Positions 1 through 64,000 of a stretch of 64,000 nucleotides of DNA are shown here, piece by piece. The notes under the pieces were generated by a model. The model did no database searches. It saw nothing but the letters and a program-made list of their open reading frames with translations, and was not told where the DNA came from. The stretch covers positions 124,001-188,000 of the forward strand of contig NZ_OY856306.1 in the NCBI RefSeq assembly GCF_963693435.1. The letters run 5' to 3'. A program made the translations under genes and the position numbers. Each line of letters begins with the position of its first letter. The first letter of the stretch is position 1. The DNA is from Pasteurella atlantica (GTDB taxonomy: Bacteria > Pseudomonadota > Gammaproteobacteria > Enterobacterales > Pasteurellaceae).

Positions 1-597
1 CCTAGCTGGTTAGATTGGATAACCGTGATATTGATCCCTATTGCAATTTTGGGTTTAATGCTCTTTTTCTATTTTACTTTCACAACACTAGCCAATTTTA
101 TTGCTGCGCCTTTTAATGGCTTATTGGCAGAAAAAGTGGAACTTCAATTAACGGGGGAACTGTTATTAGATACTTCTTTTGCCGATATATTAAAAGACAT
201 TCCAAGAATGCTTAAACGAGAATGGCAAAAAATGATGTATGCACTTCCTAGATTAGTTATTTTATTTACATTAGGCTTTGTACCTCTTTTAGGACAAACG
301 GTGATCCCTATATTATTATTTATATTGGGATGTTGGTTAGTTGCAATTCAATATTGTGACTATCCTTTTGATAATCATAAAATTAGCTTTATTAGGATGC
401 AAAAAGCATTATCTGAACATAAAGTAATGAACTTAACTTTTGGTACACTGATAAGCATTGCCACATTAATTCCAGTAATTAATTTAGTTATTATGCCTGT
501 TGCGGTGTGTGGTGCAACTGCAATGTGGACACAAGAATACCGTACTTTCTTTTTAAATAGTGATTTAGGGGAGTTTTATGATAGAAAAAAAGAGTAA
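1..597 (+). CDS. cysZ: Sulfate transporter CysZ, 5'-truncated by window edge
   Basis: The reading frame is open from base 1, so the first residues lie upstream; about 198 codons are visible. The product is a hydrophobic inner-membrane protein of the CysZ/EI24 family, which brings sulfate into the cell for cysteine synthesis. The family-typical stretch [15 protein letters not shown] follows the first visible membrane segment. Two more hydrophobic segments come later, ending in a short charged tail. A GTG at 25 lies in frame but is very unlikely to be the start, because the family has about 250 residues and the coding pattern continues upstream of it. Assignment rests on recalled family sequence. 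Confidence 0.85.
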
Positions 598-639
598 ATT
601 TATAAATAAAATATAAAATGCTATTTAATTAAACAGGAT

Positions 640-670
640 AAGCGGTGCGATCTTAATTAAAATTTGCTAA
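640..670 (+). repeat. Extended DNA-uptake signal (reference entry for all copies)
   Basis: The core AAGCGGT is followed by a short GAT-containing stretch and an A/T-rich tail. Further cores on the + strand start at 3792, 7664, 17717, 25236, 28535, 41725, 41854, 47550, 52908 (inside usg), 56977, 61677 (end of lipA) and 63964 (inside ligA). Variants with TAGCGGT start at 34817 and 41094. Reverse cores end at 15402, 17770, 31530 and 59732. Many copies continue as AAGCGGTNAGAT, then an A/T-rich spacer, then TTTGCAAA or TTTACAAA. In this family such repeats are the sequences recognised during natural transformation; the core resembles the Actinobacillus pleuropneumoniae type rather than the Haemophilus influenzae type. 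Confidence 0.8.
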
Positions 671-703
671 AATACTCTCCTATATTTAGATTAGAGGCTT
701 ATA

Positions 704-1030
704 ATGGAAACAATAGAGAAAATCAAAAAACAAATTACAGAAAATCCTGTTCTTATTTATATGAAAGGATCACCAAAATTTCCTTCTTGTGGTTTTTCAG
801 CTCGAGCAGTAGAAGCATTGATAGGATGCAAAGTTCCTTTTGGATATGTAGATATTTTAACTAATCCTGATATTCGTTCAGAATTACCAAAATATGCACA
901 ATGGCCAACTTTTCCACAACTTTGGGTTAAAGGTGAATTAGTAGGTGGTTGTGATATTATTTTAGAAATGTATCAAAAAGGTGAGCTTCAAAAACTATTA
1001 AAAGAAGCGACTGAAGAAAATCCAGCTTAA
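704..1030 (+). CDS. grxD: Monothiol glutaredoxin GrxD (Grx4 type)
   Basis: The 108-residue product has the monothiol active site CGFS at residues 29-32, preceded by MKGSPKFPSCGFS, and the later WPTFPQLWVKGELVGGCDI block that binds glutathione. Proteins of this family bind [2Fe-2S] clusters with glutathione and partner proteins such as BolA, and act in iron-sulfur cluster trafficking in the cytoplasm. Length is close to the usual 105-115 residues. The ATG at 704 gives the normal N-terminus (METIEKIKKQI). The gene stands alone between an uptake signal upstream and a terminator downstream. Confidence 0.95.
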   Translation: METIEKIKKQITENPVLIYMKGSPKFPSCGFSARAVEALIGCKVPFGYVDILTNPDIRSELPKYAQWPTFPQLWVKGELVGGCDIILEMYQKGELQKLLKEATEENPA

Positions 1031-1043
1031 TTTTAGTATTTAT

Positions 1044-1080
1044 AACCCCTATTACTTTACAAAAGAATAGGGGTTTTTAA
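1044..1080. terminator. Bidirectional terminator between grxD and glmS
   Basis: Stem AACCCCTATT (1044-1053) pairs with AATAGGGGTT (1066-1075). A T run follows on the + strand and an A-rich side serves the - strand. The position between two convergent genes fits termination of both. Confidence 0.85.
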
Positions 1081-1094
1081 TTACATAAATTATA

Positions 1095-2930
1095 TTACTC
1101 AACCGTTACTGCTTTTGCTAAATTACGAGGTTGATCAACATCAGTGCCTTTAATTAAGGCGATGTGATAAGACAATAATTGTAATGGCACGGTGTAGAAA
1201 ATCGGTGCCGTAACCTGATCGACTTTTGGCATTACTAACGTTTTGAAATTATCTGAATCCGTAAAACCAGCATCTTTATCCGCAAAGATATAAAGCTGTC
1301 CGCCTCTGGCACTCACTTCTTCAATATTTGATTTTACTTTTTCTAATAAATCATTTTCAGGAGCAATTACCACCACTGGCATATCGCTATCAATCAAGGC
1401 TAATGGACCGTGTTTTAATTCACCTGCGGCGTAAGCTTCTGCGTGAATATAAGAAATCTCTTTTAATTTCAATGCTGATTCCATTGCGATAGGATAAAAC
1501 TCACCACGTCCTAAGAATAGAGTATGGTGTTTTTCGGCGAAATCTTGTGATAATTTTTCAATTTCTTTGTCAAACACTAACGCACTTTCAATTTGTGCGG
1601 GTAAGCGTTGTAAAGATTGCACGATTTGCTTCTCTTCTTGTTCGCTCAATGTCCCTTTTAAACGCCCAATTGCAGTATTTAAAAGTAATAAACAAGTTAA
1701 TTGAGTGGTAAAAGCTTTGGTTGACGCAACACCAATTTCTACGCCCGCTTTTGTCATAAAGGCAAAGTCAGATTCACGCACTAATGATGAACTTGCCACG
1801 TTACAAATCACCATTGATGACATAAACCCTGATTCTTGTGCTAAACGTAATGCTGCCAACGTATCTGCGGTTTCCCCCGATTGTGAAAGGGTAATCAATA
1901 AGCTATTTGGACGAGTCACAAATTTACGATAGCGGAATTCAGAGGCAATTTCCACATCACAACTTACGCCAGCAATAGACTCAAACCAGTAGCGAGCCAC
2001 CATTCCAGCGTTATAAGATGTACCACACGCTACAATTTGGATATGCTCAACTTTTGCTAAGATTTTATCGACATCTTTACCCATAGCGTCAACATTCACT
2101 TTACCGTTGGTAATACGACCTTCAAGAGTATTGATAATCGCAACTGGTTGTTCAAAAATTTCTTTTTGCATATAGTGGCGATACTGCCCTTTATCTGCCG
2201 CATCATTTTCAAAATGCGATTCGTGAATTTCACGTTGCACAGGCTTATCTTCACGATCAAAAATATCGACTGTTTTGCGTGTAATCTCCGCAACATCGCC
2301 TTCTTCTAAGTAAATAAAACGGTGGGTTACGCTTAATAACGCCAAAGGATCTGAACCGATAAAGTTCTCGCCTACACCTAACCCAATCACTAATGGACTG
2401 CCTGAACGAGCCACGATTAAATGTTCTGGTTCATCTTGATTCATCACCACAGTACCATAAGCACCACGCAACTGTTTTACGGTTTTCTTCACTGCTTCTA
2501 GTAACGTTTCAGATGTGCGTAATTCCCATTCTACTAAGTGAGCGATAACTTCGGTATCCGTTTGTGATAAAAATTCATAGCCCTTTGCTTTTAATTCTTC
2601 ACGTAATTCTTCGTAGTTTTCAATAATACCATTGTGAACTACCGCAATTTTACCACTGACGTGAGGGTGTGCATTGATTTCACTTGGTTCGCCGTGTGTT
2701 GCCCAACGTGTGTGAGCAATGCCTGTTCCACCAATTACATTACTTTCCGCCACTGCATTTTCTAATTCTTTTACTTTACCGACTCGGCGAACGACTTGCA
2801 TCTCTTTGGTTGTCGCATTTAGCACAGCAACGCCCGCTGAATCATAACCACGATATTCTAAACGATGTAACCCATCAACCAAAATGTCTGCCACATCACG
2901 CTGTGCTACTGCACCTACTATTCCACACAT
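1095..2930 (-). CDS. glmS: Glutamine--fructose-6-phosphate aminotransferase
   Basis: GlmS makes glucosamine-6-phosphate from fructose-6-phosphate and glutamine, the first step toward UDP-GlcNAc for peptidoglycan and LPS. The 611-residue product begins MCGIVGAV, with the N-terminal nucleophile Cys2 of the glutaminase domain. Typical HTRWATHG and [11 protein letters not shown] motifs follow. Two SIS sugar-binding domains come next ([36 protein letters not shown]). The protein ends with the conserved [13 protein letters not shown]. Full length. It lies 36 bases downstream of a DeoR-type regulator on the same strand, suggesting cotranscription. Confidence 0.98.
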
Positions 2931-2966
2931 AGTTTTATTTTCCTTTTATGTATAAATTTAAAATCA

Positions 2967-3731
2967 CTAAATTTGAGCAATTAGAACGTCAATACCTTTT
3001 TGTTCCAACGCTTTCTTCATTTCTAAATCAATTTGATTATCGGTAATCACACGATCAATTTGATCCCAATCTAATTCCACATTAGGCATTTTTCTTGCCA
3101 TTTTGTGAGATTCAATCATCACATTCACTTCACGAGATACTTCCGCCATAACCTGACTTAATCCAACCAACTCATTAAAAGTCGTTGTACCCCGTGCTAA
3201 ATCTAATCCATCAGCACCAATAAATAACTGGTCAAAATCATAGGATCGCAATGCGGTTTCCGCCACTTTTCCTTGAAAAGATTCCGAACGAGAATCCCAC
3301 GTTCCCCCTGTCATCAATACCGTTGGCTCAATTTCCAAAGCGGTTAATTCTGAAGCAAGTGCAAGAGAATTTGTCATCACAACTAGCCCTGCTTGATTCA
3401 AATAAGGAATCAATGCCCCAGTCGTACTACCACTATCAATAATGATACGATTATGCTCACGAATACAATTTACCGCCAATTTTGCAATCGCTTTCTTTTG
3501 TTTCGAAATATCTTCAATATGTTGCTCATCAATAAATTCAGACGGCATTTTAATTGCCCCACCATAACGGCGTAACAATAGCCCACTCTCTTCAAGTATT
3601 GTTAAGTCCTTGCGAATTGTTACTTCTGAGGTTTCAAACTGTTCTGATAACTGTTCCACACTCACTTCCCCTTGTTCTTGAACAAGAGTAGCAATTAAAT
3701 GACGACGTTGTTGAGTGTTTCGTTTTGACAT
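2967..3731 (-). CDS. DeoR-family transcriptional regulator
   Basis: The 254-residue protein has an N-terminal DeoR-type winged helix (QQRRHLIATLVQEQGEVSVEQL; SEVTIRKDLTILEESGLLLRRYGGA, about residues 8-60). A C-terminal sugar-phosphate sensor domain follows (IDSGSTTGALIPYL; TNSLALASEL; FIGADGLDLARGTTTFNE). Such regulators usually respond to a phosphorylated sugar. Being directly upstream of glmS on the same strand suggests control of amino-sugar synthesis, which is an inference. The region before its start holds a tandem GTTTCGTTTCG (3758-3768) that could be an autoregulatory operator. Confidence 0.88.
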   Translation of the reverse strand: MSKRNTQQRRHLIATLVQEQGEVSVEQLSEQFETSEVTIRKDLTILEESGLLLRRYGGAIKMPSEFIDEQHIEDISKQKKAIAKLAVNCIREHNRIIIDSGSTTGALIPYLNQAGLVVMTNSLALASELTALEIEPTVLMTGGTWDSRSESFQGKVAETALRSYDFDQLFIGADGLDLARGTTTFNELVGLSQVMAEVSREVNVMIESHKMARKMPNVELDWDQIDRVITDNQIDLEMKKALEQKGIDVLIAQI

Positions 3732-4024
3732 AAAATGTTTTGATTGCCTTTAATTAAGTTTCGTTTCGTAATTATATAATAAAAAAGAGATAAGCGGTAA
3801 GATTTTTGTGGGGATTTGTAAAAATAAGATGATGGGCAGTATCAAAAGTTAGAATATTATATTTTTTATGACTTAAATATAATAAAATCAATAAGATCAC
3901 TAAATCGCATATTCTATTTTATAAAAATCTCACGATTTCAGGTGTTTTATTCTCAATTAGCTTAAAATTGTACAAAATAAGTGGTAAAGAGGGGGTTATG
4001 AAAATATCCCTCTTTACTTTTAAG
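3732..4024. other. Intergenic region with no gene
   Basis: This 293-base A/T-rich stretch separates the DeoR-type gene from the ATPase gene. It holds the possible operator GTTTCGTTTCG (3758-3768), an uptake signal (3792-3823), and the left copy of the imperfect direct repeat that flanks the ATPase gene (3896-3950). No convincing small open reading frame was seen. Confidence 0.6.
3896..3950 (+). repeat. Left copy of imperfect direct repeat flanking ATPase gene
   Basis: The stretch starting ATCACTAAATCGCATATTCT matches 5442-5495 (ATCACGAAATAGCACATTCT). The match continues through TTTTATAAAA and TCACGA to GTGTTT/ATGTTT. In the first 41 bases I count 6 mismatches. Confidence 0.6.
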
Positions 4025-5365
4025 CTATAAAAACATAGCCATATAAATCGGTAAATGCAAAACATTATCTTTTATCATTAAATCTTTTTGATAAAGAATG
4101 ATTGATTGTTCTATTTTATGGTTAAATTTCAAATTAAATTTATCCAAAGAACTATGTTTACGATAACTTGATGACTTTACTTCAACAGCACTAATTTTTT
4201 TATTGTGAGATAATAAAAAGTCTATTTCCATATTATTTTTAGTATTTTCTTTATCTCTTCTAGAATAGAAAAATAAACGATATCCTTGCGTTCTTAATAT
4301 TTGAGCTACGATATTTTCCATCAACATTCCTTCATTTATATTTAATTTATCAAATAAAATATTTTTATAAACTTCTGAATGTAATTGCTCATTATCATAA
4401 AATGCCAGTGTTAATAGTAAACCTGTATCTGCCATATAGCATTTTCTTGTACTAAAATCACTGCTTAGTGCCAACCCCACATTAGGATCTGTTGTATTGA
4501 AGCAAGTATTAACAATCATTGCATCAGATAACCACATAAATGCGTCTTCATATTCTCGTAAACGTGCATTTTTAGATAATGCTGATAATGTATATTTTTT
4601 TTCTTTTTTAGATAATTGTCCTGGAATTTCATCAAAAATAGCCAATACCTTATTCTGATAATTCCTTGCAAACTTAGCAATATCATTACGATATAAAGTT
4701 AAAATATTTCGCTTAATTTTATCAGCCGCAATAAAATCTTTATTTTTTATATAATTATCAACAACCTGTGGCATTCCACCTATTAACATATATTGTCTAA
4801 AATAATTTAAAGTTTTACGATGTAAAGCCTGTCCTAATGGCTGTTTTTTATGAAAAAAAGTTTTTAGCATCGGGATTGTGGTTTTGTCGCCCATTGCCCA
4901 TAAAAATTCTTCAAAATCTAGTGGATAAAGAAAAATATGCTCTTCTTCTGATGGAATAACAATATCTTGAACATTACGTTTTATTGATAACAAAGAACCA
5001 GTTTCAATATAATCATAACGCCCATCTTGAACCAAATATTTAATTAACTGCCTTGCTCTTGGGTATTGTTGTATCTCATCAAAAATAAATAACGTTTCTC
5101 TTTCATAAAGAATAACACCATAAAATGCAGATAGTTTGAGAAAAAACAAATCAAGATCATAGCTTTCTTCTTCAAATAAATTTTTAATCTCTTTTGGAAC
5201 ATTAGCAAAATCAATAATTAAATGACTTTTATATTCATTTTGAGCAAAGACTTTACACAAATAGCTTTTGCCGACTCGTCTAGCACCATTAATCAAAAGA
5301 GCAGTTTTACCTAATGATTGCTGCTTCCATTCAATCAATTTATCATACGCTTTTCTTTTTAGCAT
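4025..5365 (-). CDS. AAA ATPase with DUF4143 / nuclease-like C-terminus
   Basis: The 446-residue protein has a Walker A motif NGARRVGKS (residues 26-34), Walker B LFIFDEIQ (92-99), and a sensor-like ETGSLLS (about 121-127). The middle and C-terminal parts match the DUF4143 type of ATPase. Near the end, EIDFLL and AVEVKSSS (about residues 388-410) resemble a PD-(D/E)XK nuclease fold. The biological role of this widespread bacterial and archaeal family is poorly known. The gene is monocistronic, strongly AT-rich, and flanked by direct repeats at 3896-3950 and 5442-5495, which suggests it was gained as a single-gene insert. Confidence 0.8.
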   Translation of the reverse strand: MLKRKAYDKLIEWKQQSLGKTALLINGARRVGKSYLCKVFAQNEYKSHLIIDFANVPKEIKNLFEEESYDLDLFFLKLSAFYGVILYERETLFIFDEIQQYPRARQLIKYLVQDGRYDYIETGSLLSIKRNVQDIVIPSEEEHIFLYPLDFEEFLWAMGDKTTIPMLKTFFHKKQPLGQALHRKTLNYFRQYMLIGGMPQVVDNYIKNKDFIAADKIKRNILTLYRNDIAKFARNYQNKVLAIFDEIPGQLSKKEKKYTLSALSKNARLREYEDAFMWLSDAMIVNTCFNTTDPNVGLALSSDFSTRKCYMADTGLLLTLAFYDNEQLHSEVYKNILFDKLNINEGMLMENIVAQILRTQGYRLFFYSRRDKENTKNNMEIDFLLSHNKKISAVEVKSSSYRKHSSLDKFNLKFNHKIEQSIILYQKDLMIKDNVLHLPIYMAMFL

Positions 5366-5441
5366 TACTCTGTCCTTTCATAAAAATAAAGCTAATAATA
5401 TCAACAGGATCACAAAATAACAAGTTTATAAGCTTAATTTT

Positions 5442-5495
5442 ATCACGAAATAGCACATTCTTTTTTATAAAATTATCACGAATTTAGATGTTTAT
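5442..5495 (+). repeat. Right copy of imperfect direct repeat flanking ATPase gene
   Basis: Partner of 3896-3950, same orientation, just upstream of the ATPase start. The rest of the 5366-5560 gap shows no gene. Confidence 0.6.
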
Positions 5496-5561
5496 TAAGT
5501 AATCCAAACTAGAATGAGTAGTGATATTTTTATAATGATTTACAAAAGGACGTCATAAAAA

Positions 5562-5706
5562 CGTGATCCATATCATGCTTTTATTAATATATATTTAAAA
5601 TTGTGATTTAGATCACACTTTAAAAATATCTATAAAAAATTTTATGTGACATCTATCACATTTTTAAAATAAATTCTTTTGTTGTTAAAAAAATAAGTGC
5701 TAATTT
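5562..5706 (+). promoter_or_regulatory. Three CRP sites and promoter of the mannitol operon
   Basis: Two perfect TGTGA-N6-TCACA palindromes lie at 5602-5617 and 5645-5660, and a weaker CGTGA-N6-TCATG lies at 5562-5577. Their centres are 40 and 43 bases apart, about four helical turns. A possible -35 TTGTTG (5679-5684) and -10 TAATTT (5701-5706) with a 16-base spacer would put the nearest CRP site about 61 bases upstream of the start of transcription, the classical class I position. Multiple CRP sites are also known in the E. coli mtl promoter. Promoter placement is inferred. Confidence 0.8.
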
Positions 5707-5762
5707 AGTCACTGATTTTTAATCAATGTCTTTTTATTCACAGCATTTAATGAGGTGCTATT

Positions 5763-7631
5763 ATGTCTTCAAATTTTAAAGTGAAAGTTCAAGGTTTTGG
5801 ACGTTTCTTATCCAATATGGTAATGCCTAATATTGGGGCATTTATCGCATGGGGGTTTATTACAGCCCTATTTATTCCAACAGGTTGGTTGCCAAATGAG
5901 TATTTAGGAAAACTTGTTGGTCCTATGATTACTTATTTATTACCACTTTTAATTGGTTATACTGGTGGTCGTTTAGTTGGTGGTGAACGTGGTGCCGTTG
6001 TTGGTTCGGTCGCAACAATGGGAATTATCGTTGGTGCATCAATTCCAATGTTCTTGGGAGCAATGATTGCAGGTCCACTTGGTGGTTTAGCAATTAAAAC
6101 TTTTGATAACTGGGTTGAAGGAAAAGTAAAAACTGGCTTTGAAATGTTAGTAAATAACTTCTCCGCTGGTATTATCGGTATGATTTTGGCTCTTTTGGCT
6201 TATAGTGTTATCGGTGGAATTGTCACTCAAATTTCAGAATTATTTGCTGCTGGGGTTGATGTATTAGTTAAAGCGAATATGCTTCCATTAACATCATTAC
6301 TTGTTGAGCCAGCAAAAATTTTATTCTTAAATAATGCGATTAACCACGGTATTTTCTCTCCGCTTGGTATTCAACAATCCCAAGAAATTGGACAATCAAT
6401 TTTCTTCTTAATTGAAGCAAACCCAGGTCCAGGCTTAGGTATTTTACTTGCCTATATGTTCTTTGGAAAAGGCTTGGCAAAACAAACTGCAGGTAGTGCA
6501 ACTATTATCCATTTCTTTGGTGGTATTCACGAAATTTACTTCCCTTATGTGTTAATGAACCCACGTTTAATTCTGGCTGTAATTGCTGGAGGTATGACTG
6601 GTGTGTTTACCTTAACACTGTTTAATGCTGGTCTTGTAGCACCTGCTTCTCCAGGTTCTATCTTTGCAGTATTATTAATGACGCCAAAAGGTGCAACATT
6701 AGGCGTGTTATTATCAATTGCACTTTCTTGTACTGTTTCTTTCCTTATTGCATCAGTGTTATTGAAAACACAAAAAGTAACAGATGAAGAGGGTGATGAT
6801 TTAGAATCAGCTCAATCTAAAATGCACTCAATGAAAGCACAAAGTAAAGGTGTTTCATCAGCTTCATTACAACAAGTAAATAAAATTTATGTTGCTTGTG
6901 ATGCAGGAATGGGATCAAGTGCAATGGGGGCGAGTATGTTACGTAAGAAAGTTGAGGAAGCAGGCTTAAATATTGAGGTAAAAAATCTTGCCATCAATGA
7001 TTTACCTGATAATGCTCAACTGGTTATTACGCATAAAGATTTAACCACTCGAGCAAAACAACAAGTACCAAATGCACAACATTTGTCATTAAATAATTTC
7101 TTAGATAACACTTTTTATAATCAGCTTGTACAAGATCTAGTTAATGATGAAGGAGTAAATTCGAGCCTAACAAAAAAAGCTAAGCCAGCTCACTGCTTAG
7201 AATTGAAAGAATCGCAAATATTCTTAAATCTAACTGCGACAAATAAAGAGCAAGCCATTCAGTTTGCTGGCGAAAAACTTGTTAAACTTGGCTTTGCTAA
7301 AGAAGATTATATACCTGCAATGTTTGAACGTGAAAAACAGGTTTCCACTTATCTTGGAGAAGGAATTGCCGTACCACACGGAACAATTGCTGCTAAAGAA
7401 AGTGTGTTAGAAACAGGTATTGTATTCTGTCAATATCGTGATGGTGTACGTTTCATTGATGATGAAGAGGATGGTGTTGCAAAATTGGTCATTGGAATTG
7501 CGGCTCGTAATGATGAGCATATTCAAGTTATCACAGCAATAACCAACGCATTAGATGATGAAGAAAAAATGCACACATTAATGACGACAGATGACCCACA
7601 ACAAGTATTAAATTTACTACAAGGTAAATAA
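5763..7631 (+). CDS. mtlA: Mannitol PTS permease EIICBA
   Basis: MtlA imports mannitol and phosphorylates it to mannitol-1-phosphate. The 622-residue protein has the membrane IIC domain (about residues 1-335, including NNAINHGIFSPLG and GGIHEIYFPYVLMNP). A IIB domain follows with the phospho-cysteine in VACDAGMGSSAMGASM (Cys379). The IIA domain carries the phospho-histidine in GEGIAVPHGT (His539). All three domains are complete, so this is the full-length fused form. First gene of mtlADR, under three CRP sites. A terminator hairpin separates it from mtlD. Confidence 0.97.
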   Translation: MSSNFKVKVQGFGRFLSNMVMPNIGAFIAWGFITALFIPTGWLPNEYLGKLVGPMITYLLPLLIGYTGGRLVGGERGAVVGSVATMGIIVGASIPMFLGAMIAGPLGGLAIKTFDNWVEGKVKTGFEMLVNNFSAGIIGMILALLAYSVIGGIVTQISELFAAGVDVLVKANMLPLTSLLVEPAKILFLNNAINHGIFSPLGIQQSQEIGQSIFFLIEANPGPGLGILLAYMFFGKGLAKQTAGSATIIHFFGGIHEIYFPYVLMNPRLILAVIAGGMTGVFTLTLFNAGLVAPASPGSIFAVLLMTPKGATLGVLLSIALSCTVSFLIASVLLKTQKVTDEEGDDLESAQSKMHSMKAQSKGVSSASLQQVNKIYVACDAGMGSSAMGASMLRKKVEEAGLNIEVKNLAINDLPDNAQLVITHKDLTTRAKQQVPNAQHLSLNNFLDNTFYNQLVQDLVNDEGVNSSLTKKAKPAHCLELKESQIFLNLTATNKEQAIQFAGEKLVKLGFAKEDYIPAMFEREKQVSTYLGEGIAVPHGTIAAKESVLETGIVFCQYRDGVRFIDDEEDGVAKLVIGIAARNDEHIQVITAITNALDDEEKMHTLMTTDDPQQVLNLLQGK

Positions 7632-7639
7632 TCAAAGAG

Positions 7640-7665
7640 ACCCCCTTGCAAAAGGGGGTTTTTAA
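7640..7665 (+). terminator. Terminator or attenuator between mtlA and mtlD
   Basis: Stem ACCCCCTT pairs with AAGGGGGT, followed by five T. Because mtlD and mtlR continue downstream, this hairpin may reduce their expression relative to mtlA or protect the mtlA transcript end. An uptake signal starts at 7664. Confidence 0.75.
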
Positions 7666-7708
7666 GCGGTAAGATCTTACCAACATTTTACAAAAAGGAT
7701 TTAATCTT

Positions 7709-8848
7709 ATGAATGCATTACATTTTGGTGCAGGTAATATCGGGCGTGGTTTTATTGGTAAATTATTAGCTGACTCTAATATTCATATTACCTTTGTTGA
7801 TATCAACCAAACTCAAATCGATCAAATTAATCAGCAAAAACAGTACGGTGTAAAAATTGTTGGTGATAATAGTCGTGTAGAAATAGTGAGAAATATAGAG
7901 GCTATCAATTCAGCAGATGAAGTCGCGCTACTAAACAAAATTAGTACCGTTAATTTAATCACTACAGCTGTTGGTCCAAATGTATTAAAAATTATTGCAC
8001 CAACGCTTGCCAAAGGATTAGTAAAACGTTTAGAAAATAATAATTCTCAACCATTAAATATTATCGCTTGTGAAAATATGGTAAGAGGTACTTCTTTTTT
8101 AAAAGAGAATGTATTTCAATACTTAAATAATGAACAGCAACAACAAATTGAACAAATAGTTGGTTTTGTTGATTCAGCGGTTGATCGTATTGTTCCACCT
8201 ACTCAACCAAATTTAGATGACCCACTTGAAGTAACTGTTGAAGAGTTTAGTGAATGGATTGTCGATCAAACTCAATTTAAAGGTACTATTCCAGATATTC
8301 AAGGTATGGAATTAACTGATAACTTGATGGCGTTCGTAGAGCGTAAGCTATTTACTCTTAATACAGGACATTTAGTCACTGCTTATTTAGGTAAACAAGC
8401 GGATGTAAAATATATAAAAGATGCCATTATTTTAGAAAATATCAAATCTAAGGTAAAAGCAACAATGGAAGAAAGTGGCGCAGTTTTAATTAAACGTTAT
8501 AATTTTGATCCATTAGTACATTCCGCTTATATAGAAAAAATTATCAAACGTTTTGAAAATCCTTATTTAGATGATGATGTAAATCGAGTTGGACGTGAGC
8601 CTATTCGTAAACTTAGTCAAAATGATCGCTTGATTAAACCTTTATTAGGTACGATAGAATTTGATTTACCTAATCAGCATTTAATTGAAGGTGTGGTGAT
8701 GGCATTACAATATCGTAATCAAGATGATCCACAAGCCATAGAATTGGCGGAGTATATTGATCAGAATGGTCTTTATGATGCAGTTAAGCATTATACAGGA
8801 TTAACGAATGAAGATATTATTTCAAAAATTATAAAACTATATAAATAA
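7709..8848 (+). CDS. mtlD: Mannitol-1-phosphate 5-dehydrogenase
   Basis: MtlD oxidises mannitol-1-phosphate to fructose-6-phosphate with NAD+. The 379-residue protein begins [18 protein letters not shown], the nucleotide-binding loop of this family. It carries [19 protein letters not shown] and the catalytic-region [17 protein letters not shown]. Length is typical. Its stop overlaps the mtlR start in TAATG, so translation is probably coupled. Confidence 0.97.
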
Positions 8849-9372
8849 TGGCATCTCAAGATAATTTTATTGAAAAACTGAGCGATGCACCTTCATTAAG
8901 AGGGTTTCTCGCTCTTTCGGTTAACCAATTTTCTCACGCTGTTGAGCAATTGATTAACCGTGTTTTTCGTAAAAAAGACTTTGTGGTTGAATCTGTGGTT
9001 AATTCGCTCTTTGAACATCAAGGTCCACTCGCTGAATTACCTGTCAGATTAAAAGTCCTAGTTAGTTTAGGTGCTATTTCTATGGAAGTTTTTCAAGATA
9101 TTAATCTTTTTATTGAATTAAAAGAATACCTAAGTAATGAAGTTGAAGAATTTGCTTTTTCAGATCCTAAAATTATTGATTTTATAAAAAAACTTCATCA
9201 TATTGATTTAACTATTATCTTAGCGTTACTTAAACAACAACCAGCTTTAAATAATAACAATCCGATACAATATCAAATGCAACAAGCCCGTCTTGATAAA
9301 ATGATCCGCTCCACTCTTATTTTAGCGGTAAGTAGTATTAGTGAAAAACTAGATATTGAGAGTCCTTTGTAA
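8848..9372 (+). CDS. mtlR: Mannitol operon repressor MtlR
   Basis: The 174-residue product matches MtlR, the small repressor of the mannitol operon. It has the family blocks LRGFLALSVNQFSHAVEQLI and EHQGPLAELPVRLKVLVSLGAIS. MtlR has no classical helix-turn-helix; how it represses is not well understood. It overlaps mtlD by one base and ends three bases from the end of a convergent gene, with no terminator between them. Confidence 0.92.
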   Translation: MASQDNFIEKLSDAPSLRGFLALSVNQFSHAVEQLINRVFRKKDFVVESVVNSLFEHQGPLAELPVRLKVLVSLGAISMEVFQDINLFIELKEYLSNEVEEFAFSDPKIIDFIKKLHHIDLTIILALLKQQPALNNNNPIQYQMQQARLDKMIRSTLILAVSSISEKLDIESPL

Positions 9373-9375
9373 ATT

Positions 9376-10635
9376 TTACTCAACATCTACCCGCTTATTT
9401 TGTTCTTTATGTTTCTTGTGTATTTTCCATAACATTTTGGCATCTAAATTTGATGATGAAATCATTGTTAAAAAGACGGCGGCACCAAAGAATACAGCAG
9501 CACTGCCGACAGAAAAACTGATGATTTGTCCTCGTTCTACGAGCGACATCATTAAAGCAAGCACAAATAAATCTAACATAGACCAGCGTCCTACAAAATG
9601 AACATAGTGCAGTAGCTTTAATTGAAAGTGAATATTGTGTTTAAAACGATAGTGAATCGCCAATAATAAATAAGTGATAATGATAATTTTACTGAAAGGA
9701 ACTAGGATGCTCGCAACAAAAACAATCATTGCGACTAAGTAGCTTCCCATTTCTATAAATAGTAGAACGCCTGAAATAAGAGAGTCTGCAGAAATTGAAC
9801 CTGCCGAATTGGTGATTGAAATAGGTAAAATATTTGCTGGAATAAGCATTATAGTACCAGCAACTAGTGTTGCCCAAACTCGTTGTAATTTTATACTATC
9901 AGAAATAGTTAATTTACTTTCACAACGTGGGCAACGTAATCGCCCTTTTAAATCAATGATGTTTTCATCAAAGGTATATTCGCATTCTGCACAAAGTGTG
10001 GGTGAACAAGGGTGAGCTGGAGGTAGGGTATGATATTCAGGATAAAAATCAGACCATAATTGTTGAGGATTGATTTTGATAAATAATAGTGTAGTTAGTA
10101 GGGTTGTGATAACAAAAGCAGAGAGATAAATATCAAAATGTAAATCTGCATATTCGTGTACTTTAAATGCAGCTACAGCTAAAGCAACAAAATAAACATC
10201 TAGCATTACCCAGGGTTGAATTTTGGTTAGTAGCAGTAATGTATATTTGGGGCGTTGTTTTAATAAACGTTGTATTGCTAATGTAACAACCAGTGAGGCA
10301 AAAAGGCAAGGCATAATCACAGCACAGATAAGTACCATAAAGGCAGTAATCGCATAGCCAGAAATAGCCATTTTCCAAATGCCTCCCCAAACAGAGGCAT
10401 AGACTGGCATTCCTAATAAATCAATACGCATTAGGGGAAAGGTTAATGCAAAAGGAAGTAAAATAAGAATAGAGATAGCAATAATTGTGCATTTAATGAG
10501 CTTCCAGCTATGTCCTTGATGTAACACTTTATTACAATTCGGGCAACAAGCGGTATGATTATGGTCAGTTTTTGCAATTTTTACTGTGATATCACACTCT
10601 TTGCAACGTTGTAAGTAAGTTAAGTCTTGTTTCAT
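9376..10635 (-). CDS. PqiA/LetA-type inner-membrane protein
   Basis: The 419-residue protein has two PqiA units. Each starts with a zinc-ribbon cysteine cluster (CKEC...CCPNC near residues 13-36, and CAEC...CPRC near the middle) and continues with about four membrane segments. Family members PqiA and LetA (YebS) work with MCE proteins (PqiB, LetB) to move lipids between the membranes. Here no MCE gene follows, because the downstream neighbour is the convergent mtlR. The upstream side is interrupted by an ISAs1-family element 66 bases from the start. Exact subgroup (pqiA or letA) cannot be decided from reading alone. Confidence 0.85.
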   Translation of the reverse strand: MKQDLTYLQRCKECDITVKIAKTDHNHTACCPNCNKVLHQGHSWKLIKCTIIAISILILLPFALTFPLMRIDLLGMPVYASVWGGIWKMAISGYAITAFMVLICAVIMPCLFASLVVTLAIQRLLKQRPKYTLLLLTKIQPWVMLDVYFVALAVAAFKVHEYADLHFDIYLSAFVITTLLTTLLFIKINPQQLWSDFYPEYHTLPPAHPCSPTLCAECEYTFDENIIDLKGRLRCPRCESKLTISDSIKLQRVWATLVAGTIMLIPANILPISITNSAGSISADSLISGVLLFIEMGSYLVAMIVFVASILVPFSKIIIITYLLLAIHYRFKHNIHFQLKLLHYVHFVGRWSMLDLFVLALMMSLVERGQIISFSVGSAAVFFGAAVFLTMISSSNLDAKMLWKIHKKHKEQNKRVDVE

Positions 10636-10701
10636 TCGTGTTTTTTATTCGGAATAATTAAGACTATTGTCTATAATATAATGAGTTTTGCAAGTAAGTT
10701 T

Positions 10702-11921
10702 CAGGGCAAGATCATTTTAAATTGAACTAAATACTATTTTTACGATCAGATCAGTAACAAATGTAAAAAAGGTTTACTGATATGACAAATAATTTTATTA
10801 CTCACTTTTCAATTATCAAAGATCCTAGAATTGAACGATGTAAAAAGCATGCACTTATAGATATTTTATTTCTATCTATCTGTGCAGTCCTATCTGGTGC
10901 AGAAGGTTGGGAAGATATAGAAGACTTCGGTCACGTAAAACTAGACTGGTTGAGACGTTATTTACCTTTTCATAATGGAATTCCTAAACATGATACTATA
11001 GCAAGGGTAATGAGTCGCTTAGAACCTGAAGCTATTCAAACTTGTTTTATCAATTGGGTTAAAGAACTCATAACAGAAGTAGATGGAGAAATTATTGCCA
11101 TTGATGGAAAAAGTGCAAGAGGCAGTTTTTCTACAAAAAATAGAAAAGATAGTCTACATATGGTTAGTGCTTGGAGTTGTGAAAATGGCTTAGTGTTAGG
11201 ACAACAAAAAGTAGAGGGTAAATCAAATGAAATTACAGCAATCCCTAAACTATTAGATTTACTTGATGTAAAAGGAGCCACTATTACACTTGATGCAATG
11301 GGATGTCAGCATGCTATTATCAATAAGATTCATTCTAAAGGTGCGGATTATGTGGTGTCATTAAAAGGTAATCAAGGACAGTTAAATAAAGAAGTTAAGG
11401 CTTGGTTTCACAAATGTCATAGAGAACAGTTTGCAAATGTTGGTCATTCTATTTATGAGCATATTACTAGTGGTCATGGACGAATAGAAGAGCGAAGATG
11501 TATTCAATTAGAAATTGATAAAAATTGGCTTACAGAACATAAAAAATGGGCGAATATCCAAACCGTAATTTGTATAGAAGCTAAATGCCATATTGGTGAA
11601 AAAGTGACAATAGAAAACCGTTATTATATAAGTTCTCTTAGCCTTAATGCAGAAAGATTAAATAGTATTATTCGTAATCATTGGGCGATAGAAAATAGCT
11701 TACACTGGACTTTAGATATGACTTTCCATGAAGATAATTCAAGGATTAGGCGAGGGAATGCAGCTGAGGTAATGAATGCTTTTAGAAAACTAGCATTAAA
11801 TATTGTTAAAACTGATACAACTCGTAAAGCAAGTATGAAACGTAAGCTAAAAATGGCTGCATTGGATGATAATTTTAGAGCTCAATTACTTCTAAATATA
11901 AATTAAAATGCTCTTGCCCTG
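10702..11921 (+). mobile_element. Intact ISAs1-family insertion sequence, copy 1
   Basis: The 1220-base element starts CAGGGCAAGATCATTTTAAA and ends TTAAAATGCTCTTGCCCTG; these ends are inverted repeats with a mismatch in the middle. It is flanked by the perfect 10-base target duplication AAGTAAGTTT (10692-10701 and 11922-11931), as expected for this family. One transposase gene fills it. It separates the PqiA-like gene from yceD but leaves a good yceD promoter untouched. Copy 2 is at 36087-37306 and encodes the identical protein, so transposition was recent. Confidence 0.95.
10782..11906 (+). CDS. ISAs1-family DDE transposase
   Basis: The 374-residue transposase has the N-terminal DDE_Tnp_1-associated region (FSIIKDPRIERCKKHALIDI). 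Catalytic blocks follow: IAIDGKSARGS, TLDAMGCQ, DYVVSLKGNQ, and the C-terminal IENSLHWTLDMTFHEDNSRIR with the acidic residue of the YREK-like motif. The frame is complete and the protein is identical to the second copy, so it is likely active. Confidence 0.95.
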   Translation: MTNNFITHFSIIKDPRIERCKKHALIDILFLSICAVLSGAEGWEDIEDFGHVKLDWLRRYLPFHNGIPKHDTIARVMSRLEPEAIQTCFINWVKELITEVDGEIIAIDGKSARGSFSTKNRKDSLHMVSAWSCENGLVLGQQKVEGKSNEITAIPKLLDLLDVKGATITLDAMGCQHAIINKIHSKGADYVVSLKGNQGQLNKEVKAWFHKCHREQFANVGHSIYEHITSGHGRIEERRCIQLEIDKNWLTEHKKWANIQTVICIEAKCHIGEKVTIENRYYISSLSLNAERLNSIIRNHWAIENSLHWTLDMTFHEDNSRIRRGNAAEVMNAFRKLALNIVKTDTTRKASMKRKLKMAALDDNFRAQLLLNIN

Positions 11922-11951
11922 AAGTAAGTTTTAAAAAATACAATTTTCCCT

Positions 11952-11980
11952 TTGACTATTTTACTTTCTATCTGTAATAT
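11952..11980 (+). promoter_or_regulatory. Promoter of yceD-rpmF
   Basis: TTGACT (11952-11957), a 17-base spacer and TAATAT (11975-11980) form a near-consensus sigma-70 promoter. The start of transcription would fall at about 11986-11988, only a few bases before the yceD ATG at 11990, so the message could be leaderless. No Shine-Dalgarno sequence is visible before that ATG. Confidence 0.7.
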
Positions 11981-11989
11981 CTGCACCCT

Positions 11990-12511
11990 ATGAAAAAGGT
12001 AAAACTACCCCTAACAATTAATCCTAAAAAAGATGCGCAGCATCGTATGGACTACAAAGGTTTTTTTCTAAAAGATGCTTTAGGTCGTTTGGATGAACTT
12101 GTTGGTAATGTGCAAAGTGATGCACAAGTTACACTTTCGCTTGATATTGATTCTCAAGGCTTGACGGTGATGAAAGGCACCGCAAATGTTGAAGTAGAGT
12201 TAGAATGTCAGCGTTGTGGTAACCCATTTTCACAAGTACTCGACTGTACGTTTAGTTTCAGTCCAGTATCTAATATGAATCAGGCGGACAATTTGCCCGA
12301 AATTTATGAACCACTTGAATTAAATGAATTTGGTGAAATAAATTTACTAGATGCTATTGTGGATGAATTTATTCTCAATTTACCCCTAGTCCCGAAACAT
12401 AATTATGAACACTGTGAAGTGTCCGTGGCGGAGCAGGTTTTTGGTGAAATTCCTGACGAGGAAGAAGAAAAACCAAATCCGTTCGCCGTATTAGCTAACT
12501 TAAAAAAATAA
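11990..12511 (+). CDS. yceD: YceD / DUF177 family protein (23S rRNA accumulation)
   Basis: The 173-residue protein matches YceD: MKKVKLPLTINP at the start, the LECQRCG cysteine pair in the middle, LPEIYEPLELNEFGEINLLDAIVDE, and the end PNPFAVLANLKK. The family is linked to 23S rRNA accumulation and is conserved next to rpmF, as here. The match of the N-terminus to the family supports the ATG at 11990, even though it lies almost at the predicted start of transcription. Confidence 0.93.
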   Translation: MKKVKLPLTINPKKDAQHRMDYKGFFLKDALGRLDELVGNVQSDAQVTLSLDIDSQGLTVMKGTANVEVELECQRCGNPFSQVLDCTFSFSPVSNMNQADNLPEIYEPLELNEFGEINLLDAIVDEFILNLPLVPKHNYEHCEVSVAEQVFGEIPDEEEEKPNPFAVLANLKK

Positions 12512-12532
12512 TCTAGATTAGGAGTATAGCCA

Positions 12533-12694
12533 ATGGCTGTTCAAAAAAGTAAAAAAACTCGTTCAAGACGTGGTATGCGTCGTTCACATGATGCATTAAC
12601 AACTGCAGCAGTATCAGTAGATGCTCGTGGTGAAACTCATTTACGTCATCACGTAAGTGAAGATGGTTTCTACAAAGGTCGTAAAATTAAGTAA
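12533..12694 (+). CDS. rpmF: 50S ribosomal protein L32
   Basis: A 53-residue protein starts [20 protein letters not shown] and ends GFYKGRKIK, the typical form of L32, a structural protein of the large ribosomal subunit. GGAG lies upstream of the ATG. It follows yceD by 21 bases in one operon and ends before a strong terminator. In E. coli plsX lies between rpmF and fabH; here it does not. Confidence 0.97.
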
Positions 12695-12720
12695 TTTAAT
12701 TTAACCACTTTAAGAATGAG

Positions 12721-12750
12721 AAAACGAGGACTTTTGTCCTCGTTTTTTTT
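12721..12750 (+). terminator. Terminator after rpmF
   Basis: Stem AAAACGAGGAC (12721-12731) pairs with GTCCTCGTTTT (12736-12746), followed by more T. It ends the yceD-rpmF transcript, so fabH needs its own promoter; a weak TTGCAA near 12775 could be a -35. Confidence 0.9.
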
Positions 12751-12829
12751 ATTTTTAAAAATTAGTGAAAGCCTTTGCAATTCTTGTTAGAATTGCCAAA
12801 ATTAATCGTTTTAAATTTTAGAGAACAAA

Positions 12830-13783
12830 ATGTATAGCAGAATTCTAGCAACAGGTAGCTATTTACCTGCGCAGGTACGCACCAATGCAGAACTTGAAAA
12901 GATGGTGGAAACCTCTGATGAGTGGATTACGCAACGCACAGGCATTAAAGAGCGTCGTATTGCTGCAGAAAATGAAACAGTTGCCACAATGGGTTATGAA
13001 GCAGCAAAAAAATCATTGGAAATGGCGAACATTGATCCTAATGAGATTGGCTTAATTATTGTGGCAACTACTACATCCAGCCACGCTTTTCCAAGTTCTG
13101 CTTGTCAGGTTCAGCAAATGTTGGGCATTAAAGATACGATTGCCTTTGATTTGGCGGCTGCGTGTTCAGGCTTTGTGTATGGATTAAGTGTTGCCGATCA
13201 ATTTATTAAAACTGGGCAAGTGAAAAAAGCATTAGTCGTAGGTTCCGATCTATTCTCTCGAACTTTAGATCCAAAGGATCGTACAACGGTTATTTTATTT
13301 GGCGATGGTGCTGGTGCTGTGATTTTAGAAGCATCGGAAGAAGCGGGTATTTTATCTACTCATTTACACGCTAATGGTGATAATGCTCAAGTATTAATGC
13401 TTGAAAATCAAGGTCGTATTGCACAAAGTGATCCTGCGTATTTAGAAATGCAGGGCAATGAGACGTTCAAAATTGCGGTTCGAGAATTGGCTAATGTAGT
13501 GGAAGAAACCCTTGAATATAATCAGTTAAAGCGGGATCAAATTGATTGGTTAATTCCACATCAAGCCAATTTACGTATTATTTCAGCCACAGCACGCAAA
13601 TTAAAAATGGGGTTAGATCAAGTTGTTTTAACCTTAGACCGTCACGGTAATACATCAGCGGCCTCTATTCCTGCCGCTCTTGATGAAGCGGTACGAGATG
13701 GACGTATTCAACGTGGACAAACGCTATTATTAGAGGCATTTGGCGGTGGTTTAACTTGGGGTTCAGCCTTAATTCGTTTTTAA
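12830..13783 (+). CDS. fabH: 3-oxoacyl-[ACP] synthase III
   Basis: FabH condenses acetyl-CoA with malonyl-ACP to start fatty acid synthesis. The 317-residue protein has the catalytic cysteine in [12 protein letters not shown] (about residue 112), the histidine in [10 protein letters not shown], and the asparagine in [10 protein letters not shown], forming the Cys-His-Asn triad. It ends with the glycine-rich [15 protein letters not shown]. Length and both ends are normal. trmB follows after 22 bases. Confidence 0.97.
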
Positions 13784-13805
13784 TTTGAATAATATAGAAT
13801 AGATA

Positions 13806-14552
13806 ATGACACAACAAACTTTAGCAGATAAAAAACGTAAAACAGTGGAGCAGGCTGAGTTTACTGAAGATGGACGTTATAAACGTAAAGTTCGTAGCTT
13901 CGTACTGCGTACAGGGCGAATGAGCGAATATCAACGTAACACAATGAATAATAACTGGACAACCTTTGGGCTAGATTACCAAACCACTCCCTTTGATTTT
14001 AAAACTATTTTTGGAAATGATAACCCTGTTATTTTAGAAATTGGTTTTGGAATGGGTAAATCTTTAGTTGAAATGGCAGAGCAAAATCCAGATAAAAATT
14101 ATATTGGAATTGAAGTTCATACACCGGGTGTGGGGGCTTGTATTGCTTATGCGGTGGAAAAGCAAGTGAAAAACTTACGTGTGATCTGTCACGATGCAAC
14201 GGAAATTTTACGAGATAGTATTTCAGATCACTCATTGGCAGGTTTACAACTCTATTTCCCTGATCCTTGGCATAAAACAAAACATCATAAACGCCGTATT
14301 GTTCAATCAGAATTTATTGTAAAAATCTTACATAAACTAACCGCTAATGGCTTTATTCATTTTGCTACGGATTGGCAAAATTATGCAGAGCATATGTTGG
14401 AAGTCTTGCAACAGTTTGAGTCAGAATTAGAAAATCAATCCCCTACTAATGATTATATTCCACGTCCAGATTTTCGCCCTTTAACCAAATTTGAAGAGCG
14501 AGGAAAAAATTTAGGGCACGGTGTATGGGATTTGTATTTTATTAAAAAATAA
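13806..14552 (+). CDS. trmB: tRNA (guanine-N7-)-methyltransferase
   Basis: TrmB methylates G46 in the variable loop of tRNAs using S-adenosylmethionine. The 248-residue protein has the SAM-binding block [17 protein letters not shown], then [13 protein letters not shown], and the catalytic [18 protein letters not shown] motif typical of the family. It ends [10 protein letters not shown]. It is probably cotranscribed with fabH. Confidence 0.96.
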
Positions 14553-14569
14553 AAATGCCGTAAGAGAAG

Positions 14570-14599
14570 ATCGCCTTCATCATTAAGGCGATTTTTTTA
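14570..14599. terminator. Terminator after trmB
   Basis: Stem ATCGCCTT (14570-14577) pairs with AAGGCGAT (14585-14592), followed by a T run. It overlaps the last codons of the convergent gene at 14583. Confidence 0.85.
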
Positions 14600-15311
14600 T
14601 TTTCAGCTTTTCATTTAAGCACACTATTATTAATGCAACTATTCCTGATGTTATTCCACTAACGATAATATCCCCATATTGAGTCAAATTTTGCAGAAAA
14701 TATATTCTTATTATAAAAATGCTGCTTGCGAATATTATCATTTTAAACCAGAAACTTAATTTAGGTTGAGTATATTGGCAGGGTGCTTGTTTCATCATTA
14801 ATAAGTAACTAAATATAAATAACATCCCAACAACACTGCTCAAATGTTGTAATAATTTGAAAAAAGGAATAGTCGTGTTAGCAATAGTTTGATGAAGTTC
14901 AAAGTAATTAACCAAACAAGTATTATGATGAGTAAATAGATCCCAAAATAAGTGTGAATAAGCCCCAATAATAATAGAAAAAATAACAATAAAATAATGT
15001 CGTTTAAAGTAGCCAAACCCATCATCATTTTTAAATATGGCTAAACGACCTTGAATAAATCGAGGAGAATTTTCTATTAATGGTTTTTTTATAATGCGAT
15101 GAAAAATAAGGTATAAAATAATACCTAAAGGCAAATCAAACCCTAGTACCCCATAAAATGTGTGTCCATATTCGCCATACATCTTCATTCTTAAAAAATA
15201 TTCAAAATCGGGTGTTAAACTACCAATAATCAGAGCAATTAATGAGACGTGACGCCCTAAAATATTTTTTAGCGGTAGCACAATCGCAGGATGTGAAAAA
15301 GTAAATGGCAT
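14583..15311 (-). CDS. DUF4184 family membrane protein
   Basis: The 242-residue protein starts MPFTFSHPAIVLPL, the hallmark of DUF4184. It has GSLTPDFEYFLRM and GAYSHLFWDLFTHH, which carry conserved Asp and His residues, and about six membrane segments. The function of the family is unknown. The histidine and aspartate pattern is reminiscent of metal-dependent membrane hydrolases, but that is only a guess. Monocistronic, convergent with trmB. Confidence 0.8.
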   Translation of the reverse strand: MPFTFSHPAIVLPLKNILGRHVSLIALIIGSLTPDFEYFLRMKMYGEYGHTFYGVLGFDLPLGIILYLIFHRIIKKPLIENSPRFIQGRLAIFKNDDGFGYFKRHYFIVIFSIIIGAYSHLFWDLFTHHNTCLVNYFELHQTIANTTIPFFKLLQHLSSVVGMLFIFSYLLMMKQAPCQYTQPKLSFWFKMIIFASSIFIIRIYFLQNLTQYGDIIVSGITSGIVALIIVCLNEKLKIKKSP

Positions 15312-15420
15312 TTGATTTTATAATATGAATAATTGATACCAAAAGTGTATCAGAAAAAAAGATAATACAAAATTGTAAATTTTTGATAGGATCATACCGC
15401 TTATATTATGCTTGGAATAG

Positions 15421-15442
15421 CAAGGCAAGAGCATTTTAATTT
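15421..15442 (-). mobile_element. Solitary terminal inverted repeat of the ISAs1-family element
   Basis: CAAGGCAAGAGCATTTTAAT and the next bases match the reverse complement of the right end of the ISAs1 element (11900-11921) at 21 of 22 positions. No transposase sequence follows. It is probably a relic of an old insertion upstream of rppH, or a minimal mobile fragment. Confidence 0.65.
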
Positions 15443-15457
15443 TTTCTTTTGTTTCAG

Positions 15458-15492
15458 TTGCTCCCTAAATAAAAGTATGAAACAATCTATAC
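15458..15492 (+). repeat. 35-base dispersed repeat, copy 1 (before rppH)
   Basis: Begins TTGCTCCC and contains the exact 22-base block from 15471 to 15492. It matches 28458-28492 with three mismatches. Here it includes an ATG at 15478 in frame with rppH. Confidence 0.75.
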
Positions 15493-15524
15493 CATTCAAA
15501 ATTATTCAAAATAAGGCGGTCAAA

Positions 15525-16082
15525 TTGATCGATTCTGATGGATACCGCCCAAATGTTGGTATCGTTATTTGTAATAAAAATGGACAAGTTCTATGGGCAA
15601 AGCGGTTTGGTCAAAATTCTTGGCAGTTTCCACAAGGAGGCGTAAAAGAAGGTGAAAACATTGAAACAGCAATGTACCGTGAGCTTTATGAAGAAGTTGG
15701 TTTAACAAAAAATGAGGTACGATTACTCTGGGCATCCAAATATTGGTTAAGATATAAATTACCTAAACGTTTAATTCGTAATGAAGGTACGCGTCCTGTT
15801 TGTATTGGGCAAAAACAGCGTTGGTTTTTATTACAACTGGTGGCACCAGAAAGCAAAATACGTTTAGATACAATGAAAAACCCAGAATTTGATGGATGGC
15901 AATGGGTTAGCTTTTGGTATCCCGTGCGTCAAGTCGTCTCTTTTAAGCGTGAGGTATATCGCAAAGCGATGAAAGAATTTTCCCAAATTCTAATGATAAA
16001 TAATACTGAGCAAACAGATAATATCAATAATAACTACCATCCAAAACGTAATACTCACCGAAATTCGTGGAGGAAGCGTTGA
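15525..16082 (+). CDS. rppH: RNA pyrophosphohydrolase RppH
   Basis: RppH removes pyrophosphate from the 5' end of mRNAs and so starts their decay. The 185-residue protein has the Nudix box [23 protein letters not shown] (23-residue signature, with REL-EEVGL intact), preceded by SWQFPQ, and later the RRWFLLQL-like QRWFLLQL and [13 protein letters not shown] blocks. Homologues begin M-I-D[11 protein letters not shown]. Here the matching codon is TTG at 15525 ([12 protein letters not shown]), so I chose TTG. An ATG at 15478 in frame would add 16 residues with no family match and lies in a dispersed repeat. Confidence 0.85.
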
Positions 16083-16882
16083 TGTCAGTAACACTCTTTA
16101 TTGCATTTATAGTACTAGGTGCAGTATCTGGAATGTTAGCAGGGTTATTTGGTATTGGAGGCGGAATGGTTATCGTTCCTGCCTTAGTTTATTTGTTGCC
16201 TAAAATGGGGATTCCAGATCAATTGATTATGTCAATGGCTCTTGGTATCTCTTTTTCTACTATTGTAGTCAATACCTTCTCTGCTGCTCAACACCACCAT
16301 AAATTTGGTAATATTGATTTTTCAGTGGCAAAATTTTTTATTCCACCTTTGATGATTATGGGCTTTTTAACAACTTCAATAGTAACAGGCTTACCCAAGC
16401 ATATTATTACCAAAGCTTTTGCTATATTAATGCTTTATTTATCGATAAAAATGTTTTTATCAATAAAAAAATCCCAAAAGGTAACAAAAGAATTAACCAA
16501 ATCATCAATGATAATTGCAGGGGGAACTATTGGGGTTTTAGCAAGTATTGGTGGCATTGCGGGTGGTGGTTTTACCGTCCCTTTTTTAGAAAATAGAGGG
16601 CTTCCTCTCAAAAAAGCGATTGGCACGTCCGCATTATGTGGTTGTTTGCTCGGCTTAACAGGAATGTTTAGCTTTATTTTTCACGGCTATAATGCCCCTA
16701 ATTTACCTGATTATTCATTAGGTTATGTTTATTTACCCGCTTTGCTATGTATTGTCTCTATTTCATTTTTTACCTCAAAATTAGGGGCAAGATTAACGAC
16801 AAAATTACCCGTAAGCATATTAAAAAAGGCATTTGCATTATTGTTAATTGGCATTGCAATTAATATGTTTTTTAAATACTAA
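16082..16882 (+). CDS. TauE/SafE family membrane exporter
   Basis: The 266-residue integral membrane protein has the two repeated family blocks: GAVSGMLAGLFGIGGGMVIVP near the start and the second GGTIGVLASIGGIAGGGFTVP after the middle, with about eight membrane segments. Such proteins export sulfite, sulfoacetate or other organic anions; the substrate here is unknown. The ATG at 16082 overlaps the rppH stop in TGATG and has AGGAAG before it, so it is preferred over a GTG 15 bases upstream. It is followed closely by lgt. Confidence 0.88.
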   Translation: MSVTLFIAFIVLGAVSGMLAGLFGIGGGMVIVPALVYLLPKMGIPDQLIMSMALGISFSTIVVNTFSAAQHHHKFGNIDFSVAKFFIPPLMIMGFLTTSIVTGLPKHIITKAFAILMLYLSIKMFLSIKKSQKVTKELTKSSMIIAGGTIGVLASIGGIAGGGFTVPFLENRGLPLKKAIGTSALCGCLLGLTGMFSFIFHGYNAPNLPDYSLGYVYLPALLCIVSISFFTSKLGARLTTKLPVSILKKAFALLLIGIAINMFFKY

Positions 16883-16903
16883 ATTTCAAATAAAAGAGCA
16901 AAA

Positions 16904-17698
16904 ATGTACGAAAATTATTTAATTTATCCAAATATCGATCCAATTATCTTTCAAATCGGTCCTCTTGCGTTACGATGGTACGGTTTAATGTATCTTATTG
17001 GTTTTGCTTTTGCCTATTGGTTAGGTACTCGCAGAGCCAAAAAATCTAATGGCTTATGGACAGTTGAGCAAGTCGATCAATTGCTTTATAACGGATTTTT
17101 TGGTGTTATATTAGGTGGTCGAATTGGTGATGTATTCTTCTATAGCTTTGATAAACTTCTTCAAGACCCTCTTTATCTATTCCGTATTTGGGAAGGAGGA
17201 ATGTCGTTTCACGGTGGTTTGATTGGGGTAATCATTGCAATGCTTTGGACAGCTCGTCGCCAAAAACATACATTTTGGGAAACCGCTGATTTTGCCGCAC
17301 CACTGATCCCTTTTGGTTTAGGAATGGGGCGATTAGGTAACTTTATTAATGGTGAATTATGGGGAAGAACTACTGATGTGCCTTGGGCAATGATTTTCCC
17401 ACACGTTGATTATCAACCACGCCATCCATCGCAAATTTATGAATTTTTACTCGAAGGCGTGCTGTTATTTACAATTTTAAATTTCTTTATCCGTAAACCT
17501 CGCCCGCTTGGAGCTGTATCAGGGCTATTCTTACTGTGCTATGGTATTTTCCGCTTTATCGTTGAAAATTTCAGAGAACCAGATATGAGCCTAACCCTTG
17601 ATTTAGGTATCATCACGCGTGGACAAACATTGTCACTACCGATGATTGTTTTGGGAATTTTAATTATGGTTATTGCTTATAAACGCAACAAAAAATAA
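16904..17698 (+). CDS. lgt: Prolipoprotein diacylglyceryl transferase
   Basis: Lgt attaches diacylglycerol from phosphatidylglycerol to the lipobox cysteine of prolipoproteins in the inner membrane. The 264-residue protein has the Lgt signature around [15 protein letters not shown], the HGGLIG motif with its essential histidine, RHPSQIYE, and seven membrane segments. The rppH-TauE-lgt cluster ends at a terminator built from inverted uptake signals. Several lipoprotein substrates are encoded in this window (for example NlpD). Confidence 0.97.
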
Positions 17699-17716
17699 TC
17701 CTAAAATATCACACAT

Positions 17717-17778
17717 AAGCGGTCATTTTTTCCTGAATATTTACAAATTCTTAATAAAAAATGACCGCTTTATTTTTC
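17717..17778 (+). terminator. Terminator made of two inverted uptake signals
   Basis: AAGCGGTCATTTTT (17717-17730) pairs with AAAAATGACCGCTT (17757-17770), followed by TATTTTT. Two uptake cores in opposite orientation form the stem, a use of uptake signals known in this family. It ends the lgt transcript and insulates the defence operon. Confidence 0.85.
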
Positions 17779-17828
17779 TTATCAAAAAGATTAAAATTTT
17801 GCTACACATTTATTTTGAGGATAGTATA

Positions 17829-19518
17829 ATGCAACCAGCAACCAGCAACCAGCAACCAGCAACCAGCAACCAGCAACCAGCAACCAGCAACCAGCAACCA
17901 GAACAGCATAGCTGTACAATCCTTTCTTAGCAACCTTGATAACACACTTTGGAACGCTGCCGACAAACTTCGCAATAATTTAGACGCTGCCAACTACAAA
18001 CATATCGTTCTCGGTTTTATCTTCCTAAAATACGTCTCCGACACCTTTACCGCCCACCAAGCCAAACTATTAACACAATTTCAAGATCCTAATGACGAGC
18101 TTTATTTAGATCCTGAATTTTTTGATGAATCAATGCAACAAAGCGAACTCAATCAGCGTGAATATTACACCAAAGATAATATTTTCTGGGTGCCTGAAAA
18201 AGCCCGTTGGGAGACCATAAAATCCCTGTGTAACACAAATATCGGTGATGAATTACCGTGGGGAAGCAAATTTAAAGGGGTAGCGTTACTGATTGATGAC
18301 GCTTTTGAAGCCATTGAACAAGAAAATCCCAAACTCAAAGGGGTATTGCAACGTATCGCCAGTTTTGGGGTGGCAGAGAACACGCTGATCGGCTTAGTTA
18401 ATACCTTTTCAGATACCAACTTTACCACGCCAACCCACAATGGCGAACCGATCCACCTACACGCCAAAGATATTCTCGGACACGTTTATGAATATTTTTT
18501 AGGACAATTTGCCCTTGCGGAAGGTAAAAAAGGCGGACAATATTTCACCCCAAAATCTATCGTAACCTTAATTGTTGAAATGCTCGAACCTTATCAAGGA
18601 CGCATTTACGACCCAGCAATGGGCAGTGGCGGATTTTTTGTATCAACCGATAAATTTATTCAATCCCACTCGGGCAACCGCAACGCCATTTCAATTTATG
18701 GGCAAGAATCCAACCCAACCACACGCAAATTAGCGGTAATGAATATGGCAATTCGTGGCATTGATTTTGACTTCGGCAATCGCAACGAAGACACCCTAAA
18801 AAATCCGTTACATATTGATAAAAAAATGGATTTCATAATGGCAAATCCACCTTTTAATATCAAAGAATGGTGGAGCGAAAGTTTGGCGGACGATCCACGC
18901 TGGAAATTTGGCACACCGCCAGAAAGCAACGCCAACTTTGCGTGGCTTCAACATATGATTTACCACCTATCCGAAAAAGGCAAAATGGCACTACTACTCG
19001 CCAACGGCTCAATGAGTAGCCAAACCAACAACGAGGGGGAAATCCGCAAAAATATCATTAACTCTGATTTGATTGATTGTATGGTTGCCTTACCGGGGCA
19101 ACTGTTCACCAACACCCAAATTCCAGCCTGTATCTGGTTTTTAAACAAAAATAAAACCCGCAAAGGCGAAGTGCTGTTTATTGACGCTCGCAATATCGGT
19201 TATATGAAAGACCGTGTACTACGAGATTTTTCTGATGACGATATCCAAAAAATCGCCGACACCTATCACAAATGGCAACAATCCACCGATTATGAAGATA
19301 TCGCAGGCTTTTGCAAATCTACCACATTAAACGACATTGCCGACAATAATTTTGTACTTACCGCAGGACGTTATGTTGGAGCGGAAGAAATCGAAGATGA
19401 CGGCATACCTTTTGCAGAAAAAATGCAAAATCTGACCGCTTGCTTGCGTAAACAATTTGCCCAAGGACAAGAGTTAGAACAACAAATCGAACAAAACTTA
19501 AAAAGTTTAGGGTTTTAA
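17829..19518 (+). CDS. hsdM: Type I restriction-modification methyltransferase subunit HsdM, phase OFF
   Basis: HsdM is the adenine methyltransferase subunit that works with HsdS to modify DNA. The coding frame runs from 17902 to 19518 (538 codons) and includes the N-terminal helical domain (FLSNLDNTLWNAADKLRNN; LGFIFLKYVSD), the SAM site YDPAMGSGGFF and the catalytic NPPF (18844). The start ATG at 17829 has GAGGA seven bases upstream but is one base out of frame because of ten CAACCAG repeats. The frame has no other ATG before 18133, and a stop at 17827 excludes an upstream start. With nine repeats the product would be 560 residues. An in-frame ATG at 18133 would give a product lacking the N-terminal domain. 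Confidence 0.93.
17832..17901 (+). repeat. Heptanucleotide repeat (CAACCAG)x10, phase-variation tract
   Basis: Ten perfect copies of CAACCAG directly follow the ATG at 17829. Seven is not a multiple of three, so gain or loss of one unit shifts the hsdM frame. With ten units, translation from 17829 ends at a stop at 17928-17930. With nine (or twelve, or six) units it would join the hsdM frame that begins at 17902. Confidence 0.95.
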
Positions 19519-19545
19519 ATATTTTGAAATATTATCGAAATGTAG

Positions 19546-19584
19546 GGGCGGATTGAGTGAGCAAAGCGAACGGAATATCCGCCC
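19546..19584. repeat. Hairpin between hsdM and hsdS
   Basis: GGGCGGAT (19546-19553) pairs with ATCCGCCC (19577-19584). It lies in the 139-base gap between hsdM and hsdS and has no T run, so it looks more like a dispersed palindromic repeat than a terminator. It could affect relative expression of hsdS. Confidence 0.5.
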
Positions 19585-19657
19585 GTTATTGAATAATAAA
19601 CAGGACGATAAGCGATTAAAAAATAATGAAAATTTACGAAAATGAAGGATTTATGAT

Positions 19658-21058
19658 ATGAGTAATTGGACAACTTATAAACTATGTGAAATAGGAAATA
19701 TATATACAGGGAAAACACCACCATCTAAAATTAGTAATGCTTTCTCAGATAATGGAGTTCCGTTTATTACCCCAAAAGATATGGATGGAAGAAGGGAAAT
19801 TTATTCAACTGAACGGTTTTTAACACTAGAAGGTATTCAATCAGTTGCTAGATATATAATGCCTAAAAATAGTATTGCTGTTTCTTGTATTGGCTCTGAT
19901 ATGGGAAAAACAATAATTATTCCTTGTAAAGCTGTAACAAATCAGCAAATAAATACAATTATTGTTAATGAAAAATTTAATCATAAATATATTTATTATA
20001 TTTTATCTACTAAACAAAATGAGTTTAAAAGTATAGCTAGTGGTTCAGCGACCCCTATTTTAAATAAAAAATATTTTGGCGAATATGAAGTTTCTATACC
20101 GAATAAAGATTATCAAGATTGGGTTGTAAATATTCTTGATAAGCTAGACCAAAAAATCCAACTCAACACCGAAACCAACCAAACCCTAGAAAATATCGCA
20201 CAAGCAATATTCAAAAGCTGGTTTATTGATTTTGACCCTGTACACACCAAAGCAAACGCACTCGCAAACGGCGACGATATCCAAACCGCCAACCGTAAAG
20301 CGATGATGACCCTATCAGGCAAAACAGACACCGAGCTTACCGAAATGGCACAACAATCCCCCACCGAATACGCCCAACTACACCAAACCGCCCAAGCCTT
20401 CCCAAGTGAATTTGGCGAAAATGGGTTGCCGTTAGGGTGGGAGATGAAACCTTTTGGAAACCTATTAGATAAAACGATTGGTGGAGATTGGGGAAAAGAA
20501 ATACCTGATGAAAAACATACAGAAAAAGTTGCTATATTTAGAGGAACTGATTTACCAAAAGTTTATGAGGGAGCAATAAATGATGTGCCTATTCGATATG
20601 TTGAAAATAAAAAATTACAGGCAAGAAGATTACAGCACGGAGATATAGTTATTGAAGTTTCAGGTGGAAGTAAAAATCAACCAACAGGTCGTTCATTATT
20701 AATTACAGAAAAATTATTATCACAATTTGAAATACCGATAGTACCTGCTAGTTTTTGTCGTTTGTTTAGACCCCAAACAGTGGAATTAGGTTATTTATCA
20801 TCTATTCATTTGCAAAATATCTATAAAGAAGGAAAAACGTGGGAATATCAAAATCAAAGTACAGGAATTAGTAATTTTCAAACTAAAATATTTCTAGAAA
20901 AAGAACTTGTTACTATTCCCCCAAATGAAATTTTAGAAAAATTTCATAATATTATTGTTTCAATTTTAGATAAAAGATATAGTACAGAAAACAAACTCTT
21001 ACAAGAAATAAGAGATATATTATTACCTAAATTAGTGAGTGGAGAGATTGAGGTATGA
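19658..21058 (+). CDS. hsdS: Type I restriction-modification specificity subunit HsdS
   Basis: HsdS gives the system its DNA target. The 466-residue protein has a first target-recognition domain (about residues 1-160), a conserved helical spacer (LDQKIQLNTETNQTLENI; AIFKSWFIDFDPVHTK), a second recognition domain starting at LPLGWEMKPFG, and a C-terminal helix (EIRDILLPKLVSGEI). The recognition domains are very AT-rich while the spacer uses C-rich codons like hsdM, a mosaic typical of swapped specificity domains. The stop overlaps the gajA start in ATGA. Confidence 0.95.
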   Translation: MSNWTTYKLCEIGNIYTGKTPPSKISNAFSDNGVPFITPKDMDGRREIYSTERFLTLEGIQSVARYIMPKNSIAVSCIGSDMGKTIIIPCKAVTNQQINTIIVNEKFNHKYIYYILSTKQNEFKSIASGSATPILNKKYFGEYEVSIPNKDYQDWVVNILDKLDQKIQLNTETNQTLENIAQAIFKSWFIDFDPVHTKANALANGDDIQTANRKAMMTLSGKTDTELTEMAQQSPTEYAQLHQTAQAFPSEFGENGLPLGWEMKPFGNLLDKTIGGDWGKEIPDEKHTEKVAIFRGTDLPKVYEGAINDVPIRYVENKKLQARRLQHGDIVIEVSGGSKNQPTGRSLLITEKLLSQFEIPIVPASFCRLFRPQTVELGYLSSIHLQNIYKEGKTWEYQNQSTGISNFQTKIFLEKELVTIPPNEILEKFHNIIVSILDKRYSTENKLLQEIRDILLPKLVSGEIEV

Positions 21059-22806
21059 AGTTAAAAAAATTAATAATAAAAAATTTTCGTAATTTTGAAG
21101 ATTGCTCTATAGATTTATCAAATAAAAATTTGATCTTTGGAATGAATGATGTTGGTAAAAGTAATTTAATTTATGCATTAAGAGTTTTGTTTGAACAAAA
21201 AATTAGAAATACCAATTTACAAGTTACCGATTTTCATAAACAAAATACAAATAATAATATTGAAATATCATGTTTATTTGATATATCTGATGATTCAGAG
21301 TATAGCCAACTTCTTATTGCTAAAGCTGAATCTGCTTCCATATCTGATGATAAGTTATTTAAAATTTCATTATTAGCAGAATGGAATAATGGAGAACCAA
21401 TTATTGATTTACAATGGGGAACAGAAACTGAACCAATGATAAATATTCCATCAAGAGGTGTTAGTCGAAGTCTTTTAGATGATATTTTTCATTGTATATT
21501 TATACCTTCACAGAATAATATTAACTCAAGTTTTAAAAACTTTAAAAAAGAATTATTATCTACACATGAAGCAACAAGTTCAGATAAACAAATTCTAAAG
21601 AGTATATCGAATGCTAATCAGGATATTAATACTGAGATTTCTACTCTCTCTAGTGTTCAAAAAATGGAGGAGGGGATTAACGAAGTACTTTCATTATTCG
21701 ATCAAGATTACCAAGTAAAAATATCACCCAATCATACTTTTGGAGATTTGCATAATAACCTTGAACTATACATGCGTGATAATAATAGCTCAGATGTTTA
21801 TCCAACATCAGGAGATGGTCGTGTTAGAAAAGTAATGTATGCTCTTATTAACTACTTATTACAAAATGGAAAAGATTCACAAAGGAAAATTCCAATTTTA
21901 TTGATCGAAGAACCTGAAAATCACTTATTTTTATCTGCTCAGATTGAACTATCAAAAACAATTTTTAGTGAAGAATTTTCTCTTTTTTTATTTTTAACAA
22001 CTCATTCTCCACAATTATTTTTTAGAATTAGTGATGATGCTAATTTAATTAGATTACATAAAGAAAATAATGATATTAGCACGAAATCAGAATATCTAAT
22101 TGTTCCTGATGAATATAAAAAATCAAAGAATATATTATTAGAAAACTTAGCTCAGTGTTTATTTGTAGATAAAGTTTTACTTGTTGAGGGAGAATCTGAA
22201 AAACTTTTATTTGAATGGGTACTTGATAGTTTAGGAAAAGATAGGCAAAGAATTCTTATTCAACCTATTTTAGGTGTTCATTTTGAGAAGTATGTAAAAA
22301 TACTAGTTGGTTTAGGCATTAAAGTATTAATAAAAACAGATAATGATATTAAAAGAAATCGAAAATCTAAAAATAGTGATGTAATAACATATAGTCCAAT
22401 AGGATATAATCGATGTATTAATATTCTTAATATTATAAGCGATAATCCAATAGAAAAGATTGATTCAGATGAAAAAGAACCTGAAGAACTTAGACATTAT
22501 ATTCGTAAATGTTATTCAAATGAGATTAAAATTTTAAAAAATAAAGGAATTTATCTGTCAGAAGTAGATTTAGAAAATGATTTAGCTGATAGTTTAGAAT
22601 TAAGTAATAAGAATAAATTTATAGAATGGCTTCAAGAAAAAAAATGGCAGAATATGTGGAGTTTTATAAACTTAAATCACAATGAAATTAAAGAAGAAAT
22701 ATATACTGAGTTAAAGCTCATAAATGATTCAGGCAATGATATTGCTCAAAAAATTTATGATAGTGAGGCTTTCATTTGCTTAAAAGCACTGAATAATGAG
22801 GTATAA
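21055..22806 (+). CDS. gajA: Gabija-type protein GajA: ATPase with TOPRIM nuclease (OLD family)
   Basis: The 583-residue protein has an ABC-type ATPase domain: Walker A GMNDVGKSN (residues 29-37) and Walker B LIEEPENHL (283-291), followed by the TTHSPQ block. A TOPRIM nuclease domain comes next, with Glu378 in LLVEGESEK and Asp429/Asp431 in KTDND. This arrangement and size match class 2 OLD nucleases. A helicase gene directly downstream makes it a Gabija pair: GajA is a nucleotide-sensing DNA nuclease that defends against phage. It overlaps hsdS by four bases and is far more AT-rich than hsdM, suggesting it was inserted into the restriction operon. Confidence 0.88.
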   Translation: MKLKKLIIKNFRNFEDCSIDLSNKNLIFGMNDVGKSNLIYALRVLFEQKIRNTNLQVTDFHKQNTNNNIEISCLFDISDDSEYSQLLIAKAESASISDDKLFKISLLAEWNNGEPIIDLQWGTETEPMINIPSRGVSRSLLDDIFHCIFIPSQNNINSSFKNFKKELLSTHEATSSDKQILKSISNANQDINTEISTLSSVQKMEEGINEVLSLFDQDYQVKISPNHTFGDLHNNLELYMRDNNSSDVYPTSGDGRVRKVMYALINYLLQNGKDSQRKIPILLIEEPENHLFLSAQIELSKTIFSEEFSLFLFLTTHSPQLFFRISDDANLIRLHKENNDISTKSEYLIVPDEYKKSKNILLENLAQCLFVDKVLLVEGESEKLLFEWVLDSLGKDRQRILIQPILGVHFEKYVKILVGLGIKVLIKTDNDIKRNRKSKNSDVITYSPIGYNRCINILNIISDNPIEKIDSDEKEPEELRHYIRKCYSNEIKILKNKGIYLSEVDLENDLADSLELSNKNKFIEWLQEKKWQNMWSFINLNHNEIKEEIYTELKLINDSGNDIAQKIYDSEAFICLKALNNEV

Positions 22807-22809
22807 ATA

Positions 22810-24174
22810 ATGTTTAAGTTAACTGATGAACAAAATGCTATTATTAACCCTGAAAAATGGAGTTCAGCAATAATTGTTGCTAAAGCAGGCTCAGGAAAGA
22901 CAACAACAATTATTCAAAGAGCTATTAATCAATCAGAGGTAATAATAGATTGGAAAAGTATTGCAATTATTAGTTTTACCAATAAAAGTGTTGAAGATAT
23001 TAGAAAAAAACTAAAATTTTCAAATGCTAAAAATATTATCTCTATGACTTTTCACTCTTTTTTAATGCATCATATTCTTTCATTTAGACCATTATTTAGA
23101 AATAAAAATATATCTTTTGATTTTGATAGAAAAGTATCTAATTTAAAAGAGTGGGTTAATTATGTTAATACTAATAATAAAATACCTGTATCAAAAGATC
23201 CTAAAAAAGATTATTTATTAGAAGGTGCATTATTGGCTCTTAAACAATATCCTTATATACAAAAATATTTAAAGTACAAATTTACTGCAATATATATTGA
23301 TGAGGCACAAGATAATAATAAACTACAATATGATATTGTTAAAATATTACTTGATTTAGACATTCAAGTTGTACTAGTTGGAGATGAAAATCAAACTATT
23401 TACCAGTTTAGAGGAGCAAGTGCAGATGCTTTTTTAAAAATGAAAGAGCATCCTAAATTTCAAGATAATATTTACCACTTAACTAAAAATTTTAGATGTC
23501 ATGAATTAATTGATTTTTGTGCGAATAGTTATACGGTTCCTACAGAACAAAATACAGATGAGAATAAGAATGGAATATATGCTTGTAAACAAACTGAACT
23601 AACTAAAATAGTTAGTTATTTTGAAAGAAAAAAAGAAGGTATATGTTTTTTATTTAGAGGAATTAAGGGACAAAATAATGAGAGTAATAGACAAATAATT
23701 AATAATTATGGATTACCAATTATTACATTACCTGATATTATCGTCAAAAGTAACAACCCACAACCATTAACTTTACTATTTCATATGTTCTTTGGCTCTT
23801 TTAAAGAAGAGTTAGATTTTATAGAGTATGTATTTCCCAATTTACCAAATCAGCAGGCAAAGAAAATAATAAAAGACTTAAAATATACTCCTAGTGCAGA
23901 AACTTTAACTCAATTAAATAAATATGCACTGATATATGAAGAAAAAGATTTTGATGAAATTCTGAATGTATTTCAGAATGATGAGGCTCGACAGTTTTAT
24001 ACTTTAGATTCTATAAAAAACTTTGCGATGACGATTCATTCTGCAAAAGGCTTAGAATTTAAAAATGTAATTGTTATGTCTAGAGATTTTAATAATTTAA
24101 ATTATGACAATAGCAAAGAATTATTTTATGTTGCTTGTACTAGAGCTAAAGAAAAATTAATTTTTATAAACTGA
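22810..24174 (+). CDS. gajB: Gabija-type protein GajB: UvrD-like helicase
   Basis: The 454-residue superfamily 1 helicase has a Walker A motif AKAGSGKT (24-31), Walker B YIDEAQD (162-168), motif III GDENQTIYQFRGA, TKNFR, TIHSAKGLEF and the C-terminal motif VI VACTRAKEKLIF. It is shorter than UvrD or Rep (about 700 residues), as is normal for GajB. It starts three bases after gajA. In Gabija, GajB joins GajA in a complex and is thought to be triggered by DNA ends or nucleotide depletion; here this is by homology and context. Confidence 0.86.
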   Translation: MFKLTDEQNAIINPEKWSSAIIVAKAGSGKTTTIIQRAINQSEVIIDWKSIAIISFTNKSVEDIRKKLKFSNAKNIISMTFHSFLMHHILSFRPLFRNKNISFDFDRKVSNLKEWVNYVNTNNKIPVSKDPKKDYLLEGALLALKQYPYIQKYLKYKFTAIYIDEAQDNNKLQYDIVKILLDLDIQVVLVGDENQTIYQFRGASADAFLKMKEHPKFQDNIYHLTKNFRCHELIDFCANSYTVPTEQNTDENKNGIYACKQTELTKIVSYFERKKEGICFLFRGIKGQNNESNRQIINNYGLPIITLPDIIVKSNNPQPLTLLFHMFFGSFKEELDFIEYVFPNLPNQQAKKIIKDLKYTPSAETLTQLNKYALIYEEKDFDEILNVFQNDEARQFYTLDSIKNFAMTIHSAKGLEFKNVIVMSRDFNNLNYDNSKELFYVACTRAKEKLIFIN

Positions 24175-24181
24175 TTATACT

Positions 24182-25177
24182 ATGCAAAAACCCCCTTTTG
24201 AAATAACCAACATTGCCCTTAATCTCGCAATCCAAATATCCGAGAAAATCGGACGTTTGCAGGCAGATTATGATAAGCAGTTGCATTTGCGAAAAAATAA
24301 CCGCTTACGCTCAATTCAAGCGTCACTGGCGATTGAAAATAACTCAATGAGCCTTGAACAAGTTACCGATATTATCAATGGTAAACGTGTTTTAGGCGAG
24401 CCGAAAGACATTCAAGAAGTGAAAAATGCCTATGAGGCGTATGAAAAAATATTGCGTTTCTCGCCTTACTCAGTGAAAGATTTTCTTACTGCTCATCGTT
24501 TAATGACACAAGGTTTGATCAAAGATGCAGGAAAATTCCGTTTGGGCGATGTGGGGATTTTTAACCATAAAGGGGACGTTATTCATATGGGGGCAAGACC
24601 TGAATTTGTCCCTAAATTAGTAAAAGATTTATTTGCTTGGGCAAAAAATGATGATACGCCTGCGTTAATTAAAAGTTGCGTAATCCATTATGAATTAGAA
24701 CTTATCCACCCTTTTGCAGACGGCAATGGGCGAATGGGACGCTTGTGGCAAAATGTGTTATTGAGCCAAAGTAACCCTGTGTTTGCGTGGCTACCGATTG
24801 AAACGATCGTGTATGAACATCAAGATGAATATTATGCAACATTAAGACAAGCCGATAAAACAAGCAGTGCAACAGTATTCATTGAATTTATGCTTTCTAT
24901 CATTTTGAAAACCATTCAGTCTTACCCTGAAAAACAAATGAGCGATATAGTGAGCGATATAATGAGCGATAAATTTTCACTTCCTGAAAAAGAGGCTTAC
25001 TCAAAAATTATTCATTATTTAGAAAGCAATACAACGATCAGCAACCAACAAGCTCAACAGTTATTGAAAAAATCCGCCCCAACTGTAAGACGTTATTTGA
25101 ATAAATTTGTGCTTAATGATTTGTTAAATGCAAGGGGGGAGAATAAAGCGAGGGTGTATTTTAAAAGTGAGATATAA
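24182..25177 (+). CDS. Fic family protein with self-inhibitory motif
   Basis: The 331-residue protein has the Fic active site HPFADGNGRMGR (residues 176-187), which normally transfers AMP or another nucleotide part to a target protein. Near the N-terminus, S48-LAI-E52-N53 fits the inhibitory (S/T)xxxE(G/N) helix of class II Fic proteins. A C-terminal region (about 270-331) resembles a winged helix (TISNQQAQQLLKKSAPTVRRYL). The gene lies between gajB and hsdR in one direction. Fic genes recur inside type I restriction operons, but their role there is not settled. Confidence 0.88.
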   Translation: MQKPPFEITNIALNLAIQISEKIGRLQADYDKQLHLRKNNRLRSIQASLAIENNSMSLEQVTDIINGKRVLGEPKDIQEVKNAYEAYEKILRFSPYSVKDFLTAHRLMTQGLIKDAGKFRLGDVGIFNHKGDVIHMGARPEFVPKLVKDLFAWAKNDDTPALIKSCVIHYELELIHPFADGNGRMGRLWQNVLLSQSNPVFAWLPIETIVYEHQDEYYATLRQADKTSSATVFIEFMLSIILKTIQSYPEKQMSDIVSDIMSDKFSLPEKEAYSKIIHYLESNTTISNQQAQQLLKKSAPTVRRYLNKFVLNDLLNARGENKARVYFKSEI

Positions 25178-25279
25178 AAACCACACCGATACAAAATCCC
25201 CATTTTCTATTGGTGTTGATTGTTTTTTATTAAACAAGCGGTCAATTCCCCACAAAAATTTACAAAAACAGGACAGATT

Positions 25280-28200
25280 ATGAAACTAAACACACCGATA
25301 AATGAAGATCTTATTGAGCAAATGGCGATTAAACAATTAAAAATGCTCGGTTGGGGGTATCAATATGGTAAGGATATTCCGATTGATGAGCAGTTATCCA
25401 TTGACGGTGCGTGGCGTTCTCGTGGGTCGCAGGTGGTATTTAAGCCGTTGTTGAAGCAAGCGTTGCTACGTTTAAATTCGGATATTCCTGAGCCTGTGAT
25501 TGAAGAAGTGGTGCAGAAAATTTGCTTTTCCGATAGTAGTGATTTAGCGTTACAAAATCAGATGGCTTATGGCTGGCTGCGTAATGGGGTGGCGGTGAGC
25601 TATCAAAAAGAGGGCGAGCAAATCAGTGATGTGGTGCGTTTGATTGATTTTCAAGATGTAGCGAATAATGATTTTTTAGTGGTCAATCAATTAACTATTG
25701 CGGGGCGAAAAGGCAATCGCCGTCCTGATGTCATCGCTTATATTAACGGCTTGCCGATTGTGGTGTTTGAGTTGAAAAATCCTCTTATCGAAGAAGCGGA
25801 TATTAGCAAGGCATATTCTCAGTTACAAACCTATAAAGATGAAATTACGGATCTGTTTATTTTTAATCAGGTTTTGGTGATCTCGGATCACACCCAAGCA
25901 CGAGTAGGATCGGTTACGGCGGATTTTGATCGTTTTACACCGTGGCGAGTGGTGGACGAAAAGCAGAACAGTGTGCGAGTACAGTTTGAAAATGAATTAG
26001 AAAGTTTGCTCAATGGTTTATTCTCGCCTGAGATTTTGTTGGATTATATCCAAAATTTTACGGTGTTTGAGAAGAATGAAAAAGGAAAAATCATCAAAAA
26101 AATCGCCGCTTATCATCAATATTATGGGGTGAATGAGGCAGTGCAATCCACTGAAATTGCGATCAAGGGGAATAAAAAAATCGGTGTGGTGTGGCATACC
26201 CAAGGCAGTGGCAAATCTTTATCAATGCTGTTTTATACGGGCAAAGTGTTATCTCAAAAAGTGTTAGGTAATCCGACCATTGTGGTGGTCACAGATCGTA
26301 ATGATCTTGATGGTCAATTATTTAAAACCTTTGACGAAGGGAAGGCGATTTTAAAACAAACACCGATCCAAGCTAAAAATAGCGAGGAATTACGTCTAGA
26401 ACTTGCCAAACGAGAAGCGGGCGGTGTGATTTTTACCACTATTCAAAAATTTGGGTTAAGCGATGAAGAAGAAAGCCACCCTGTTTTAAATTCTCGCTCG
26501 AATATTATTGTGATTACCGATGAAGCCCATCGCTCGCAATATGGCTTTAATCAAAAAATTAACGCACAAGGGCAATATCGTGCAGGCTTTGCCAAACATT
26601 TACGCAGTGCCTTGCCGAATGCGTCTTTTTTAGGTTTTACAGGGACGCCGATTGAAATGGAAGATCGTGATACGCAAGAAGTTTTTGGAAAATATGTGTC
26701 GATTTATGATTTTCAAGACGCGGTGGAAGACGGTGCGACAGTACCGATTATTTATGAGGCACGTCAAATCAGTTTAAATGAAAGCAACGAGTTTGATCGC
26801 TTGATGAGAGAGGCAAGGGATTTGCTTGATGATGAGGATAGTCCTGAATTTCGCTTGCGTGAAAAACTGATGGGGACGGACGAGCGTTTGGATAAATTAG
26901 CGAATGATTTTATTCATCATTTTTCAGAGCGTAATGCAGTCTTTGAGGGTAAGGCAATGTTAGTGGCGATGAGCCGTGATATTTGTGTAAAACTTTATCA
27001 AAAAATAACCGCTTTACGCCCTGAATGGCACAGTGAAGATGTTAATCAAGGGGCGATTAAAATTGTAATGACCAGTAATGCCAGTGATCCACAGGCGTGG
27101 CAGATCCATAATCAAGATAAGAAAGTGTTAGAAAAACGCTTTAAAGATCCTGATGATCCGTTAAAAGTGGTGATTGTGCGTGATATGTGGCTCACAGGAT
27201 TTGACGCACCTTGTTGCCATACAATGTATATAGACAAGCCGATGAAAGGGCATAATTTAATGCAGGCGATCGCAAGGGTAAACCGTGTGTTTCGTAATAA
27301 AAGCCGTGAGAATGGTGGATTGATCGTGGATTATGTAGGGCTGACGGAAGAATTGCGAGAAGCAACCGCAAATTATACTAATGCAAACGGCAAAGGCTCG
27401 GTTAAGCAGGATATTGACGCTATTTTTGACAAAATGTGTGAGTATATTTCTATTATTCGTGGGCAATTTGCAAGCGTGGTGGACGGTAAAAAATTCAGCC
27501 TTGATGATGTGTTAAAAATCACAAATCCACCGCAATTATTGACGGAAATTCTAAATGGTGCAAACCATATTGTTGGGTTAGATCGTGTTAATTCATCGCC
27601 AAATGATCCAAATAAAAAAGAGGCAACACCACGCAAAAAAGCCTTTTTAGAGGCGGTACGATTAGCCAAAAAAGGGCTTTCTTTATGCGGTGCATTGCCC
27701 CAAGCCACACCTTATAAACAAGAACTTGCGTTTTATGACGCTGTGCGAGCAACCATTATCAAAAACAGTGCCACTAAAGATCCGAAAACAGGTAAAAATG
27801 AACAGCAATTAAAATTAGTCTCCTTGATCAACCAAGCGGTTACTTCTGATGGTGTGGTGGATCTTTTTGATTTACTCGAACAAGAACGTCCAAATATCAA
27901 CTTGTTATCCGATGAGTTTTTAGATGTGATCCGCCAAAGCCCGACCAAAGATTTGTGGACGTCTGCGATTGAGCGTTATTTGAAATCTAAAATCAATGAA
28001 TTGAGCGGTGCGAATTTAACTACTAAAGCGGATTTTGAGCAACGTTTAAAAGAAGCGATGAATCAATATCACAACCATAATTTATCGGTGTTAAATATAA
28101 TTGAAGAACTGATCGGCTTGGCGAAAGAATTTGATGAACAAAGCAAACGTGGGCAAAAATTAGGATTAAGCGAGGCAGAATTAGCTTTTTATGACGCCCT

Positions 28201-28444
28201 TGCTAAAAATGACAGTGCCAAAGAGCTAATGGGTGATTTAACCTTAATCAAACTGGCACGAGAAATTACCGATAAACTACGAAAATCCGCTACCATCGAC
28301 TGGCAATATAAAGAAGGCGTAAAAGCCAAAATGCGAATTTTAGTGCGTCGAATGCTGATGATTTATAAATATCCCCCAGATAAACAGGAGGACGCAATTA
28401 AATATGTATTAGAACAGGCAGAGGCGATTGCGGAGATGCTTTAA
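25280..28444 (+). CDS. hsdR: Type I restriction endonuclease subunit HsdR
   Basis: HsdR cuts and translocates unmodified DNA as part of the HsdR-M-S complex. The 1054-residue protein has an N-terminal PD-(D/E)XK nuclease site (Asp150 in RRPDVIAY, Glu164 and Lys166 in FELKN). The helicase motor follows with Walker A TQGSGKS (307-313), DEAH (about 414-417), GFTGTPIE and ARVNRVFRNK. A long C-terminal helical region completes it. I chose the ATG at 25280, with AGGA before it, over a TTG at 25220. An uptake signal lies at 25236 between fic and hsdR. Last gene of the defence operon. Confidence 0.96.
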   Translation: MKLNTPINEDLIEQMAIKQLKMLGWGYQYGKDIPIDEQLSIDGAWRSRGSQVVFKPLLKQALLRLNSDIPEPVIEEVVQKICFSDSSDLALQNQMAYGWLRNGVAVSYQKEGEQISDVVRLIDFQDVANNDFLVVNQLTIAGRKGNRRPDVIAYINGLPIVVFELKNPLIEEADISKAYSQLQTYKDEITDLFIFNQVLVISDHTQARVGSVTADFDRFTPWRVVDEKQNSVRVQFENELESLLNGLFSPEILLDYIQNFTVFEKNEKGKIIKKIAAYHQYYGVNEAVQSTEIAIKGNKKIGVVWHTQGSGKSLSMLFYTGKVLSQKVLGNPTIVVVTDRNDLDGQLFKTFDEGKAILKQTPIQAKNSEELRLELAKREAGGVIFTTIQKFGLSDEEESHPVLNSRSNIIVITDEAHRSQYGFNQKINAQGQYRAGFAKHLRSALPNASFLGFTGTPIEMEDRDTQEVFGKYVSIYDFQDAVEDGATVPIIYEARQISLNESNEFDRLMREARDLLDDEDSPEFRLREKLMGTDERLDKLANDFIHHFSERNAVFEGKAMLVAMSRDICVKLYQKITALRPEWHSEDVNQGAIKIVMTSNASDPQAWQIHNQDKKVLEKRFKDPDDPLKVVIVRDMWLTGFDAPCCHTMYIDKPMKGHNLMQAIARVNRVFRNKSRENGGLIVDYVGLTEELREATANYTNANGKGSVKQDIDAIFDKMCEYISIIRGQFASVVDGKKFSLDDVLKITNPPQLLTEILNGANHIVGLDRVNSSPNDPNKKEATPRKKAFLEAVRLAKKGLSLCGALPQATPYKQELAFYDAVRATIIKNSATKDPKTGKNEQQLKLVSLINQAVTSDGVVDLFDLLEQERPNINLLSDEFLDVIRQSPTKDLWTSAIERYLKSKINELSGANLTTKADFEQRLKEAMNQYHNHNLSVLNIIEELIGLAKEFDEQSKRGQKLGLSEAELAFYDALAKNDSAKELMGDLTLIKLAREITDKLRKSATIDWQYKEGVKAKMRILVRRMLMIYKYPPDKQEDAIKYVLEQAEAIAEML

Positions 28445-28457
28445 TCATATAACATTA

Positions 28458-28492
28458 TTGCTCCTTGTATAAAAGTATGAAACAATCTATAC
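28458..28492 (+). repeat. 35-base dispersed repeat, copy 2 (after hsdR)
   Basis: Matches 15458-15492 with three mismatches, including an exact 22-base block starting at 28471. It begins 14 bases after the hsdR stop, at the downstream edge of the defence island. Its ATG opens only a nine-codon frame. Confidence 0.75.
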
Positions 28493-28586
28493 ATATTAGT
28501 TTTTAAGTTGATGACTGCTTTAACAAAATAAAACAAGCGGTAAGATCTTAACAAAAATTTACAAATTTTATTAATAAGGAACGTAA

Positions 28587-29354
28587 ATGAAAATTTTAAT
28601 CAGTAATGATGATGGTATCCATGCGAAGGGTATCAATGTATTAGCAGAAACCTTACGTGATGCAGGACATAATGTAACAATAATCGCACCAGATAGAAAT
28701 AGAAGTGCAGCATCAAGTTGTTTAACCTTAGTTGATCCATTGCGAGTAAAAAAACTCTCTGAACAGAATTATACTGTTGTCGCAGGTACACCAGCAGATT
28801 GTGTACACTTAGCATTAAATGGTTTTTTTGAAGAAGAATTTGATTTGGTTGTCTCTGGGATTAATCACGGTGCTAATTTAGGTGATGATGTAATTTATTC
28901 AGGAACAGTTGCCGCTGCCCTTGAAGGTCGTCATTTACCATTACCTTCGATTGCGGTTTCTCTAGTAGAAAAAAATGATTCAACTTATCTTGTATCAGGC
29001 GAGCATTATTTTGAAACTGCGGCTAAAGTGGTTCTTGATTTACTGCAAAAAATACAAGTCAATCTTCTTCCGAATAAACAAATTTTGAATGTAAATGTTC
29101 CAAATGTTCCTTATTCAAAATTAGCAGGTATCGAAATTACTCGCTGTGGAAATCGTCTTGCTGATGCAAAAGTGATTAAAGAAAAAGATCCGAGAGATGC
29201 AACTGTTTATTGGATTGGACCAAGTGGTACTCCGAGTGATAATGGAGAAGGAACAGACTTTTTTGCTGTCAAACAAAATAAGGTATCTATCACACCAATC
29301 CAAGCAGATATGACGGCTTATCAATCTATTTTAGCGTTAAAAGAAAAATTTTAA
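28587..29354 (+). CDS. surE: 5'/3'-nucleotidase SurE
   Basis: SurE is a metal-dependent phosphatase acting on nucleoside monophosphates and short polyphosphates, important in stationary phase. The 255-residue protein begins MKILISNDDGIHAKGI, with the two metal-binding aspartates, and has SGINHGANLGDDVIYSGTVAAA and GTPADCVHLAL. Length is typical. The yqaA start follows the stop immediately. An uptake signal lies upstream at 28535. Confidence 0.96.
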   Translation: MKILISNDDGIHAKGINVLAETLRDAGHNVTIIAPDRNRSAASSCLTLVDPLRVKKLSEQNYTVVAGTPADCVHLALNGFFEEEFDLVVSGINHGANLGDDVIYSGTVAAALEGRHLPLPSIAVSLVEKNDSTYLVSGEHYFETAAKVVLDLLQKIQVNLLPNKQILNVNVPNVPYSKLAGIEITRCGNRLADAKVIKEKDPRDATVYWIGPSGTPSDNGEGTDFFAVKQNKVSITPIQADMTAYQSILALKEKF

Positions 29355-29939
29355 ATGAAACTATTTGGCACAATTTATGATAAGGTAATGGAATGGTCAT
29401 CACACCGTTTGGCGTGGCTATGGTTAAGTCTTGTCAGTTTTATTGAGGCAATATTTTTCCCTATTCCACCTGATGTAATGCTTATTCCAATGTCGATGAG
29501 TCAGCCTAAATTAGCAACTCGTTATGCAATTTATACCACGATCGCCTCTGTAATGGGGGGAATGATCGGTTATGGCATTGGATTTTATGCCTTTGATTGG
29601 GTAAAAGACATTATTTTTGGTTGGGGTTATCAAGCTCAATTTGATAAAACACTCACTTGGTTTGAACAATGGGGCATTTTAGTTGTCTTTTTAGCAGGGT
29701 TCTCACCAATTCCGTATAAAATATTTACGATTTGTGCAGGTGTAATGCAAATGTTGTTTTTACCTTTTGTATTAACAGCGACAATCTCTCGTTTTCTACG
29801 TTTTTTGTTAGTAGCAAGATTATCAGCGTGGGGGGGAGAAAAATATGCACATAAAATTCGAAAATCTATTGAAATTATAGGCTGGGCGGTTGTATTATTC
29901 GTCGTCATCGTTTATTCTTTCTACCAATTTTTTAAATAA
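29355..29939 (+). CDS. yqaA: YqaA family membrane protein (VTT/DedA-like)
   Basis: The 194-residue inner-membrane protein has four or five hydrophobic segments and the DedA-like blocks SFIEAIFFPIPPDVMLIPM, GGMIGYGIGFYAFDWV and FSPIPYKIFTICAGVMQM, followed by RFLRFLLVARL. Related DedA proteins affect envelope homeostasis and possibly lipid flipping; a specific role for YqaA is not known. The ATG follows the surE stop with no gap, and the lipoprotein genes come next, as in related genomes. Confidence 0.88.
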   Translation: MKLFGTIYDKVMEWSSHRLAWLWLSLVSFIEAIFFPIPPDVMLIPMSMSQPKLATRYAIYTTIASVMGGMIGYGIGFYAFDWVKDIIFGWGYQAQFDKTLTWFEQWGILVVFLAGFSPIPYKIFTICAGVMQMLFLPFVLTATISRFLRFLLVARLSAWGGEKYAHKIRKSIEIIGWAVVLFVVIVYSFYQFFK

Positions 29940-29953
29940 AAGGTACAAATACA

Positions 29954-30379
29954 ATGAAAAAATCATTTTTATTATTTCCGATTATGGCACTGACTTTGAC
30001 CGCTTGTACAACGTATGCTCCAACAATTGAAGATGATATTCCACCGCCGGCAGAAGTTGGAACAGTAAGTGGCGGTTGGCAGAATACTGACACCATTGAG
30101 CAACCCGTTCCTCCAGTATATCAACAAGAAATACCTGTTAGTCGTCCCGTATCTCAAGTGAATAATACTTTTAATATTCCAAGAGATGCCAATGGTAAAC
30201 CTGATTATAGTCAAATTGCTAAAGGTTCTTATACTGGAGACGCTTACACAGTTCAAAAGGGTGATACTTTATTCTTTGTTTCTTATTTAGCAGGAAAAGA
30301 TAAAGAAGAAATCGCACGTTTAAATAATTTAACTTATCCATACACTTTATCAATTGGACAAGTCTTAATGCTTAAATAA
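29954..30379 (+). CDS. LysM-domain lipoprotein, short paralogue of NlpD
   Basis: The 141-residue protein has a lipoprotein signal with lipobox LTAC (lipidated at Cys18), a proline-rich linker and one LysM domain (YTVQKGDTLFFVSYLAGKD; LNNLTYPYTLSIGQVLML). It stops where the next gene, nlpD, continues into its LytM domain. The signal peptide and the region from IPRD to the end of LysM closely match the following gene, so it is a tandem partial duplication. It probably binds peptidoglycan at the outer membrane. Confidence 0.88.
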   Translation: MKKSFLLFPIMALTLTACTTYAPTIEDDIPPPAEVGTVSGGWQNTDTIEQPVPPVYQQEIPVSRPVSQVNNTFNIPRDANGKPDYSQIAKGSYTGDAYTVQKGDTLFFVSYLAGKDKEEIARLNNLTYPYTLSIGQVLMLK

Positions 30380-30404
30380 TAAATACAAAATAGAGATTGA
30401 TGTA

Positions 30405-31499
30405 ATGAAAAAACTTGTTTTATTTTTTCCACTCACGATGATTGCATTGACAGCTTGTAGCTCTAATCGAGCAGCACCTGTTGAATATGCTTCTGGTTCA
30501 GGACGCAATATACAGCTTCCACCACCAGTAAATGTAGTTAATCACAATGTAAGACTTCAACGTGCAAAAATGCCGTCTTCTATGAATACCGCATCAAAAC
30601 CTATTCAGAAAGAGATTTTAAAACCATCGGCTATATCTACAAAAAAAGTAGTAAAAAAAATAACCCGAAAAATAAAAGTGAAAGAGAAGGAAATTGAGAG
30701 AAAAATAAAAATCCCTCGTGATAGTACAACACATAAACCAATTTATAGCCAAATTGATAAAGGCTCTTATGATGGCAATGTGTATACTGTTCGTAAAGGT
30801 GATACTCTGTTTCTTATCGCCTATATAGCAGGTAAAGATGTAAAAGAAGTCGCTAAATTGAATGGATTAAAAGAGCCTTACTCATTAAGTATTGGTCAAA
30901 AAATTAAACTTTCTAGTGGTTATACCGAAAAAGTAGTGACTAAAAAAGTGGTAGTTGAAAAACCTGTAAAACAAGAACCTAATGTTACTTATACACAAGC
31001 CGCTAATGGTACTGCTTATGGTTCAGATGGAACAGTCAAAGGACCAATAAAAGCAACCACAAATACAGCAACACCAACACAAATAAAAGTCTCAAATAGT
31101 CACTCACTACCTGTTGCTGACACTGAATCCATAAAATGGCATTGGCCAACAGCTGGACGTGTTATTTCTTCTTTTTCTTCAGTAGATGGGGGAAATAAAG
31201 GAATTGATCTTACTGGTTCCAAAGGGCAAGCCGTTAAAGCAGCAGCGAAAGGTCGAGTAGTTTATGCCGGTAATGCACTACAAGGTTATGGCAACCTAAT
31301 AATTATCAAGCATAGTGATAATTACTTAAGTGCTTATGCACATAATGATGAAATTTTAGTGGATGAAAACGATACTGTAAAATTAGGACAACGTATTGCA
31401 ACAATGGGTAATACAGGTACTAACACCACAAAATTACACTTTGAAATTCGTTATAAAGGTAAGTCAGTTAATCCAATAGGATATTTACCTAGACGTTAA
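30405..31499 (+). CDS. nlpD: Murein hydrolase activator NlpD (LppB)
   Basis: The 364-residue lipoprotein has lipobox LTAC (Cys18), a lysine-rich linker, a LysM domain (about residues 125-170) and a C-terminal LytM/M23 domain. The LytM metal ligands are degenerate: GNKGIDL where HxGID is expected, and KLHFEIR in place of HLHFE. NlpD of E. coli is likewise a non-catalytic activator of the amidase AmiC, which opens the septum at division. It follows surE and yqaA as in other gammaproteobacteria. Confidence 0.93.
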   Translation: MKKLVLFFPLTMIALTACSSNRAAPVEYASGSGRNIQLPPPVNVVNHNVRLQRAKMPSSMNTASKPIQKEILKPSAISTKKVVKKITRKIKVKEKEIERKIKIPRDSTTHKPIYSQIDKGSYDGNVYTVRKGDTLFLIAYIAGKDVKEVAKLNGLKEPYSLSIGQKIKLSSGYTEKVVTKKVVVEKPVKQEPNVTYTQAANGTAYGSDGTVKGPIKATTNTATPTQIKVSNSHSLPVADTESIKWHWPTAGRVISSFSSVDGGNKGIDLTGSKGQAVKAAAKGRVVYAGNALQGYGNLIIIKHSDNYLSAYAHNDEILVDENDTVKLGQRIATMGNTGTNTTKLHFEIRYKGKSVNPIGYLPRR

Positions 31500-31592
31500 T
31501 TTGTAAATTATTGATGAGATCTTACCGCTTGCACTTTCTAGTGTTAGCGGTATTTTCATATTAGAAAATCATAAAAAATTAAGGATTAAAAA

Positions 31593-32597
31593 ATGAATTT
31601 AGCCTATCTAAATGGTGAACCCAAACAAGCGGGTCGATTAAAAGCAGAATTTGCAGATTTTATTGTGAGAGAAGAATTGGGTTACGATCTTGCTAATGAA
31701 GGAGAATTTGTTGCGGTTAAAGTGCGTAAAACCAATGCCAACACCTTATTTGTAGGGGAAAAATTAGCAAAATTTGCGGGTATTTCTGCAAAAAATATGA
31801 GTTATGCTGGCTTAAAAGATCGCAATGCCATCACAGAACAATGGTTTTGTTTACACTTAGCAGGTAAGGAAACACCAGATTTTAGCCAGTTTTCAGAAGA
31901 AGGTGTCGAGATTTTAGAGGTGACTCGCCATAATCGTAAAATTCGTGTGGGGGCGTTAGTGGGTAATCATTTTGAGCTTTTATTAAGAGAGGTAAAACAA
32001 ACGGATGATTTAGAACAACGCTTAACCCAAATTCAAGCGGTTGGATTTCCTAACTATTTTACCGAACAACGCTTCGGACGAGATGGCAATAATTTAATTC
32101 AAGCTCAACGTTGGGCGAATGGTGAAATTAAGGTGAAAGATCGTAAAAAACGCAGTTTTTATCTTTCAGCCGCACGTAGTGATATATTCAATCAAGTGGT
32201 TTCAGCTCGTATTCAAGAAAACCTTATTTCACGAGTTGTAAATAATGATTTACTACAACTTGCAGGCTCAAATAGTTTCTTTCAAGCGACAGAAAATGAG
32301 TTAGCAGAATTACAACAACGTTTAACAGATAATGATTTATTGCTGACTGCTCCACTGATCGGGGAAGATTCCTTAGACAAATCAGCCCCACAACCTGAGC
32401 AACAAATTATTGCACAACACCAATCTTTTATTGAATTGATGAAAGAGGTAAGAATGAAAGCCGCTCGCCGAGCAATGTTGTGTAAACCACAAAACTTTGA
32501 ATGGCTATTTATTGATGAAGGACTAAAATTAAACTTCTTTTTAGAATCAGGGAGTTATGCAACTGCGTTAGTGAGAGAGTTGGTTCTAACGGATTAA
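31593..32597 (+). CDS. truD: tRNA pseudouridine(13) synthase TruD
   Basis: TruD makes pseudouridine at position 13 of tRNA(Glu). The 334-residue protein has the catalytic aspartate in [10 protein letters not shown], the [13 protein letters not shown] block, [15 protein letters not shown], and ends [16 protein letters not shown]. It is complete. Its last 90 bases (32508-32597) occur again, imperfectly, at 35269-35361 and 41495-41584, marking the accessory region downstream. Confidence 0.96.
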
Positions 32598-32646
32598 CGA
32601 GTTGATTATGCAGTCATTTATATTTTAAAAATATCAGGAGCTAATA

Positions 32647-34797
32647 ATGAAAACATTAATAACTTGCATATTTGTACTATCAAATTTTTTGATCAGTTAT
32701 GCAAATGCACAAGAAAACCCATTAATGGATAAAGTTAATAGTGAAATCTTAAAGTTAGAAATGATGATTGATATTTCTAATATGCAGTTTGAAGTTGCGC
32801 CAATACAGGGTAAAAAATCTTTTTCTGTAAATGATGCGCCTACTTTTATAGATTTAAAAAGAAAAGTAAGTATTGATAAAAATAAAATTCAGCATTTCTT
32901 TGACGCTCTTGATGTTTATTCTAAAATATATTATCCCTACAATATCATTATTTTGAAACCTCATTTGTATGATTTAGTGAAAGTGATTAATAAAGATAAT
33001 TCTTATTGGAGTCGTAATTACAATAATATCCCTATTTTTAAAGCAATATCTGTGGAATATCTTGATGGTAGTCATAAAAATATTGAAACTTTGGTGCTAT
33101 CAAAAAGTTCGGTTGAGAAAAAATATATGGTTACTGACAAAGATAATGGTAAAGAATATTCCTACTCAAAAACTGACAATGCGACTGAAATTGAAAAAAT
33201 TGTATTAAACAGCAGTTTTGCTGAAAAAAACTTTGTGTTAGAAAATCCAAAACCAATTAAATCAATAAAATTTACTATTGATTTTCCATTAGAAAATGTA
33301 GAAACAAAAACATTATCAGAAAAAAATAAAATCATTCATACTGAATTTGGTGATATTAAATTAATACAGATGGTAAATAACAAAGTGGTGCTTGAATATC
33401 CACAAACATTAAGTAAATTAATTAAGATTAGAGGTATTTATAAAGATGGAAGGATCTTAAGAGACAGAAGTGCTTCTTCACATACCGTGTTATCTGAAAA
33501 ACAACAACAGTTTGTTCATCAGTATTTAGAGATGCTAAAAGAGGCAAAAAAACAGATCATTAATAAGACGATTAAAACGGAAAAATTATTACAACAATAT
33601 ATTAATAAACACACACCAATACAAGCACCTTTAAAATTAAAAATACGTAAAAGTCTTACATTTAGTGGGGAGTTGAATGAAATTGATGTGCTGATTTCAA
33701 AAGAAATGAAGATAGAAAAATTTACGAGCACTTATAAAATCAAACCCTTAGCGAATAAAAATCATCATCTAATTGCGATTGATTTTAACACAGGAAAGCA
33801 AGGCATTCTCAATAGCAAGGGTAAATGGGTGGTTAAGCCAACCTTTATAAGACTTTTTCATAAAATAGCCAATATTTATTGTGGAAAAATGACTGAAAAT
33901 TCAGATATAGCTTATTTTTATCTTAATCCTAAAACTTCAAAAATGGAAAAATTGCCTTATTTTATCCCTTTTAATACTTATTATAATGATAAAAAATATG
34001 TACAAATTGCAGGTTCTGATATTAGCAATGATAAACGAGGTTTGTTAGATATAACAAATATGAAAGTGTTATTAAGTCCTACTGTAAGAGATTTAGATGT
34101 TAATAAATATTTTTATGTTGAAACAATAAAGGAATCTTCTAATAAGATCACTAATTTATATCGTTTTTCTGATAATAAGAAAATCTTAAGTTTCGGTCAA
34201 AATGAATATAGTAGAATCGAATTAGCTGATGACAGAATAATTTTAAAGAAATTAATACCTACTGCTATAAGTAATGCATATTCAACAAAATATTATCTCT
34301 TAGATCAGAATGGGAAAAGACTTAATAAAATGACTATCAAAGATATTGAGTCTTGGTCAATGAAATTTCATAATGGTTATTTACTGGTTAAAGACAAAAA
34401 TGATAAGTTTATGTTTATAGATAAAAATGCTAAAAAAGCACCTTTTGATGTTTCAAAATACAAAGATGTTGAGCCATTTAGAGAAGGTTACGCAAGAATT
34501 TGTAAGAAGTTTAATAAAGAGTGTGGCTTTATCAATACAAAGGGAAAGCTTGTGATACCAATAAAATATGGTTGGGGAGATAGAACGTTTTATAAAGGTT
34601 ATACAAGAGTAGCTTTACTAAATGGACAAAATTTATTTTTAATTAATCAAAAAGGGGAAAAAGTCGCTGACTTTCCAAAATTCACAGAGTATGAACAAGG
34701 AAGGAGAAATACAAAAGATGATAATAAAACATATTGGTTTGATAACCGAGTTTTTAATTATAAAGGTGAAGAAACAACGGAAAGAGACAGTCAGTAA
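32647..34797 (+). CDS. Secreted WG-repeat-like protein of unknown function
   Basis: The 716-residue protein has a cleavable signal peptide (MKTLITCIFVLSNFLISYANA). The N-terminal half has no family I recognise. From about residue 370, repeated units of the WG type appear (GKQGILNSKGKWVVKPTF; KRGLLDITNMKVLLSP; KFMFIDKNAKKAPF; ECGFINTKGKLVIPIKYGWG; LFLINQKGEKV), which usually fold as small beta-sheet modules. A periplasmic or surface location is likely. AGGAG precedes the ATG. It is the first gene of the accessory region behind truD; its function is unknown. Confidence 0.75.
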   Translation: MKTLITCIFVLSNFLISYANAQENPLMDKVNSEILKLEMMIDISNMQFEVAPIQGKKSFSVNDAPTFIDLKRKVSIDKNKIQHFFDALDVYSKIYYPYNIIILKPHLYDLVKVINKDNSYWSRNYNNIPIFKAISVEYLDGSHKNIETLVLSKSSVEKKYMVTDKDNGKEYSYSKTDNATEIEKIVLNSSFAEKNFVLENPKPIKSIKFTIDFPLENVETKTLSEKNKIIHTEFGDIKLIQMVNNKVVLEYPQTLSKLIKIRGIYKDGRILRDRSASSHTVLSEKQQQFVHQYLEMLKEAKKQIINKTIKTEKLLQQYINKHTPIQAPLKLKIRKSLTFSGELNEIDVLISKEMKIEKFTSTYKIKPLANKNHHLIAIDFNTGKQGILNSKGKWVVKPTFIRLFHKIANIYCGKMTENSDIAYFYLNPKTSKMEKLPYFIPFNTYYNDKKYVQIAGSDISNDKRGLLDITNMKVLLSPTVRDLDVNKYFYVETIKESSNKITNLYRFSDNKKILSFGQNEYSRIELADDRIILKKLIPTAISNAYSTKYYLLDQNGKRLNKMTIKDIESWSMKFHNGYLLVKDKNDKFMFIDKNAKKAPFDVSKYKDVEPFREGYARICKKFNKECGFINTKGKLVIPIKYGWGDRTFYKGYTRVALLNGQNLFLINQKGEKVADFPKFTEYEQGRRNTKDDNKTYWFDNRVFNYKGEETTERDSQ

Positions 34798-34912
34798 AGA
34801 GATTATTTATCAATGATAGCGGTAAGATGATCACAACTTTTTGCAAATATTTTAATAAAATAAAAATTTCTACCTTTATCAATATTGCTTTAAACTTTTA
34901 GGAGGAAACAGA

Positions 34913-35212
34913 ATGAGAAGAAAATGTGGTGTAATCAGTTTGTTCTTTTTAATAGGAGCTATCACATTCATTTTTTATAAAGATAAAAATAATTTAGAAA
35001 ATTCTGTATGGAAATATTGTGGTAATGGAAAGGGACATATTGCAGGTGTACTTGACTTTAGAAAGCAAAACTATTTTATTATAAAGAATAACGGTATTTA
35101 TGTTAAAGAGACTTTAATTGGTATGATTGATAGAGTTGAATATTACTATATAGAACGTAGGTTATTTGTTGAGAGTCTCGCAGGAGATATAGGTAGATAT
35201 TGTGAAAGATAA
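34913..35212 (+). CDS. Small single-pass membrane protein of unknown function, copy A
   Basis: The 99-residue protein has an N-terminal hydrophobic segment (about residues 6-21) after MRRK, then a soluble part with NSVWKYCGNGKG and a basic end GRYCER. Three cysteines (5, 41, 97) suggest a periplasmic or membrane-anchored domain. A strong GGAGGA lies before the ATG. Copy B at 41190 differs at five residues, mostly conservative, so both may be functional. I do not recognise the family; small size and duplication would fit an immunity-like or inhibitor role, which is speculative. Confidence 0.65.
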   Translation: MRRKCGVISLFFLIGAITFIFYKDKNNLENSVWKYCGNGKGHIAGVLDFRKQNYFIIKNNGIYVKETLIGMIDRVEYYYIERRLFVESLAGDIGRYCER

Positions 35213-35533
35213 GTTGATTGGAATTAAATAAATTACATAACATGAGACAAAAAAGATCTTAATGGTGATTTGTTGATGAAGAGGGGGGGGAATTAAACTT
35301 CTTTTTAGAGTCAGGAAGTTCTGTAACTGCATTGGTGAGAGAGTTGGTTTTGGCTGACTAAAAAAGAAATACACATGCACACTGAATATTGGAAAGAGGG
35401 AGACGTTTATGGTAAGGTTAAAAATAACGGTAAGATAGTTATAGTTTTTGCTCAAATTTAATTGCTAAAAGAGACTATAAAAATAACTGTGTATCTGCTT
35501 TAATATACAAAAAACATTAAGGTGGATACCAAT
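35213..35533. other. Gap without a full gene: truD tail and IS256 left end
   Basis: Contains the decayed truD tail (35269-35361), a 28-codon open frame (35375-35461, starting MHTEYWKEGDVYGKVKNN) that could be the remnant of a larger gene, and the left end of the IS256-family element at 35471. Confidence 0.6.
35269..35361 (+). pseudogene. Decayed copy of the truD 3' end (copy A)
   Basis: Starts TTTGTTGATGAAGA and ends in the truD stop region (GAGAGAGTTGGTTTTGGCTG). A run of eight G at 35283-35290 and point changes break the frame relative to truD. It shares several variant bases with copy B and not with truD, so A and B have a common origin. Confidence 0.85.
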
Positions 35534-36086
35534 ATGAAAAAAGCAAATTTAACCAACCAAATCGATGCTCTACTTGAGCAACTAGATTCTCAAGAAGATA
35601 TCGCAAATGCGACTCAGCTATTGCACAAACGTTTCTTTGAGAAATCTCTCAATGCTGAATTAGATGCACATCTAGGCTATCAAAAGAATGGCACACGTAA
35701 AGGAAGTAACGCTAGAAATGGCGTTACAACCAAAACAGTATATTCTGAAGAAGGGAAGTTCTCTATCGATACGCCACGTGATAGAGAGGGAACTTTTGAG
35801 CCTGAAATTATCAAAAAACGACAAACAAGAGTGCCTACACTAGACTCAAAAATTATCTATTTATATTCACAAGGAATGAGTACCCGTGAAATCACTGAAA
35901 CCGTGTCAGACCTGTATGGGACTGAAGTCTCACCTACACTGGTATCACGTGTGACAGATGCTCTATTAGATGATGTTATAGAGTGGCAATCTCGCCCCCT
36001 TGATGAGGTCTATCCTATTGTTTATTTAGACTGCATTGTTGTTAAAGTCCGTCAAGATAAACGTGTGATTAACAAGGCTATTTACC

Positions 36087-37306
36087 CAGGGCAAGATCAT
36101 TTTAAATTGAACTAAATACTATTTTTACGATCAGATCAGTAACAAATGTAAAAAAGGTTTACTGATATGACAAATAATTTTATTACTCACTTTTCAATTA
36201 TCAAAGATCCTAGAATTGAACGATGTAAAAAGCATGCACTTATAGATATTTTATTTCTATCTATCTGTGCAGTCCTATCTGGTGCAGAAGGTTGGGAAGA
36301 TATAGAAGACTTCGGTCACGTAAAACTAGACTGGTTGAGACGTTATTTACCTTTTCATAATGGAATTCCTAAACATGATACTATAGCAAGGGTAATGAGT
36401 CGCTTAGAACCTGAAGCTATTCAAACTTGTTTTATCAATTGGGTTAAAGAACTCATAACAGAAGTAGATGGAGAAATTATTGCCATTGATGGAAAAAGTG
36501 CAAGAGGCAGTTTTTCTACAAAAAATAGAAAAGATAGTCTACATATGGTTAGTGCTTGGAGTTGTGAAAATGGCTTAGTGTTAGGACAACAAAAAGTAGA
36601 GGGTAAATCAAATGAAATTACAGCAATCCCTAAACTATTAGATTTACTTGATGTAAAAGGAGCCACTATTACACTTGATGCAATGGGATGTCAGCATGCT
36701 ATTATCAATAAGATTCATTCTAAAGGTGCGGATTATGTGGTGTCATTAAAAGGTAATCAAGGACAGTTAAATAAAGAAGTTAAGGCTTGGTTTCACAAAT
36801 GTCATAGAGAACAGTTTGCAAATGTTGGTCATTCTATTTATGAGCATATTACTAGTGGTCATGGACGAATAGAAGAGCGAAGATGTATTCAATTAGAAAT
36901 TGATAAAAATTGGCTTACAGAACATAAAAAATGGGCGAATATCCAAACCGTAATTTGTATAGAAGCTAAATGCCATATTGGTGAAAAAGTGACAATAGAA
37001 AACCGTTATTATATAAGTTCTCTTAGCCTTAATGCAGAAAGATTAAATAGTATTATTCGTAATCATTGGGCGATAGAAAATAGCTTACACTGGACTTTAG
37101 ATATGACTTTCCATGAAGATAATTCAAGGATTAGGCGAGGGAATGCAGCTGAGGTAATGAATGCTTTTAGAAAACTAGCATTAAATATTGTTAAAACTGA
37201 TACAACTCGTAAAGCAAGTATGAAACGTAAGCTAAAAATGGCTGCATTGGATGATAATTTTAGAGCTCAATTACTTCTAAATATAAATTAAAATGCTCTT
37301 GCCCTG
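36087..37306 (+). mobile_element. Intact ISAs1-family insertion sequence, copy 2
   Basis: Same 1220-base length, ends and encoded protein as copy 1 at 10702-11921. It sits inside the IS256-family transposase gene and is flanked by the perfect 10-base duplication GCTATTTACC (36077-36086 and 37307-37316). Confidence 0.96.
36167..37291 (+). CDS. ISAs1-family DDE transposase, copy 2
   Basis: The 374-residue product is identical in every residue to the transposase at 10782-11906, so neither copy has had time to diverge. The intact ends and frame suggest it can still move. Confidence 0.95.
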   Translation: MTNNFITHFSIIKDPRIERCKKHALIDILFLSICAVLSGAEGWEDIEDFGHVKLDWLRRYLPFHNGIPKHDTIARVMSRLEPEAIQTCFINWVKELITEVDGEIIAIDGKSARGSFSTKNRKDSLHMVSAWSCENGLVLGQQKVEGKSNEITAIPKLLDLLDVKGATITLDAMGCQHAIINKIHSKGADYVVSLKGNQGQLNKEVKAWFHKCHREQFANVGHSIYEHITSGHGRIEERRCIQLEIDKNWLTEHKKWANIQTVICIEAKCHIGEKVTIENRYYISSLSLNAERLNSIIRNHWAIENSLHWTLDMTFHEDNSRIRRGNAAEVMNAFRKLALNIVKTDTTRKASMKRKLKMAALDDNFRAQLLLNIN

Positions 37307-38051
37307 GCTATTTACCTTGCCTTAGGCATTAATATGCAAGGACAAAAGGAGCTTTTAGGCTTGTGGATGTCTGAAAATGAAGGGGCTAAATTTTGGTTAG
37401 GCGTACTGACTGAATTACAAAATAGAGGTGTAAAAGACATCCTTATTGCTTGTGTAGATGGTTTAACGGGCTTTCCTGATGCGATTAATGCCGTTTATCC
37501 AAAAACCAAAATCCAGCTTTGTATTGTCCATATGGTGCGTAATTCAATGAAATATGTACCTTATAAGGATTATAAAGCGGTAGCTCGAGATTTAAAGAAA
37601 ATTTATCAATCCGCAACGGAAGATGAAGCCTTACAGGAACTAGAGAATTTTGCGAATACTTATGATGATAAATATCCGCAAATATCACGGTCTTGGTATA
37701 AACACTGGGATAAGCTGAATACCTTGTTTAACTACCCTGAGGATATAAGAAAAGCCATTTATACGACTAATGCTATTGAGTCTGTAAATAGTGTTATTCG
37801 CAAAGTCATCAATAAGAGAAAATTATTCCCAACGGATGACTCTGCGAAAAAAGTCGTTTATCTGGCTATTCAAAATGCCTCTAAAAAATGGACAATGCCA
37901 ATTAGAGACTGGAAATTAGCACTCAATAAGTTTATGATTGAGTTTGATGATCGCTTAGCTGATTATCTTTAACTAAAAAGTGCAGTTACACAGTTTAAGA
38001 GACAGTCTCTGCTAAAAGCACTCACTGAACTTATAAAAATAAGGACGTATA

Positions 38052-40373
38052 ATGAAAAATTTTAATAAACTCATTCCTCAAAGCTTAAATTCTTTAATTG
38101 ATGAAAAGGATTTTTCTAAGGCTATTGCATTTATTTTGAGTGAGCAGCAAGTAGTCAGCAATGATACGAATATCAACCACTACGAACGCAATCAGCGTTT
38201 GGGACATTTATGTTTTCAGCGTGCAGTAATTGCTTTTGCTCAAAATGAACCTGATCAAGCATTTGAATTTGCAAAAAAATCGTATCAATACGATGCATTT
38301 GCTTTTCCTTGTCACCCAGCATTAATTACATTAGCACTAACGATAAGAACAGAAGAGACACAGACCTTTGCAAGTGAAGTTGCTTGGAAATTTCTTACTT
38401 CTTATGAGTTCTTTGAATCAACTGATTTTATTAGTTTTTGGTCAAAAGAAGACCAAGATTATGTTGATAGAAATGGTCTGTTTCCATACGAAGATGCAAA
38501 TGCAATCACTAAGGCACTAGAACAATATCAGGATTTACCTATTGTTAAGCAACGATTGCTTGAAAATGAATTGTTTTTTGCACGCATTAGATTAGATGAT
38601 TTCAATGAAGCACTCAGTTTAATTGATTTTTATGAACAGAAAGGTTTAGAAAAAAAGCGAGCGAATGAACAGCGAACTGCTGTATTATTTAATGCTGAAA
38701 AATATGCTGATGTTCTATCTCTGTGGGACAACTATGACTTAAATAACATAACTAATGACTGGGTGTATTTACGCCTAATGATATCGCGCATTTATCGGGG
38801 AATTGGCTTACCTGAAAAACTTATGCTACCTAATGGATCTCAGGTAAAGGAAGGCTATGATCAATTGACAACTTTTATGACAAACTTAAAAGTTGCGTGT
38901 AACGATGTCAAAGAATGTGAGAAACCTAGCGTGAAGCAAATTCGTGAGCGCGATGAATTAGCACATTTATTATTGTGGTTAGGTGAGTTTGTCGATTCTA
39001 TTTTTCAAAGTGTTGAGCAGGGAAAAATAATCAATGGGTATGCTAATAGTGCTCATTTGTATGCAATGTTTTGTCGCAATTTTTCATCAGTTCACCGCTA
39101 TTTAGATAACGAAGAAAAAGCACTACTTCTGTGTGAAAAAGGTTTTTATTTGTCCCCTTTTATAGAAAATGGCGCAGGTATGATCAACTGTGCGATCAAT
39201 CTTGGAGAATACGTACGTGCTGAAAAAAATATTGATACAGTTCGTCAAACATTGGATGGTTATTTAGATTTTGATTCACTACTTTATTTAGATGTTTGCT
39301 ATTTAATGATACAAGCAACTAAAGGTGTTGTTCCATATTTCGATGCACTTAATGCATTTAATGCTCGTTATGGAGATTTCTTACATGCTATGCGGGTTAA
39401 TGCAATGACAGAATCTGATCTACGCCCATCAGCAGTTGTTGAATGGACATGTACCCACAATGTTTATATTGGTAATCTGGAAAGTGCAGTTAAATTATTA
39501 TACGCAAACAATCCTGAAGATTCAGCAGTACTTGCACACTATTTTGAAGTACAAGCTCTGACGGCAAATAGATCACAAGTGGCTTGGTGCAAAGAATTTA
39601 CCTCTAATTTTAAGCGTATTCTTCGTGACAATAACCACCCTGATTATAAAGCGAATTGTTTCAAGGCGTATGCAGGTTATGGTTATTTAAAACTCAAAGA
39701 AGGTGCTTACGAAAATGATATCGCAAGCTACTATGAAGGATTAACTCAACTTGAAAAAGCCGTTAAGATCAAAACCGTAGCTCCACGTGAACGAGCTGAT
39801 CTTTACGTAAAAATGGGATATACATCCTATATGAAGCTTGAGGATTACGTCCGAGCCGACAAATATTTAAGTGAGGCAATCAATTTACTTGAAGAATATG
39901 GTCTTAAGTCAAATACCTTAGAAGAACTGGGGTTTATTGGTGATCCGCTGTTGTCATACGCTTATCATTTTCGTGGTATGGCTCGGGATAAATTTCCAAA
40001 ACATCGTCCTGAAGATACAGTAATTGCGGATGATTTTGTTAAATTTTGTGCTATTAATGATAGCGAAGATGCATACTTGAGTGCGTATGAAGTAGCCTTT
40101 TTATCAACCCTAGAAAAATCTCGTGTCGATGAGCAATATCAACATGCTTTGCAGTACATTGATGCAGTTGAACAAATACAACCTGATTTTGAAGCTCGTG
40201 GAGATGTTATAAGCACAACAGTGATGAATTTACTTGAGTTTGGTGACAAAGAACGTGCTGAACCATTATTAGAAACTCTAAAACAGGACTTTCCGAAACA
40301 TGAAGATTTACCCAAGATAGAACGCATTTTTAAAAAAATGGGGAAGCGTAAGCGATTTTTGGGAATTTTTTGA
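38052..40373 (+). CDS. Large TPR-like protein of unknown function
   Basis: The 773-residue protein has no signal peptide or membrane segment and is mostly helical. It has many TPR-like helix pairs (AVIAFAQNEPDQAFEFAKKSYQ; YGYLKLKEGAYENDIASYYEGL; VKMGYTSYMKLEDYVRADKYL), suggesting a cytoplasmic scaffold. I do not recognise a named family. AAGGA precedes the ATG at 38052. It begins 34 bases after the right target duplication of the IS256-family element, and its stop touches the following LprI-like gene. Its base composition is less extreme than that of the neighbouring accessory genes. Confidence 0.7.
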   Translation: MKNFNKLIPQSLNSLIDEKDFSKAIAFILSEQQVVSNDTNINHYERNQRLGHLCFQRAVIAFAQNEPDQAFEFAKKSYQYDAFAFPCHPALITLALTIRTEETQTFASEVAWKFLTSYEFFESTDFISFWSKEDQDYVDRNGLFPYEDANAITKALEQYQDLPIVKQRLLENELFFARIRLDDFNEALSLIDFYEQKGLEKKRANEQRTAVLFNAEKYADVLSLWDNYDLNNITNDWVYLRLMISRIYRGIGLPEKLMLPNGSQVKEGYDQLTTFMTNLKVACNDVKECEKPSVKQIRERDELAHLLLWLGEFVDSIFQSVEQGKIINGYANSAHLYAMFCRNFSSVHRYLDNEEKALLLCEKGFYLSPFIENGAGMINCAINLGEYVRAEKNIDTVRQTLDGYLDFDSLLYLDVCYLMIQATKGVVPYFDALNAFNARYGDFLHAMRVNAMTESDLRPSAVVEWTCTHNVYIGNLESAVKLLYANNPEDSAVLAHYFEVQALTANRSQVAWCKEFTSNFKRILRDNNHPDYKANCFKAYAGYGYLKLKEGAYENDIASYYEGLTQLEKAVKIKTVAPRERADLYVKMGYTSYMKLEDYVRADKYLSEAINLLEEYGLKSNTLEELGFIGDPLLSYAYHFRGMARDKFPKHRPEDTVIADDFVKFCAINDSEDAYLSAYEVAFLSTLEKSRVDEQYQHALQYIDAVEQIQPDFEARGDVISTTVMNLLEFGDKERAEPLLETLKQDFPKHEDLPKIERIFKKMGKRKRFLGIF

Positions 40374-40402
40374 GTGCCAAAAAATCAGCTAAAGGAGAAC
40401 TA

Positions 40403-41096
40403 ATTAAAAAATTCGTATTTATCATATTTTGTTTTAGTGGAATTTGTTTTGCACAAACCCAAACTGAAATGAATCAATTAGCTTATGCTGAGTTTCAAAA
40501 ATCAGATAAAAAATTAAATGAAGTGTATCAAGCAATTCTATCAGAATACAAAACCGCTTCGCTTTTTATTGAAAAGTTAAAGAAATCACAACGGCTATGG
40601 GTAAAGTTCAGAGATGCAGAATTAGAGATGAAATATCCTGTTTCTGAAAATGCGAATCCACGAGTGATGTATGTATCCAACATTGAGTGCAACATACTTA
40701 AAAGAATTAACAGATAAAAGAATTGATACTTTAAATCAGTGGTTACAGGGAGTGGAGTTTGGTACTCTTGCTGGTTCTATAAAAGTTGTTGAGAAACTTT
40801 CAACAGAAGAAGCTATGCTGAATAGAATATGGAACTTGAAAGAGGTTCAAGCAAGCAACCAATATATTGTTAATAAATCCAATGGTAAAAGGAAATTGAA
40901 ATTACTGATTTCTAAAAGCCCTAGTGAAATAGAAAATACAGATTATTGTATAAAAGTTGTTGAAGATAATGGTACAAATTATGTGACACATTATAATTTT
41001 GTTATCTATCCAGAAAGTGGGAAAATAATGTACTTGGACGCCATTACAGGTGAAGAGATTGAATTGGCTGATTGGAGAAAAAGCCAAGATCAATAG
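40403..41096 (+). pseudogene. LprI-like (DUF1311) secreted protein gene, frameshifted
   Basis: A signal peptide (xKKFVFIIFCFSGICFA) is followed by a DUF1311/LprI-like domain (YAEFQKSDKKLNEVYQAIL; LKKSQRLWVKFRDAELE). At about 40668-40675 a 4-base duplication (TATG twice) shifts the frame. Removing it restores RVMYPTLSATYLKELTDKR, the normal end of the domain, and continues to 41096 through an extra domain of about 100 residues. The codon at the expected start is ATT (40403) after AGGAGAACTA, so the start may also be lost; TTG at 40370 is an alternative. LprI homologues inhibit lysozyme; this copy is probably inactive. Confidence 0.75.
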
Positions 41097-41189
41097 CGGT
41101 AAGATGATCACAACTTCTTGCAAATATTTTAATAAAATAAAAATTTTTACCTTTATCAATATTGCTTTAAACTTTTAGAAGGAAACAGA

Positions 41190-41489
41190 ATGAGAAGAAA
41201 ATGTGGTGTAATCAGCTTGTTCTTTTTAATAGGAGCTATCACATTCATTTTTTATAAAGATAAAAATAATTTAGAAAATTCTGTATGGAAATATTGTGGT
41301 AATGGAAAGGGAGATATTGCAGATGTACTTGACTTCAGAAAGCAAAACTATTTTATTATAAAAAATAACAGTATTTATGTTAAAGAGACTTTAATTGGTA
41401 TTATTGATAGAATCGAATATTACTACATAGAACGCAGGTTATTTGTTGAGAGTCTCGCAGGAGATATAGGTAGATATTGTGAAAGATAA
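41190..41489 (+). CDS. Small single-pass membrane protein of unknown function, copy B
   Basis: The 99-residue protein differs from copy A (34913) at five positions (H/D, G/D, G/S, M/I, V/I) and keeps the N-terminal hydrophobic segment and all three cysteines. AAGGA precedes the ATG. The pattern suggests recent duplication with both copies under some constraint. Confidence 0.65.
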   Translation: MRRKCGVISLFFLIGAITFIFYKDKNNLENSVWKYCGNGKGDIADVLDFRKQNYFIIKNNSIYVKETLIGIIDRIEYYYIERRLFVESLAGDIGRYCER

Positions 41490-41494
41490 GTTGA

Positions 41495-41584
41495 TTTGTT
41501 GATGAAGGATTGAAATTAAACTTCTTTTTAGAGTCAGGAAGTTATGCGACTGCGTTAGTGAGAGAGTTGGTTTTGACTGATTAA
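41495..41584 (+). pseudogene. Copy of the truD 3' end, reading frame preserved (copy B)
   Basis: These 90 bases match truD 32508-32597 with nine mismatches. Eight are silent and one gives Ile to Val, ending in the same [16 protein letters not shown] and stop. Such a silent pattern means it was part of a working truD until recently, perhaps the original 3' end or an allele from a relative brought in with the island. Confidence 0.88.
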
Positions 41585-41836
41585 ATAAGAAATACATACA
41601 CATACTGAATATTAAAAAGAGAGAAGTTTATAAAAAGATATCAAAATACTTTTTACAATAGGTATGTTATTCATTATTACTGCCTATCACTCTTCTATTA
41701 TATGGAATTACGTTTATGGAAAACAAGCGGTAAGATGTTGATAAAAATTTGCAAATACTTAATCACATCTCACCGCCTCTAACTGATTAAGTTTAAGCTT
41801 GTATCATCACGATCTTTTTTCTATAATCTTACTGTT

Positions 41837-41939
41837 CTCATTGGGGTGCTGGTAAGCGGTTACATTTTAGTGACTTTTTACAAAAGCTGAGAAATACCCA
41901 TAGAACCTGATCTGAGTAATATCAGCGTAGGGATTTGAG
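41837..41939 (+). ncRNA. TPP riboswitch (THI element) upstream of thiB
   Basis: The conserved parts are present in order: GGGGTGCT, then CTGAGAAATACCC, GAACCTGATCTGAGTAATAT and CAGCGTAGGGA. The outer ends CTCA and TGAG can pair as P1. The variable P3 arm contains an uptake signal (AAGCGGTTACATTTT from 41854, ending TTTTTACAAAA). It senses thiamine pyrophosphate and controls the thiamine-binding protein gene downstream. Confidence 0.92.
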
Positions 41940-41969
41940 GCAGTTCAATTTAATTATTCTGTTTTAAAT

Positions 41970-41995
41970 CCTTCTATTTTTATTTTTTAGAAGGA
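41970..41995 (+). promoter_or_regulatory. Hairpin masking the thiB ribosome-binding site
   Basis: CCTTCT (41970-41975) can pair with AGAAGG (41989-41994), which contains the Shine-Dalgarno sequence AAGGA before the ATG at 42002. This is a plausible expression platform, so control would be at translation initiation. Inferred from sequence only. Confidence 0.6.
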
Positions 41996-42001
41996 AATCA
42001 A

Positions 42002-42985
42002 ATGAAACACCATCAACTCGTTATCCTTTCCACACTTGTATTATCCACTACAGTTTTAGCGAATACGCCAACATTAACGGTTTATACCTATGATTCGTTT
42101 ACGGCAGAATGGGGAGTGGCACCAGTATTAACACCCCTTTTTGAAAAAGAGTGTGGTTGTAACCTGAAATTTATGCCATTTCAAGATGGTATTACAATGT
42201 TTAATCGTATCCGTTTAGAGGGTAAGAAAACGAAAGCAGATGTAATGTTAGGATTAGATAACTTTTCGTTACAACAAGCGGAAAAATCAGACTTATTCAC
42301 TAAACATCAATTAAAAATCGCTGATTTAAATTTGCCACAACAATGGACGAATGACACTTTTTATCCTTATGATTTTGGTGAGTTTACGTTTGTGTATAAC
42401 AAACAAAAATTAAAAAAACCACCTAAAAGTTTGGCAGAATTGGTTAATCGTCAAGATATAAAAATCATTTATCAAGATCCTCGCACCAGCACAGTTGGGC
42501 GTGGTTTATTAGTCTGGATGAACAGTGTTTATGGCGATAAAGTAAAAACAGCGTGGCAAAATTTAGCTAACCATACTGTGACTATCGGTAAAGGTTGGTC
42601 TGAAACTTATGGTGCATTTTTAAAAGGTGAATCTGATATGGTATTAAGTTATAGCACTTCGCCGCTCTATCACCATTGGTATGATAAAAATGATAATTAT
42701 GTTGCAGCCAATTTTTCTGAGGGACATTTATCTCAAATTGAAGTAGCCGCTATTTTGAAAAGCAGCAAAAAACAAAAGTTAGCCCGCCAATTTTTGGCTT
42801 TTTTACACAAAAAAGAAGTACAAAAAGTGATTGCGACACATAACATAATGAAACCTGTTATTGTGGATTATATTGATCCTGCTTTTGCGACTATGCCTGT
42901 ATATAAAGCCTTAAATGTATCTTTACCTAATGTAGATACATTAAGAAAATGGCAAGCAGAATGGCAAAGTGCAGTGGCTAATTAA
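42002..42985 (+). CDS. thiB: Thiamine-binding periplasmic protein ThiB
   Basis: ThiB binds thiamine or its phosphates in the periplasm for the ThiPQ transporter. The 327-residue protein has a signal peptide ending about VLANT, then LTVYTYDSFTAEWGVAP, DVMLGLDNFSL, YDFGEFTFVYNK and DPRTSTVGRGLL, all typical of the family. It is complete and under a TPP riboswitch. The permease and ATPase genes thiP and thiQ, which usually follow, are absent; an adhesin gene comes next. They may lie elsewhere. Confidence 0.94.
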   Translation: MKHHQLVILSTLVLSTTVLANTPTLTVYTYDSFTAEWGVAPVLTPLFEKECGCNLKFMPFQDGITMFNRIRLEGKKTKADVMLGLDNFSLQQAEKSDLFTKHQLKIADLNLPQQWTNDTFYPYDFGEFTFVYNKQKLKKPPKSLAELVNRQDIKIIYQDPRTSTVGRGLLVWMNSVYGDKVKTAWQNLANHTVTIGKGWSETYGAFLKGESDMVLSYSTSPLYHHWYDKNDNYVAANFSEGHLSQIEVAAILKSSKKQKLARQFLAFLHKKEVQKVIATHNIMKPVIVDYIDPAFATMPVYKALNVSLPNVDTLRKWQAEWQSAVAN

Positions 42986-43021
42986 TGTAAAACGTATGAT
43001 TGTACAAAATATATAGCAAAT

Positions 43022-43042
43022 AGACAGGGCATACCCTGTCTA
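43022..43042. terminator. Palindrome after thiB, possible terminator
   Basis: AGACAGGG pairs with CCCTGTCT around a four-base CATA loop. No T run follows, so it may end transcripts weakly or be a protein-binding palindrome. The rest of the gap up to 43245 holds a CRP site and the adhesin leader. Confidence 0.5.
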
Positions 43043-43100
43043 TACAATACTTACACATCAATGAATTATATGAAAAATTGATATTATCTTAATTTTAATC

Positions 43101-43116
43101 TGTGATATATATCACA
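43101..43116 (+). promoter_or_regulatory. CRP-binding site upstream of the adhesin gene
   Basis: TGTGA-TATATA-TCACA is a perfect CRP palindrome 130 bases before the adhesin ATG. It suggests catabolite control of the adhesin in addition to phase variation. No clear promoter hexamers at a fixed distance were found. Confidence 0.7.
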
Positions 43117-43245
43117 AAAATCAAAAAATCATCCCTAAAATGTAAAAAAATCATCCTTTTCTATGCCCTCAATCAAATGTATATTTTTTGGCAGGCCAAT
43201 CTTTATCCAAAACTATATAAATCAACTAATATAATGGGGTGTTTT

Positions 43246-45786
43246 ATGAAAAACCATACATACATACATACATACATACATACATACATACATACATACA
43301 TACATACATACAAAAAATCTTCTCTTTGCTTGGCTATAGGGTTAGCCCTCGCCTCTTGTCAGGTTTATGCAGCTCCTACTGATTTTCAAGATGGTTATGT
43401 GGGGCATTATAATGATACCTGTAACGGTAAAATACCCGATACCACTTTTGTTAAAGTATTGCTCGGTCAAGGAGCGATGGTAAATACAGATCCTAATAAT
43501 CCAAACAGTGATGATTGTCGTCCTAATAATGTGGTTGCAGTTGGTCACAATGCTATTGTAGGAGCAGATAACACCATTGCCATTGGACATAATGCTCAAG
43601 CAACGAAACGGGAATTTGGTCCAGAGCCAACAAGTGCTATTGCAATTGGACGAGATGCTCATTCTATGGGTATTAATTCATTAGCAGTTGGTGCAGGGGC
43701 AAAAGTCATTGGTGATCATTCGATGGCATTTACAACCTTTAATCCACTTCCTGAAAATATACCTCAAAATGCTAAACCAGAAGATATTATGAAAGGAAAT
43801 AACAGTATTGTAATGAGTACAAATTCTGCTCAGAGAAATATTGTGAATGCAAATATGGCAACACTTATTGGTGGTGTAAATAATAAAATTGATGGTGGCA
43901 CTTATGGTGCTATTTTAGGAGGAGAAAATAATTATGTTGCAGGAGAATATGCTTTAGCATTTGGTAAAAATAATATTGCACAGGGAAAACATTCCTTGAT
44001 GGTTGGTTTAGATAATAACAAAAGTCATCGAGATGGGATTGAAAGTAATAGTAATAAAGCAACATCAGATGGCTATGTTGCAATAGGTAAACAAAATGAA
44101 GTAGATGGCTGGTATGCTTTTGGGTTAGGCGAAGAAAACCACTCCTATGGGTTTAATTCAACAGCATTGGGATATCGTAATAAAGCCATTGGTGATGGTT
44201 CAATTGCAATGGGGGGCTATAACGATAAACAACCTGATCAAACCTATAAATTTATTGATGGTGCTCAAGCACTTTCAAAAGGAGCAATTGCAATAGGTGC
44301 GGGAACAATAGCTGGTTTCGCCGATAAATCTGCATCAGAAGATATTGTTCGGCAATGGCGACAAGGTACTGAAGAAGCCGTTGCTATTGGTTATAGATCA
44401 AAAGCAGTGGCAAATAAAACAATTGCCTTAGGTTTTGATGCTGAAGCGAATATTCAAGGTGGAATTGCATTAGGATCATACGCAAAAGCCATAGGAATGC
44501 CGGGTACTAAAGGAATAGATGTAAGTGGTAGAAATGGAGCAGATGATACAGCAACTTGGAAATCTACATTAGGTGCATTAGCAATTGGTGATACTGACGG
44601 TACAAATAAATACACAAGACAAATTACAGGACTAGCGGCAGGTACAAATGATACTGATGCGGTTAACGTTGCCCAATTAAGACAAGCGGTGACATTACCT
44701 ACTATCAGTTTTTATAATGGTGGTTCTTTAAATGGAGCAAACTATACGCAAGGAACGAATATCAATCTTTCTAGTCTTGCTTTTGATTTTGGTGATGGCT
44801 TAAAAGTTCAAAAAACAACAAAAGACGGTAAAGATATTGCCTTAGTCACATTAGATAAAGATGCACTTAAAAATGATCCTAATTTTAAGGGAGATAAAGG
44901 GGACAAAGGAGAAAAAGGTGATCAAGGTATTCAGGGGCTGAAAGGTCCTAAAGGAGATACTGGAGCAAAAGGTGACAAAGGCGACCAAGGTATTCAAGGT
45001 CCTAAAGGAGACACTGGGGCAAAAGGTGACAAAGGCGACCAAGGTATTCAAGGGCTGAAAGGTCCTAAAGGGGATACTGGTGCCAAAGGAGAGAAAGGCG
45101 ACCAAGGTATTCAAGGTCTAAAAGGTCCTAAAGGGGACACTGGTGCCAAAGGAGAGAAAGGCGATCAAGGTATTCAAGGTCTAAAAGGTCCTAAAGGGGA
45201 CACTGGTGCCAAAGGAGAGAAAGGCGATCAAGGTATTCAAGGTCTGAAAGGTCCTAAAGGGGATACTGGTGCCAAAGGAGATAAAGGCGACCGAGGTATC
45301 CAAGGAGATAAAGGTGATCAAGGTATCCAAAGCCCTAAAGGTAGCCATACTAATAATAGTGCAGCAATACCAAATAGTAAATTTGATCAGCTAAATATTG
45401 GTAATGTGATTATGAAGAAAACAGATACTGGTAAGATCACTATCAATATGGGGAAAAATCAAATTCACGGTGTAGCTAACGGTACCGCCCCGACGGATGC
45501 TGTTAATGTTTCTCAACTTAATGAAGTCAAAAATACGATTAACAATGTTGAAAAACAAGCTAATAAAGGTATTGCTGGCTCAATGGCAGTAGCAGGTTTA
45601 CCACAAGCTTATTTACCGGGTAAAAATATGGTTGCTGTTGCAGGCTCAAACTACAAAGGAGCGAATGCTATAGCAATAGGTATTTCAACAATTTCTAATG
45701 ATGGAAAATGGATTATTAAAGGTTCGCTTAATTCAACATCTGGTGGAAGCGTTGGTACAACATTAGGTGCTGGTTATCAATGGTAA
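43246..45786 (+). CDS. Trimeric autotransporter adhesin (YadA type) with collagen-like stalk, phase ON
   Basis: The 846-residue protein has an extended signal peptide (CATA-encoded HTYI repeats, then a hydrophobic core ending about CQVYA). A YadA-like head follows with many AIAIG/NNIAIGxxA repeats, then a neck (AAGTNDTDAVNVAQLRQAV). A collagen-like stalk of 49 Gly-X-Y triplets spans about residues 549-695. A second neck (TAPTDAVNVSQLNEV) leads to the C-terminal YadA anchor ending GTTLGAGYQW, which forms the outer-membrane pore. The ATG at 43246 has GGGG upstream. The protein likely mediates adhesion. Confidence 0.93.
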   Translation: MKNHTYIHTYIHTYIHTYIHTYKKSSLCLAIGLALASCQVYAAPTDFQDGYVGHYNDTCNGKIPDTTFVKVLLGQGAMVNTDPNNPNSDDCRPNNVVAVGHNAIVGADNTIAIGHNAQATKREFGPEPTSAIAIGRDAHSMGINSLAVGAGAKVIGDHSMAFTTFNPLPENIPQNAKPEDIMKGNNSIVMSTNSAQRNIVNANMATLIGGVNNKIDGGTYGAILGGENNYVAGEYALAFGKNNIAQGKHSLMVGLDNNKSHRDGIESNSNKATSDGYVAIGKQNEVDGWYAFGLGEENHSYGFNSTALGYRNKAIGDGSIAMGGYNDKQPDQTYKFIDGAQALSKGAIAIGAGTIAGFADKSASEDIVRQWRQGTEEAVAIGYRSKAVANKTIALGFDAEANIQGGIALGSYAKAIGMPGTKGIDVSGRNGADDTATWKSTLGALAIGDTDGTNKYTRQITGLAAGTNDTDAVNVAQLRQAVTLPTISFYNGGSLNGANYTQGTNINLSSLAFDFGDGLKVQKTTKDGKDIALVTLDKDALKNDPNFKGDKGDKGEKGDQGIQGLKGPKGDTGAKGDKGDQGIQGPKGDTGAKGDKGDQGIQGLKGPKGDTGAKGEKGDQGIQGLKGPKGDTGAKGEKGDQGIQGLKGPKGDTGAKGEKGDQGIQGLKGPKGDTGAKGDKGDRGIQGDKGDQGIQSPKGSHTNNSAAIPNSKFDQLNIGNVIMKKTDTGKITINMGKNQIHGVANGTAPTDAVNVSQLNEVKNTINNVEKQANKGIAGSMAVAGLPQAYLPGKNMVAVAGSNYKGANAIAIGISTISNDGKWIIKGSLNSTSGGSVGTTLGAGYQW
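43255..43310 (+). repeat. Tetranucleotide repeat (CATA)x14 inside the adhesin signal peptide
   Basis: Fourteen CATA units start nine bases after the ATG at 43246 and encode repeats of HTYI. Fourteen units keep the ATG in frame with the rest of the gene, so this sequence is in the ON state. Gain or loss of one unit would shift the frame. Confidence 0.95.
44890..45330 (+). repeat. Collagen-like Gly-X-Y repeat region
   Basis: 49 uninterrupted Gly-X-Y triplets, mostly built from a 63-base unit encoding GxKGDQGIQGLKGPKGDT followed by GAK. Lys and Asp are common at X and Y, favouring a salt-bridged triple helix without hydroxyproline. Near-identical DNA units allow length change by recombination. 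Confidence 0.9.
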
Positions 45787-45816
45787 TTCTGTTGATTTAA
45801 TGTAGTTTGATAGGTT

Positions 45817-45850
45817 TAGGGTTCAAAGATAGTTTTGAACCCTATTTTTT
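45817..45850. terminator. Bidirectional terminator between adhesin and panF
   Basis: AGGGTTCAAA (45818-45827) pairs with TTTGAACCCT (45834-45843), followed by a T run on the + strand. Confidence 0.85.
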
Positions 45851-45876
45851 CATATCCCCTCTTTTGGAGAAATGAA

Positions 45877-47304
45877 TTATTTTTTAGCTTGTAGTATATT
45901 CCCAATCAAAAATGCGATTAATCCAACGAATATCGCTGGTACAATAGCGTGGAAATTAAAGAATTTAATTTCTGTTATCACTAACATACCATAACTCCCT
46001 AAACCACCTATCATAGAGAAAATAGCCCCCATTGCATTGGCTTTTTTCCATAAAAAACCGAGTAGAATTACCCAAAAGAAAGTGGCTTCTAATCCTCCTA
46101 ACGCATTTAAATTCAGCCAAATTAACATATCAGGTGGATTGAGTGCTGCAATAATAAGTAATAGGGTAAAAATTAAGGTGGTTAAGGTAGAAAGTCGTTT
46201 AATTTTGGTTTCGTTATGAATAGCTTCTGGTTTGATGGCAATGTATAAATCTTTAATTAACGTTGAAGAAGCTTGGATTAACATTGAATCAATAGAAGAC
46301 ATTATGGCTGCCATTGGTGCTGCCAGAAAAATACCTGCTACCATAGGAGGCATTACTTGTAGCATTAGTGTTGGAATAATTTTATCTGACACCGTTAAAT
46401 TTGGATCTAAAGCACGCCCCAATACGCCAGATAAATGCATTCCTAACATTAAAAATGCGACAACAACGGTTCCAATAATAATGCCTTGATGTAATGCCTT
46501 GCTATCTTTATACGCCATACTTCTGACCACAAGGGTTGGTAATCCCATAATTCCAAAGCAAACAAGTACCCAAAATGATAACATAAAGGTAAAATCCAGT
46601 GGACGAGCTTCAATCCCATAAGGGCTAATTAAATTTGGATCAATATTTTCTAATGTTTTGATTGCAGCACTTACCCCACCAGTTGTATAAATGACTCCAC
46701 CAAGTAATAAGGTGGTTCCCACAATCATTACAATACCTTGAATAGTATCCGTAAGTACGACGGCACGAAAACCACCAATAAAGGTATAAATTCCAACGGT
46801 TAACGCAAAAATTAAAATTGCGGTTTGATAGGGAATTCCTAAAGTTGTTTCAAGTAAACGTCCTGCACCAAAAAATTGCACCGTCATCATTGCAAAGAAA
46901 GAAATCAGTAATGAGAAACTGGCGACCCAAACAACAAAACGATTTTTATAACGTGCATAAAGTAAATCATTAATAGTGACACTGTTAGTTTTACGTGCCA
47001 ATATGGCAAAGCGTTTCCCTAACACCCCTAAAGTTAATATAACCACTGGGACTTGGATCATTGCCAATAAAACCCAACCTAAACCAAATTTATAAGCCGC
47101 TCCTGGTCCGCCAATAAAAGAGCTTGCACCTACATAAGTTGCCGCTGTTGTCATTGCTAATACAAAGCCAGACATTGAGCGACTACCCATATAATATTCG
47201 TTTAAGAAACTTTGTCCTTTACGTTTTTGATAAGCGTAAAATGCCACACCAAATACAAATAGCAAGTAAGCAATTAAGGGAACTAACATATCAAGATTCA
47301 TCAT
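45877..47304 (-). CDS. panF: Sodium/pantothenate symporter PanF
   Basis: PanF imports pantothenate, the precursor of coenzyme A, driven by sodium. The 475-residue protein belongs to the SSS family, with about 12-13 membrane segments, the MTTAATYVGASSFIGGPGAAY block, RAVVLTDTIQGIVM, and SSIDSMLIQASSTLIKDLY. The start overlaps the yhdT stop by 14 bases; the yhdT-panF pair is conserved in related bacteria. Confidence 0.95.
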   Translation of the reverse strand: MMNLDMLVPLIAYLLFVFGVAFYAYQKRKGQSFLNEYYMGSRSMSGFVLAMTTAATYVGASSFIGGPGAAYKFGLGWVLLAMIQVPVVILTLGVLGKRFAILARKTNSVTINDLLYARYKNRFVVWVASFSLLISFFAMMTVQFFGAGRLLETTLGIPYQTAILIFALTVGIYTFIGGFRAVVLTDTIQGIVMIVGTTLLLGGVIYTTGGVSAAIKTLENIDPNLISPYGIEARPLDFTFMLSFWVLVCFGIMGLPTLVVRSMAYKDSKALHQGIIIGTVVVAFLMLGMHLSGVLGRALDPNLTVSDKIIPTLMLQVMPPMVAGIFLAAPMAAIMSSIDSMLIQASSTLIKDLYIAIKPEAIHNETKIKRLSTLTTLIFTLLLIIAALNPPDMLIWLNLNALGGLEATFFWVILLGFLWKKANAMGAIFSMIGGLGSYGMLVITEIKFFNFHAIVPAIFVGLIAFLIGNILQAKK

Positions 47305-47536
47305 CTACCTCAAGATCCATTTCTTTGTAAACGACTTTTACAACAGTAAAGGTGATAAAAATGAATAATAGAGGGAAGTAAATACAAGCAAACTCAAACC
47401 AAATAGGAAAACCTAACATTCCTTTGCCTGCTGGAGAAAAATAACCAAATCCAACCCAACCCACAATATAAAAAACAGTAAGAGCCAACGCCCAGCGAGC
47501 TTCTTTAAGAAGCTGTTGAGTAACAGATAATTTCAT
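47291..47536 (-). CDS. yhdT: YhdT family small membrane protein
   Basis: The 81-residue protein has two membrane segments and matches YhdT (DUF997): WALALTVFYIVGWVGFGYF and GFPIWFEFACIYFPLLFI. It is always found next to panF and may assist it, but no function is proven. An uptake signal lies upstream at 47550. Confidence 0.88.
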   Translation of the reverse strand: MKLSVTQQLLKEARWALALTVFYIVGWVGFGYFSPAGKGMLGFPIWFEFACIYFPLLFIFITFTVVKVVYKEMDLEVDDES

Positions 47537-47592
47537 TAATTGTTCCTTGAAGCGGTCATATTTTTATAAAAATTTACAAAATGTTAACATTT

Positions 47593-48705
47593 TTATTCTT
47601 TTTTTCCAAACCAAAATAGCATTGCTAAACCAAGCCAAGTAATGATTCCTAGTGCAATAAAATAATGAAGATTATCAAGCACTGTGCCACCCAGTTGATT
47701 TAAGCTAACACCTGCTTGAATAACACTGGTGCTAGGGAAAATCCAACGCAAATATTGTAAGGGGATTGGTAATAGATCTGCTGGCCAAGAAAACCCACTC
47801 ATAAAATACATTGGCAAGGCTGAAAAAACTAAAATTTGCATTGTTCGTTCACGGTCTTTAATCAGTAACCCCAATAAGCAACCTAAAGTCGCCACACAAG
47901 GGGAGAATAATGCAATCAAAAATAAATTCCCGATTGGATTTGCTCCTGAAGGGTATCCCCAAAAACTAAACATACTCCCTGTATAACCCAAACAGATAAC
48001 ATAATGAATAACACTAATGGTAGTTAATCGACCCAACCATTGAGTTGCAAAAGCATAGGCTTTGTGATTTTCATACCAAGTACTCACTAACATTGCACAA
48101 GCAATGAGTAACGTTTGTTGTAGAATTAACCAAGCTACTGCAGGTACAACATAACTTCCATAACCTTCTGTTTGGTTGTAAAGAGGCTGAATTTGTAAGG
48201 GGACGGGATCTCTAATAGCGGTCACTTTTTGATAACTTTTTGCAAAAGGTAATAATTTTTTAATTTCCACTCCTGCGGATAGTGTGAGTACTGCACTTGC
48301 CATAGATTGTTGTGCGTATTTACTGGCAAGAACATAGTTTCCATTACCTATCATATTGACAGTTGCTGGTTTCCCTAAAATTACGTTGCGTTGTAAATTT
48401 TCAGGAATAACCATCAATGCCATTATTTTATCTTCAAGTAATAACTCTTTAGCTTGCCTTTCATCACTAACTACCTTTGCTGTCACTGTTGGTGTAGCGG
48501 TGATCATTCGGATCATTTTACGAGATAAACTATCGTGAGCATTATCAACAATCGCCACTGGTACATTTCGTACAATTTCAGTGCTATAAGGTAAGGGGTA
48601 GTATAACCCATAGATAATGGGGGCAATAATGAGAAGAAGTAATACTCCAGCATCCGTAAAAATACTTTTAAATGTGTCTCGTATTGCGGCAATAAATGTA
48701 TTCAT
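47593..48705 (-). CDS. ABC-2 type transporter permease (second of pair)
   Basis: The 370-residue protein has an N-terminal membrane segment, a large periplasmic part (YPLPYSTEIVRNVPVAIVDNAHDSLSR), and about five C-terminal membrane segments (GSYVVPAVAWLILQQTLLI; PMYFMSGFSWPADLLP). It matches the YhhJ/YbhR type of ABC-2 permease used in drug or toxin export. It starts four bases after the other permease gene. No ATP-binding subunit is encoded beside it. Confidence 0.85.
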   Translation of the reverse strand: MNTFIAAIRDTFKSIFTDAGVLLLLIIAPIIYGLYYPLPYSTEIVRNVPVAIVDNAHDSLSRKMIRMITATPTVTAKVVSDERQAKELLLEDKIMALMVIPENLQRNVILGKPATVNMIGNGNYVLASKYAQQSMASAVLTLSAGVEIKKLLPFAKSYQKVTAIRDPVPLQIQPLYNQTEGYGSYVVPAVAWLILQQTLLIACAMLVSTWYENHKAYAFATQWLGRLTTISVIHYVICLGYTGSMFSFWGYPSGANPIGNLFLIALFSPCVATLGCLLGLLIKDRERTMQILVFSALPMYFMSGFSWPADLLPIPLQYLRWIFPSTSVIQAGVSLNQLGGTVLDNLHYFIALGIITWLGLAMLFWFGKKE

Positions 48706-48709
48706 TTTT

Positions 48710-49918
48710 TTACCTCATACCCCAACGATGCTTACGTTTTAATGCTATTGCTGTAAATAGTGTTGCTAATATCATCATTATAATAATAGCAATAATAAAA
48801 CCATAACTGGTTGCTAATCCTAAATGCCAATTTTGTTGAGTTTGAATTTGAGCAATTTGCAATTGTAAATAGTGAGTAAGCGGTAACATTGTTGCAATAA
48901 TTTGCGCAACTTTAGGCATTGCCACTAACGGATAGGTTACACCTGAAAATGCAAAGGCAGGGGCAGTGATAATTCCTGCATTAGATAAACCCATTCGGTT
49001 AGACATTGTTGTTACAGTTAATACCACGCCAAGCCATAAGGAAATAATCATTAATAACCAGCCATTCAATATGGTGATACATAAATTTTCAAAAGATGGT
49101 GGATTGTGCCAAGTAGCCAGTATAATTGCAATGGTAATCCAAGTACAAAATATTAATGAGTGCCAAAATAATTTACCTTTTAAAGCCACAAAAAGAGCTA
49201 AAATACGAGGAACTTGCTCACTTTCGTATTTGGATACACCAGCAAACCACCAACCAAGCGTACTGTGGCGTAATTCTCGCCCTATCACACCAACACCTAC
49301 TACTGTGGCTAAGATATGCAATAATGCAGGAATAATCGTACTTGCCAAGAATTGTTGATAATTAAGAGATTGATTAAATGCCATTTTGACATTGGGTTTA
49401 ATAGGAATAAGACTATCGAGAGCTTGTTGTTTCATCATTCCCATTTTGGTTCGTAAACGTAATTCAATACCTGCTGAAAATGTTCTGACGGCACTGCCAA
49501 CACCCGATTGAATGATCCCTGAATGTGTACCATATTGTGCATTTACAACTAAATTAACAGGGCTTACTTTAAGTTGATGAATACGATGTGAAAAATCTGC
49601 TGGAATAATTAATGTTGCATAAACTTCAGTATCTTGTATGGCAAGTTTCATTTCTTGAGCATCTCGAAAATGTGTAGTAACTGCAACATTCGGCGAGGCA
49701 TCAACCATTGAAATCAATTTTCGAGATAACGTTGTATTATCTTTGTCAATCACGCCAATGGGTAAATTACGAACTTGTGAAGCTGAAAAGGTATACCAAA
49801 TTAAGCCAATAGTCAGTGCTGGTAACAGGATCAATAACACTTGTTCTATTCTGTGACGTTGGATAATTCGCCATTCCCATACCGCACTACGTACAAAGAT
49901 ACGCCATAAACTCAACAT
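48710..49918 (-). CDS. ABC-2 type transporter permease (first of pair)
   Basis: The 402-residue protein has the same plan as its neighbour: one N-terminal membrane segment, a periplasmic domain (NLPIGVIDKDNTTLSRKLISM), then five or six membrane segments (STIIPALLHILATVVGVGVIGREL; FAFSGVTYPLVAMPKVAQII). The two permeases probably form a heterodimer working with the membrane fusion protein upstream. Gene order is outer-membrane factor, fusion protein, permease, permease. Confidence 0.85.
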   Translation of the reverse strand: MLSLWRIFVRSAVWEWRIIQRHRIEQVLLILLPALTIGLIWYTFSASQVRNLPIGVIDKDNTTLSRKLISMVDASPNVAVTTHFRDAQEMKLAIQDTEVYATLIIPADFSHRIHQLKVSPVNLVVNAQYGTHSGIIQSGVGSAVRTFSAGIELRLRTKMGMMKQQALDSLIPIKPNVKMAFNQSLNYQQFLASTIIPALLHILATVVGVGVIGRELRHSTLGWWFAGVSKYESEQVPRILALFVALKGKLFWHSLIFCTWITIAIILATWHNPPSFENLCITILNGWLLMIISLWLGVVLTVTTMSNRMGLSNAGIITAPAFAFSGVTYPLVAMPKVAQIIATMLPLTHYLQLQIAQIQTQQNWHLGLATSYGFIIAIIIMMILATLFTAIALKRKHRWGMR

Positions 49919-49921
49919 CGA

Positions 49922-50926
49922 TTACTCACCTATCGGTAGCTCAACTAATACACTCATCCCTGGTCGCATTTTTGCGATCGGTTTTTCAGGATGTGATTTA
50001 ACTAAAAATGTACGCATATCAAAACCTTGATCAGTACGAGTTGGTCGCCACGTCGCAAAATCAGGTAAGACAGAACTTGCATAGACTTTAAAGGTCACAT
50101 TTAAATTATCCAGTGCAGGAATGACCCCTTCAAAAATTTGGTTAATTGCAAAATATTTAAGGTAATCTTCACGGACGTTTAACTCTAAACGTTGCTCTTG
50201 TAAATTCACGACTGTAACAATAGGTACACCTTTAGCAATAATTTCACCTACATTTGGTATGATTTCTGCGATTTCACCATCAACAGGACTTTTTAATTGC
50301 ATTTCATCTTTTGCAACAAGCGCTTCATCAAACACCGCTTGCCCCTGACGAGCTTTGGCTTTTGCAGCAGAAATATCTTCTTTTCTCGCGCCTTCTTGTG
50401 CCATTTCATATTGTGCTTTTGCTATTTCATATAATTTTTGTGAACTTAGGTATTTCGCTTTGACTTCATCGGCTTTTTGTTGGCTTAATAATCCTTCTTT
50501 TGTTAATGTATTAACCCTTTTCCACGTTTTGTTCATTACATCTAAGCCTGCTTTTGCACGTTGCATTTGTTTAAATGCCATTTCTTTTTCTTGGGTTCTT
50601 GCTCCAGCTTCCGCTTTATTTGCTACCGAGGAGGCGGCATCTCGAACAGCTTCAGCTTGAGCGACTTTGGCGGCAATTTCTGGGCTATCAAAATGTAAAA
50701 TTGGTGAGCCTTTTGTGATTTTATCGCCTTCTTGAATATAAATTTTATCAATACGCCCAGATATTTTACTGGCAATATTTACCTCGTGGGCTTCCATTTG
50801 CCCCTGTAATACTACAGGTTCAGGCTCAGAAACCTTTAAATATCCACAAATAATAAAGACAATAACAAGACCTAATATAACTAATCCTAGAATAGGTTTC
50901 AGTGTTTTTTTAGTGTTTTCTTTCAT
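49922..50926 (-). CDS. HlyD-family membrane fusion protein
   Basis: The 334-residue protein has an N-terminal membrane anchor (LGLVILGLVIVFIICGYL), a biotinyl-lipoyl-like domain (ISGRIDKIYIQEGDKITKGS; LKSPVDGEIAEIIPNVGEI) and a helical hairpin. This is the plan of periplasmic adaptors that link an inner-membrane exporter to a TolC-like channel. It lies between the outer-membrane factor and the permeases, with 17 and 3 bases between stop and start. Confidence 0.9.
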   Translation of the reverse strand: MKENTKKTLKPILGLVILGLVIVFIICGYLKVSEPEPVVLQGQMEAHEVNIASKISGRIDKIYIQEGDKITKGSPILHFDSPEIAAKVAQAEAVRDAASSVANKAEAGARTQEKEMAFKQMQRAKAGLDVMNKTWKRVNTLTKEGLLSQQKADEVKAKYLSSQKLYEIAKAQYEMAQEGARKEDISAAKAKARQGQAVFDEALVAKDEMQLKSPVDGEIAEIIPNVGEIIAKGVPIVTVVNLQEQRLELNVREDYLKYFAINQIFEGVIPALDNLNVTFKVYASSVLPDFATWRPTRTDQGFDMRTFLVKSHPEKPIAKMRPGMSVLVELPIGE

Positions 50927-50943
50927 TGTTTTCTCACTTTATT

Positions 50944-52494
50944 TTAATGCTTTAAACTTGTTGGAATATAATCGACAAAAGTGTGAAGATTTCCTGTTGA
51001 TTCTAATAATTCTGCCAATGCGATTACATACTCATAAGCCACATTAGCACGTTCAGTTTGAATTTTAACTAATTTTGCTTGTGCATCATTTAATTCAATA
51101 ACTGTATTGATACCCTCTTTAAAACCTGCTCGATGTAATTTAAGAACTTGTTGTGCGAGCGTTTCTTCTTTCGCAAGAGATTGATAACGTTGGCGAGTAT
51201 CATCAACAGCAAGCCAGTTTTTTTCTACTAACAAATTAATATCTTTTTCTACCTGACGATAAATCGCATCAACTTGCCTTAATGTCATTTGTGCTGCTTG
51301 TTGAATTTTGCTTCTATCCACAGAACTGTGTAATGTCCAACGAGCATTGATACCAACCACCCAATTATGATCTTTATCAAGTTGATAAGAACCAAAAGCA
51401 GCAACATTTGGTTTCCAAGCGGCATCACTTAACTGCTCCATTGCTTTTGCTTGCTTTCTTTTGGCTTTAATTTGAGCAAAAATGGGGTAATGTGCCTGTG
51501 CCTTAGTTTGAAATGTGGATAGCGGTGCTAATTTATGTTTTTTTACAAATAATGTTGTTGCTGTATTAATATTTTTACCTTGTAATAAGGAATTTAATGC
51601 TCGTTGTGCAAGACGTAAATTATCTTTTGCTTTATCCAACTGAAATTCAGCATCAGAGAGTGCAGCAACTGCTTGTAAACGTTGTACTTTGGAAATCATA
51701 CCCAACTGCTGCATACGTTTTGCCGAATGACTATGCCCTTTAACTGACTTCAACGCAACTTCTCGCACTTTAACAACACGTTCCGCTAACTGCACCTGAA
51801 AATAACGTTTAATCAAGGTTTTTAGTAGTTCTTCTTTGGTGGTTACCACTTCAGTGGCATTTGCATCGGCTCGTCCCTGTGCAAACTCTTGAATGGCATT
51901 GATACGTCCACCCGTATAAAGTGGTAGTAGTGCCATCAAATGAGCATTTGAGAAATTATCTTGTTTTTGTAAATGAATATTAGAGGGAATTTCAGGCATT
52001 ATGCCTAAACTAGAGAGTTTTTGTAATTCAGCAATATTACCTATCATATTTGGTGCAATTTGCTGTAATTTTCCTAACATCTGAGGATTAGATAAAAGTT
52101 TTTTATAACTATCTAATCGCTCAGTCAAACCTGCTGTATTTATATCCGTTTCTACATTATAACGCCCCACCATACCACCAATCATTACCATAGGCTGATG
52201 TAAATCTAGCGAATCCGCTTGTAATTGGCTTGCTTGCCAGCCTGCTTGAGCAGCCAGTAACTTATCAGAATGTTGTAAAACATAATCTGCTGCTTGCTGA
52301 AAATTGACAGGTTTTGAAAAATCTAATGCTTTTATTTTTACCGCGGTTTCATCAACCTGAGACAACGCTTTTTGATTATTTACTTTTGGAGTAGCTACTG
52401 GTGAAATAACATCTTGAGAAGGTTCTGTTGTTTGAAAGTGACAACCTGTCAAAATGATCGCTCCCAATAATCCCCACATTTTTTTACTATACAT
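50944..52494 (-). CDS. TolC-type outer-membrane efflux lipoprotein
   Basis: The 516-residue protein has a lipoprotein signal with lipobox LTGC (Cys18), like the OprM/NodT branch of outer-membrane factors, and two long helical OEP repeats. It starts the four-gene export operon. Substrate unknown. Confidence 0.88.
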   Translation of the reverse strand: MYSKKMWGLLGAIILTGCHFQTTEPSQDVISPVATPKVNNQKALSQVDETAVKIKALDFSKPVNFQQAADYVLQHSDKLLAAQAGWQASQLQADSLDLHQPMVMIGGMVGRYNVETDINTAGLTERLDSYKKLLSNPQMLGKLQQIAPNMIGNIAELQKLSSLGIMPEIPSNIHLQKQDNFSNAHLMALLPLYTGGRINAIQEFAQGRADANATEVVTTKEELLKTLIKRYFQVQLAERVVKVREVALKSVKGHSHSAKRMQQLGMISKVQRLQAVAALSDAEFQLDKAKDNLRLAQRALNSLLQGKNINTATTLFVKKHKLAPLSTFQTKAQAHYPIFAQIKAKRKQAKAMEQLSDAAWKPNVAAFGSYQLDKDHNWVVGINARWTLHSSVDRSKIQQAAQMTLRQVDAIYRQVEKDINLLVEKNWLAVDDTRQRYQSLAKEETLAQQVLKLHRAGFKEGINTVIELNDAQAKLVKIQTERANVAYEYVIALAELLESTGNLHTFVDYIPTSLKH

Positions 52495-52593
52495 TGTGAA
52501 TATTTACCTCATCAGATATTTTCACTAAGTATAACAAATTTCTGCCTTAAATGGATATCCAAAAATAAAATAGATTATTGAGAGCAATATTTT

Positions 52594-53580
52594 TTAATAA
52601 TGAAGTACTAATTCTAATAATTTTATACCTAAAAATGCCACACTAAAGCGTTGTTCATCATTGACACTCCAAAATTGAATAGCATTTTCATCTTTACTGA
52701 TTAATTGACTAATTTGAAGTGTGTTTGTCTCTTCATCTTCACCATTTTTTACTGGTGTAATAACAGCATCTTCATTAAAAGTAAGCCAAGATTGTTGCTT
52801 CCACTGTTCGCTTAATTCAACTGCATCAAGTGGAAACTCAGATTGCACAGTTACCATTTGTGATGCACCATAAAACAAGGGAACTTGAACACTATGAAAA
52901 GTGGTACAAGCGGTAAGATTTGGCATAATTTTTGCAAGTTGTAATACAAAAGCTTTAGAAAAAGGTAACATTGCCTCATCATCTTGCACATTGCTTGGCA
53001 CAGTATCAAAAGCCACGCGTGGTATATCTCTATCTAATGGCACACCATTTAATAATTGAGCAGTTTGCCCTGCTAATTGTTGCACTTTTTTCTCACCAAA
53101 ATAGGCACTTGAAAGTAAAGAGGTCACAAAAACCTGTTGAATAGGTTGATCCCTTAATGGTTTTAAGGCTAAAGCCAGCTGGCTAATTTGAGGATTAGCC
53201 AATGCCACAATATTACGCTCACGTAAATTAACTAAGTCTTCATCATTCACACTAGGCACAATAACAGGCACATCACTAATTAATGCCGTTAAACCATATA
53301 AATCCAGTACTACACAACCTGCTTGAGCCATTTCAGCTAACAGTTCTGCATTACTTGGCTTACCCGCAAAAAGAACATAGCTAAACTGTGACCAATTTAC
53401 CTCATCTAATTTAAGTTGCTCAAGACTTGAATGATTAAAACGTAACCCTTGCTCTTCGTTAAATACTTCAAGTTCAACGGCACAAACTTTATCAAAACTG
53501 AGGTTCGTTTTTTCTAGTGCTTCCAATAATTTTTCAGCGGTATGAAAATCACTGACAATTGCTAATTGAATATCTGACAT
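52594..53580 (-). CDS. usg: USG-1 protein (aspartate-semialdehyde dehydrogenase-like)
   Basis: The 328-residue protein resembles Usg, a relative of aspartate-semialdehyde dehydrogenase that lacks a clear catalytic function. Recognisable blocks are IVSDFHTAEKLLEAL, VLFAGKPSNAELLAEMAQAG, NIVALANPQISQLALALKPL and RVAFDTVPS. The catalytic cysteine expected after NP is replaced (NPQIS), which fits a non-enzymatic role. An uptake signal at 52908 lies within the gene. Confidence 0.78.
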   Translation of the reverse strand: MSDIQLAIVSDFHTAEKLLEALEKTNLSFDKVCAVELEVFNEEQGLRFNHSSLEQLKLDEVNWSQFSYVLFAGKPSNAELLAEMAQAGCVVLDLYGLTALISDVPVIVPSVNDEDLVNLRERNIVALANPQISQLALALKPLRDQPIQQVFVTSLLSSAYFGEKKVQQLAGQTAQLLNGVPLDRDIPRVAFDTVPSNVQDDEAMLPFSKAFVLQLAKIMPNLTACTTFHSVQVPLFYGASQMVTVQSEFPLDAVELSEQWKQQSWLTFNEDAVITPVKNGEDEETNTLQISQLISKDENAIQFWSVNDEQRFSVAFLGIKLLELVLHY

Positions 53581-53732
53581 TATACTTTCTCTTTTAAAAT
53601 AATTCTTAACTATTGATTTTTAATATTCCAAAAGCCACAAAAAATACAAATAGTAATAGTGGCAAGTGAAAAAGGGAATTTTTAGTTTATGTAGTGTTGT
53701 ACAGTAAATTCCGAGGCTATATTACCCTGTGT

Positions 53733-54572
53733 TTATTCAGGCGCAATCCAACTTACTTTCCAACTGCCCGTTCCTTCTGGTACTAGTGTTTTTGTTAAGT
53801 AAGGTAAAATAGTTTTCATTTGTTTTTCTAACTGCCAAGGTGGATTAATTATAATCATTCCACTTGCCGTCATTCCTCGTTGATCAGAATCTGGACGTAT
53901 CGCTAATTCAATTTGCAAAATTTTACGAATTCCTGTCTCTTCTAATCCTCGTACCATTCGTCTAATATGTTGGCGTAATACGACTGGATACCAAATTGCA
54001 TAACAACCTGTTGCAAAGCGTTTATAACCCTCTTGAATTGCTTTTACCACTAGCTCATAATCTTCTTTAAGCTCATAAGGAGGATCGATTAAAATTAAAC
54101 CTCGTTTTTCCTTAGGAGGAAGTGCAGCTTTTAATTGTTGAAAACCATTTTCTCGTTTAGTAATAACTATCGCATTCTTTGAAAATTCATTACGCAATAA
54201 AGGATAATCGCTAGGATGAAGTTCTGTTAACAATGCTCTATCTTGTGGACGCAATTGTTGTACTGCAAGCAAAGGAGAACCTGTATAAAAACGCAATTTC
54301 CCTTTATTTATTTTTTTGACCTCAGCAACATATTTTGCAACCTCTGACGGTAAATCATCCCTATCCCAAAGTCTTGCAATACCTTCAAGGAACTCTCCTG
54401 TTTTTTCAGATTCTCGACTCAACAAACTATAACGCCCCGTTCCTGCGTGAGTATCAAGATAGAAAAACCCTTTTTCTTTTTGCTTTAATGATTCTAAAAT
54501 TAGAGTTAAAACAATGTGTTTTAGCACATCAGCGTGGTTGCCTGCGTGAAAACTGTGACGATAACTTAGCAT
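53733..54572 (-). CDS. rlmJ: 23S rRNA (adenine(2030)-N6)-methyltransferase RlmJ
   Basis: RlmJ methylates A2030 of 23S rRNA. The 279-residue protein starts MLSYRHSFHAGNHADVLKH, the family hallmark, with YLDTHAGTGRYSL as the SAM site and LILIDPPYEL as the catalytic DPPY motif. Complete and monocistronic, divergent from ampD with 61 bases between starts. Confidence 0.96.
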   Translation of the reverse strand: MLSYRHSFHAGNHADVLKHIVLTLILESLKQKEKGFFYLDTHAGTGRYSLLSRESEKTGEFLEGIARLWDRDDLPSEVAKYVAEVKKINKGKLRFYTGSPLLAVQQLRPQDRALLTELHPSDYPLLRNEFSKNAIVITKRENGFQQLKAALPPKEKRGLILIDPPYELKEDYELVVKAIQEGYKRFATGCYAIWYPVVLRQHIRRMVRGLEETGIRKILQIELAIRPDSDQRGMTASGMIIINPPWQLEKQMKTILPYLTKTLVPEGTGSWKVSWIAPE

Positions 54573-54633
54573 TTTATTTCTCTTTCTCGTAAAATAGGTT
54601 CTATTCTAACGTAATATCAGAGTAATTTATAGA

Positions 54634-55206
54634 ATGAAATCAAATCTAACAATTAAAAATGGCTGGTTAACTCAAAGTAAGCGGGTACTTTCTCCTCATT
54701 TTTCGCAACGTTCTGATGTGAATGATATCTCACTGTTGGTTATCCATTATATCAGCCTTCCACCAGAACAATTTGGAGGAGACTTTATTGATCGCTTTTT
54801 TGAAGGAACACTAGATCCTACCCATCACCCCTATTTCAAAGAAATTAAAGATCTTAAAGTATCCGCACATTGTTTAATTAACCGCAACGGTGAAATCACT
54901 CAATATGTCAATTTCAATGATATGGCGTGGCACGCAGGCATTTCTCAGTTTCAAAATAGAGACAAGTGTAATGAGTTTTCTATTGGTATTGAACTGGAAG
55001 GAAGTAATGAGCAACCATTTACAGAATTGCAATATCAAAGTCTTGTAAAATTAACTCACATTATTATGAAAAATTATCCTCAAATTACTCAAGATCGTAT
55101 TGTTGGACATTGTGATATTGCACCTGAACGAAAAATTGACCCTGGTCAGTATTTTAATTGGGATTATTATAATCAATTACTCACGATCTTTAGCAAAAAG
55201 ATCTAA
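54634..55206 (+). CDS. ampD: 1,6-anhydro-N-acetylmuramyl-L-alanine amidase AmpD
   Basis: AmpD recycles cell-wall fragments in the cytoplasm by cutting anhydromuropeptides. The 190-residue protein has the zinc-amidase fold: LLVIHYISLPPEQFGG with the first histidine, HCLINRNGEITQYV, AWHAGIS, and GHCDIAPERKIDPGQYF with the last His and Asp ligands. No signal peptide, as expected. Confidence 0.95.
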   Translation: MKSNLTIKNGWLTQSKRVLSPHFSQRSDVNDISLLVIHYISLPPEQFGGDFIDRFFEGTLDPTHHPYFKEIKDLKVSAHCLINRNGEITQYVNFNDMAWHAGISQFQNRDKCNEFSIGIELEGSNEQPFTELQYQSLVKLTHIIMKNYPQITQDRIVGHCDIAPERKIDPGQYFNWDYYNQLLTIFSKKI

Positions 55207-55286
55207 GAATAATATTAGATCCTATTTTTGAAACTTATACAATTTTTGAAACAATTTCGTATTTTTTGTGATCAACCTCTCGTTTC

Positions 55287-55316
55287 TTTAACTTTTTTGT
55301 TACATTTTTCTATAAT
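55287..55316 (+). promoter_or_regulatory. Candidate promoter of lctP
   Basis: TTTAAC (55287-55292), an 18-base spacer and TATAAT (55311-55316) lie 44 bases before the lctP ATG. No regulator operator could be identified. Confidence 0.45.
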
Positions 55317-55359
55317 TATATTTACAATACGACTTTAATTTTTATTTTGGAGTAGCTTT

Positions 55360-56955
55360 ATGGCTCTTTTTCTTAGTATTTTTCCGATTGTATTGTTAAT
55401 TTATCTGATGGTAAAACGCAATGCACTTCCTTCTTATGTTGCTTTACCTTGGATCGCAGCAGTTGTATTAATTGTTCAACTTATTTTCTTTGAAACAGAT
55501 ATAACAACGATTAGTGCTAATATTGTTTCAGCAATTATTTCGGTACAAACACCAATTACCGTTATTTTTGGTGCTATTTTATTTAATCGTTTCTCTGAAA
55601 AATCAGGGGTAACGAATACATTACGTAAATGGCTAGGTAATATTAGCCCTAACCCTATTGCTCAGCTTATGATTATTGGTTGGGCATTTGCCTTTATGAT
55701 TGAAGGTGCAAGTGGATTTGGTACGCCTGCGGCTATCGCTGCTCCTATCTTAGTTGGCTTAGGCTTCCCTGCATTACGTGTGGCAATGCTTGCATTAGTA
55801 ATGAACTCTGTACCAGTATCATTTGGTGCAGTAGGTACGCCAACGTGGTTTGGTTTTGGTCCAATGAATTTAACGGATTCTCAAATTTTAGAAATTGGTT
55901 CAATGACATCTCTTATTCATACCATCGCTGCAATTGTCATTCCAATAATGGCATTACGTATGATTGTTAGCTGGCAAGAGATTCGTAAAAATATTGTGTT
56001 CATTTATATCAGTATTTTTGCCTGCGTTGTTCCTTACTTCTTAATTGCTCAAGTAAACTATGAGTTCCCATCATTGGTAGGTGGTGCTGTTGGTTTATTA
56101 ATCTCTGTTTTTGTTGCTCACAAAGGTTTTGGCCTAGAAAAGGTTGAAGATAATTTAGATGATAAAGCGGTAACCAAAGCAGAAGTAATGAAAGCATTAT
56201 TACCAACGGGAATGTTAATTTTCATTTTAATTATTACTCGTATCAAACAGTTACCATTCAAAGGAATGTTAACTAATGCAACAGAGTGGTTTAGTGTTCA
56301 GTTAGGTTCATTAGGTCACTTTGAAGTCAGCCAAAGTTTAATTCTTAGTTTAAAAAATATCTTTGGCTCTTCAATTAGTGCAAGCTACAAAGCACTTTAT
56401 GTTCCAGCATTTATTCCTTTTATTATTACTGTTTTACTGGTTGCACCATTATTTGCAATGTCTTTTGGAAAAACAAAAAATGTATTTGTGGATAGTTTAA
56501 AACAAACTCGCAATCCATTCTTAGCCTTAGTTGGTGCGTTAATTATGGTTAAATTGATGTTAGTTGGTGGCGATGAGTCAATGGTAAAAATTATCGGTAG
56601 AGGCTTTGCTGCTGCAACAGGGGAATACTGGACTGTCTTTGCCTCATATTTAGGTGCGGTAGGTGCGTTCTTCTCTGGTTCTAACACTGTTTCTAACTTA
56701 ACCTTTGGTAGTGTGCAATTATCAACTGCTGAAATTACAGGTTTATCGGCAACCTTAGTGCTTGCATTACAATCTGTTGGTGGGGCAATGGGGAATATGG
56801 TTTGTATTAACAACATCATTGCCGTAAGTTCAGTATTAAATATTGAGAAACAAGAAGGTGTAATCATTAAGAAAACCGTCGTTCCTATGATTGTTTATGG
56901 TATCATCGCTGCATTATGTGCATCCTTTGTTATTCCGCTATTTTTTAACGTATAA
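55360..56955 (+). CDS. lctP: L-lactate permease
   Basis: The 531-residue protein is an LctP/LldP family lactate-proton symporter with about 12-14 membrane segments. Family blocks include MIEGASGFGTPAAIAAPILVG, NSVPVSFGAVGTPTWFGFG, and FFSGSNTVSNLTFGSVQ. It supplies L-lactate to the dehydrogenase encoded next. Lactate is an important host carbon source for this bacterial family. Confidence 0.95.
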   Translation: MALFLSIFPIVLLIYLMVKRNALPSYVALPWIAAVVLIVQLIFFETDITTISANIVSAIISVQTPITVIFGAILFNRFSEKSGVTNTLRKWLGNISPNPIAQLMIIGWAFAFMIEGASGFGTPAAIAAPILVGLGFPALRVAMLALVMNSVPVSFGAVGTPTWFGFGPMNLTDSQILEIGSMTSLIHTIAAIVIPIMALRMIVSWQEIRKNIVFIYISIFACVVPYFLIAQVNYEFPSLVGGAVGLLISVFVAHKGFGLEKVEDNLDDKAVTKAEVMKALLPTGMLIFILIITRIKQLPFKGMLTNATEWFSVQLGSLGHFEVSQSLILSLKNIFGSSISASYKALYVPAFIPFIITVLLVAPLFAMSFGKTKNVFVDSLKQTRNPFLALVGALIMVKLMLVGGDESMVKIIGRGFAAATGEYWTVFASYLGAVGAFFSGSNTVSNLTFGSVQLSTAEITGLSATLVLALQSVGGAMGNMVCINNIIAVSSVLNIEKQEGVIIKKTVVPMIVYGIIAALCASFVIPLFFNV

Positions 56956-57026
56956 ATAGCTTTTTAATGTGTAACTAAGCGGTTAGATTTACATAAAAAT
57001 TTACAAATTTTATTTACTAAAACAAA

Positions 57027-57052
57027 AGGTTCGCTTACTAGGTAAGCAACCT
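57027..57052. other. Hairpin between lctP and lldD
   Basis: AGGTTCGCTTAC and GTAAGCAACCT form an imperfect stem 12 bases before the lldD ribosome-binding site region. An uptake signal at 56977 precedes it. It may stabilise or attenuate the transcript. Confidence 0.5.
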
Positions 57053-57078
57053 TCATCATTTATAAGAGAGAAAATATT

Positions 57079-58248
57079 ATGAGCTTTCAAATGAATCCAG
57101 ATTATCCAAGTATCGAACACCTTCGTATTAAATCAAAAAAACGTATGCCAAAATTTGCCTACGAATATTTAACAGAAGGCTGTAACGAAGATCTAAACGT
57201 ATATAAAAATACCAAAGAAATTCGTGATATTGAGTTAATGCCAACTTACTTAACTGATTTAAAAGAAGTTTCTATGAAAAAGGAACTTTTTGGTAAAACT
57301 TACGATGCTCCATTTGGTATCACTGCCGTTGGTTTACAATCTTTAATGTGGCCACAAACTTCACAAATTCTGGCGAAAACGTCTGTTGATTTCAATATTC
57401 CATTTATGCTTTCAACAGTTACCACAATGTCTATCGAAGAATGTGCTGAAATCACAAAAGGTAACTTCTGGTTCCAACTTTATTACCCAAAAAACAAAGA
57501 ATACCGTGAAGATATTTTAAAACGTGCTTGGGATAACGGCTGTCGTGTACTTTGCTTATTATCAGATGTACCAACTTTTGGCTATCGTCCAAAAGATATT
57601 TATAACGGCTTTGGTATGCCACCAAAAATGATGCTTCGTAATATTGTTAATGCTGCATTACACCCAACTTGGGCATTAGAGTCATTAAAATATAATGGAA
57701 TTGAAAAACTAGGTATGCCAAGTTTTAAAACGTTGGAAAAATATATGCCAGGTGGTATGGATTTACGTCAATTAGGTATCTTTATGGATGACTTCTTTGA
57801 TGGTAAATTAACGGTTGAGCGTATCAAAGATATCCAGAAAATCTGGCCAGGAAAAATTGTTATTAAAGGTGTTGCAAGCGTTGAAGATGTACAAACCTGT
57901 GTAGATTTAGGCTTAGATGGTGTCATCGTGTCTAATCACGGGGGGCGTCAATTAGATGCTGGTCCAAGTTCAATTTCAACTTTAGGTCCAATCGTTGAGA
58001 AATTCAAAGGTAAAATTACCATTATGATGGACGGTGGTATGCGTAATGGACCAGATATGGCTCGTGTGCTTGCAAGCGGTGCTGATTTCTGTTTCTTAGG
58101 TCGTCCATTTATGTATGGAACTGGGGCATTAGGTGCAAAAGGTGGCGATCAAGCTGCGTGGATCTTAAAACGTGAGTTCCAACAAGTGATGGAACAGCTA
58201 AACTGTGAAAAAGTAGAAGATTTACCGAGTTTCTTACTGAAAAAATAA
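57079..58248 (+). CDS. lldD: L-lactate dehydrogenase (FMN, respiratory)
   Basis: LldD oxidises L-lactate to pyruvate and passes electrons to quinones at the inner membrane. The 389-residue protein has the FMN-dependent alpha-hydroxyacid dehydrogenase fold: FGITAVGLQSLMWP, FQLYYPKNKEYR, IVIKGVASVEDVQ, and the catalytic VSNHGGRQLD with His and Arg. IMMDGGMRNGPDMARVL is the phosphate-binding region. Together with lctP it forms a lactate-use pair, ending at a strong terminator. Confidence 0.93.
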   Translation: MSFQMNPDYPSIEHLRIKSKKRMPKFAYEYLTEGCNEDLNVYKNTKEIRDIELMPTYLTDLKEVSMKKELFGKTYDAPFGITAVGLQSLMWPQTSQILAKTSVDFNIPFMLSTVTTMSIEECAEITKGNFWFQLYYPKNKEYREDILKRAWDNGCRVLCLLSDVPTFGYRPKDIYNGFGMPPKMMLRNIVNAALHPTWALESLKYNGIEKLGMPSFKTLEKYMPGGMDLRQLGIFMDDFFDGKLTVERIKDIQKIWPGKIVIKGVASVEDVQTCVDLGLDGVIVSNHGGRQLDAGPSSISTLGPIVEKFKGKITIMMDGGMRNGPDMARVLASGADFCFLGRPFMYGTGALGAKGGDQAAWILKREFQQVMEQLNCEKVEDLPSFLLKK

Positions 58249-58264
58249 TGGGTAATAAAAATAA

Positions 58265-58300
58265 AAAAAGTGGAGTACTTTGAAAAGTACTCCACTTTTT
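58265..58300. terminator. Strong terminator after lldD
   Basis: A 16-base stem (AAAAAGTGGAGTACTT with AAGTACTCCACTTTTT) with a four-base loop, and T-rich on both strands. Confidence 0.93.
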
Positions 58301-58711
58301 CATAAATTGGGTGAACATCCTTGTTCGGTATAACTCCATTTTCTATGCTAAAATCGTATATTGCTAAAAATCCTTTTAAGCTTTATGGAAGGCATAAAAT
58401 CCGTTTATACCTCATTGCCTCAGCAAAAGAAAACGCATTGTATACTCTTTTTTAATAATACCAAGATAAACATTTGTAAAGACAGTCTGGTTGTACCAGA
58501 CTTTAAATAAAAATAAAATCATTTCATAAAGCCCATTAATAGGTTATCTTTCAAGAATTTAATGAATACTGATATTAATTAAAAATGGTTAAGTCATAGC
58601 GCTAACCTTAACAGTGCTTATCTCAATTTTTTAAACTAGATTTGTGATTTTATTTTAACGAACTGTAAATTTGAGGTAAAATTAGGAAAATTTTTGCAAT
58701 TTGGAATAATA
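58301..58711. other. Gap without a gene before ispB
   Basis: In many relatives rplU and rpmA lie upstream of ispB; they are not here. The stretch has a hairpin at 58484-58502 (AGTCTGGT pairing with ACCAGACT, no T run) and a weak GGTTAAG/CTTAAC pairing near 58586-58613. A small RNA cannot be excluded, but I see no recognisable one. Confidence 0.5.
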
Positions 58712-59695
58712 ATGACAACTCAACTTTCCCTTGAACAAATTCAAGCACTTATAAAAGACGATATGCAAGGGGTAAACCAAGCAATTTTAGATCAATTAAA
58801 TTCTGATGTTGTTCTAATCAATCAATTAGGTCACTATATTATTAGTGGTGGTGGTAAACGTATTCGTCCATTAATCGCTTTATTATCAGCAAAATCTTTA
58901 GGTTATCAAGGCTCCGATCATATCACTTGCGCTGCCTTTATTGAATTTGTGCATACCGCAACCTTATTACACGACGATGTAGTCGATGAATCGAATATGC
59001 GTCGTGGCAAAGAAACGGCTAATGCGTTATTTGGAAATGCGGCAAGCGTGCTTGTTGGCGATTTTATTTATACTCGCTCTTTTCAGATGATGACAAGCGT
59101 CAATTCGTTAGAAGTCTTAAAAATAATGTCAAACGCAACGAATGTGATCGCAGAAGGTGAAGTGCAACAGTTAATGAATTGTAATGATCCTGATACAACA
59201 GAACAAAGTTATATGCAGGTGATTTATGGTAAGACTGCTCGCTTGTTTGAAGCGGCAACACAATGTGCAGCGATTGTTTCAAAAGCGACGCCACAAATGG
59301 AAAAAGCATTACAAGATTATGGGCGTTATTTAGGTACAGCATTTCAATTAATTGATGATATTTTAGATTACAGTGCAAATGCGGAAAAATTAGGTAAAAA
59401 TATCGGTGATGATTTAGCTGAAGGTAAACCTACTCTACCCTTACTTCACGCAATGCAACAAGGCAATACCGCAGAAGCATCACTTATTCGTGAAGCGATT
59501 GAGCAAGGAGGGAAAAGAGACGCATTAGATCAAATTCTTGCAATTATGCAAAAATATCAATCCCTTGACTATGTAATGCAACGTGCCAAAGAAGAAGCAC
59601 AAAAAGCCGTTGATGCCATTCGAATTTTACCAGATACTGAATATAAGCAGGCATTAATTTCTTTAGCTTATCTTTCTGTTGATAGAAATTATTAA
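58712..59695 (+). CDS. ispB: Octaprenyl diphosphate synthase IspB
   Basis: IspB makes the C40 side chain of ubiquinone or menaquinone. The 327-residue protein has both aspartate-rich motifs: LLHDDVVDESNMRRG (first DDxxD) and LIDDILDYS (second). GGGKRIRPLI comes before them. I chose the ATG at 58712 (MTTQLSLEQIQ), which matches family starts better than a frame extension at 58694. It stands alone. Confidence 0.95.
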   Translation: MTTQLSLEQIQALIKDDMQGVNQAILDQLNSDVVLINQLGHYIISGGGKRIRPLIALLSAKSLGYQGSDHITCAAFIEFVHTATLLHDDVVDESNMRRGKETANALFGNAASVLVGDFIYTRSFQMMTSVNSLEVLKIMSNATNVIAEGEVQQLMNCNDPDTTEQSYMQVIYGKTARLFEAATQCAAIVSKATPQMEKALQDYGRYLGTAFQLIDDILDYSANAEKLGKNIGDDLAEGKPTLPLLHAMQQGNTAEASLIREAIEQGGKRDALDQILAIMQKYQSLDYVMQRAKEEAQKAVDAIRILPDTEYKQALISLAYLSVDRNY

Positions 59696-59767
59696 GAAAA
59701 ATTTGCAAATTTTATACAAAATCATACCGCTTTCAATTGAAAGTATATTGTTATTAAAGAGGAAAAG

Positions 59768-60061
59768 ATGACAAAATCTGTAAACTTACAAGATTTACCA
59801 CAACAAAAATTAAAAGATTTATTAGAATTTCCGTGCAACTTTACTTTTAAAGTCGTCGGTGCGAAACGTGATGATTTGGCTGATGATGTAGTAAAAGTGG
59901 TTCAACAATACATTCAAGGCGATTATATACCTCGTGAACAAGCGAGTTCAAAAGGCACTTATAGTTCTATTTCTATTGATATAGTGGCAGAAAATATCGA
60001 TCAAGTAGAAAGCCTTTATACCGAGCTTGCCAAAATTGAAGGCGTAAGAATGGTGCTTTAA
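59768..60061 (+). CDS. ybeD: YbeD family protein (DUF493)
   Basis: The 97-residue protein matches Ybe[29 protein letters not shown] and [22 protein letters not shown]. It has an ACT-like fold, and its function is unknown. It overlaps lipB by one base in TAATG, so it is cotranslated with the lipoate genes, as in E. coli. Confidence 0.93.
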
Positions 60062-60714
60062 TGGAACTCATTGTTCGCCAACTTGGTATTTGTGATTATC
60101 AACAAACGTGGCACGAAATGCAACAGTTTACCGATAATCGTAATACTTCGACCACAGATGAAATCTGGCTAGTACAACACCCTGCGGTTTTTACGCAGGG
60201 GCAAGCGGGAAAGCCAGAACATTTGCTCAATCCAACCAACATTCCTGTTGTTCAGTCTGATCGTGGGGGACAAATTACCTATCACGGTTTAGGGCAACAA
60301 GTGATGTACGTGCTAATTGATATCAAACGTCACAAAGCCGAAGGTCGAGATTTTAACGTGCGACAATTAGTGACCGCTCTGGAACAATCTGTCGTCAAAA
60401 CCTTAGCGGAGTATAACATTAAAAGTTATCCCAAAGCGGACGCACCCGGTGTTTATGTGAGTGAAAAGAAAATCTGTTCACTAGGACTACGTATTCGTAA
60501 AGGCTGCTCTTTTCACGGGCTTGCGTTAAACATCAATATGGACTTATCCCCTTTTAAAAATATCAATCCTTGTGGCTATACAGGACTTGAAATGTGCCAA
60601 TTAAAAGACTTTATCAGCGAAGAACTGGCAGATTGTGATAAAGTTTCTCTAAAATTAGTGGATTACTTTACACAAATTCTCGGTTACAATAGCACCCAAA
60701 TTGTTAAAAAATAG
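60061..60714 (+). CDS. lipB: Octanoyltransferase LipB
   Basis: LipB moves octanoate from acyl carrier protein to lipoyl domains. The 217-residue protein has [19 protein letters not shown] with the active-site lysine region later at [20 protein letters not shown], and the acyl-thioester cysteine in [13 protein letters not shown]. It overlaps ybeD by one base and is followed by lipA after 21 bases. Confidence 0.96.
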
Positions 60715-60735
60715 TTAAGAAATAGGATTTAATGA

Positions 60736-61698
60736 ATGGGTACACCTTTCAAAATGGAAAGAGGGGTTAAATATCGTGATGCAGCAAAAACCTCTATTAT
60801 TCCTGTCAAAAATATTGACCCCGATCAGGAAGTATTAAAAAAACCAAGTTGGATGAAGATCAAACTTCCAGCAAGCTCGGCGAGAATTGAGAGTATTAAA
60901 AATGGTATGCGTCGTCACGGATTACATTCAGTCTGTGAAGAGGCAAGTTGCCCTAATTTACACGAATGTTTTAATCACGGTACTGCGACCTTTATGATTA
61001 TGGGCGCAATTTGTACTCGCCGTTGTCCTTTCTGCGATGTCGCACACGGTAAACCATTACCTTTGGATCAAGAAGAGCCATTAAAATTAGCAGAAACCAT
61101 TGCGGATATGAAATTAAAATATGTAGTTATCACTTCGGTGGATCGTGATGATCTCCCTGATCGTGGTGCTGGACACTTCGCTGCTTGTGTAAAAGAAATT
61201 CGTAAACTGAATCCTGATATTAAAATTGAAATTTTAGTCCCAGATTTTCGTGGACGCATTGAATTAGCATTAGAGAAATTAAAAGACAACCCACCAGATG
61301 TATTTAACCATAATTTAGAAAATGTACCTCGTTTATATAAAAATATTCGCCCTGGTGCAAATTATGAATGGTCACTTAAATTACTGAAAGAATTTAAAGA
61401 AATGTTCCCTGATATTCCAACCAAATCAGGGTTAATGGTAGGACTCGGTGAAAAAAATGAAGAAATTCTCACGGTGATGGAAGACTTGCGTGAAAATGGC
61501 GTGACAATGCTAACCCTTGGACAATATCTACAACCAAGTCGCCATCATTTACCTGTTGATCGTTATGTCCACCCAGATGATTTTGATGAATTTAGAGTAA
61601 AAGCTGAAAAAATGGGCTTTGAACATGCCGCTTGTGGTCCTTTTGTACGTTCATCTTATCACGCTGATTTGCAAGCAAGCGGTGGGATTGTGAAGTAA
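60736..61698 (+). CDS. lipA: Lipoyl synthase LipA
   Basis: LipA inserts two sulfurs into protein-bound octanoate. The 320-residue radical-SAM protein has the CxxxCxxC cluster (CTRRCPFCD) and the auxiliary cluster [12 protein letters not shown]. It ends with [18 protein letters not shown] at 60736 (MGTPFK) was chosen; another ATG at 60732 is in a different frame. An uptake signal lies in its last codons (61677). Confidence 0.97.
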
Positions 61699-61724
61699 AT
61701 TTACAAAGAAAAGAATTTATTGAG

Positions 61725-63089
61725 ATGATTATGAAAGAAACTATAGTTGCACAAGCAACCCCAATCGGTCGTGGTGGAGTAGGTATTTTACGAATTTCAG
61801 GACCTCTTGCCGAAACAGTGGCACAAGAAGTGTTAGGGAAAACACTTAAACCTCGTATGGCAAATTATTTACCTTTTAAAGATATTGATGGTTCAACTAT
61901 CGATCAGGGAATTGCATTATTTTTCAAATCGCCAAATTCATTTACTGGCGAAGATGTCCTTGAATTACAAGGACACGGTGGGCAGATTATCTTAGATATT
62001 CTGCTTAAACGTATTTTACAAGTAAAAGGCTTACGCATTGCTCGTGCTGGGGAGTTTTCCGAACAGGCATTTCTAAATGATAAGTTAGATTTAACCCAAG
62101 CCGAAGCCATTGCCGATTTAATTGATGCTACCTCTGAGCAAGCGGCTCGCAGTGCGTTAAAATCATTACAAGGCGAATTTTCAAATAAAATTCATCAGCT
62201 GGTTGATGATGTGATTTATTTGCGTACCTATGTTGAAGCCTCCATTGATTTTCCAGATGAGGAAATTGATTTTCTTGCTGACGGTAAAATTGAAAATAAA
62301 CTCAATCAGATTATTGCCAGTTTAGACAATGTACGTAAAGAAGCAAAACAAGGTTCGATCATTCGTGAAGGTATGAAAGTAGTAATTGCGGGTCGTCCAA
62401 ATGCAGGAAAATCAAGCCTATTAAATGCCCTTGCGGGACGAGATGCGGCGATTGTGACCAATATTGCGGGAACAACCCGTGATGTGTTGCGTGAGCATAT
62501 TCATATTGACGGAATGCCATTACATATTATTGATACCGCAGGGTTACGAGATGCAAGTGATGAAGTAGAGCGTATTGGGATTGAGCGTGCGTGGAGCGAA
62601 ATAGAGCAAGCGGATCACGTTTTATTGATGATTGATAGCACAGAAAGTAGTAATGAAAATATTCAAGCCGAATGGCAAGATTTTTTAACACGTTTACCTG
62701 AAAATATTCCTGTTACTGTAATTCGTAATAAAGTGGATCTCTCGGGCGAAAAAGAAGGTTTTGAACAATTAGAAGATTTTAATTTAATTCATCTTTCTGC
62801 TCAAACCAAAGTAGGGATTGATCTATTACGTGAACATTTAAAACAATCAATGGGTTATCAAAGTTCAACAGAGGGGGGCTTTATTGCTCGTCGTCGTCAT
62901 TTGGTCGCCTTAGAAAAAGCGGCTGAACATTTATTAAATGGGCATACTCAATTAACTGAATTTTATGCGGGTGAATTACTGGCAGAAGAATTACGAATGA
63001 CACAAAACTCCTTAAGTGAAATTACAGGCGAATTTACTTCTGATGATTTACTCGGTAATATTTTTAGTTCATTTTGTATTGGTAAATAA
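61725..63089 (+). CDS. mnmE: tRNA modification GTPase MnmE
   Basis: MnmE works with MnmG to modify the wobble uridine of tRNAs. The 454-residue protein has an N-terminal formyl-THF-binding domain ([20 protein letters not shown]), a helical domain and an inserted G domain with [19 protein letters not shown] and NKVD. It ends with the FCIGK motif carrying the catalytic cysteine. A second ATG two codons later (61731) is possible. Confidence 0.96.
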
Positions 63090-63166
63090 AGTTGTTGGCA
63101 TATCGTCTCAGAAAAATAATTTAGAGATCCTATGCCAATAATCCATAAGCTAGTTACTATTACATA

Positions 63167-64000
<834 letters not shown>

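Follow-up and report, generated by a model that had tools for sequence, protein, structure and literature searches.

A Gabija gene pair between hsdS and hsdR of a type I restriction-modification operon in Pasteurella atlantica

Gene content of the operon and the hsdM repeat tract

The window, a stretch of 64,000 nucleotides of P. atlantica contig NZ_OY856306.1, carries the gene order lgt-hsdM-hsdS-gajA-gajB-fic-hsdR-surE, with every gene on the + strand (Table 1). A preliminary description had proposed a Gabija pair nested within a type I restriction operon and translationally coupled to hsdS. The order hsdM-hsdS-gajA-gajB-fic-hsdR bears out the nesting, and both gaj reading frames are exact. 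The junction is also as described, in that the hsdS stop and the gajA start overlap as ATGA (21055-21058); coupling across it is what we infer from this overlap. Only 3 bases separate gajA from gajB, and 7 separate gajB from fic. GC content is 25.5% in gajA and 25.1% in gajB, compared to 41.8% in hsdM, 32.5% in hsdS, and 40.2% in hsdR. For hsdR, the most likely start predicted from the sequence is ATG 25281, just past the point where DNA shared with a congener (G001) resumes.

Table 1. Features of the operon in window coordinates
Feature	Position	Strand	Remarks
hsdM	17830..19518	+	N6_Mtase Pfam 8e-121; open body from 18133
hsdS, specificity subunit	19658..21058	+	3' codons GGA-GAG near 21044-21049, putative gajA ribosome-binding site
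gajA, OLD-type ATPase-TOPRIM nuclease of Gabija	21055..22806	+	583 aa; exact ORF
gajB, UvrD-like SF1 helicase/NTPase of Gabija	22810..24174	+	454 aa; exact ORF
fic, class II-type Fic protein	24182..25177	+	C-terminal HTH; HPFADGNGR; N-terminal SLAIEN inhibitory-like motif
hsdR, EcoR124 HsdR relative	25220..28444	+	likely true start ATG 25281
Variable block vs congener G001	21050..25231	.	gajA-gajB-fic here; SIR2-like gene in G001

The hsdM start had previously been placed at 18133, which had to be revised: the ATG lies at 17830, preceded by GAGG, and is followed by ten perfect copies of CAACCAG (17832-17901) that shift the frame. With ten repeats, as sequenced, hsdM is out of frame and encodes a 33-aa product, while 9 or 12 copies would restore the frame and yield 560 or 567 aa. 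The hsdM of G001 has 27 repeats, is in frame, and encodes 602 aa, and of the 18 other relatives, 10 have different repeats, with units of 4, 5 or 7 bases, 5' of hsdM. Because repeat copy number sets the hsdM reading frame, the restriction-modification (R-M) system is, judged from its sequence, phase-variable and OFF as deposited. Elsewhere in the window, a YadA-like collagen-repeat autotransporter ORF (43102-45786) contains a (CATA)14.5 tract at 43255-43312 and is probably phase-variable as well. An IS256-type transposase gene (35522-37972) is interrupted by an ISAs1-type transposase gene (36167-37291).

Assignment of the pair to Gabija

GajA matched the solved Bacillus cereus GajA over its full length (phmmer, 4.6e-84), and its predicted structure (pLDDT 82) recovered the same protein in Foldseek with an E-value of 2.2e-47 and a TM-score of 0.83. 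In that search, 14 Gabija GajA chains ranked first, followed by OLD (TM 0.50) and retron Eco8. PADLOC profiles scored GajA at 525 bits for GajA, 118 for Old, and 82 for AriA; the retron Eco8 profile stayed below its cut-off (59 vs 250 bits). The partner protein scored 292 bits with the GajB profile and was nearer to GajB (3.8e-30) than to the UvrD/Rep/PcrA group (PcrA, 9.4e-19) among proteins in the PDB; GajB chains were the top three Foldseek matches to its model.

The expected active-site features are likewise present. In GajA, an ABC-type ATPase and an OLD-type TOPRIM domain together span the full length, with Walker A K35, TOPRIM E378/E382, D429/D431, D505, and K530 in columns that are invariant or nearly so across 18 homologues; the Walker A and the Glu378 with Asp429/Asp431 named in the preliminary description are thus all found and conserved. 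K35, H317, E378, D505, and K530 align with B. cereus K35, H320, E379, D511, and K541, the residues mutated in that protein (PMC8136825), and all five are kept; D429/D431 correspond to B. cereus D432/D434. The SF1 helicase motifs attributed to GajB were all located in the 454-aa protein (AGSGKT, IDEAQD, GDENQTIYQFRG, TIHSAKGLEF, and VACTRAKEKL), and this UvrD-type gene is directly adjacent to gajA.

The assignment would have failed had the proteins grouped with another OLD-nuclease and UvrD pair, such as OLD class 2, PARIS AriA, or the retron Eco8 effector. These share the AAA-TOPRIM plus SF1 architecture and give weak profile matches, but the GajA profile scores more than four times higher over the full length, none of the PARIS, retron Eco8, or OLD profiles is the best match, and the fold is far closer to GajA than to OLD. 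Such a placement is therefore extremely improbable. Since profiles, solved proteins, and fold searches all favour GajA and GajB, the pair can be securely assigned to bona fide Gabija at the level of sequence and predicted fold. It resembles the B. cereus VD045 system (PDB 8jq9, 8sm3, 8jqb) in having both proteins, in the full-length match, in the catalytic residues, and in the order gajA-gajB; it differs in an identity of only ~30%, in a shorter GajB (about 494 aa in VD045), and in its location inside a type I R-M operon.

A hypervariable slot behind hsdS

Comparison with G001 delimits the cargo. HsdM and HsdR are 98.7% and 96.6% identical to their G001 counterparts at the protein level, whereas HsdS is only 39% identical, and a SIR2-like gene takes the place of gajA-gajB-fic. 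The shared DNA breaks off at GGAGAG near the end of hsdS (about 21044-21049) and restarts at 25232, before hsdR. Because hsdM and hsdR are 94-96% identical to G001 in DNA, compared to 77-79% for the core genes flanking at lgt and surE, we conclude that the locus moves horizontally between species. Nearly all related genomes with the operon (about 20) carry a different AT-rich ORF immediately 3' of hsdS. These first ORFs, mostly of 26-32% GC, include a ThsB-like TIR protein, three FRG proteins, one Abi_C protein, and, by eye, HEPN-like proteins; an AlbA/Schlafen-type protein and an Abi_2 protein are placed further along in two slots. With such differing non-hsd genes between hsdS and hsdR, Gabija is, on comparative sequence evidence, one of the occupants of a hypervariable slot that takes up cargo and is of a known kind, and its earlier description as cargo stands. 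The greater AT-richness of gajAB relative to hsdM and hsdS is also real, but it does not single out Gabija, as the first cargo ORF has 26-35% GC in every relative; AT-richness was accordingly dropped as a sign of foreign Gabija DNA.

Accessory genes in hsd loci have precedents. The E. coli prrC gene sits in the type IC hsd locus of EcoprrI, which PrrC guards (PMC3874165; PMC12707154); like gajAB it is an accessory defence gene within an hsd operon, but the R-M enzyme holds PrrC, an anticodon nuclease acting on tRNA, whereas Gabija is a stand-alone DNA-targeting pair. In enteropathogenic E. coli, the whole DarTG2 system lies between hsdS and hsdR at a proposed recombination hotspot; it differs in being a toxin-antitoxin system with an RptR repressor, and the excerpted account mentions no phase-variable repeat tract (PMC12255303). 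Variable rlo/mlo genes between hsdR and hsdS in Campylobacter jejuni are described as intervening ORFs, among which Gabija is not named in the excerpted source (PMC5183652, citing Miller 2005). Among the papers searched, none named Gabija as part of an hsd operon; a preprint that deals with genetically embedded defences (Payne 2024) may list such cases.

The end of hsdS itself may serve the cargo. HsdS has a conserved C-terminus, LLPKLL-S/N-G-E, whose GGR-GAR codons lie a few bases 5' of the cargo start at most loci, and in most relatives the start of the cargo overlaps the end of hsdS or lies right next to it. The terminal glycine codon is GGA or GGG in the window and in all 18 relatives in which the motif was found; GGR accounts for 55% of glycine codons elsewhere in hsdS and for 27% in the HsdM/HsdR alignments, and none of 65 conserved glycine columns is GGR throughout. 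The penultimate HsdM codon, where hsdM meets hsdS, ranks third highest among these 65 columns. As the sequences are related and the counts not independent, the bias is suggestive and no probability is attached to it. The last hsdS codons thus probably double as the ribosome-binding site of the cargo, a new point; alternatively, they might have been inherited for coupling to hsdR and not selected for cargo. A search for an internal promoter before gajA was uninformative (52 promoter-like sites vs 49.3 in shuffles).

An uptake-signal element at 25234 lies at the right edge of the variable block in the window. Uptake signals were rejected as general recombination edges, with cores 5' of hsdR in 4 of 20 loci vs about 2 expected. 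Across the window, uptake-signal-like 32-bp elements (ACAAGCGGT...AAATTT) occur at 25234, 28533, 41723, and 52906, where 0.08 would be expected by chance. These elements and the gene order suggest a Pasteurellaceae-like host.

Gabija in other genomes and the proposed role of the embedded pair

An alignment-based scan found 80 GajA relatives in named genomes; a single-protein query against the genome contigs gave no match. No close GajA relative was present among 100 related genomes, plasmid searches returned no useful close DNA relatives, and the four plasmid records with GajA matches that were examined all carried gajAB on its own. The closest full-length GajA, from Alysiella crassa (57%), lies near hsdRSM with other genes in between, and Moraxella catarrhalis Z7574 has a broken gajA copy (up to 60%) beside an apparent type III R-M pair. 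Exact nesting was seen in one Desulfobacteraceae genome (hsdM-hsdS-gajA-gajB-hsdR) and in Streptococcus ovis (hsdR-gajA-gajB-hsdS-x-hsdM), and gajA immediately follows hsdS or hsdR in S. danieliae and a Ruminococcus contig. In the tree, five sequences of this kind, including that of the window, fall at five separate places, all forced by well-supported branches, so embedding is recurrent and independent. At least three separate entries of Gabija into hsd operons have taken place, a further new point. An hsd or fic gene is nearby in 13 of 85 Gabija loci, a count from which no enrichment is claimed as a matched background is absent. In the DNA examined around the other 72, neither was detected; Gabija therefore does not need R-M.

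Taken together, the pair very probably makes up a complete Gabija system, which occupies the hsdS-hsdR slot of a phase-variable type I R-M operon as exchangeable cargo. Its family identity, intact catalytic residues, overlap with hsdS, replacement in relatives by unrelated, mostly defence-like genes, and the out-of-frame hsdM tract form the basis of this reading. Ribosomes ending hsdS would start again at gajA, with the hsdS-encoded GGAGAG serving as their binding site, and GajA and GajB would thereby be made together with the specificity subunit. Published work describes Gabija as a 4:4 complex (PMC10822852) with a nuclease that nucleotides hold back (PMC8136825); according to a preprint that disputes the nucleotide-depletion model, it acts on DNA lacking RecBCD (PMC12407980). 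By analogy with Bacillus and Pseudomonas, a GajA4-GajB4 complex would attack phage DNA as a nucleotide-checked nuclease that RecBCD keeps off self DNA. The least certain part, which we put forward tentatively, is that Gabija serves as a second line behind restriction when a phage blocks HsdMSR or RecBCD, or when repeat slippage turns hsdM off. Ocr, an inhibitor of type I R-M, is reported to trigger Gabija (review, PMC10286901). Phages that block restriction or RecBCD would be exposed to Gabija, so gajAB behind hsdS could act as a guard, much like PrrC in EcoprrI; we do not claim that Gabija and HsdMSR touch directly. When hsdM is off, gajAB might stay on through its own start and translation along with hsdS, or polarity might silence it, in which case it would be no backup.

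A broader proposal, which we regard as somewhat unlikely, is that the hsdS 3' end is an evolved socket. GGR-GAR would be kept for any plug-in, HsdS and its backup would be exchanged together downstream of phase-variable hsdM, and Gabija would be one plug-in, punishing phages that disable restriction. A competitor to a functional tie is passive hitch-hiking, in which gajAB came by chance into a recombination-prone gap of a mobile hsd locus with no functional or regulatory link to restriction. The interspecies movement of hsdM and hsdR is in keeping with this, as are the general clustering of defence genes and the lack of a nearby hsd gene in most gajAB relatives. Cargo abutting or overlapping hsdS in most relatives, hsdS codons positioned as a ribosome-binding site, and the repeated appearance of exact nesting in distant phyla, with hsd genes of different families, speak against it, and we give it roughly one chance in three. 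Both the socket and the guard ideas are unproven, testable proposals derived from sequence.

The history of the operon bears a comparable uncertainty. The preliminary description envisaged insertion of gajAB between hsdS and hsdR; its cargo status holds, but a discrete entry into a prior hsdMS-fic-hsdR operon is not supported, as no such allele was found among the relatives compared, hsdS differs, and fic occurs free of hsd in a second congener. In that congener (G002), fic lies alone between lgt and surE with 81% DNA identity to the window fic, a divergence similar to that of the flanking core genes (81.7-83.5%). The operon might thus be a recent composite and not an old unit, with hsdMS-gajAB and hsdR having entered on either side of a resident fic. 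This would require two insertions exactly at both fic edges; moreover, family members often have a Fic gene close to other type I hsdR genes, so G002 may be a remnant after hsd loss, and G001 retains a short fic-like stretch before hsdR. On balance we consider a resident fic plausible but the less favoured history. The P. atlantica genome itself contains another type I hsdR, which has a Fic gene about 3 kb away (G000:C1:2126268 and 2129736), and hsdR-Fic pairs similar to it occur in G030, G038, G040, and G057. A 12-bp repeat, AATGAGCGATAT, is present in fic (24937-24971), just before hsdR in G001 (L051 11591), and before fic in G002 (L072 3342); it is possible that it is a scar of earlier fic copies.

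Type I R-M loci collect accessory defence genes in the interval from hsdS to hsdR. Gabija and the restriction operon are both of known kinds, and their shared slot suggests that restriction operons are sockets for interchangeable backup defences. The about 20 related operons, with conserved hsdM and hsdR and differing plug-ins, and the independent Gabija embeddings in distant phyla make the translational-socket idea testable, and likewise the idea that embedded systems protect restriction from phage inhibitors. Slot ORFs of no assigned family in the relatives (those without a Pfam match in the L052-L070 set, e.g., L056, L057, L059, L060, and L067) are good candidates for undescribed defence genes.
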